Of a stretch of DNA of 32,833 nt, positions 1 to 32,833 are shown in pieces; the first letter of the stretch is position 1, and every line of letters begins with the position of its first letter. The stretch comes from Gemmatimonadota bacterium (GTDB lineage Bacteria > Gemmatimonadota > Gemmatimonadetes > Gemmatimonadales > Gemmatimonadaceae). Location of the stretch: positions 21,906-54,738 of the forward strand of contig JAHFCT010000020.1 in assembly GCA_023249375.1 (NCBI GenBank), read 5' to 3'. Position numbers and translations under genes: made by a program. Below the pieces are notes generated by a model that ran no database searches, had not been told where the DNA came from, and saw only the letters and a list, made by a program, of their open reading frames with translations.

Positions 1-357
1 CTCGACAAGGAACGCCAGATCGGGCGAACCCAGCGCGAGAACTTCCAGAAGGCCACGCGCGCGGGAGTGAAGATGGCGTTCGGCACCGACGCGGGCGTCT
101 ACCCGCACGGGTGGAACGCCAAGCAGTTCGCGCACATGGTGAAGTGGGGAATGACGCCCATCCAGGCCATTCAGGCAGCCACGACCAACGCCGCAGACCT
201 CCTCGGCTGGAGTGGCAAGGTCGGCGAGGTGTCGGCGGGCGCCTTTGCGGACCTCGTAGCCGTGGCGGGGGACCCGTTGACCGACATCACGCAATTGGAA
301 CACCCAGTCTTCGTCATGAAGGGGGGAACGACGTACCTCGACACGCGTCGACGGTAG
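1..357 (+). CDS. Amidohydrolase family protein, C-terminal fragment (cut by window edge)
   Basis: The frame is open from the first base and stops at TAG 355-357, so only the last 118 residues are present. The visible part carries the GTDAG motif (Asp metal ligand of the amidohydrolase barrel), then MTPIQAIQAAT and GEVSAGAFADLVAVAGDPL, the usual end of imidazolonepropionase-like or Xaa-Pro-type amidohydrolases, where the chain returns to the small beta domain. The family hydrolyses amide or peptide-like bonds with one or two metal ions. The substrate cannot be read from this fragment. The gene converges on the ddaH-like gene with a 30-base gap. A second, full-length amidohydrolase of the same broad type lies at 15868-17394. 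Family assignment is secure; specific function is unknown. Confidence 0.9.
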   Translation, partial: LDKERQIGRTQRENFQKATRAGVKMAFGTDAGVYPHGWNAKQFAHMVKWGMTPIQAIQAATTNAADLLGWSGKVGEVSAGAFADLVAVAGDPLTDITQLEHPVFVMKGGTTYLDTRRR

Positions 358-387
358 ACACCAGTCAACGCGGCGTCCGCGCGCGGC

Positions 388-1170
388 CTACACTCGCACG
401 ATGAGCGAGCAGCACGTCACCGCGCCCTCGGCCTTCGCCAGTTCCGAGGCGTCGACAGTCTGCGGCGCAAACCCCAACGCACGCAGTCGCTCCAGCGTGC
501 GCGGATACGACGCGCCGTACACGAGCGCGTGGCCAACGCGCAGCACGTTGGCGCCCATCGGTTCCTCGACGTCCACGTCGACCACGCGATACCTGCCAAA
601 CTCCGCCCGCTGCACCCACGCGGGGTTCATCAGTACCGTCTGGTCGTCAAGTGCCGTCACCGCGCTCTTCAGATGCAGGCAACCCGACACCGCGATGCCT
701 TGCACCGTGTAGCCGAATGGCTGCAAGGCCTCGCGCAGCTGCGTAAGGCCGCCGCTGTTCGTGCGCGCGGTCTGACCCACGAAGACAGAACGGCCGATCA
801 CCAGCACGTCACCGCCGTCGAGTGTGCCCGGCTGTACGAGGCGCGCGATCGGGCGCAGCGCGGCCAGCGCCTCGGCCACCGGCTTCACTTCGGCGCGTCG
901 TGACCGCGCCCCGGGGCGGGCAACCACCGCCAGTTCATCCACGACCACCGCCGTGTCTTCGATGAACACGGCGTCGGGACAGTCGGGCGCCGCCGCCACA
1001 CGGCGCAGCTCGCACCCGAGGGACTGCAGCAGCCGCTCGTAGCCGCGGTGCTGCGCACGCGCCACGTCCACGTGAATCGGCGACCGGCGGAGATGCGTCA
1101 GCTCGCAGTCGACGATGGTCGGCGACACTTCGCGCGTGAACGCGATCCATGATGTGTTTGGTTCCGGCAT
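388..1170 (-). CDS. ddaH: N(G),N(G)-dimethylarginine dimethylaminohydrolase (DDAH)
   Basis: This 260-residue protein matches the usual DDAH length (about 250-285). DDAH hydrolyses asymmetric dimethylarginine or monomethylarginine to citrulline and a methylamine, through a covalent thiouronium intermediate on a cysteine. Visible motifs are FIEDTAVV (about 69-76, substrate-binding acidic pair), LDGGDVL (117-123), GCLHLKSA with the catalytic His at about 166, and EGAVTCCSLI near the C-terminus with the nucleophile at about Cys253. The doubled Cys resembles the vertebrate enzymes. There is no signal peptide, so it is cytoplasmic. The ATG at 1170 gives a family-length N-terminus but has no obvious Shine-Dalgarno sequence. 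It is divergent from the class III aminotransferase. The related arginine deiminase family is much longer (about 400 residues), so DDAH is preferred. Confidence 0.9.
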   Translation of the reverse strand: MPEPNTSWIAFTREVSPTIVDCELTHLRRSPIHVDVARAQHRGYERLLQSLGCELRRVAAAPDCPDAVFIEDTAVVVDELAVVARPGARSRRAEVKPVAEALAALRPIARLVQPGTLDGGDVLVIGRSVFVGQTARTNSGGLTQLREALQPFGYTVQGIAVSGCLHLKSAVTALDDQTVLMNPAWVQRAEFGRYRVVDVDVEEPMGANVLRVGHALVYGASYPRTLERLRALGFAPQTVDASELAKAEGAVTCCSLIVRV

Positions 1171-1595
1171 AGCTTGGCCAAGAATGCGATATGCCGCGCG
1201 CTGGCGCCAACTCTGCGTTCATAAGCATCACTTAGATACCAAATCCAGGATTGAACCCGCCTGACGCCACTAGGCCCGCGCCCCGCGTAGCCCGGCGAAC
1301 GACAATCGTCAGGGAATCACGGACAATCATATTGGTGCGACGAGTGCAGGACGTCGCAGTGGGCATCGCGCAGAGGGGTTACGCGAACAGTCGTGCCAGG
1401 TCAATTTTTAAGGGTCACCGCTGACGCGGTGCGCGCGGCCTGCCAGTGGCCCCAGTGCACGATGGAAATGGTGACAATTCCCGCCCCGCCGACCGCGAAC
1501 GAGTTGCGAGCGCTGCGGGCGCTGCACGAGTCGCACACGCGCGCCGCCTGCGCCGCGCGTGCACGCCGTGCTTCCAGCCTGAGAGGACCGCACAG
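1171..1595. other. Intergenic region between divergent ddaH and aminotransferase genes
   Basis: The first half (about 1190-1260 and 1300-1345) is more AT-rich than its surroundings and probably holds the divergent promoters. I could not fix a convincing -35/-10 pair on either strand. A direct repeat GACAATC occurs at about 1301 and 1322. A small hairpin CACCGC-TGAC-GCGGTG lies at 1416-1431. The second half has coding-like composition and holds a short candidate frame, listed separately. No tRNA or riboswitch was recognised. Confidence 0.5.

Positions 1596-1599
<4 letters not shown>
1393..1599 (+). CDS. Possible small upstream ORF coupled to the aminotransferase
   Basis: A 68-codon frame opens at GTG 1393 (an inner ATG lies at 1462). 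It ends at TGA 1597-1599, overlapping the ATG of the aminotransferase gene as ATGA. From about 1480 to 1557 nearly every third base is G or C, as in real genes here. The C-terminal half is rich in Arg and Ala (NELRALRALHESHTR, then CAARARR). No Shine-Dalgarno sequence is obvious at either start and I recognise no family. It could be a coupled leader peptide, a small protein, or chance in GC-rich DNA. The overlap and the Arg content next to arginine-type genes are the only reasons to list it. Confidence 0.2.
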
Positions 1600-2930
<1,331 letters not shown>

Positions 2931-2941
2931 CGGTGCGTCGG

Positions 2942-2971
2942 GGGCCCCGGGATCTTTTCCGGGGCCCTTTT
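2942..2971 (+). terminator. Rho-independent terminator after the aminotransferase
   Basis: A perfect 9-bp stem GGGCCCCGG (2942-2950) and CCGGGGCCC (2959-2967) encloses an 8-base loop and is followed directly by TTTT. It lies 12 bases after the aminotransferase stop codon and just before the transporter gene. It should therefore separate the two transcripts. Confidence 0.9.
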
Positions 2972-2995
2972 GCGTTTCCCCCCAGCTCATCCACC

Positions 2996-4321
2996 GTGAC
3001 CGCCACGCACGTCCCCCCTCTGGTGCGCCGCAAGTTCGGGTTTTGGCTCGCCACCGCATTGGTTGTCGGCAACATCATCGGCTCTGGCATCTTCATGCTG
3101 CCGGCCGGCCTCGCACCGTTTGGATGGAACGCGGTGCTGGCGTGGGGGCTCACGTTTGTTGGCGCGCTGAGCCTCGCGTGGGTCTTCGCGCGGCTCGCGC
3201 GCCATCTTCCGTCGGCGGGCGGCAGCGTCGGCTTCATGCGGCTTGGCGTTGGCGACGGGGCCGCGTTCATCGGCGCGTGGGGATATCTGGTGTCGGTGTG
3301 GGCGGCGAATGCGGGCATCACGATTGCCGGCATCAGCTATCTCACCCGACTTGTACCGGGCATTGGTGCCACGCCTGGCGCATCGGTTGCCGTCGCGCTT
3401 GGCGCCATCTGGCTGCTCACGTGGGTGAACCTTCGCGGACTGCATGCTGCGGGTGGCGTGCAGTTGGTGACGTCGATCGTCAAACTGCTGCCCTTCGCCG
3501 CGGTCATCGGGCTCGCTGTCTGGCGACTCGCGATTCACGGCGGCGCGCTGCTGCCGCCGGTGCACGCGGGAACGTTCACGCTGAGCGGCGCAACCGGCGC
3601 AGTGGGGCTCACGCTGTTTGCCATGCTCGGCCTCGAGAGCGCCGCCATGCCGGTGGACGCGGTGGAGAATCCCGAAGTGATCGTGCCGCGCGCGACGATG
3701 ATTGGCACCGGCCTGAGCGCGGTCGTGAGCCTCATCGCCACGTGTGCCGTGGCCCTGATGCTGCCCGCCGACGCCGTCGCGTCGTCGCAGGCGCCCGTGT
3801 CGGATTTCATCGCGGTGTCGTGGGGCAGCGTGGCGGGGTGGTTTGTGGCGCTGTGCGCCGTCGTCAGCTGCTTCGGCTGCCTCAATGGCTGGCTGCTGAT
3901 CGGCGGGGAACTGCCGGTGGCCATGGTGAAGGCGGGCACGCTGCCAGCGTGGTTCGCCCGCTGCAACGCCCACGGAGCGCCGTCGCGCAGCATCGTGCTT
4001 GGTGCGGTGGTCACGACACTGCTCACGCTGATGGCCTACACCAAAGTGGGTGTCGCCGCGTACAACTTCGCCATTCTCATCGCGACCGCCACCAATCTGC
4101 TGCTCTATCTCTTCGTGGTCGTGGCCGTCGCGCGATTCATGCGCGACGGCCGTGTGCCGCGCACGGCCGGTCTGCTCGCGTGCACGGCGCTCGCCTTCGT
4201 TTTTGTGTTGTGGGCGTTCTACGGCTCGGGATGGGAGTCGCTGGCGTGGGGTGCGGTGCTGACCGCGGCCGGGTGGCCCGTGTATCTCATGGCGCGGCGC
4301 GCAGCGTTGCGTTCGAGGTGA
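2996..4321 (+). CDS. APC-family amino-acid transporter (AdiC/CadB-like antiporter type)
   Basis: This 441-residue integral membrane protein has about 12 hydrophobic segments. The first helix carries VVGNIIGSGIFMLPAGLA, the substrate-binding GSG motif of the APC superfamily. The form with MLPAGLAPFG resembles the basic amino-acid/polyamine antiporter group (AdiC, CadB, PotE). Family length (430-450) agrees. The GTG at 2996 lies just after the terminator; GTG 3023 is an alternative. Neither has a good Shine-Dalgarno sequence, and starts further upstream would lie inside the preceding gene. The C-terminus ends in a basic tail. Nearby DDAH and aminotransferase genes make arginine, agmatine, ornithine or a related cation a reasonable substrate guess, but this is inference. 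It converges on a sulfatase gene across a structured repeat. Confidence 0.85.
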   Translation: MTATHVPPLVRRKFGFWLATALVVGNIIGSGIFMLPAGLAPFGWNAVLAWGLTFVGALSLAWVFARLARHLPSAGGSVGFMRLGVGDGAAFIGAWGYLVSVWAANAGITIAGISYLTRLVPGIGATPGASVAVALGAIWLLTWVNLRGLHAAGGVQLVTSIVKLLPFAAVIGLAVWRLAIHGGALLPPVHAGTFTLSGATGAVGLTLFAMLGLESAAMPVDAVENPEVIVPRATMIGTGLSAVVSLIATCAVALMLPADAVASSQAPVSDFIAVSWGSVAGWFVALCAVVSCFGCLNGWLLIGGELPVAMVKAGTLPAWFARCNAHGAPSRSIVLGAVVTTLLTLMAYTKVGVAAYNFAILIATATNLLLYLFVVVAVARFMRDGRVPRTAGLLACTALAFVFVLWAFYGSGWESLAWGAVLTAAGWPVYLMARRAALRSR

Positions 4322-4328
4322 AGCCGGT

Positions 4329-4485
4329 GAACTGCAACTGACTACCACGGATGATTCGGATTTCACGGACAACGGCCACGGATACCGCATCAAAAGAGGG
4401 GGCTCGCGTGGCGGGCCCCCTCGTTTACGTTTGATCCGCGTCCATCCGGACGATCCGTGTCATCCGTGGTAGTCAGTTGCAGTTC
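4329..4485. repeat. ATCCGTG-type inverted repeat element, copy A
   Basis: The ends are a perfect 26-base inverted repeat (4329-4354 against 4460-4485), beginning GAACTGCAACTGACTACCAC. Each inner arm carries several degenerate copies of ATCCGTG or its complement at a spacing of about 9-10 bases. A GC-rich hairpin lies in the middle. The element fills the gap between the convergent transporter and sulfatase genes. Copy B at 7481-7598 shares CTGCAACTG and the CCACGGATGACACGGAT core. No open frame is inside, so it resembles a non-autonomous mobile or REP/MITE-like repeat. Confidence 0.75.
4396..4422. terminator. Bidirectional terminator-like hairpin inside repeat A
   Basis: GAGGGGGC (4396-4403) pairs perfectly with GCCCCCTC (4415-4422) around an 11-base loop. 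AAAA precedes it and GTTTACGTTT follows. It sits between two convergent genes, so it could end transcripts from both sides. Confidence 0.6.
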
Positions 4486-4513
4486 CAGATCACCGCCGGA
4501 CAAGCAGCTGGAC

Positions 4514-5986
4514 CTACGGTGCCTTCGGATGCTCCACGCGCTTGTCCTCGCGCGCACGGATCTCGGTCAGTCGCCGCGCCACATCGGGCTCGATCAGCAC
4601 CAAGTCCTTCGTCTCGCCGGGATCGCTCGTCACGTTGAACACGTGCAGCGTGTCGCGCATCCAGACGCCCTTCCATCCGCCGAGCAGCACCGCGCTCTGG
4701 TTGCGATCGGGCGAGAACCAGACGAAGTAGTCGCGCTCGTTCACCGCACCCTTCGCCGTGAGTGCGGCAACCAGCGACCGCCCGTCAATGCCGGCCGGTG
4801 CCTTCAGTCCCGCCGCCTCCACCACGGTTGCGTGCACGTCCGTAAAGTCGGCGCGCACGGCCGACGTACTCCCCGCCTTCACCCTGCCGGGCCAGGCCAC
4901 GATGCCGGGTACGCGCAGGCCCCCCTCATACAAGTCACCCTTGAAGCCGCGGTAGTTGAGCGTCCCGTTGAACCACCGCCCAATGAAATTGGTCTGGCCG
5001 TCGTCGGCGCCCTTGAGCATCGTGGCGCCGTTGTCCGAGAGGAAGATGAGCAGCGTGTTCTTGGCCACGCCCAGCGAATCAAGGAGCGCGCGCAGATGGC
5101 CAAGATCCTGGTCGAGCCGGCGAACCTGCGCCGCATAACTCTTCTTGGCCGCCGGCCACGGCTTGGGCGCATACGGGCCGAGGTCCGTGGTCTCGTAGCC
5201 GCCGTCGTCGAAGCCCCGCGCTCCTTCGTTGTTGATGTGCGGCAGATTCGTCGCCCAATACAGGAAGAACGGCTTCTTCGCGTTGGCTCGCACCCACGTG
5301 AAGGCCTTGGCGCCGATCAGGTCGGGGGCGTATGCCGAGCGCACCGTGGCGCGCCCCGTGCCCATGGGACCGGGCGTCGCGACGACATTACCTGTTCGTG
5401 CCGAATCCGCGTTGTCGATCAGATACTCGGGGAAATAGTTGTGCGCGTGCAACTGGTCCCGATATCCGAAGAACGCGTCAAAGCCCTGTGCATTCGGCCA
5501 ACTCTCCGGCTGGCTGTCCCAGCTGAGTCCCCACTTTCCAAACAGGCCCGTCGCGTAGCCGCGCGCCTTGAGACGCCTAGCGAGCGTGACATCGCCCGTG
5601 CGCAGGTAGTCATTGTCGTTGTCGTCCAGCCGGCAGTGCCCGTTGTGATAGCCGGTCATCAGCGAACAGCGTGCCGGTCCGCACACCGCCGCGCTCGATC
5701 GCATCTCGGTCAGCATCATCCCGTCGCGCGCGAGCCGGTCGATGTTCGGCGTCTCAATGTCCTGCTGTCCCCACGGCCCGATCTCGCCAATGCCAAGGTC
5801 ATCGCTGAGGAAAATCACGATGTTTGGCGGTGGTTCGGTGTTCGCGCGCGGTGTCGCTCGCCGCGCGGATCGCGGCGCGGTGCGCGTCGTCGCCTTTGTG
5901 CGCGACGGCTTCTGCGCGCCGGACGGCAACGGCAGCGCACTCGCAATCGCGAGCACGGTGGCGAACAACAGCGGACGGTGAACCAT
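4514..5986 (-). CDS. Secreted sulfatase (arylsulfatase family, Cys-type)
   Basis: This 490-residue enzyme hydrolyses sulfate esters. An N-terminal signal sequence (about 1-24, ending SGA-Q) is followed by a basic, Thr/Ala-rich linker to about 50. The sulfatase core then starts with NIVIFLSDDLG, where the Asp pair at about 62-63 binds Ca2+. The active-site signature CGPAR (102-106) within VCGPARCSLMTG fits C-x-P-x-R, whose Cys is converted to formylglycine. Later motifs include GKWGLS and LIFLSDNGA (second metal-binding Asp-Asn). No formylglycine-generating enzyme or anaerobic maturase is in this window. The ATG at 5986 gives a clean signal peptide. It is divergent from the histidine phosphatase. 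The natural substrate (polysaccharide sulfate or small ester) is not evident. Confidence 0.93.
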   Translation of the reverse strand: MVHRPLLFATVLAIASALPLPSGAQKPSRTKATTRTAPRSARRATPRANTEPPPNIVIFLSDDLGIGEIGPWGQQDIETPNIDRLARDGMMLTEMRSSAAVCGPARCSLMTGYHNGHCRLDDNDNDYLRTGDVTLARRLKARGYATGLFGKWGLSWDSQPESWPNAQGFDAFFGYRDQLHAHNYFPEYLIDNADSARTGNVVATPGPMGTGRATVRSAYAPDLIGAKAFTWVRANAKKPFFLYWATNLPHINNEGARGFDDGGYETTDLGPYAPKPWPAAKKSYAAQVRRLDQDLGHLRALLDSLGVAKNTLLIFLSDNGATMLKGADDGQTNFIGRWFNGTLNYRGFKGDLYEGGLRVPGIVAWPGRVKAGSTSAVRADFTDVHATVVEAAGLKAPAGIDGRSLVAALTAKGAVNERDYFVWFSPDRNQSAVLLGGWKGVWMRDTLHVFNVTSDPGETKDLVLIEPDVARRLTEIRAREDKRVEHPKAP

Positions 5987-6184
5987 GCGGCAACTCCGGA
6001 ATACAGCTGAAAACCCGCGGCGCTCGCACCGCCGCTCCGCGGGAGCAAGGTGTCGTATCTTGTACGCGCGAGAGGCGAAAAGGTCGCATCATCGCTATCG
6101 TATGCTCAGCAAAAGGACGAACGTCCATCGCGTGGCGGCACGCGCCGTGGGAGGCCGGCTGTCCACCAAGCCCGAGGAGTCTTG

Positions 6185-6763
6185 ATGCATTCGCTCCGCC
6201 GTCTGGTGCTCGCCCTGCTGGCCGCGGCCGCCACGCCACTTCTCGCCGGTGCGCAGCGTGTTGCGGCGTCCGACAAGCTGGTCTTCATCGTGCGTCACGC
6301 CGAGAAGGCGAGCGCCACGGATCCCGATCCCTCGCTCAGCGACTCCGGAACCGCGCGCGCCGAAGCGCTGGCCACGGCGCTGCTCGATGCGCGCCTCACC
6401 GATATTCTGGTGACGCCGCGCAAGCGCACGCAGGAAACCGCCGCCGCGGCCGCGAAGGCGCGGGACCTGACCATGCACGTGGTGGGCTTCGGTGCGTCCA
6501 CGCCCGAACACGTCGCCGCGGTTGCCGCCGCCGTTCGTGCCGCCAAGGGCAACGCGGTGCTCGTCGTCGGACACAGCAATACGGTCCACCTGATCATCGC
6601 CGCACTCGGCGGACCCAAGATCGCCGAGTTGTGCGACGCGGAGTATTCGAACTTGTTTATCGTGAGACTCACCGCCGCGGCGCCGCCCGGATTTGTGCGA
6701 GCGCACTACGGCGCGCCCGATCCCGCGAATGCCGGCACCTGCGCCGCCATGCAGATGCGTTAG
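6185..6763 (+). CDS. Secreted histidine phosphatase (phosphoglycerate mutase-like superfamily)
   Basis: This 192-residue protein has a signal sequence (about 1-23, ending LAGA-Q). The RHG-type catalytic motif is seen as FIVRHAEK with the phospho-accepting His at about 38. Further motifs are SDSGTARAEAL (52-62), VTPRKRTQET (76-85) and a second catalytic His in VVGHSNTV (128-135). These are the hallmarks of branch-1 histidine phosphatases, here probably acting in the periplasm on an unknown phosphate ester. The frame is open upstream, but ATG 6185 preceded by GAGGAG (6175-6180) and followed by the signal peptide settles the start. The carbonic anhydrase gene follows after 50 bases in the same direction and may be cotranscribed. 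Confidence 0.88.
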   Translation: MHSLRRLVLALLAAAATPLLAGAQRVAASDKLVFIVRHAEKASATDPDPSLSDSGTARAEALATALLDARLTDILVTPRKRTQETAAAAAKARDLTMHVVGFGASTPEHVAAVAAAVRAAKGNAVLVVGHSNTVHLIIAALGGPKIAELCDAEYSNLFIVRLTAAAPPGFVRAHYGAPDPANAGTCAAMQMR

Positions 6764-6813
6764 CGTTCCGGCAACATCCCTTCGCCCTGCACATCACCCC
6801 GCACCCCGCCCCC

Positions 6814-7452
6814 GTGCCTCTCAGCACCCTTTTCGACAACAATCGCCGCTGGGCCGAACAGACCGCCAGCGACGACCCCGCGTTCTTCAGCGAGCTGGTC
6901 GAACAGCAGTCACCCGAGTACCTGTGGATCGGATGTTCCGACAGCCGCGTGCCAGCCAACGAGATTGTCGGGCTGCGTCCCGGCGAACTGTTTGTCCATC
7001 GCAACGTCGCGAATGTCGTGGTGCACACCGACCTCAACTGCCTCTCGGTGCTGCAGTACGCCGTCGACGTGCTCGGCGTGAAGCACGTGATTGTCTGCGG
7101 ACACTATGGCTGCGGCGGCGTGCGCGCGGCGCTGGAGGACGCGCGCCTGGGGCTCATCGACAACTGGCTGCGCCACGTGCAGGACGTGCAGAAGAAACAC
7201 CACGCGCTGCTGCCGAGCGGGGACATGGCGGCGCGACTGCACCGGCTGTGCGAACTGAATGTGGTGGAGCAGGTGCGCAATGTCTGCGAGACGACCATCA
7301 TGCGCGACGCCTGGGCCCGCGGTCAGAAGGTGACCGTGCACGGCTGGATCTATGGACTGACCGACGGCCTCCTCAAGAACCTCGGGCTCGCCGCGGCGTC
7401 GTGGGCCGAGCTCGAGGCGCAGGCCGCGCTGGTGACACGCGCGAGCAACTGA
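6814..7452 (+). CDS. can: Beta-class carbonic anhydrase
   Basis: This 212-residue cytoplasmic zinc enzyme interconverts CO2 and bicarbonate. Zinc ligands and active-site residues sit where the family expects them: CSDSR at 41-45 (Cys41, Asp43, Arg45) and CGHYGCGG at 95-102 (His97, Cys100). This spacing agrees with E. coli Can (about 220 residues). The C-terminal HGWIYGLTDGLLKNL is also typical. No ATG gives a proper N-terminus. GTG 6814 (MPLSTLFDNNRRW) matches the usual start of this clade, although no strong Shine-Dalgarno sequence precedes it. Much longer reading upstream in the same frame would run through the histidine phosphatase gene and is rejected. The stop is followed by a 15-base dyad (7452-7466) and then repeat copy B. 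Confidence 0.93.
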   Translation: MPLSTLFDNNRRWAEQTASDDPAFFSELVEQQSPEYLWIGCSDSRVPANEIVGLRPGELFVHRNVANVVVHTDLNCLSVLQYAVDVLGVKHVIVCGHYGCGGVRAALEDARLGLIDNWLRHVQDVQKKHHALLPSGDMAARLHRLCELNVVEQVRNVCETTIMRDAWARGQKVTVHGWIYGLTDGLLKNLGLAAASWAELEAQAALVTRASN

Positions 7453-7480
7453 CGTCGAGTCGACGTACGCTCTACCGGCC

Positions 7481-7598
7481 TGCCAGGGATTGAACGGATG
7501 TACACGGATGCACACGGATACTGCCTAAGAGGGGTTCCCCCCAAGCTCGATCCGTGCTGATCCGTCAAATCCGTGTCATCCGTGGAAGGCAGTTGCAG
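7481..7598. repeat. ATCCGTG-type inverted repeat element, copy B
   Basis: The left arm holds ACGGATG, ACGGATG and ACGGATA at 10-base steps (about 7495-7520). The right arm holds ATCCGTG, ATCCGTC, ATCCGTG and ATCCGTG at 9-10-base steps (7549-7584), so the arms pair imperfectly. The centre has a short G/C-rich inversion (GGGGTTCCCC). The right end CCGTGGAAGGCAGTTGCAG matches the right end of copy A apart from a few bases. As in copy A, the element lies between convergent genes (carbonic anhydrase and desaturase). Confidence 0.7.
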
Positions 7599-7628
7599 GG
7601 TCGTTTCGTAACCGCCTGAGCGACGAGC

Positions 7629-8675
7629 TTACCCTCGACGCGTGCGCCAGCGCCGCCGGGCCTCGCCGAACGAGACCAGCTTGCGCTGGTCCTCATCGTA
7701 CAGTGCCAGTCGCAGCACCCTGATGGCATCCGGTGCGCGCAGCACCGGTGCCAGTGCGAACATCGGATGCGAGTGGTGCGCCGCCTCGAGCTTGTAGTTG
7801 GGCACCTTGGGCGCCAGGTGATGCACGTGGTGCAGCCCGATGTTGCCCGTGAACCACTGCATGATGCGCGGCAGTTTGAGGTACGAGCTGCCTCGAATGG
7901 CCGCGTTGGCGTAGTCCCACTCTTCGTGCTCGGCCCAGTACGCATCCTCAAACTGGTGCTGCGCAAAGAAGAGCCAGATGCCGCCGATCACCGACAGGTA
8001 ATACGCCGGTAAATACGTGGTGACGAGCGTCTTCGTGCCGAGCACCATCACGAGAATGGCGATAAGCCCGATGAGCGAGATGTTGGTGAGAATCACGCTC
8101 GTCATTTCGTCGCGCGCGGCGTCCTTGCGCAGCGACGGTAGCCGCTGGTGCAGGAAGAAGTAGACGGGCCCGATGGTCAGCAGGAACGCCGGCGTCCGCG
8201 TGAGGCGATAGCCCAGGCGGCCCAGCCAGCCCCTCGAAAAATACTCCTTCATCGTCAGCGTGTAGATGTCGCCAATGCCGCGCCGGTCGAGGTCGCCGGA
8301 GGAGGCGTGGTGCAGCGCGTGTTCGCGGCGCCACTTGGCGTACGGCATGAATGTCAGGAATCCCGTGAGGACGCCGACAATGTCGTTGGCGCGCCGGCTC
8401 GTGAAGAACGACCCGTGCCCGCAGTCGTGCATGATGATAAAGGTGCGCGTCAACAGCCCGGCGGTCGGGAGCGACAGCCCCAGCGTCAGCAGGTAGGAGA
8501 TCTTGCGCGTCCAATAGAGCGCCACGAGCGCGACAATCAGCAGTCCGACGGTGGTCGCCAGCTGATAGATCGCCGAGCCGCGCGATGCCTGCGCATAGGG
8601 CGCGACCAGCGCGCGCCAATTGCGCGGAATGCGCGACTCGGACTGGCTCTCGGACACTGGAACTGTTGCGGTCAT
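7629..8675 (-). CDS. Membrane fatty-acid desaturase
   Basis: This 348-residue di-iron membrane desaturase has hydrophobic segments at about 37-55, 62-80, 163-176, 195-215 and 217-236. The three histidine boxes are present: HDCGH (83-87), HALHH (119-123) and HHVHH (282-286). QH at 239-240 precedes the last box. The GDLDRRGIGDIYTLT segment after box 2 is common in acyl-lipid desaturases of the delta-12 or DesA-like group. These enzymes insert a cis double bond in a membrane acyl chain using O2 and an electron donor. No ferredoxin or reductase partner lies nearby. The ATG at 8675 starts a polar N-terminus. Regiospecificity cannot be read from the sequence, and a carotenoid or sphingolipid substrate is not excluded. 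Confidence 0.9.
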   Translation of the reverse strand: MTATVPVSESQSESRIPRNWRALVAPYAQASRGSAIYQLATTVGLLIVALVALYWTRKISYLLTLGLSLPTAGLLTRTFIIMHDCGHGSFFTSRRANDIVGVLTGFLTFMPYAKWRREHALHHASSGDLDRRGIGDIYTLTMKEYFSRGWLGRLGYRLTRTPAFLLTIGPVYFFLHQRLPSLRKDAARDEMTSVILTNISLIGLIAILVMVLGTKTLVTTYLPAYYLSVIGGIWLFFAQHQFEDAYWAEHEEWDYANAAIRGSSYLKLPRIMQWFTGNIGLHHVHHLAPKVPNYKLEAAHHSHPMFALAPVLRAPDAIRVLRLALYDEDQRKLVSFGEARRRWRTRRG

Positions 8676-8792
8676 GCCGTGACTCTCCGGGTTGATTCAG
8701 CGAGGCCGAAAGCTAGTCGGAAAAGGTCAGGGACACCACTTAAGGAGCGTGAGCGTTTTCCTGACGACGAAATCGCCGGTGATAACGCAATG

Positions 8793-8822
8793 AGCCCGGC
8801 GGACTTGCAGGTCCGCCGGGCT
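8793..8822 (-). terminator. Hairpin terminator downstream of the FecR-like gene
   Basis: A perfect 12-bp stem AGCCCGGCGGAC / GTCCGCCGGGCT encloses a 6-base loop. It starts 22 bases beyond the stop of the minus-strand FecR-like gene. There is no T tract, so it is a strong structure rather than a textbook intrinsic terminator. Confidence 0.55.
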
Positions 8823-8843
8823 CGACTGCCAAAGACGCGCTGC

Positions 8844-10130
8844 TTACTTGCGGCGCTTCGCGGCCTTCGCCGGCCTCGCCTTCGGCGCGTTCGCCGCATC
8901 CACCATCGACGCGCGGCCTTCGGCTTCGAGCGTGACCTTCACCGCGCCGCCTTCCTCAAGCGCGGCGAGCGCCACCTTGGACGAATCGAGCGAGGCCGTC
9001 ATCGACACAGGACGGTCAAGGAACGATGTGTCCTTCGAGACAATCTGGATGCCGTACCAGCGCTTGATCTCCTGCAGCACCTTCCGCAGGGGCTGATGCT
9101 CCGACACCAGACTGCCATCCGTCCAGCCAAAGCTCAGTTTCGCGCGGTCCTCAGGCAGATCCATGTTGGTGCCGTTCGGCAGCACCAGCAGCGTGCTGCC
9201 GGCGGCGAGCACTTTCTCTTCCTTGCCAAACACCACCTTCACGCTGCCGGCGAGCACCTTGAGCATGGCGTAGCTGCTGTCCTCGGGGAATGCGCGCGCA
9301 ATGAACTCCGCATCGTTCGCATACACCCAGACGTTGGCGACCTTCACGAGCAGCGGTGAGCTGGCGTTCGGCGTCCTGATGACCGCCGTCCCGATGACCT
9401 GCACGGCATGCGCATCGAGCGGGAAGCTCTTGGAGTACTTGAGCGTCGTGTTGGCGCCCAGTTTCACCGACGTGCTGTCCTCGAGCACCACGGTGCCGCG
9501 CTGTCCTTCCTTGGTGTGCGTGACCTTGGCGTCATCGCGCCCCAGCATCTGCATGGCCTTCGTCGTTTCGGCGCCCTTGCTGAAATACCAGAGGGGAATG
9601 CCGGCGCCGAGGGCGATGATGAGGCCGACGAAGACGAAGAGGCCGGTGCGCTTGGGCGCCGCCACCTTCTTCATGTGCGCGGCCGCCTCATGCCGGCTGT
9701 GCTCGGCGCGCTGCTTGGCGACTTCATCGGGATCAGCCTTGGCGGCGTGCAGTACGCCCGTGATCTTGGCCCACCACTGCTCGGTGGTCTCCGATGCGGC
9801 GGCCGCGGTCTCGTGCGCCTTGGCGCCGTTGCCGGCCATGTGATGCGCGGCGGCGCGGCGGCGCAGCTCGTGGGCGGCTTCACCGGCAACCGCGGCATGC
9901 AGCATGGGTTCAAGCTGGTCGAGCGTGGCGAGCTTGGCGCGGCGGTCCCACACGTCGAGGAACGCGCTGGCGGCGATCTTCTGCGAGGCCGCGACGTCGT
10001 CAAGCCGTTCATTCGCTTCGTTCGTGAGGGCTTCGAAGTTCGCGCGGAAGATCTGTTCCAGCGCGGTCTCCTTGCCGCCCTTGAAGTCCGCAAAGAGTTC
10101 AGGGGTGATCGGGGCAAGGGAAGCAGGCAT
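8844..10130 (-). CDS. FecR-like membrane protein with sigma-factor region-2-like N-terminus
   Basis: This 428-residue protein has three parts. Residues about 12-95 are helical and look like a degenerate ECF sigma region 2 (ALEQIFRANFEAL, SAFLDVWDRRAKL, EAAHELRRRAAAHH, in the usual order and spacing). A polar His/Ala-rich stretch follows, then one membrane segment at about 162-183. The outer part has a FecR-type beta domain (about 200-315: GTVVLEDSTSVKLGANTTL and LKVLAGSVKVVFG), then a region like DUF4974/STN (about 335-400: HQPLRKVLQEIKRWYGIQI). FecR proteins are anti-sigma regulators that read TonB-dependent receptors. A cytoplasmic sigma-like part replacing the usual anti-sigma N-terminus is unusual. 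ATG 10130 follows AGGAGG by five bases, which excludes the longer frame. The tail is Lys/Arg-rich. The FecR part is confident, the sigma-like part moderate. Confidence 0.8.
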   Translation of the reverse strand: MPASLAPITPELFADFKGGKETALEQIFRANFEALTNEANERLDDVAASQKIAASAFLDVWDRRAKLATLDQLEPMLHAAVAGEAAHELRRRAAAHHMAGNGAKAHETAAAASETTEQWWAKITGVLHAAKADPDEVAKQRAEHSRHEAAAHMKKVAAPKRTGLFVFVGLIIALGAGIPLWYFSKGAETTKAMQMLGRDDAKVTHTKEGQRGTVVLEDSTSVKLGANTTLKYSKSFPLDAHAVQVIGTAVIRTPNASSPLLVKVANVWVYANDAEFIARAFPEDSSYAMLKVLAGSVKVVFGKEEKVLAAGSTLLVLPNGTNMDLPEDRAKLSFGWTDGSLVSEHQPLRKVLQEIKRWYGIQIVSKDTSFLDRPVSMTASLDSSKVALAALEEGGAVKVTLEAEGRASMVDAANAPKARPAKAAKRRK

Positions 10131-10290
10131 TACATCCTCCTGATGGATTTGATTGTTGCGTGTGCAACCGGTCTCCATTCCAACAGGGGGGCTGACCCGG
10201 ATGCACAACAGCCGGGTCGTACCGCAGGCGCGCCCGTGACTGCGCGTGCCGGGCGAAGTACCTTCATCGCAACCGCACATGAGGTGAGCG
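10131..10290. other. Divergent intergenic region, FecR-like and adhesin-E-like genes
   Basis: These 160 bases separate two divergent start codons. They hold the AGGAGG ribosome-binding site of the minus gene (about 10136-10141) and GAGGTGAG before the plus gene. Promoters must lie here, but no convincing -35/-10 pair was found. Confidence 0.45.
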
Positions 10291-10677
10291 ATGTTTCGAA
10301 CAACGCCAATGCTCCTCCTGGCCGCTGCCGTACTCCCACAATCAAAGTGGCAGGAAATCGGCAAGACGTCCACCGGGAATTCGGTGTATCTTGCCGGAAA
10401 ATCTGTCAGGAAAGCACCTGACGGCATTGTGACCGCAACCCTGCGCGTCACGTATGACAAAGGGCTCGAGACACCCAAGGGCAAGGTGACCAGCTCACGC
10501 GCCGTGGCGATGTTCGATTGCGCCAAGCGAACCGTGGCCACCAAGGAGAGCGTGCTCTACCTCAACGAAGCCAAGGGCATCGAGTACAGCCGACGCGTGA
10601 TCGGCAAGCCCGGCTTCGGTCCGGCGCTCACCAGCACCTTTGCCGACGTGGCGCTCAAACATCTGTGCGCCAAATGA
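10291..10677 (+). CDS. Small secreted protein, surface-adhesin-E-like
   Basis: This 128-residue protein has a short N-terminal hydrophobic segment (MLLLAAAVLP, about 7-16), likely a signal sequence. The rest follows the pattern of the surface-adhesin protein E family: W-x-x-IG near the start (SKWQEIGKT), a repeated beta-strand pattern around YLAGKSV, a central MFDCAKRT, and a late cysteine (KHLCAK). The two cysteines may form a disulfide. Such proteins are exported, and their role is mostly unknown outside Haemophilus. ATG 10291 has GAGGTGAG upstream at 10281-10288. The creatininase-family gene starts 22 bases after the stop, so cotranscription is likely. The family call rests on pattern resemblance only. 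Confidence 0.65.
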   Translation: MFRTTPMLLLAAAVLPQSKWQEIGKTSTGNSVYLAGKSVRKAPDGIVTATLRVTYDKGLETPKGKVTSSRAVAMFDCAKRTVATKESVLYLNEAKGIEYSRRVIGKPGFGPALTSTFADVALKHLCAK

Positions 10678-10699
10678 CGCTTCCTCTTCGCCTCCATCA

Positions 10700-11464
10700 A
10701 TGACAACGCCTCCGGCCGTTCTTGCCGACGCGCACTGGCCGGCCGTCGCCAGCGCGCAATACGACGTGGCTATCCTGCCGTGGGGAGCCACCGAACCGCA
10801 TAACCGCCACCTGCCGTACGCCACCGACAACTTCGAAAGCGACGGCATTGCCGCGGAGTGCGCCGTTCGCGCCAATGCGCGCGGCGCGCGCGTGGTGGTG
10901 CTGCCCAGCGTACCGTTCGGCGTGCAGACCGGCCAACTCGACCTGCCGCTCGCCATCAACCTGAATCCGAGCACCCAGGCGCGCGTGCTTGCCGACGTCA
11001 TCGCGTCGGTGGAACGGGCGGGGATTCGCAAGTTCGTGCTCTTCAACGGACACGGCGGCAATGATTTCAAGCAGATGCTGCGCGAACTGCAGCCGACAAC
11101 GCCGGTCTTTCTCTGCTCGCTCAACTGGTGGCAGGTGGTGAACGGCAGCGAGTTCTTTGACGAACCGGGCGACCACGCCGGCGAACTGGAGACGAGCGTG
11201 ATGATGCACCTGCGTCCAGCGTCGGTTCGGCCACTGTCCGAAGCGGGCGACGGCGCCGAGAAGAAACCCACGATGACCGGGTTTCGCGAGCGATGGGTGT
11301 GGTCGCAGCGGCCCTGGACGACGGTCAGCGCCGATACGGGCATCGGCAATCCGCGCGCCGCCACCGCGGAGAAGGGCGCGCGCTACGTCAGCGCCGTGGC
11401 CGATCGCATTGCGCAGTTTCTCATCGAGCTGGCCGCCGGCAACCCCGCGACGATGTACGAGTGA
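10700..11464 (+). CDS. Creatininase-family metal-dependent amidohydrolase
   Basis: This 254-residue protein belongs to the creatininase superfamily (creatinine amidohydrolase, MftE, ArfB). These are binuclear metal enzymes that open cyclic amides or cleave short amides. Metal-ligand motifs are visible: LPWGATEPHNRHLPYATDNF (Glu32, His34 or His37, Asp43), FNGHGGN (115-121, His118) and HAGELETS (159-166, Glu162). Length and motif order agree with the family. The ATG at 10700 opens the standard N-terminus. The stop codon overlaps the next gene's ATG by one base (TGATG), which suggests translational coupling. It is cytoplasmic, with no signal peptide. The motif GATEPHNRHLP differs from the creatininase GSxEQHGxHLP form, so creatinine itself need not be the substrate. 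Confidence 0.88.
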   Translation: MTTPPAVLADAHWPAVASAQYDVAILPWGATEPHNRHLPYATDNFESDGIAAECAVRANARGARVVVLPSVPFGVQTGQLDLPLAINLNPSTQARVLADVIASVERAGIRKFVLFNGHGGNDFKQMLRELQPTTPVFLCSLNWWQVVNGSEFFDEPGDHAGELETSVMMHLRPASVRPLSEAGDGAEKKPTMTGFRERWVWSQRPWTTVSADTGIGNPRAATAEKGARYVSAVADRIAQFLIELAAGNPATMYE

Positions 11465-12117
11465 TGCGAGCGGGCGTGCTCGGGCTCGCCGCCGTGCTTG
11501 CCGCGTGCGGCGGCGGGTCGTCCGTGCCGGCGCCGCCCGCAAGCCATAATGCTGCCGCAACCCCGCGACTGCGCGGCACGCTGCTGGTCCGCGCCGACAG
11601 CACGATGATCTTCGTGGCCTGCGGCACCACCACGGAGCGTGCCGTTGGCGCACCGCCGTCGTCTCAGCTCGCGCTGGCGATCGCGGCCGTCAACGGCGCC
11701 GTGCGCGACTCGCTGTTCGTGGAGTTCACGGCCGACACCACGCGCAACGCGGTGGCGGTGCGCGAGACGCTTTTTGCGACCGCGTTCAGCGAAGGATCGC
11801 GCTGCGATCAGCCGCCGCGCGGCTTTGATGTCGAGGCGATCGGCGTCGAGCCGTTCTGGCACGTTACGCTCGACAGCGCTCAGCTGGTCCTCGAACGCCC
11901 AGAACCACCGCGCGAACTCGTCTTCGACGCACGGCCGCCCGAAACGCGCGGCGCACTCACCACCATCATGGCGCATCGCGCGCTCGGCAGGGTGCACGAC
12001 CTCAAGCTCGGACTGCTGCACGAACCGTGCAGCGACGGAATGAGCGGTGCGTGGTACCCATACCGCGCCGAGGTGCGCGTAGGCGACCTGGCGCTGCATG
12101 GGTGTGCGCGGCGGTGA
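11464..12117 (+). CDS. Lipoprotein of the COG3650-like type, unknown function
   Basis: This 217-residue protein begins MRAGVLGLAAVLAACGGGSS. It is a lipoprotein signal with lipobox LAAC, so the mature N-terminus is a lipidated Cys15 followed by a Gly/Ser/Ala linker. The C-terminal part has EPFWHVTLDSAQLVLERP and then CSDGMSGAWYPYRAEV ending in LHGC. This pattern occurs in small uncharacterised envelope proteins (COG3650-like, sometimes joined to META/HslJ or NlpE-like domains). The middle (about 35-110) looks like a small beta domain with FVACGTT. Four cysteines besides the lipidated one could form two disulfides. It is coupled to the creatininase-family gene by a one-base overlap. No function is claimed. 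Confidence 0.7.
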   Translation: MRAGVLGLAAVLAACGGGSSVPAPPASHNAAATPRLRGTLLVRADSTMIFVACGTTTERAVGAPPSSQLALAIAAVNGAVRDSLFVEFTADTTRNAVAVRETLFATAFSEGSRCDQPPRGFDVEAIGVEPFWHVTLDSAQLVLERPEPPRELVFDARPPETRGALTTIMAHRALGRVHDLKLGLLHEPCSDGMSGAWYPYRAEVRVGDLALHGCARR

Positions 12118-12169
12118 ACAGAACGGCGCCACGACGTTCGCGTACGAGCCATTCACGGAGACTCGCTCG

Positions 12170-13060
12170 ATGACCAGACGACTGTTCGCTGCGCTCGCCC
12201 TGCTTCCGATTGCTCTGGCCGCACAAGACTCCACGGCGGCCAAATCAGCGCTCCTCGCAGCCGATCGTGCAGCGTTTGCCAACGCCGACGCGCTGGGCAC
12301 GGCGCTCGATGCGCGCGCCGCGGTGCTGCTGCCGGGCCACGACATTCTCGTGGGCCGCCGTGCGTGGACCTCGCAGCTCGATGACATCGTGAAGGCGGCC
12401 GGCACGCTTCCCGGGGCGTCGCCGACGCACGCCGTCGTCTCTCGTGACGCCCGCTTCGGGTGCACCACGGGTGTGCTGCATCGCGTCGCGGCAGACACGA
12501 CGCAGCCGCGCACGGGCCGCTACGCCGCGTGCTGGCGGCGCGAGCGTGATGGCACGTGGCGACTGCTCGCACTCTCCCGTGCGTACGCGCCGCATCAGGT
12601 GGCGGCGCTCCCAGATTCGCTGCCCGGTGCTCCGGGGTCGGCTGCTGAAACTGCCCCGCGCGGTGCGCAGCCGTCACTCGAGATGGCCAACGCAGACCGT
12701 GCCTTTGCGCAGTTCAGCGCTGATTCGGGCGGGCCAAGCGGCGCGTTCGCGCGATGGATCGCGGCCGATGGCATGATGCTCGGCTCGCGCGCGGTGCCCG
12801 TGCGCGGCAGCGATCAGGCGCGCGCGGCGTTCGCGAATTTTCCGAACGACGGACGATTCGAATGGGGGCCCGTTGATTCGCTGACGGTGGCCGCGCGCGA
12901 CGGCAGCCTGGGCTTCACCGTCGGCCAGGCCCGCATCGCCGCTACTCCAAAGGACGTGTCGTACTCCAAGTACCTCACGATCTGGCGGCGCGAAGGCGAC
13001 GGCCGGTACCGCTTTGTCTTCGACATCGGCTCCGACCGGCCCGCGCCGCGAACGCCGTAG
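12170..13060 (+). CDS. Secreted protein with two tandem NTF2/SnoaL-like domains
   Basis: This 296-residue protein starts with a signal sequence (MTRRLFAALALLPIALA, cleaved near Ala-Gln). Two similar halves follow. The first (about 22-145) begins AAKSALLAADRAAFANADAL and ends CWRRERDGTWRLLALSRA. The second (about 172-290) begins LEMANADRAFAQFSADSG and ends TIWRREGDGRYRFVFDIG. Each half has the start helix and the closing W-R-RE-DG-W/Y-R-ll strand typical of DUF4440 or SnoaL-like proteins of the NTF2 fold. Such folds bind small ligands or act as accessory modules. No catalytic set was identified. ATG 12170 follows GGAG at 12157-12160. The cysteines in the first half (about Cys103 and Cys125) are absent from the second. 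Confidence 0.75.
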   Translation: MTRRLFAALALLPIALAAQDSTAAKSALLAADRAAFANADALGTALDARAAVLLPGHDILVGRRAWTSQLDDIVKAAGTLPGASPTHAVVSRDARFGCTTGVLHRVAADTTQPRTGRYAACWRRERDGTWRLLALSRAYAPHQVAALPDSLPGAPGSAAETAPRGAQPSLEMANADRAFAQFSADSGGPSGAFARWIAADGMMLGSRAVPVRGSDQARAAFANFPNDGRFEWGPVDSLTVAARDGSLGFTVGQARIAATPKDVSYSKYLTIWRREGDGRYRFVFDIGSDRPAPRTP

Positions 13061-13095
13061 CGCTGGCATCGTCGGCCGTTCATTAGATTCCGCAA

Positions 13096-14553
13096 ATGCT
13101 TCCGGATGACCTGCGCACGGCGCTCGATGCCGATCGATCTTCTGACGCCGCGGCACTCTTCACCGACATCGTGGTCCGGTACTTCGAGCAGACCGGACGC
13201 GGCGACGGCCCGGTCTCGTCGACGGCGGGCCATCCCGAGCGGCGTCCCTCCTTCGACGACGCGCTGCCAACCGACGGACAGCCGCTGAGCGCGGTGGCCG
13301 CGCGCATCGAACGCGAGTTTCTCGGCGGCGCCAACCGACTGTCACATCCGATGTACATGGGCCATCAGGTTGCCGCGCCGCTGCCGGCGCCCGTCTGGAC
13401 CGAGGCCGTCATTGCGGCGCTCAACAACTCCATTGCCGTCTCGGAGATGTCGCCAACCGGCACCCTCGTCGAAGAGCGCGTCATTCAATGGATGTGCGGT
13501 CTGGCAGGGTTCGGTGCCGGCTCCGGCGGCACGCTCACGTCGGGCGGCCTTGAGGCCACGCACACGGCACTGCTCGCGGCGCGTGCCGCGCTCGATCCGG
13601 AATCCTGGAAGCGCGGACTCACCGGGCCCAATCCCGTGCTCGTCTGCGGCGAGCATGCGCACTATGCCATCTCGCGTGCCGCTGGCGAACTCGGGCTGGG
13701 CACCGACAATGTGCGTGTCGTGCCGTCCACCAACTGGAAGATGGACATCGAGGCGCTCGAAGCGACGCTCGACACCATCGCCGCCGAGGGACGGCGCGTG
13801 CTTGCCGTGGTCGCCACCGCCGGGCACACCGCGACGGGATCGATAGACGATCTCCGTGCGATTGGCGCGCTGTGCGATGCGCGCGGCCTCTGGATGCACG
13901 TCGACGGCGCGCACGGCGCCTCGGCACTCTTCTCGGCAACGCACGCTCCGCGGCTGCGCGGCATCGAACGCGCGCGCACCATCACGTGGGATCCGCACAA
14001 GATGATGCTGCTGCCGCTGGCGGCCGGCGCACTCATCGCGCGCGACGAGCGCGATCTCTCGGCGGCGTTCTCGCAGCAGGCGCCATACCTGTTCCATGGC
14101 ACCGAGGGGGCGCGCAGCCCCGATCAGGGCACACGGTCATTCATGTGCTCGCGGCGAGCCGACGCGCTCAAGGTGTGGGTGGCGTTGCAGCGCTACGGGG
14201 CCTCGGGCATCGGCGCCCTCTACGACCACGTCTGCTCGCTGGCCGCGGCGCTGCACCAGATGATTGGCGAACGCGCCGAGTTCGCCGCGCTCCACGTGCC
14301 CGAGAGCAACATCCTGTGCTTCCGCTGGCTGCCGGCCGGCGTGCACGACGACGCCACGCTCGACTGGCTGAACCAGCGGCTGCGCGAGCGCTATAATGCC
14401 TCGGGGCGCGGGTGGATCACATCCACGGTGCTCGATGGCCGCCGCGTGCTGCGGGTGACGATGATGAACCCGCGCACGCAGGATGCGCATGTGGCCGAGC
14501 TGCTCGATGGACTGGCCGCGGAAGGTGAGGGACTGCTGAGCGAACCCGCCTGA
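13096..14553 (+). CDS. Group II PLP-dependent amino-acid decarboxylase
   Basis: This 485-residue protein belongs to the glutamate/aromatic/diaminobutyrate decarboxylase family, which removes the alpha-carboxyl group of an amino acid to give an amine. Motifs seen are HPMYMGHQVAAPLP (84-97), the phosphate-binding GGTLTSGGLEA (144-154), the His that stacks on PLP in CGEHAHYA (about 189), MHVDGAHGAS with Asp270, and WDPHKMM with the Schiff-base Lys302. The canonical motif is VDAAYGG and DPHKW, so HVDGAHG and DPHKMM point to the bacterial aspartate/glutamate/DABA side rather than the aromatic side. The exact substrate is not decidable. Start ATG 13096 lies 35 bases after the previous stop and suits the family N-terminus. 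It is cytoplasmic, and it precedes the MarR gene. Confidence 0.87.
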   Translation: MLPDDLRTALDADRSSDAAALFTDIVVRYFEQTGRGDGPVSSTAGHPERRPSFDDALPTDGQPLSAVAARIEREFLGGANRLSHPMYMGHQVAAPLPAPVWTEAVIAALNNSIAVSEMSPTGTLVEERVIQWMCGLAGFGAGSGGTLTSGGLEATHTALLAARAALDPESWKRGLTGPNPVLVCGEHAHYAISRAAGELGLGTDNVRVVPSTNWKMDIEALEATLDTIAAEGRRVLAVVATAGHTATGSIDDLRAIGALCDARGLWMHVDGAHGASALFSATHAPRLRGIERARTITWDPHKMMLLPLAAGALIARDERDLSAAFSQQAPYLFHGTEGARSPDQGTRSFMCSRRADALKVWVALQRYGASGIGALYDHVCSLAAALHQMIGERAEFAALHVPESNILCFRWLPAGVHDDATLDWLNQRLRERYNASGRGWITSTVLDGRRVLRVTMMNPRTQDAHVAELLDGLAAEGEGLLSEPA

Positions 14554-14583
14554 CCCCCTAGCCGCCGGCGGGGCAAACTATTA

Positions 14584-14599
14584 ATCTCAGTACTAAGAT
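14584..14599. promoter_or_regulatory. Presumed MarR operator overlapping the marR start codon (site 1)
   Basis: ATCTCAGTACTAAGAT is a near-perfect 16-base dyad (arms ATCT/AGAT, core AGTACT, one mismatched pair). It overlaps the ATG of the MarR gene, and a -10-like TATTAAT (14579-14585) abuts it. An almost identical block occurs at the YceI promoter (site 2). No clear -35 or Shine-Dalgarno sequence was found here. Confidence 0.7.
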
Positions 14600-15098
14600 G
14601 ACGACCACACTCACGGCTCCCCCAGCCCCGCGCCGCAAAGCGCCCGACACCGCGACGGCGGCTGCGCTCAAGCTCTTCATCGTGCTTGCCCGGGCGCAGC
14701 GCGCCATCACCGAGCGCACCGAAGCGAATCTCGTGCCGCACGGCCTCTCGGGCACCGAGTTCGCCATTCTCGAGGCGCTCTACCACAAAGGGCCGCTCCT
14801 GCTGGGCGATGTGCAGCGCAAAATCCTCGTCTCGAGCGGCGGCATCACGTTTCTGGTGGACAAGCTGGCGGACCGCGGCCTGGTGGAGCGCAAGCTGTGC
14901 CCCACGGACCGGCGCGCCCGCTACGCGGCGCTCACGCGCAAAGGTGAGGCGCTCATCGCCGAGGTGTTTCCCGGGCACGCCGAGGTCATCCGCGTGGCGA
15001 TGGCTGGACTATCGCGTGCGGAGCAGAAGGAAGCCACCGCGTTGCTGAAGACGCTGGGACTCGCCGCGGCCGGCGGGGAAAACGCCGGCACGCGGTAG
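14598..15098 (+). CDS. MarR-family transcriptional regulator (probable autoregulator)
   Basis: This 166-residue winged-helix protein belongs to the MarR family. An N-terminal dimerisation helix (about 20-45) is followed by the winged-helix core GTEFAILEALYHKGPLLLGDVQRKI, the recognition helix SGGITFLVDKLADRGLV, and the wing with DRRARYAALTRKG (104-116). A C-terminal helix returns to the dimer interface. The single cysteine (about 101) is not in the OhrR sensing position. No Shine-Dalgarno sequence precedes ATG 14598. That ATG overlaps the presumed operator and follows a -10-like element by about 13 bases, so the mRNA is probably leaderless or nearly so. Later starts would cut the first helix. 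The same operator controls the next gene, which makes a MarR-YceI regulon likely. Confidence 0.88.
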   Translation: MTTTLTAPPAPRRKAPDTATAAALKLFIVLARAQRAITERTEANLVPHGLSGTEFAILEALYHKGPLLLGDVQRKILVSSGGITFLVDKLADRGLVERKLCPTDRRARYAALTRKGEALIAEVFPGHAEVIRVAMAGLSRAEQKEATALLKTLGLAAAGGENAGTR

Positions 15099-15135
15099 GC
15101 GGCCGCGGCGGCGCGCCTGAGCTGGGCACGGGGGC

Positions 15136-15178
15136 TTGACGCCCCCACGCGCTTGGTGTATTATCTCAGTAGTAAGAT
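15136..15178 (+). promoter_or_regulatory. Sigma-70-type promoter with overlapping MarR operator (site 2)
   Basis: TTGACG (15136-15141), a 17-base spacer and TATTAT (15159-15164) form a good promoter upstream of the YceI-like gene. The operator-like ATCTCAGTAGTAAGAT (15163-15178) overlaps the end of the -10 box and the expected start site, so bound MarR would block transcription. The -35 box lies in the loop of a small GGGGGC/GCCCCC hairpin (15130-15146). Confidence 0.75.
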
Positions 15179-15239
15179 GTTTAATACAGAAACAAAATCA
15201 GCAACCCAGTTCCTCCTCACCATAGCCGGAGACGGTCCC

Positions 15240-15779
15240 ATGCAATGGAATCTCGATACGACGCACACGCAGGTTGGGTTCTCGGTGAAGCACATGGCCA
15301 TCTCAACCGTGCGCGGCCGGTTCACGAAGTTCGACGGCTCCGGCGAAACGAATGACGCGGGAATGCTGACGAAGGCGGCGTTCACGATTGACGCGGCCAG
15401 CGTCGACACCAACCAGACGCAGCGGGACGCGCACTTGCGTTCGGCCGATTTCTTTGACGCCGAGCAGTTCCCGACGCTGACGTTTGAGTCAACGAGCGTT
15501 ACCAGGACGGGCAGCGACATCAGCATCACGGGCAACTTCACGATGCACGGCGTCACCAAGTCGCTGACGCTCAAGGGCGAAATGGCTGGCGTGGTGAAGG
15601 ACCCGTGGGGCATGACGCGCACGGCACTCACGGTAGAGGGCGTGCTGAACCGTAAGGAGTGGGGTCTGACCTGGAATCAGGCGCTGGAGTTGGGCGGCCT
15701 GATGGTGAGCGAAGACGTGAAGCTGCACCTCGAACTCGAAGCAGTGGCGGCGCCGGTGGCAGAGTTGGCGGGCGTGTAA
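15240..15779 (+). CDS. YceI-like protein (lipocalin-like, polyisoprenoid-binding family)
   Basis: This 179-residue protein begins MQWNLDTTHTQVGFSVKHM, the typical YceI opening (W-x-x-D-xx-HS-xxxF-xxxH). Later come VRGRFTKFDGS, FFDAEQFPTLTFESTSV, GNFTMHGVTKSLTL and EGVLNRKEWGLTWNQALE. All are conserved YceI segments of a beta-barrel that binds isoprenoid lipids in characterised members. There is no signal peptide at this start, so it is probably cytoplasmic, as are many members of this type. ATG 15240 follows GGAG at 15228-15231. An in-frame ATG at 15177, inside the operator, would add 21 residues without a ribosome-binding site and is the alternative. The promoter and operator place it under the adjacent MarR protein. 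Confidence 0.9.
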   Translation: MQWNLDTTHTQVGFSVKHMAISTVRGRFTKFDGSGETNDAGMLTKAAFTIDAASVDTNQTQRDAHLRSADFFDAEQFPTLTFESTSVTRTGSDISITGNFTMHGVTKSLTLKGEMAGVVKDPWGMTRTALTVEGVLNRKEWGLTWNQALELGGLMVSEDVKLHLELEAVAAPVAELAGV

Positions 15780-15867
15780 CGCCGTGCCGGCTGACGGCCG
15801 GGAGCGTCGCCTACCGCTTTCGCGGTGATTGGCGTAGGATGCTCTCGGCCTCCACCGGGATCGCTCA

Positions 15868-17394
15868 ATGCTCCGACTGCTTCGTGCCGCCGCCTGCCTG
15901 CTGCTGACTGCCGCGTCGATCGCCGCGTCGCTCGCCACGTCGCTCGCCGCGCAAACCAAGGGCGTCACCTCTGGCGTAAAGGTGCCGCGTCTCGTCATTC
16001 GCGGCGCGACGATGGTAGACGGCAACGGCACGCCGGCGCGCGGGCCGGTGGACATCGTCATCGAGAACGGCCGCATTGCCGACATCGTGACGCTCGATCC
16101 GGTGGCGATGCGCCGCGGCGAAGGGCGGCGTCCGGCGGGCGACGCACAGATTGACGCCACCGGCAAGTTCGTGCTGCCGGGGCTGATCAACGCGCACACG
16201 CACATGCAGAGCAACCGTTCGGGGCAGTCGATGGGCGGCTTTGAGTACTACCTGCTGCTCGAACTCGCCAACGGCGTGACGACGGTGCGCGAGGTGGGCG
16301 CCGAGAGCGAAGCGGGGAGCATCGCGATGCGCGAGCAGCAGGCGCGCGGCGAGCTGGTGGGTCCGCGCATCCTCGTCTATCCGATGTTCGGCGACATGCG
16401 ACGCATCAAGACCGCCGCCGACGCCCGGGCGCGCGTGCAGGAACTCAAGCACCTGGGCGTCGACGGCATCAAGATCCTCGGCATCGACCGCGACATCATG
16501 GCGGCCATGGAAGACGAGGCGCACAAGGTCGGACTCCCGATCGCGCATCACGTGGGCGTGGAGGAAACCAACGCCTGGGACGACATCGCCTTCGGCACGC
16601 GCAGCATCGAGCATTGGTACGGCATTCCCGACGCGGCAATTCTCGACGGGCGCCAGCATTTTCCGAGCGACTACAACTATCTCGACGAGACGGACCGCTT
16701 TCGCTGGGCGGGGCGTTTGTGGCGCGAAGCCGACCCCAAGCGGCTCGACAGTGTGCTTACGTCGATGGTGCGCGCCAACGTGGCGTGGGTGCCGACGCTC
16801 GATATCTATGAGGCGAGCCGCGACCTCCAGCGCGCGCAGACGCAGCCATGGTTCAAGGACTATTTGCATCCGTCGCTGGCGAACTACTTCAAGCCCGACC
16901 CCGCCAACCACGGCTCCTACTTCATTGGATGGAGCAGCACCGACGAGGTGTACTGGAAGGAGAACTACCGCCTCTGGATGAAGGCGCTGCGCGACTTTGA
17001 ACAGAAGGGCGGGCTCGTCGGCTGCGGCGACGACGCGGGCTTCATCTACGAGATGTACGGCTACGGGCTCATCCGCGAGATGGAACTGCACGCCGAAGCC
17101 GGATTCCATCCGCTCAAGGTCATCCAGCATTGCACGGGGAACAACGCGAAGATCCTCGGCAAGGAGAACGAGATTGGGCGCGTGCGTGCCGGCTTCGCCG
17201 CCGACCTGATCATCGTGGACGGCAATCCGCTGGAGAACCTGAAGACACTGTACCCGACGAATCAGGTGCAGGTGAAGGACGGCAAGGAAGTGCGCGCGGG
17301 GCTCGAGTGGACGATTGCCGGCGGTGTGCCGTACCACGTGCCGACGCTGACGGCGCGGATCAAGGCAATCGTGGACGCGGCGAAGGCGAAGTAG
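15868..17394 (+). CDS. Secreted metal-dependent amidohydrolase
   Basis: This 508-residue protein has an N-terminal signal sequence (about 1-28, ending SLAA-Q). The amidohydrolase beta domain follows (LVIRGATMVDGNGTPARGPVDIVIENGRI). The metal site is NAHTHM (His110 and His112), with Lys202 in VDGIKILG as the possible carbamylated ligand, His227 in IAHHVG, His249 in SIEHWYG and Asp in GCGDDAGF. The chain closes with IGRVRAGFAADLIIVDGNPLENL. The family includes periplasmic dipeptidases, imidazolonepropionase-like enzymes and lactonases; no closer call is justified. The Tyr/Trp-rich segment at about 285-345 looks like an insertion near the active site. ATG 15868 is preceded by a weak GGGA. It is convergent with the PBP4-type gene. 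Confidence 0.88.
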   Translation: MLRLLRAAACLLLTAASIAASLATSLAAQTKGVTSGVKVPRLVIRGATMVDGNGTPARGPVDIVIENGRIADIVTLDPVAMRRGEGRRPAGDAQIDATGKFVLPGLINAHTHMQSNRSGQSMGGFEYYLLLELANGVTTVREVGAESEAGSIAMREQQARGELVGPRILVYPMFGDMRRIKTAADARARVQELKHLGVDGIKILGIDRDIMAAMEDEAHKVGLPIAHHVGVEETNAWDDIAFGTRSIEHWYGIPDAAILDGRQHFPSDYNYLDETDRFRWAGRLWREADPKRLDSVLTSMVRANVAWVPTLDIYEASRDLQRAQTQPWFKDYLHPSLANYFKPDPANHGSYFIGWSSTDEVYWKENYRLWMKALRDFEQKGGLVGCGDDAGFIYEMYGYGLIREMELHAEAGFHPLKVIQHCTGNNAKILGKENEIGRVRAGFAADLIIVDGNPLENLKTLYPTNQVQVKDGKEVRAGLEWTIAGGVPYHVPTLTARIKAIVDAAKAK

Positions 17395-17459
17395 CAGCCA
17401 CCGCGCACCACGATGGCGCGGTTTCCGTTGCGCCTTCGTGATGCACGGTTGTGGTGCTA
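17392..17459. terminator. Inverted repeat linking two convergent stop codons
   Basis: The sequence from TAG 17392-17394 pairs imperfectly with that ending CTA 17457-17459. Arms of about 28-30 bases (TAGCAGCCACCGCGCACCAC against the complement of GTGATGCACGGTTGTGGTGC) flank a central GGTTTCCGTT. It fills the whole gap between two convergent genes and is a likely shared terminator. It lacks a T tract. Confidence 0.5.
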
Positions 17460-19004
17460 CGGCTTCAGGAACGGATGCCCGGCGAGCTGTGCGGCGATCC
17501 AGTCCTGCACGCGCTCGACCTGCTGGTTGGCGGTGGTGTAGTTGTTATGCTGGAACGAGAAAAGCAGCATCTTGCCGTCGGCGGTGGTGACATACCCCGT
17601 GAGCGAGTGCGAGCGGTCGACCGTGCCTGTCTTGGCGTGCACGTTCCCCTGCGCCGGCGTGTTCTTCATGCGGCTGCCGATGGTGCCATCGACGCCGCCA
17701 ATCGGCAGCGCATCGTAGAAGATCTTGAAGTCGTCGCGCTTGCGCATTGCGTCGAGAATCTTCACGAACGTCTCGGGCGTCACGTAGTCGTGACGCGACA
17801 GTCCACTGCCATCACGCACGGCAAAGCCGTTGCTGTCGGCGCCGAAGGCCAGCATCTGGCGCTCGACGACGCGGCGTCCGCTGTCCGCCGAGCCCACGCC
17901 GGCCTTCTCGAGACCCAGTGTGTGCAGCAAGAGTTCGCCGATCTGGTTCTGCGACGGCTTGAGGAAACGCGCCAGCACGTCGCTGAGTGGCGCCGACGTC
18001 AGCGAGAAGATGGGCTTGAGCCCGTCGAGCGCGGCGTCAGGTGTACGCACGATCGTGCCGCGCACGGTGATGCCCTTGTCGGAGAGCGCTTCCACGAACG
18101 CCTGCAACCACGCACTGGCCGGATCGCGAATGGTGAGCTGCGCTTTCACGCTGTCCTTCGGCGCGACCCAGCCGCGGAGTCGGACCACGGGCACGGCGCC
18201 ACGCATATCGGTGGTGCCGCGCACCATGCCGCTGCGCGAACCGCCGAATCGTCCAGCGGCGCCAGCCGGCGCACCCGGCCGAGCGGCGGGCGCTGGCATC
18301 GTGGCGGGATCGACCGTGACAAACTCGGCGACCACGCGCGGCGCCGTGCGCGACGGTCCGGTGACGACGCGCACCGAGTCACCGGGCTTGTCGCCGCCGT
18401 ACACCGTGACGCGCGCGAAGCCTTCATTAAACATCAACTCGTCGATGGCCGCGCCCGACGTGGTTTCGAGGTTGGTCCAGTCCCACTCGCCGATGGTCGT
18501 GTCGGGGAAGGCGTTGCCGCCCTTCACGATCGAGCCGGCGATCTCGCGGATACCGTGCGCGGAGAGTGACTCGGCGGCGGCGCGCAGCGGTTTCATGGCG
18601 TCTCCGCCCTGCATCGCGTCGCTCACCGATGGATCGCCGTGTCCGGCGATCACGAGATCGCCGCGCAACACACCGTCCACCACCGAAGCGGACGACAGGA
18701 ACGACGTCGTGAAGCGATAGTTCGCGCCGAGTTGCACGAGCGACGTCGAACTCGTGAGCAACTTCATGTTCGACGCCGGCATGAAGAGCTTGCCCGCGTT
18801 GTGCGAGTAGAGCGTGTCGCCCGACAGCGGCTCGACGATGAGCAAGCCGAGGTGCGAGTTGCCGAACATCGGATCATTCACCAGTGAATCGATGCTGTGC
18901 CGAAGCACAGCACGCGTGTACACCGGTGTGTTCGTGCCGGAGACTGCGGGATGGCACGCCGCGGCAACTGCCAGCGCGCAGAGAGGAAGTAGGCGTCTGG
19001 TCAT
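17457..19004 (-). CDS. dacB: D-alanyl-D-alanine carboxypeptidase/endopeptidase, PBP4 (DacB) type, lipoprotein
   Basis: This 515-residue peptidase trims or cleaves peptidoglycan cross-links. The signal ends in the lipobox-like AAAC with Cys17, so it is probably a lipoprotein. The three active-site motifs of class C penicillin-binding proteins are present: SNMK (78-81, nucleophile Ser78), SQN (351-353) and KTG (458-460). The long segment between the first two motifs is the extra domain typical of PBP4. GHGDPSVSD at about 121-129 is also family-typical. An Ala/Pro/Gly-rich stretch at about 236-265 looks like a lineage-specific loop. The frame is open 46 codons further upstream, but ATG 19004 starts the signal peptide. 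It is divergent from the SusC gene. Confidence 0.9.
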   Translation of the reverse strand: MTRRLLPLCALAVAAACHPAVSGTNTPVYTRAVLRHSIDSLVNDPMFGNSHLGLLIVEPLSGDTLYSHNAGKLFMPASNMKLLTSSTSLVQLGANYRFTTSFLSSASVVDGVLRGDLVIAGHGDPSVSDAMQGGDAMKPLRAAAESLSAHGIREIAGSIVKGGNAFPDTTIGEWDWTNLETTSGAAIDELMFNEGFARVTVYGGDKPGDSVRVVTGPSRTAPRVVAEFVTVDPATMPAPAARPGAPAGAAGRFGGSRSGMVRGTTDMRGAVPVVRLRGWVAPKDSVKAQLTIRDPASAWLQAFVEALSDKGITVRGTIVRTPDAALDGLKPIFSLTSAPLSDVLARFLKPSQNQIGELLLHTLGLEKAGVGSADSGRRVVERQMLAFGADSNGFAVRDGSGLSRHDYVTPETFVKILDAMRKRDDFKIFYDALPIGGVDGTIGSRMKNTPAQGNVHAKTGTVDRSHSLTGYVTTADGKMLLFSFQHNNYTTANQQVERVQDWIAAQLAGHPFLKP

Positions 19005-19150
19005 TGAGCGAAGGTCCGGGTTCACCAGGTCGGTGTCAAGCAACGGCAGTGTGCGCCGAGGCCGCGCGGCGCCGTCACCGCGCGGAAGCTCGCGACGCGG
19101 GCGTTCTCGCCCGTCTTGCGGTTCAACGCCGGAAACGCTCATTTCGTTAG

Positions 19151-19167
19151 GTCAGGTGTGACCTGAC
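19151..19167. promoter_or_regulatory. Perfect dyad between dacB and susC-like genes
   Basis: GTCAGGT-GTG-ACCTGAC is a perfect 7-bp dyad with a 3-base centre. It starts 51 bases before the susC-like ribosome-binding region and lies between divergent genes. The spacing suits a dimeric regulator. Which protein binds it is unknown. Confidence 0.45.
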
Positions 19168-19202
19168 GGCCGTGTGGTGAATGCCCCCCGACATCCGCGA
19201 TT

Positions 19203-19217
19203 GAGAGGAGGACTCTC
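19203..19217 (+). promoter_or_regulatory. Ribosome-binding site in a hairpin loop before the SusC-like gene
   Basis: GAGAG (19203-19207) can pair with CTCTC (19213-19217), which directly precedes ATG 19218. The intervening GAGGA is part of the Shine-Dalgarno sequence GGAGGA. The site fixes the start, and the hairpin could tune translation. Confidence 0.5.
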
Positions 19218-22200
19218 ATGCATTGGAAGCCCGTGGCTCTTTCATTGATTGCGCTGCTCGCGGTTCCCGCGGGGGTGCGCGCGCAGGAGAATGTGATTGC
19301 GGGCACCGTGTTGGTGGAGGGCTCATTGCGGCCACTCACCGGTGCCCAAGTTGCCGTCGCCAATGTGGCCGGCAAGGGCGCGATTGCCGACGCCAACGGC
19401 CGCTTCCGCATTACGGGACTGACGGGACCGACCGTCACCATCAACGTGCGCGCCATCGGGTACCGCCAGGTCACCGAGCAGGTGCGCGTGGGTTCGACGA
19501 CCCTGCGGGTGCTGATGCAGGAACGCGCGCTCGAACTCAATGCGATGGTCGTGACCGGCACGGCGGGCGGCGCGCAGAAGCGCGAACTCGGCACGTCGGT
19601 GGCGCCCGTGAAGGTGGCGGACGTGATGCAGCAGACGGCGGTGCCGTCGATGGAAGCGCTGCTCAACGGTCGCGCACCGGGCGTCACGGTCATCCAGACG
19701 TCGGGACAGGTTGGCGCCGGCGCGCAGGTGCGCGTGCGCGGCATCGGCACGTTCTCTCTCTCGAGCACGCCGCTGGTGTATGTGGACGGCATCCGCGTGG
19801 ACAACGCGCTCACCGGCCAGGTGGCGCGCCTCAACGACTTCGATCCCGAACAGATCGAGAGCATCGAAGTGCTGAAGGGTCCGGCGGCGGCCACGCTGTA
19901 CGGCACCGAGGCGGCACGCGGCGTGATCAACATCCTCACCAAGCGCGGCGCCGCGGGGACGACCAAGTACACGTTCACCGTCAAGCAGGGCAACAGTTGG
20001 TTCCAGGATTCCGACACGCGTATCCCGACCAACTACTGGTACAACCCTGCCGACGCGACCGTCTGGTCCGTGCACCTTCCGACCACCGAGGCGGCGCGCG
20101 GCACGCCGCTGTTCAAGAACGGCCCGAACTCGTCGTACTCGGCGAGCGTGAGCGGCGGCACGGGAACCTACCGCTACTACGCGGCGGGCGACGTCAGCCA
20201 GGCGGACGGGATCACGACGCAGAACTCGCGCACCTCCAAGAGCGTGCGCACGAACCTGAGCGTGGTGCCCAACAGCCAGTTCTCGCTCGAGTCGAGCGTG
20301 GGCTACGTCACCAGCCACACCAATCTGGCGTGCGAAGGGTCGTGCGGCGGCGTGCTGTGGGCGTCGGAGTATTCACGGCCGACGCGCACGCTGGCGTATT
20401 GCACGTACACCAACAACACGACGCGCGGCTGCGGCTGGTCGCGTGGCGCGTACACGAGCCCGCCCGAGGTGTACAACGCCTCACTGTCGTGGCAGGATCT
20501 GCGGCGCTTCACGGGCAGCTTGAACATCAAGTACGAGCCGTTCAAGTGGCTGTCCAACCGGATGCTCATTGGCACCGACTATACGCTCGAAGACATTCAG
20601 GGCTACACGCCTTATCAGACCGATTCGACGATCGTCTTCTTCATGGGCACCGGCTTTGACGGCTCGCGCTCGGTGACGACGCAGCAGACGACGTTCAACA
20701 CGTACGACTTCTCGAGTTCGGTCACGTACAACCTGCGCTCGAACCTGCGCTCCAAGACGAGCGGTGGCGTGCAGTACTACACGAATCAGGGCACGAGCGT
20801 GTCGGCGTCAGGAACCAAGTTCCCGACCCCGGGGCTCTCGACGATCACCGCCACAGGCGTGAAGGGAACGCCGACCTCCAATGCGTCGGCCAACAACACG
20901 CTTGGCTTCTACCTGCAGGAAGACCTGTCGCTGAACGAGCGGCTGTTCGTGGCGGGGGCGCTGCGCATCGACAACAACAGCGCATTCGGCAGCCAGGCGA
21001 GCTGGGTGCAGTATCCCAAGCTGAGCGTTTCGTGGGTGGCCAGCGAGGAGCCCGCGGCACGCAAGTTCATTCCCGCGGTCATCGAAGACCTGCGTTTCCG
21101 TCTCGCGTACGGCGGCTCGGGTCAACAGCCAGGCGTCAACACCGCGCTCCGCACCTTCTCGCCGGTCGCTGGCCCGGGCTCGGCAACGGTGCTCACGCCA
21201 GGTTCATTCGGCAACGAGACGCTCAAGCCCGAACGCGTGCTGGGGCTCGAACTCGGGTTTGAAGCTGGATTGTGGAAGGACCGCATCGGCGTCGACTTCA
21301 CGTACTATAGCGACGTCTCGCACGACGCCATCCTGTCCAAGTCGGTGGCGCCGTCCACGGGATTCGGTTCGAGTTCGCAGTTCACGAACGCCGGCCAGAT
21401 CAACAAGTCGGGCGTCGAACTCTCGCTGAAGGGGCAGGTATTCAACCAGCCGACGTACGGGTGGGACGTGCAGCTCAACATCGGCGGCAACAAGTCGAAG
21501 ATTGTCCGGCTGAGCGGTGCGGCGACCGACACGATGATCGTCATTGGCACGGCACCGCCAGTGGCGCACAAGATCGGCTACTCGCCGTTTGACCTGTTCA
21601 CGTACGAAGTGGTGAGCGCCACGTACGATGCCACGACGCGCCTCGCCACCAACCCGATTTGCGCGGACGGCAAGGGCGGCACACTGCCGTGCTTCATTCC
21701 GGGCACCACCAGCGTGCAGGCGCCGCTGCTGTACATGGGGCACTCGATTCCGACCACCGAAGGATCGATTGGCAACACGTTCCGCTACAAGATGTTCCGG
21801 TTGCACGTGCTGGCGGACTTCCAGGCGGGCTTCCGCAAGCTCGACAACAACTTGCGCATCCGCTGCCAGCTGAACGCGAGCTGTCTGGAGTCGGTCTACC
21901 CTGCCAAGTACGCGCCGGAAGTCGTTGCCGTCGTGCAGAACTCAGGCACGCTGCGCGACTACTTCATCAAGGACGCGAACTTCTGGAAGCTGCGCGAGGT
22001 GTCACTCTCATACGACGCTCCCGACAGGCTGGCGCGCCGGTACCTCGGCTCCAGCGGCCTGTCGGCGACGTTCACGCTGCGCAACCTGCACACCTGGACG
22101 ACGTATGGCGGCCTCGACCCGGAAAACAGCCTGGGCGGCCAGAGCGGCAGCATCGGAATCAGCCAGGCCGAGTATCCATCACTCGCCTCGGCGCTCCTCA

Positions 22201-22220
22201 CCATTCGGCTTTCGTACTGA
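19218..22220 (+). CDS. SusC/RagA-type TonB-dependent outer-membrane receptor
   Basis: This 1000-residue outer-membrane transporter has a signal sequence (about 1-22, ending VRA-Q). A carboxypeptidase-regulatory-like beta domain follows (about 26-95: VIAGTVLVEGSLRPLTGAQVAV then GRFRITGL), as in SusC-type proteins. The TonB plug (about 110-235) has MEALLNGRAPGVTV, VRVRGIGTFSLSSTPLVYVDG and IESIEVLKGPAAATLYGTEA. A 22-strand-type barrel region follows and ends in LTIRLSY with a terminal aromatic residue. The protein imports bulky ligands (oligosaccharides, peptides or others) with the SusD-like partner encoded 7 bases downstream. No glycoside hydrolase or peptidase gene lies in the operon, so the ligand is unknown. 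ATG 19218 has a strong GGAGGA. Confidence 0.93.
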   Translation: MHWKPVALSLIALLAVPAGVRAQENVIAGTVLVEGSLRPLTGAQVAVANVAGKGAIADANGRFRITGLTGPTVTINVRAIGYRQVTEQVRVGSTTLRVLMQERALELNAMVVTGTAGGAQKRELGTSVAPVKVADVMQQTAVPSMEALLNGRAPGVTVIQTSGQVGAGAQVRVRGIGTFSLSSTPLVYVDGIRVDNALTGQVARLNDFDPEQIESIEVLKGPAAATLYGTEAARGVINILTKRGAAGTTKYTFTVKQGNSWFQDSDTRIPTNYWYNPADATVWSVHLPTTEAARGTPLFKNGPNSSYSASVSGGTGTYRYYAAGDVSQADGITTQNSRTSKSVRTNLSVVPNSQFSLESSVGYVTSHTNLACEGSCGGVLWASEYSRPTRTLAYCTYTNNTTRGCGWSRGAYTSPPEVYNASLSWQDLRRFTGSLNIKYEPFKWLSNRMLIGTDYTLEDIQGYTPYQTDSTIVFFMGTGFDGSRSVTTQQTTFNTYDFSSSVTYNLRSNLRSKTSGGVQYYTNQGTSVSASGTKFPTPGLSTITATGVKGTPTSNASANNTLGFYLQEDLSLNERLFVAGALRIDNNSAFGSQASWVQYPKLSVSWVASEEPAARKFIPAVIEDLRFRLAYGGSGQQPGVNTALRTFSPVAGPGSATVLTPGSFGNETLKPERVLGLELGFEAGLWKDRIGVDFTYYSDVSHDAILSKSVAPSTGFGSSSQFTNAGQINKSGVELSLKGQVFNQPTYGWDVQLNIGGNKSKIVRLSGAATDTMIVIGTAPPVAHKIGYSPFDLFTYEVVSATYDATTRLATNPICADGKGGTLPCFIPGTTSVQAPLLYMGHSIPTTEGSIGNTFRYKMFRLHVLADFQAGFRKLDNNLRIRCQLNASCLESVYPAKYAPEVVAVVQNSGTLRDYFIKDANFWKLREVSLSYDAPDRLARRYLGSSGLSATFTLRNLHTWTTYGGLDPENSLGGQSGSIGISQAEYPSLASALLTIRLSY

Positions 22221-22227
22221 GGCGACC

Positions 22228-23601
22228 ATGACCAAGACCAATTCCAAGGCTCGGATCATGCGGCGCACCGGCCGGACGGCAGCCACGCTGTGGCGTACGA
22301 CCGCCGTGCTGAGTGCGTTCGCGTTTGTGATGGCCTGTGACACGAAACGCCTGCTTGATGTGCAGGCGCCCAACAGCGTACCGGCGACGGTGTTTGACGT
22401 TCCGGCCAACGCTTCCCTGATGGTCAGCAGCGCGATTGGTGATTTTGAGTGCGCCTTTGGCGGCTGGGTGCTCGCGACGGGCATTGCCACCGACGAACTG
22501 CAGGACGGCACACTCACCGCGGCCAACTGGCAGATGGACCGGCGTGACGACGGATTCACCTCGGGGAGCTACGGCACGGCGGGGTGCACCGGTTCGCAGG
22601 CGGTGTACACGCCGATGTCCACCGCACGCTGGGAAGCCGATCAAGCCGTGACGAAGCTGTCCGGTTGGACCGATGCGCAGGTGGCCAACCGCGTGTCGCT
22701 GCTGGTGCAGGCCAACGTCTACGCCGGCTTTGCCTACTCCGCGCTCGGCATGTCGATGTGCCAGGCGGCGTTCGATATGGGGCCGCTGGTGGACCAGAAG
22801 GGGATGTTCGCGCTCGCCGAGAAACGATTTAGCGACGCCATTACGGGGGCGACGGGCGTGACCGCACTCGCGAGCTATATGAATGCGGCTTACGTGGGAC
22901 GCGCGCGCGTGCGGCTGTTCCAGCACAATGTCACCGGCGCCGCGGCCGATGCGGCACTGGTGCCCAAGGGCTTCGTGTTCAACGCGGCGATGGACGCTGG
23001 CAACTCGCGGCGCTACAGCCACGTGTACCAGGCGATCGTGCAGAGCACGAACACCACGGTAGATCCTTCGGCCCGCACGCTGAAGACCGAGCAGGGCGAA
23101 ACTGACCCGCGTTCGGCGACCGTACAGATTGCCGGCAAGGCGTCGGACGGCGTGTCGGACAAGTTCGTGCCGACCAAGTACAACGCGGCGTCGCTGGCGC
23201 TCGGGCAGGCCATCCCGCAGCCGATCGCGCGGTACGACGAAGCGCAGCTGATTCTCGCCGAGGCACAGGGCGGCGCGAACGCGGTGACGATCGTCAACAC
23301 GCTGCGTGCGGCGACGACGCCGGCGCTCAAGCCGTACGCCGGCGCCACGGATGCGGCGTCGATCACGGCGCTGATGGTCAGCGAGCGGCAGCGCGTGCTG
23401 TTCGTGGAAGGCTTCCGGATGTTCGACGTCGAGCGCTTCAACGTGACGCTGAATCCGGCGCCCAACTCGGCGTACCGGTTTGGCGGTTTCTACGGCAACA
23501 CCGTCTGCATGCCGTTGCCGGACATTGAACGCAACAACAACCCGAACATCGTGGTGGCAAACCTGATCTCGGGGATCAAGGGAGGCTTCACGCTGCCGTG
23601 A
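22228..23601 (+). CDS. SusD/RagB-like outer-membrane lipoprotein
   Basis: This 457-residue protein begins with a basic N-terminus and a lipoprotein signal (TTAVLSAFAFVMAC, lipidated at about Cys37). ATG 22258 would give a shorter signal and is possible. The mature start CDTKRLLDVQAPNSVPATVFD matches the LDVxxPN(S/T) opening of SusD-like proteins. The middle has helical repeats (WEADQAVTKLSGW, AYVGRARVRLF). The C-terminal part carries IARYDEAQLILAEAQ and SERQRVLFVEGFRMFDVERF, conserved in the family. It is the ligand-binding lid for the SusC-like receptor and forms an operon with it (7-base gap). It is shorter than many Bacteroidetes SusD proteins. Several cysteines (CAFGG, TAGCTGS, GMSMC, NTVCMP) may form disulfides. 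Confidence 0.9.
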   Translation: MTKTNSKARIMRRTGRTAATLWRTTAVLSAFAFVMACDTKRLLDVQAPNSVPATVFDVPANASLMVSSAIGDFECAFGGWVLATGIATDELQDGTLTAANWQMDRRDDGFTSGSYGTAGCTGSQAVYTPMSTARWEADQAVTKLSGWTDAQVANRVSLLVQANVYAGFAYSALGMSMCQAAFDMGPLVDQKGMFALAEKRFSDAITGATGVTALASYMNAAYVGRARVRLFQHNVTGAAADAALVPKGFVFNAAMDAGNSRRYSHVYQAIVQSTNTTVDPSARTLKTEQGETDPRSATVQIAGKASDGVSDKFVPTKYNAASLALGQAIPQPIARYDEAQLILAEAQGGANAVTIVNTLRAATTPALKPYAGATDAASITALMVSERQRVLFVEGFRMFDVERFNVTLNPAPNSAYRFGGFYGNTVCMPLPDIERNNNPNIVVANLISGIKGGFTLP

Positions 23602-23627
23602 TGCCCGTGCACCGAGACTGAAGGTGT

Positions 23628-24149
23628 TCACTCATCGAAGCGCCGGCGCGACCGGCGCTTCGATGCGTTTGGGGCGGGGAGTTCGTGGAGCGCACGCACC
23701 AGTGCGGCAAGCGCGGGGAGCGCCGCTGCCACGTGCTTGCGTTGCGCCGGCACGAGCGTGTGCGCCGCGGTAGCGAGCCGGCGCAGGCGTCGCGCTCGTC
23801 CGGCGAGGAGGAGCGCCCGTCCCTTGGCGGTGGCGGCGATGCGCAGGCCGCGGGCGTCCGCGGGGTCGGCGCTGCGGCGGGCGAGGCCGGCGCGTTCGAG
23901 GCCATCGACGAGGCGCGACATGGTGGGCGGCCGCACGCCTTCGGCGCGGGCGAGGGCGCCCAGCGCCAGCGGACCGCCGAACGTGAGCACGGAGAGCGCG
24001 GAGAGCGGCGCGGGGCCGATGCCGGCCGCGCCGTCCTCGACCTTCACGCCGCGCAGCAGGGCGATGGCGAGGCGGTGGAGCTGGTCGAGGTCGGCGCCGA
24101 CGCCGGGGATGGCGGGGCGGGCGGCTTGCGCCACGGATCGGGTGGCCAT
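23628..24149 (-). CDS. MarR-family transcriptional regulator
   Basis: This 173-residue winged-helix protein has a helical N-terminus (ADLDQLHRLAIALLRGV). The core follows (LSALSVLTFGGPLALGALARAEGV, recognition helix RPPTMSRLVDGLERAGLARR, wing SADPADARGLRIAATAKGRAL) and then a C-terminal dimer helix. The motif RPPTMSRLVDGLE is typical of MarR proteins. The tail is very basic (SKRRSRRRFDE), and its codons form half of the SusCD terminator hairpin. ATG 24149 has no Shine-Dalgarno sequence and lies only five bases from a perfect dyad, so the mRNA is probably nearly leaderless. A longer frame upstream crosses that dyad and is rejected. It is divergent from the VOC-family gene, which it probably controls. 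Confidence 0.88.
   Translation of the reverse strand: MATRSVAQAARPAIPGVGADLDQLHRLAIALLRGVKVEDGAAGIGPAPLSALSVLTFGGPLALGALARAEGVRPPTMSRLVDGLERAGLARRSADPADARGLRIAATAKGRALLLAGRARRLRRLATAAHTLVPAQRKHVAAALPALAALVRALHELPAPNASKRRSRRRFDE
23633..23665 (+). terminator. Strong hairpin terminator of the SusC/SusD operon
   Basis: A perfect 14-bp stem CATCGAAGCGCCGG / CCGGCGCTTCGATG with a 5-base loop starts 32 bases after the susD-like stop codon. CGTTT follows on the plus strand. The hairpin lies within the 3' coding end of the convergent MarR gene. Confidence 0.75.
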
Positions 24150-24190
24150 AGAATAGTTAGCAATACTAACTAATAATGCCGCCGGCGCAA
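24126..24190. promoter_or_regulatory. Divergent promoters with a central MarR-type dyad
   Basis: TAGTTAG-CAATA-CTAACTA (24154-24172) is a perfect 7-bp dyad. On the plus strand, TTGCGC (24126-24131), 17 bases and TAGAAT (24149-24154) form a promoter toward the VOC gene. On the minus strand, TTGCGC (24190-24185), 16 bases and TAGTAT (24168-24163) point to the MarR gene. Both -10 boxes touch the dyad, so one bound dimer could repress both directions. The promoter calls are weaker than the dyad. Confidence 0.6.
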
Positions 24191-24210
24191 CGGGCGGCGG
24201 GAGGCCCCCC

Positions 24211-24585
24211 ATGACCGCAGCATTCGGACCGCTGGCCCAGGTGGCAGTGACCTTTCACGACGTGCCGCGCGCGGCGGCGTGGTACCGCGACGTGCTCGGA
24301 CTGCCACTGGTGTTCGAGACCGGCGGCATGGCGTTCTTTGGCATGGGTGACGTGCGGCTGATGATGACGGCCCCGGAGAAGCCGGAGTTCGATCATCCCG
24401 CGTCGGTGCTGTACTTCAAGGTCGCCGACATCACGGCGGCCTACGCGACGCTCGCCGAGCGTGACGCGGCCTTTGAGGATGCGCCGCATCTCGTGGGGAA
24501 GATGGGCAACACCGAGATCTGGATGTTCTTCGTGCGCGATCCCGAGCTGCACCTGATTGGCATCACGGAAGAGCGCGCCGCCTAG
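24211..24585 (+). CDS. VOC-superfamily (glyoxalase/bleomycin-resistance-like) protein
   Basis: This 124-residue single-module protein has the vicinal-oxygen-chelate pattern: QVAVTFHDVPRAAAWYRDVLGLPLVFE in the first beta-alpha-beta-beta-beta unit, then LYFKVADITAAYATLAERDAAF in the second, closing with FVRDPELHLIGI. VOC proteins chelate a metal and catalyse isomerisation, ring opening or conjugation, or simply bind drugs. The local ligands (His in VTFHD, Glu near HLIGI) cannot be assigned with confidence. ATG 24211 has GGGAGG upstream at about 24199-24204. Its divergent position beside a MarR gene suggests induction by a small aromatic, electrophilic or antibiotic compound, which is inference. 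It is convergent with the multicopper oxidase gene. Confidence 0.85.
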   Translation: MTAAFGPLAQVAVTFHDVPRAAAWYRDVLGLPLVFETGGMAFFGMGDVRLMMTAPEKPEFDHPASVLYFKVADITAAYATLAERDAAFEDAPHLVGKMGNTEIWMFFVRDPELHLIGITEERAA

Positions 24586-24606
24586 CGGCTCCCAGCGCGG
24601 CGCGCT
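24572..24606. terminator. Hairpin at the VOC gene end
   Basis: AGCGCGCCGC (24572-24581, the last VOC codons) pairs perfectly with GCGGCGCGCT (24597-24606) over a 15-base loop. The hairpin spans the stop codon and lies between convergent genes. No T tract follows, so its role as a terminator is likely but unproven. Confidence 0.45.
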
Positions 24607-24624
24607 CCCCGTGATGCCGCGGGT

Positions 24625-26589
24625 TCAGCGTACGTGCACCGCCACCGAGATGGTGGGCGGCAGGTGCAGCGGCGGTGCGCCCGGCGGCGGCGTCGGCGGC
24701 GGCGTGTTGGGCGGCGGCAGCAGGAAAGCCGGCAGCCCGAACTTGAGCACCAGATCGCCGCTGCTGCTTGGCGTGAATTCAAAGTCGTAGATCTCGCCCG
24801 GATCAAAGACGAGCGACGCGGGGCGTGACGTCGCCTGCACGGCCGGCAGCGGATATCCGTCCTTCGCCACGGCACGCCACATCACCGGCTTGTCGCCGTC
24901 GTTGAGCGTCACCCACGTCGGACTGTCACCCGCGAGGTTGAATAACCGGAACCGATAGCGGGTGCCCGCCTTGAGGTTCATCGGCGCGGGCTGCGTCTGG
25001 CCATTCATGACAATGTCGGGGAAGGGTCCGAAGATCGGATTGACGACTGCACCAGCCGTGCCGAAGAAGAAGATCTTGTCCGTTTCGGGATCGAAGTGCT
25101 GTCCGGGCTCGAGGACGATGATGGGGCCGTAGAGTCCGCGGCCCATTTGCTTTGCTTCATTAAAGTGCGAGTGATACATGAACGAGCCGGCGCGCGGGGG
25201 CGTCCAGCGCACGGTCAGTGAATCGTGCGGCGCGATGGACGGCAGGATGTTCTTGCCCGAGCCGCTCCATCCCGGCACGCCGTCGGGATAGCTCTCGAGT
25301 TCGATGCCGTGCCAATGTACGGTGGCGTGGTCCGTGGACTGATTGACGACGGTGACGGCGACCGGCTGGTCGCGTTCAAGAAACAGCGTGGGCCCGGGAA
25401 CGGGCATCGCGCTCGGATCTTTGGCTTCGGGCGTGCCATCGACGACGAACGACATGCCGGACTGCGTTCCGTAGACGTTCGGCTTCTCGCGCTGTTCGAT
25501 GCGGATGGCGCGCGGCGTCGCGGCCGAGTGCGCCACGGTGCCATTGGGCTTGATGCTGATGCCCATCACGAGGCCGAACATCTGATGCGGACGATCGGAC
25601 ATGTGATGATCCATCATCGCCATGTCCATCTCGCCGTCCTTCGTATCGAGCGCGACCACACCGGACAGGTGCGTTGCGTAGTGGCAGTGGAAGATCCAGT
25701 TGCCGGGTCGCGCGGCCTTCCAGGCGAGCGTCATCGTCTGCTGCGGATTGATCATCTCGGTCACGGCCATCCGCTGTTGTGTTGCGGTATACAGCGAGTC
25801 GGTGACGCCATCGCCCTTGGATTCCATGCGAAAGTAGAAACCGTGGAGATGCATCGGATGGTCCACGTCGGTGAAGTTCACCACGCGCCACAGAATGGAA
25901 TCGCCCTGCGCGTAATCGAGCCGCTCCGTGTGTGGCCAGGAGAGGCCGTTGATGGTCATCGTGCCGCGGCCGAGTCCGGACCGGCTCGACGGATTGACGG
26001 TGAAGTACCACGAAATGGTGAAGATGCGCTCGGTGATGCTGCGCCGCGCGTTGGGCGCATCCACGACGATGACGCCGGCGAGCTGGGCGTCGTCGAAGAC
26101 CGGCGGTCCCGGGGGGCGGACGCGTTTGGCGGAGTAGTAGAAGGTGCCGGCGGTCGTTGCCATGAACCGCACATCGGCGGCGGCGTTGACGGCGATGATG
26201 ACACTGTCGGTCATGCCGCGCGTCTTGCCGAAGCCGTAGACAACCAGCGGCATATTCAACCGGTTGCGAATGGTGGCGTGCACCTCGCTGCCGACGGCGA
26301 CGCGGAGCAGCGGTCCGGGCGTGGAGAGCGCCTTGCCCTCCTCGGCAAACGCCGCCAGGTCGATGGATCCGCCGCCGCTTCCCTCGGGCTGCCAGCGGCC
26401 CTCGCGTGCTTCGAGCGAGACGGAGAGCACGCCGTTCTTCAGCGTGCCGGCGGCGTGGCGGTTGTCGTTGGGTGCGATCGGCTCAGGAACTTTCCTGGCG
26501 CCGTTTCCATTGAGCAGCAGGCCAACGGACAGCAGTCTGAGGAGCAACAGAGAGTGTAACACGGGGGGGGCTCCGTGCGAGGGGGGCAT
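24625..26589 (-). CDS. Multicopper oxidase with permuted copper-motif order
   Basis: This 654-residue protein has a signal sequence at its start (LHSLLLLRLLSVGLLL), so it is exported. It has four cupredoxin-like parts. The first (about 90-180) lacks His ligands. The second has HPMHLHG (244-250) and HCHYATH (301-307), the motifs normally found last in such enzymes, including the type 1 Cys302. The third has HWHG (425-428) and YHSH (472-475), normally found first. The fourth (about 535-620) has no ligands. A Met/His-rich stretch MDMAMMDHHM (321-330) lies between. The axial position ten residues after Cys302 is Val. A Pro-rich stretch (about 624-645) precedes the C-terminus. ATG 26589 is listed; GTG 26562, after GGAG and eight C, is an equally good start. 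The substrate is unknown. Confidence 0.85.
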   Translation of the reverse strand: MPPSHGAPPVLHSLLLLRLLSVGLLLNGNGARKVPEPIAPNDNRHAAGTLKNGVLSVSLEAREGRWQPEGSGGGSIDLAAFAEEGKALSTPGPLLRVAVGSEVHATIRNRLNMPLVVYGFGKTRGMTDSVIIAVNAAADVRFMATTAGTFYYSAKRVRPPGPPVFDDAQLAGVIVVDAPNARRSITERIFTISWYFTVNPSSRSGLGRGTMTINGLSWPHTERLDYAQGDSILWRVVNFTDVDHPMHLHGFYFRMESKGDGVTDSLYTATQQRMAVTEMINPQQTMTLAWKAARPGNWIFHCHYATHLSGVVALDTKDGEMDMAMMDHHMSDRPHQMFGLVMGISIKPNGTVAHSAATPRAIRIEQREKPNVYGTQSGMSFVVDGTPEAKDPSAMPVPGPTLFLERDQPVAVTVVNQSTDHATVHWHGIELESYPDGVPGWSGSGKNILPSIAPHDSLTVRWTPPRAGSFMYHSHFNEAKQMGRGLYGPIIVLEPGQHFDPETDKIFFFGTAGAVVNPIFGPFPDIVMNGQTQPAPMNLKAGTRYRFRLFNLAGDSPTWVTLNDGDKPVMWRAVAKDGYPLPAVQATSRPASLVFDPGEIYDFEFTPSSSGDLVLKFGLPAFLLPPPNTPPPTPPPGAPPLHLPPTISVAVHVR

Positions 26590-26774
26590 CGGGATCGTCA
26601 GTCGAATGACGCGAACAGATCGTATCAGCCGCCGGACGAATGCGCCAGCACGTCGGTGCGACCGCGTCCAACTCGTGTCATGGGGCAGCCATTGATCTGG
26701 CGCCGCGCAGCGCCGAAGATTCGCCATCGCGGATTTTGCTGACAGCAGGCGGACGTCACCGAGGAGCGAGCGGC

Positions 26775-27302
26775 GTGAGCACTGAAGCGCGGAGCGTGCA
26801 GGCCATTGAAGCGTTGCTTGAGCGCGAACGTGACGCGTTCGTCGCGCGGTTCCACGCCGTGCCCGCCGAACGACGGCGCACGGTACCCGCGGACGGCGGA
26901 TGGTCAGCGGTGCAGGTGGCGGAGCACGTGAGCCGCGTGGAGTTTGGCGTGGCCAAGATGATCGGCGCCGGCGCGGCGATGCCGCGCACCGCGACGCCGG
27001 AGGAGCTCGAGACCGCGCAGATCACGGAACGCAAGGCGCAGATCGTGCGCGATCGCACGGAGAAGGTCGAGGCGCCGGTGCGTACGCATCCGCAGGGTGA
27101 ACTCGACTATGTGGCGGCGCTGGCGCAGCTCGCGCAATCACGCGCGGCGCTGCTGGCGGCGTTTCGCGGCGCGGACGCCGCCGTGCTGGATGGCATCACG
27201 TTCGTGCATCCGTTCATCGGCGCGCTGACGCTGCGCGCGTGGGTGGAGCTGGTGGCGCATCACGACGCGCGGCACGCGGAGCAGCTGGCGGAGCTGGCGT
27301 AG
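26775..27302 (+). CDS. DinB-like four-helix metal-binding protein
   Basis: This 175-residue protein has the DinB/YfiT pattern. A first helix is followed by GGWSAVQVAEHVSRVE with His51, and the last helix carries the second metal site in VELVAHHDARHAEQL (His163 and His167, H-x3-H). DinB-family proteins are four-helix bundles that bind a divalent metal. Several act as thiol-dependent transferases (bacillithiol or mycothiol), but most are uncharacterised. GTG 26775 preceded by GAGGAG at 26761-26766 sets the start; a longer upstream frame has no ribosome-binding site. It is cytoplasmic. It diverges from the multicopper oxidase and converges on the signalling operon. I infer no specific substrate. 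Confidence 0.8.
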   Translation: MSTEARSVQAIEALLERERDAFVARFHAVPAERRRTVPADGGWSAVQVAEHVSRVEFGVAKMIGAGAAMPRTATPEELETAQITERKAQIVRDRTEKVEAPVRTHPQGELDYVAALAQLAQSRAALLAAFRGADAAVLDGITFVHPFIGALTLRAWVELVAHHDARHAEQLAELA

Positions 27303-27303
27303 A

Positions 27304-27333
27304 CCGGCGGCGATATGTTGGCGCGGCCGCCGG
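27304..27333. terminator. Hairpin between the DinB-like gene and the signalling operon
   Basis: CCGGCGGC (27304-27311) pairs perfectly with GCCGCCGG (27326-27333) across a 14-base loop. It begins two bases after the DinB-like stop codon and lies between convergent genes. No T tract follows, so the terminator role is tentative. Confidence 0.45.
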
Positions 27334-27356
27334 CGCGCTGAGCGGCATCGTCCCCG

Positions 27357-29342
27357 CTATCCGAGCTCGGCGAGCTGCTCCAGAAGCACCGCCGCGCTCG
27401 CTGGGCGCTGCGCCGCCGCTTTGGACAGCAGCTGCATCACCAGCGCCGAGAGTGCGGGCGGCACGTCGGGATTCTCGCGGGCGGGCGGCACGGGTTCGAC
27501 CGTCAGCACGCGCGCGATCAACGCCACCGCCGAGGGCGCCTGGAACGGCGCCGTGCCCGTGAGGCACTCGTAGATCACGACGCCGAGCGCATAGAGATCG
27601 GCGCGCGCGTCAACCTCCTCACCCACGAGCTGTTCGGGTGCCATATATGCGGGCGTACCGACGATGAGGCCGGACTGCGTCCGCGTCGACGTGGCCTCGG
27701 CCAGTCGCGCGATGCCGAAGTCCATCACCTTGAGCACGCCGTCGCCGTCGATAAGCGCGTTCTCGGGCTTCACGTCGCGATGGATGACGCCGGCGGCGTG
27801 CGCGACGGCGAGCGCCTCGGTGAACTGCCGGGCGAGCGCGAGCGTGCTGGCGACGCCCAGCTTGCCGCGCGTCATCAGCAGCTCGCGCACCGTGAGACCC
27901 TGCACCAGTTCCATCGTCACGAAAAGCTGGCCATCGGCGTCGCCGAGGTCGTGCGTGCGCACCACGTTGCGATGCGAAATGCGGCGCGCCAGGCGGATTT
28001 CCGACATGAAGCGTTCGGCGAGCACCGCGTCGCCGGTGAGCAACTCTCGGCGTATGGTCTTGACCGCCACGTCTTCCTCGAGCTTGCGGTCGCGCGCGCG
28101 ATAGACCACGCCCATGCCGCCGGTGCCGAGGACGCCGCGGATTTCGTAGCGATCGCCGAGGACGGACCCCACCGCCAGCGCATCGCCGCCGTCGGTGACG
28201 GCCGACTGATGCATGGCTTCGTACTCGGTGGTGGCGAGCGAGACGTCGGATTGCAGTTCGCGCAGCTGTTCGCGCAGGCGCGATTCGCGCGCGTGCACAC
28301 CGGCGGCCATCGCGTCAAAGACGCGGGCGAGCCGCCCGAGTTCATCGTCGCGGCCCGTGACGCCGGCCAGCGCGCCGGGTGCATACGTGCCGAGTTCGAC
28401 CGCACTCGCCGCCTCGATAACGCGTGTGACCTGTCGCAGATAATCGGCCTCGCGATCGTGCCACCGCTTCTTCTCGAGTGACGCGCCGATGCGGGCGCGC
28501 AGGAGCACCGGGTCAAACGGCTTGGTGAGATAATCCTCGGCGCCGTGTTCGATGCAGCGCACGACGCTGGCGAGGTCGTCGAGCGCCGAGATCATGATCA
28601 CCGGGATGCTGCGCGTATCCGGATTGCCGGTGATCCGTTCGAGGACGGCGAACCCGTCCATGCCCGGCATGAGGACGTCGAGAAGGACGAGATCAAAGCC
28701 GTCCTGGGCGACTTTGCGCAGCGCGTCCTCGCCGTTCGCCGCACTGTCGATGTCGTAGCCCTCCCGTTCGAGACGTCGGGCGAGCACGGCGCGATTCTCC
28801 TCGACGTCATCGACAATGAGGATGCGGCCCTTGCTGCCGGCACGTGCGGAGGTCGAGTGCGGCGTGATGGCGACGTCGGGGGCGGCCCCCGCTGCACGGA
28901 CGGTGGCCGCTGCGCCTGCGGTGCCAGTTCCGGCGTACGGCCCACTCTCCCGCGCACCCGTGAGCGCCGAGGGGACCGGCACCGCCGTGAGACGGCGCAC
29001 CGCCTGCGCGATACGCTCGACGTCCGCGACGAACTGGGCATCGTGTGCGCCCTCGAGCAGCACGGTGGTGGCAGCAAGCACCGTCTCTTGCGGTGTGGCG
29101 AGATCGGCGAGCAGGCCCGAGAGATCCTCGAGCGTGGCGATGCCGGTGGGCGGGAGCGCGGCGTTGATGAGCGCCAGCACTTCGCGCGCCACACCGATGA
29201 TGCGGTCGATGGTGGCGGCATCCGGCGAACCGTCGGTGCAATCTTCGCGCAGCATCTCGGCATAGCCGATGATGTGATTGATGGGCGTGCGCAGTTCGTG
29301 GCGCAGCTCCGACGCCGCCTTGGGATCGAGCGTGCCGTTCAT
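27357..29342 (-). CDS. Fusion of histidine-kinase dimerisation segment, receiver and Ser/Thr protein kinase
   Basis: This 661-residue cytoplasmic protein has three signalling parts. Residues about 5-65 resemble a HisKA segment (SELRHELRTPINHIIGYAEM, candidate phospho-His15), but no ATP-binding kinase domain follows. A receiver domain (about 172-285) has Asp178/Asp179, phospho-acceptor Asp222 in [11 protein letters not shown] and Lys274. A coiled, HAMP-like linker (about 290-385) follows. The Ser/Thr kinase (about 400-655) has GTGGMG (406-411), Lys428, Glu448, HRDVKPEN (521-528), DFG (541-543) and APE (568-570), so it should be active. ATG 29342 overlaps the previous stop codon as ATGA, so translation is coupled. 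A longer frame upstream runs through that gene and is rejected. The phosphorelay presumably controls Ser/Thr phosphorylation. Confidence 0.88.
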   Translation of the reverse strand: MNGTLDPKAASELRHELRTPINHIIGYAEMLREDCTDGSPDAATIDRIIGVAREVLALINAALPPTGIATLEDLSGLLADLATPQETVLAATTVLLEGAHDAQFVADVERIAQAVRRLTAVPVPSALTGARESGPYAGTGTAGAAATVRAAGAAPDVAITPHSTSARAGSKGRILIVDDVEENRAVLARRLEREGYDIDSAANGEDALRKVAQDGFDLVLLDVLMPGMDGFAVLERITGNPDTRSIPVIMISALDDLASVVRCIEHGAEDYLTKPFDPVLLRARIGASLEKKRWHDREADYLRQVTRVIEAASAVELGTYAPGALAGVTGRDDELGRLARVFDAMAAGVHARESRLREQLRELQSDVSLATTEYEAMHQSAVTDGGDALAVGSVLGDRYEIRGVLGTGGMGVVYRARDRKLEEDVAVKTIRRELLTGDAVLAERFMSEIRLARRISHRNVVRTHDLGDADGQLFVTMELVQGLTVRELLMTRGKLGVASTLALARQFTEALAVAHAAGVIHRDVKPENALIDGDGVLKVMDFGIARLAEATSTRTQSGLIVGTPAYMAPEQLVGEEVDARADLYALGVVIYECLTGTAPFQAPSAVALIARVLTVEPVPPARENPDVPPALSALVMQLLSKAAAQRPASAAVLLEQLAELG

Positions 29343-29710
29343 GCGGGCGGCGTGAGCAGCGCCTGCATCTTGCCGAGCAGCCGCTCGAGGTCCACCGGCT
29401 TGGTGTCGTAATCGTTGCACCCGGCGTCGAGCGCCTTGTCGCGGTCGCCCGACATGGCGTGCGCGGTGAGCGCGATGATCGGCATCTGGCCACTGGCGCC
29501 GGCGGCGCGAATGCGGCGCGTGGCTTCCCATCCGTCGATCTCGGGCAGGCTCATGTCCATGAGGACGAGATCCCACCCGCCTTCGAGCGCACGCGCGACG
29601 CCCTCCAGTCCGTCCACCGCGAGTTCGACGGTGTGTCCGCGGCGCTGCAATCGGCGCGAGAGCATGTCGCGGTTCATTTCATTGTCTTCGACGAGCAGGA
29701 TGCGCGGCAT
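29339..29710 (-). CDS. Stand-alone receiver-domain response regulator
   Basis: This 123-residue protein is a single receiver domain with no output domain. It has the acidic pocket (Glu8, Asp9), phospho-acceptor Asp52 in LVLMDMSLPEIDG, Thr82 in LTAHAM and Lys104 in DTKPVD. The pattern MPRILLVEDNEMNRDMLSRRL resembles DivK-like or hybrid-kinase-derived receivers that shuttle phosphate. It starts 6 bases after the hybrid-kinase stop codon, and its own stop overlaps the ATG of the Ser/Thr-kinase fusion gene. It is therefore the middle partner of a three-gene operon. It probably carries phosphate between the sensor and the fusion protein, or acts by protein-protein contact. Confidence 0.92.
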   Translation of the reverse strand: MPRILLVEDNEMNRDMLSRRLQRRGHTVELAVDGLEGVARALEGGWDLVLMDMSLPEIDGWEATRRIRAAGASGQMPIIALTAHAMSGDRDKALDAGCNDYDTKPVDLERLLGKMQALLTPPA

Positions 29711-29716
29711 GAGCGG

Positions 29717-32656
29717 TCAGGATGAAGTCGAAGGCGCCGTGCGGCGCCGCATGAGCAGGCGGATGTCGCGCACGAGATCGAGCTGTGAATACGTCCCCTT
29801 GGTGAGCACGTCACTGACGTGACCATTGAGGCGCTCGCGCTCCTCGCGCGAGACGTCCTTGGCGGTCACGACAATCACGGGGATCTGCTGCCAGGCCTCG
29901 ACTTTGCGAAGTTCCGCGACGAACTCGGCGCCGTCCATCACGGGCATCATGAGATCGAGCAGGATGAGCGACGGCGTGCTGGTGGCGAGGCGTTCGAGCG
30001 CCACGCGCCCGTTCTCGGCTTCGATGACGGTCCACCCTTCGCGTGACAATCCGCGGACGAACGTGCGACGCGTCGCGGCATCGTCTTCCACCACGAGCAC
30101 CACGCCGCCGGCCTGCGCGGGCTGGTGCGGGCGAAGGATGCGCCGCAGCTGCGCGCGGTCGATGGGCTTGGTGACGTATTCGGTGGCGCCGAGGGCTATG
30201 GCCAGCTGCTGCTCGTGGAGCACCGACAGCATGATGACTGGGACGTCGGCCAGCGTGTCGTCGGCGCGAATGCGGCGCAGCACTTCCCAGCCGTCCATGC
30301 CGGGCATCAGCACGTCGAGCGTGATGGCGTCGGGGTGCACGGTGCGCGCGAGGGCGAGGCCGCTGGTGCCATCGGCCGCTTCTTCCACGCGAAAGCCATC
30401 GCCGGCCAGTGTCGTGCGCAGCAATCGCCGCGCATCGGCGTCGTCGTCGATGATGAGCACGGTGCCGGCGGAGCCGTCGCCCTGCCGGGGGGCCTGTGCC
30501 GATGCCGCCGCCGCGCTGCCACGGCGCGCGACATCCACCTGCGCCGGAAGCCGCAGCGTGAACGTGGAGCCGGTGCCGACGGTGCTGGCCACGGCCACCT
30601 CGCCGCCCATCATCTCGCTGAAGCGCCGCGTGAGGGCAAGGCCAAGCCCCGTGCCGCCGTAGCGGCGCGAGGTGGACGACTCGGCCTGGCTGAACGACTC
30701 GAAGAGGCGGCCCATCTGTTCGGAGGTCATGCCGATACCGGAGTCGCTGACGGCGAACGTGAGTTCGTCGCTGGCAGCGCCGGCATGCCGCTGCACGTCG
30801 ACGCTGATCTGCCCGCGCTCGGTGAACTTGCACGCATTGGAGAGCAGGTTGAGCAGCGTCTGCCGCACCTTCACGAGATCGGCGTGCATCTCGCCGAGCG
30901 CGCTGCCGCGCGAGACAGAGAGGCGGTTCTCGTTCTTGGCGACCATCGGCTGGATGGTGGTCATCACCTCGTCGAGCATCGCGTTCACGTCGAAGGTTTC
31001 GAGATAGAGCTCCATCTTGCCGGCCTCGATCTTCGACAAATCGAGCACGTCGTTGATGAGGGCCAGTAAGTGCTTGCCGGCGGTGTGGATCTTGCCGAGG
31101 TCGGCGATGAACATCTCGAGCCCGGCGTCCTGCGCCTCCTCCTGCAGCATCTCGCTGTAGCCGATGATGGCGTTGAGCGGCGTGCGGAGTTCGTGGCTCA
31201 TGTTCGCGAGGAACTGGCTCTTGGCGCGGTTGGCGCCCTCGGCTTCGCGACGCGCCTCGGTGAGTTCGCTGATGTCGTGGTACATGCCCATCAGCGCGAC
31301 GCGCGATTCGTCGGCGATCACGGGGACGCCGAGAATTTCGACGTCGACGAACGAGCCGTCCTTTCGCCGCCGGCGTCCGATGCCTTTCACCGGGCGGTCC
31401 ACGGCGTCGCGGCTGTACTGCTCCGCCTCGTGCAGCGTCACCGGATCGGTGATGAGTTCATCGAGAATGTGGCCGCGCGCTTCGTGCTCCTTCCAGAGGA
31501 AGAGCTTCTCGAACGCGGGATTGCAGGCGGCGACCCGGTAGTCGGGGTCGAGCTGCACGATGGCCACCGGGCTGTTGTTGAGGAGGCTGCGGAAGAACTC
31601 GCGCTGCCGCGCCGCCTCTTCGTAGAGGCGGGCGCCCTCGATGGCAATGGCGGCCTGCGGCGTAAAGAGGTTGAGCAGCCGCAAGTCATCGGCGCCGAAG
31701 ACACGATTGGGGTCGGCGTCGACGATGGCAATCGCGCCGACGAGCCGCTGGCCAACGAGGAGTGGCGCGGCGACGACCGATTTGACGGAGACGGCAGAGT
31801 ACTTGGCCGACTGCCCCAGCCAGGCGTGATAGTCGGGGATGATCAGCGGTTCGTGCGTCGTGGCGACGAGTCCCATGGCGCCTTCGCCGATCTTCAGTCG
31901 AATGCCGGTGGTGTCGCTGCCGACGTTGTAGCTGGCGACGACTTCGAGCTCCGCCTTGCTGCTGTCGAAAATGGCGAGTTCACCGCCGGTGACGCCGAGC
32001 AGGGCGACGGTGCGTTCGACGGTGGTCTGCAGCGTCTTGGACAGTTCCCGCTGCGTCAGCAGGTCGGTCATCGACGCGAGCACGGCGTGTTGTTCGTCGG
32101 CCCGTCGGCGCTGCGACACGATGAGCCGCGCCCGCGCGATTGCAATGCTCGCCTGGTTGGCGGCCGCCGTCAGGATCTCAAAATCGCTTTCGTCAAAGGC
32201 CTGCGGCTTGGTGCTTTCCACGGCGAGCACGCCGATGACGCGGCCATCGATGATGAACGGGACATCGACTTCCGAACCGCTGTTGAGCGTCGGCTCGTAA
32301 TTCGATTCACGGCGCACGGCGGGCGTGTAGTGCAGCTTGCCGTCGAGGATGGCGCGTTCGCTGATGCCGTGGCCGGGGGCGAGGCGGAAGCCAGGCTGCG
32401 CCGCTTTCCAGCCGACACTCGCGACCATCACGCGATCGCCGGTCGCGTGGTCGAGCAGGAACACGCCGAGGAAGTTGTAGCCGATGGCTTCGTCGCGCAG
32501 GCCGATGACGACGCTCTCGCAGATCTCCTGCTCGCTGGTCGCGGCCGCGATGGCGGAGCTCAGGCGCAGCAACGCTGACTGCCGCCGCGCGGGGCGGCGC
32601 ACCGTGGGCTGTCGTTTCTTCGGTTGTGCACGGCGCTTGGGGGGCTTCGATGCCAT
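29717..32656 (-). CDS. Cytoplasmic hybrid histidine kinase (GAF-GAF-PAS-HisKA-HATPase-REC-REC)
   Basis: This 979-residue sensor has no membrane segment. A basic N-terminus (1-25) leads into a first GAF domain (about 35-180, [15 protein letters not shown] and [18 protein letters not shown]). A second GAF follows (about 190-345, [14 protein letters not shown] and [20 protein letters not shown]), then a PAS domain (about 352-470, [27 protein letters not shown] in part). HisKA carries [19 protein letters not shown] with His488. The ATPase has the N box [11 protein letters not shown] (Asn607), DSGIGM (638-643) and GGTGLGLAL. Two receivers follow, with Asp781/Lys830 and Asp901/Lys953. GAF and PAS domains suggest a soluble small ligand or redox signal, which is unidentified. 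It heads the operon. ATG 32656 gives the expected basic N-terminus. Confidence 0.93.
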
Positions 32657-32833
32657 CGTCGCTCAGCGAGTGAGGCAGGGGGCAATACTACGGCAGTTGT
32701 GCGCAGGGCGAAAGTTCCCCGCGTGTTCCCGGCCGCGGTAACGGAACTCGACCATGGTGCGTAGGTTCCCCAGATTCACGGTTCCGTCGGCCCACACGGT
32801 CGGCGGCGTGGTGACCCCCCTGACCGGAGCGTG
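32657..32833. other. Right-edge region, unresolved; possible gene start or end
   Basis: The window ends 177 bases upstream of the hybrid kinase. On the plus strand ATG 32754 opens a frame that stays open to the edge (MVRRFPRFTVPSAHTVGGVV). On the minus strand a frame stays open from the edge to a TGA just six bases before the kinase start codon. Both have high third-position GC, and I recognise neither. A 7-bp inverted repeat ACGGAAC (32741-32747) / GTTCCGT (32781-32787) also lies here. Confidence 0.25.

Follow-up and report, generated by a model that had tools for sequence, protein, structure and literature searches.

How could a multicopper oxidase assemble its copper centre if the motifs that usually close the chain stand ahead of those that usually open it? 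The question is raised by a gene at positions 24625–26589 of the window, that is, of the whole 32,833-nucleotide stretch of Gemmatimonadota DNA analysed here. These coordinates had been given correctly in the earlier note, and the reading frame was found to lie on the minus strand, with the ATG at 26589 and the stop codon at 24625–24627; the plus strand of the same interval is interrupted by stops. Re-reading of the 654-residue translation placed the four copper motifs at the residues first reported: HPMHLHG at 244–250 (25840–25860), HCHYATH at 301–307 (25669–25689), HWHG at 425–428 (25306–25317) and YHSH at 472–475 (25165–25176), all on the minus strand. The Pfam matches run in the same order, Cu-oxidase_2 (the canonical last domain) at 212–310 preceding Cu-oxidase_3 (the canonical first domain) at 397–495. 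From established knowledge of multicopper oxidases, we take H244, C302 and H307 to be type 1 ligands, H247 to be a type 2 ligand, and H249, H301 and H303 to be type 3 ligands; in the two later motifs H425 is assigned to type 2, and H427, H473 and H475 to type 3.

The protein thus carries ten histidines and one cysteine in HxHG, HxH, HPxHxHG and HCHxxxH motifs on cupredoxin domains of the Cu-oxidase families, which are the features of the multicopper oxidase superfamily. Cys302 is the only cysteine in the chain. Three-domain enzymes are recognised by three domains with HxHG and HxH ahead of HPxHxHG and HCHxxxH, a pattern that the window protein does not show. The NCBIfam models for CopA, ascorbate oxidase, CueO, laccase and nitrite reductase matched only one or two short stretches, far below their cut-offs, and the annotation library tested contains no model for the family to which the protein belongs. 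The first 30 residues (26500–26589, minus strand) resemble a signal peptide, with a helix at residues 10–25 in the structure model, which suggests that the protein is secreted or otherwise extracytoplasmic.

A reversed order in a single gene could be an accident. The homologue search proposed in the earlier note showed that it is not: the full-length matches examined in 60 related genomes all share it, and the same order and ligands recur across 75 aligned family members with 35–65% identity, which were used for the ligand counts and the tree. The same genome holds a second copy with 41% identity (L002, contig C106). The 75-member alignment shows no variation at H244, H247, H249, H301, C302, H303, H307, H425, H427 and H473; H475 is present in 74 members and missing from one row. 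The expectation that all copper-cluster histidines remain was therefore borne out, the ten histidines and the type 1 cysteine being present in 74–75 of the 75 relatives. So was the observation that the first and fourth cupredoxin parts are devoid of histidine ligands, as no histidine or cysteine conserved in at least 80% of these relatives was found in either part.

A scan of one genome per species yielded 361 encoding loci, of which 80 were retained. These loci come from Gemmatimonadota, Acidobacteriota, Balneolota, Bacteroidota, Eremiobacterota and Rokubacteria, together with one Steroidobacter bin; the Bacteroidota member belongs to an isolate, Flavihumibacter profundi (L074). In the tree of the 75 members the branches largely follow phylum, a few of them being mixed. 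Of 150 Gemmatimonadota genomes scanned, 55 matched at E ≤ 1e-30, a count that takes in two or three generic multicopper oxidase matches near the cut-off. Full members have E-values of about 1e-170 and other multicopper oxidases of about 1e-30, and only fragments lie in between. The family is present in about a third of the genomes sampled, with at most five copies per genome. Members were also found in genomes consisting of a single contig (G077, G103, G104 and G153). An assembly artefact or chimera was considered and is ruled out by these genomes, by Gemmatirosa kalamazoonensis and by the Flavihumibacter isolate. The Gemmatirosa copy is located on a large plasmid (NZ_CP007129.1:418967-420655). 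Several relatives have lipobox-like N-termini, and one distant member (L027) has a C-terminal extension resembling a transmembrane anchor. Taken as a whole, the family is a widespread and apparently undescribed group of soil-bacterial copper oxidases.

What, then, are the four parts? The chain was divided into domain A (residues 36–185; 26035–26484), a cupredoxin of first-domain type that has lost the trinuclear ligands; domain B (186–347; 25549–26034), of last-domain type, where the type 1 site and one half of the trinuclear ligands are located; domain C (348–500; 25090–25548), of first-domain type, with the other half; and domain D (501–654; 24628–25089), a cupredoxin free of ligands whose nearest counterpart is the second domain of two-domain multicopper oxidases, all encoded on the minus strand. 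These assignments come from profile comparisons with multicopper oxidases of the same phylum, whose domain segments were cut without overlap; the best-match ranking was the same when overlapping segments were used. Domains A and C both match best the first domain of two-domain enzymes (E 1.4e-17 and 4.5e-32), and domain B their last domain (E 5e-25), although B is nearly as close to the last domains of three-domain enzymes. Domain D matches the last domain of two-domain enzymes at E 4.9e-16 and the middle domain of three-domain enzymes at 2.7e-7. Within the chain, the best partner of A is C (E 2.5e-12) and that of D is B (1.8e-10).

The earlier note had taken the simplest reading to be a circularly permuted three-domain core, with canonical domain 3 followed by domains 1 and 2, and an extra, ligand-free domain at the front. 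Under this reading the active site would not differ. Part of it stands. The second and third domains jointly hold the complete ligand set, conserved as in a working enzyme, and they pair in the model in the manner of the cluster-holding domains of laccases. The motif order fits a permutation, and so does the near-equal distance of B from both kinds of last domain. However, permutation does not predict the nature of the front domain. Domain A was matched by Cu-oxidase_3 in all 26 members tested; HMMs of first-type domains from two- and three-domain enzymes score it alike (23–28 bits), whereas middle-type sets give nothing; and its PDB relatives are the first domains of copper nitrite reductases and two-domain laccases. 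In 32 of the 75 members a VHGL motif with a histidine at residue 118 (window 26236–26238) occupies the place of HWHG. As judged from its sequence, domain A is best described as a decayed canonical first domain rather than a generic addition, and VHGL as a probable trace of its lost copper ligands. An out-of-frame piece of a tandem three-domain gene (2-3-1-2) was also considered and rejected, because A is of first type and reaches only E 0.14 against three-domain middle domains.

The fate of domain D is less one-sided. If D were the canonical domain 2 that a permutation requires, it should resemble middle domains, and taken alone it partly does: PF00394 was the only multicopper oxidase family found for it in Pfam (22 of 26 members), and its PDB matches are exclusively middle domains of three-domain laccases. 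The Pfam match is not diagnostic, because the last domain of five of the seven two-domain multicopper oxidases from the same phylum matches PF00394 as well. The HMM scores agree with the profile comparison in placing D nearer to two-domain last domains (median 20.4 bits) than to either of two sets of three-domain middle domains (9.3 and 0.2 bits). Nevertheless, the PF00394 and PDB matches partly favour the middle-domain assignment, and some doubt remains.

Structure prediction bears on the same choice. An AlphaFold2 model of the full-length protein, built from the 75-member alignment, reached a pLDDT of 92.1 and a pTM of 0.90. Its first half (A–B, residues 36–347) overlays the two-domain multicopper oxidase 3gdc as one unit (2.5 Å over 257 residues), which argues against a permutation, and its second half (C–D, residues 358–654) overlays the two-domain laccase 2zwn (2.8 Å over 247 residues). 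The second half overlays domains 1–2 of the three-domain enzyme 6vow (Z 21.8) about as well as a two-domain laccase (Z 22.3), as a permuted protein would. Over its whole length the model overlays residues 1–655 of factor V (Z 24.1, 495 residues) and residues 348–1033 of ceruloplasmin (Z 19.6, 497 residues), in each case a run of four consecutive domains. Weighing the decayed front domain, the higher scores of D with two-domain last domains and the single A–B unit, we regard the permuted core as improbable; an arrangement of two tandem two-domain units, (A–B)(C–D), fits better.

Whether the two central domains can share a copper cluster was approached by modelling the B–C segment alone (pLDDT 86, pTM 0.80). 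The isolated model overlays CueO and other three-domain enzymes over 221–232 residues at about 3.9 Å. On CueO residues 46–521, 231 residues were superimposed at 3.9 Å, and the aligned range spans the first to the last domain. In the model, B and C thus appear to pair like the cluster-bearing first and last domains of laccases, as read from the range of the overlay.

Motif order, ligand conservation, domain kinship, the predicted fold and the pairing of B with C are the results on which our reading rests. They make it probable that the protein is an extracytoplasmic multicopper oxidase with four cupredoxin domains, built as two tandem two-domain units with a single copper centre between B and C. 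Copper loading, catalysis, a monomeric open-ring state and a metal or small phenol as substrate would be predicted for it.

The tandem arrangement also offers an explanation for the distribution of the ligands. Ordinary two-domain multicopper oxidases form a ring of three copies, in which the last domain of one copy meets the first domain of the next. A protomer's first domain and the second domain of the adjacent protomer together build the trinuclear cluster (PMC13151041). With two such units joined in one chain, the only intrachain contact of a last with a first domain would be B/C, while A and D would each face an absent partner. The ligand pattern agrees with this exactly: B and C are complete, and A and D have lost their ligands. 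With B and C complete, the enzyme is predicted to work like any multicopper oxidase. The type 1 copper in B (H244, C302, H307 and probably the axial M337) would receive the electrons of the substrate and hand them on via Cys302 and its flanking histidines to a trinuclear cluster at B/C, held by H247, H249, H301 and H303 from B and by H425, H427, H473 and H475 from C, where O2 would be reduced to water.

The axial ligand was proposed from the alignment. Met337 (25579–25581, minus strand) is a methionine in 74 of the 75 members and is aligned with the GM of the canonical HCHxxxH...GMxGxxxV. It starts a strand M-x-G-L-V-x-G-I, and because this strand aligns with the GMFGMVTALVV that follows HCHxxxH in two-domain enzymes of the same phylum, Met337 is likely to be the axial type 1 ligand. 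Could the motifs nevertheless be kept for structure only, in a relative that no longer catalyses anything? Multicopper oxidase relatives free of ligands do exist, and SufI was among the structural matches. However, in relatives from several phyla and at 35% identity all eleven ligands and Met337 persist, in contrast to the lost ligands of A and D, and a non-catalytic protein is therefore hardly to be expected.

A variable insert (residues 308–336; 25582–25668, minus strand) separates His307 from Met337; its length ranges from 12 to 42 residues across the family. In the 75-member alignment it is enriched in histidine (9.8% vs 3.7% in the whole protein), methionine (5.9% vs 2.4%) and aspartate (9.2% vs 5.3%). 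From this composition, it may bind or admit metal ions, an analogue being the Met-rich segment that CueO carries, and it hints at metal oxidation.

The gene surroundings were searched for further clues to function. No conserved operon or neighbourhood was found around the family genes; only Hanks-type kinases recur, adjoining them in 10/116 against about 2% at a distance of at least three genes (post hoc p 0.002). In the window itself, the neighbours are a DinB-like gene (26640–27302, plus strand) and genes for a GAF/PAS hybrid kinase, a MarR regulator, a TonB receptor and a peptidase S13, none of which indicates a substrate. A further neighbour, an open reading frame at 27357–29576 on the minus strand, fuses HisKA, receiver and Hanks-type Ser/Thr kinase domains.

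How such a chain arose leads to the six-domain proteins. Vasin et al. described prokaryotic MnxG-like proteins and the algal FOX1 as six-domain oxidases that carry type 1 copper in domain 2 and a trinuclear site at the junction of domains 2 and 3; in the prokaryotic proteins domain 2 is the only one with type 1 copper (PMC3600357). The reversed motif order is consequently already known from six-domain proteins. Like these proteins, the window protein bears its type 1 copper ligands on domain 2 and divides its trinuclear ligands between domains 2 and 3, but it lacks their six cupredoxin domains: the six-domain proteins comprise 1217–2681 residues, whereas the window family has four domains in about 620–660 residues. 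Mnx also differs in being a complex with accessory subunits.

The shared site suggests that the family might descend from a six-domain oxidase of the MnxG/FOX1 type that lost its last two domains and inherited the site between domains 2 and 3. A resemblance of the model to MnxG (9bxa) was found by Foldseek only, with a TM-score of 0.61 by query. On the other hand, the matches at E ≤ 1e-30 in the 150 Gemmatimonadota genomes included no recognised six-domain member, and, as a weak argument, the 60 best PDB sequence matches to the family profile include ceruloplasmin but not MnxG. No close sequence kinship with MnxG was seen among those 60 matches. We consider this descent unlikely, though less so than a permutation, and it is compatible with the tandem (A–B)(C–D) build and its function. 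Domains A and B are closer to external two-domain enzymes than to C and D, which makes a fusion of two different units as possible as a duplication. Both routes, fusion or duplication of two-domain genes and shortening of a six-domain gene, are entertained.

Set beside the other known systems, the tandem build has in each half the domain order and fold of the type B two-domain multicopper oxidases (SLAC and CjMCO, with 2zwn and 3gdc as the structural two-domain matches), with which it also shares the ligand motifs and, by prediction, a trinuclear site at the contact of a last-type with a first-type domain. Those enzymes, however, are homotrimers with three type 1 and three trinuclear sites between chains, whereas the window family has two units and four domains in one chain, with one internal site. 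Ceruloplasmin, hephaestin and factors V and VIII are likewise tandem two-domain units, but have six cupredoxin domains, and the oxidases among them have the trinuclear site where domains 1 and 6 meet, hence the usual motif order. With the three-domain laccases, CueO, CopA and CotA the family shares the ligand set and, in the model, the arrangement of B and C; it differs in the reversed motif order, the four domains and the additional first-type domain in front.

A 2026 paper recognises two-, three- and six-domain multicopper oxidases only (PMC13151041), and no description of a four-domain multicopper oxidase or of a circular permutation was found in the open literature, subscription journals and preprints lying outside this scope. 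The four-domain class therefore appears to be new, although its motif order has been published for six-domain proteins. It is possible, if somewhat doubtful, that it constitutes a fourth domain-count class, an open monomer of two-thirds of a ring with a single internal site and ligands lost at both unpaired ends, and a step between two-domain trimers and six-domain rings. Schemes of multicopper oxidase evolution derive six-domain (and three-domain) proteins from two-domain units; a four-domain form would fit in naturally as an intermediate. In motif-based surveys of soil laccases, genes of this kind may be counted among the two- or three-domain laccases. The chain, presumably monomeric and with a single interface site, would offer a simple system in which to ask why copper ligands are lost from cupredoxin faces that have no partner.
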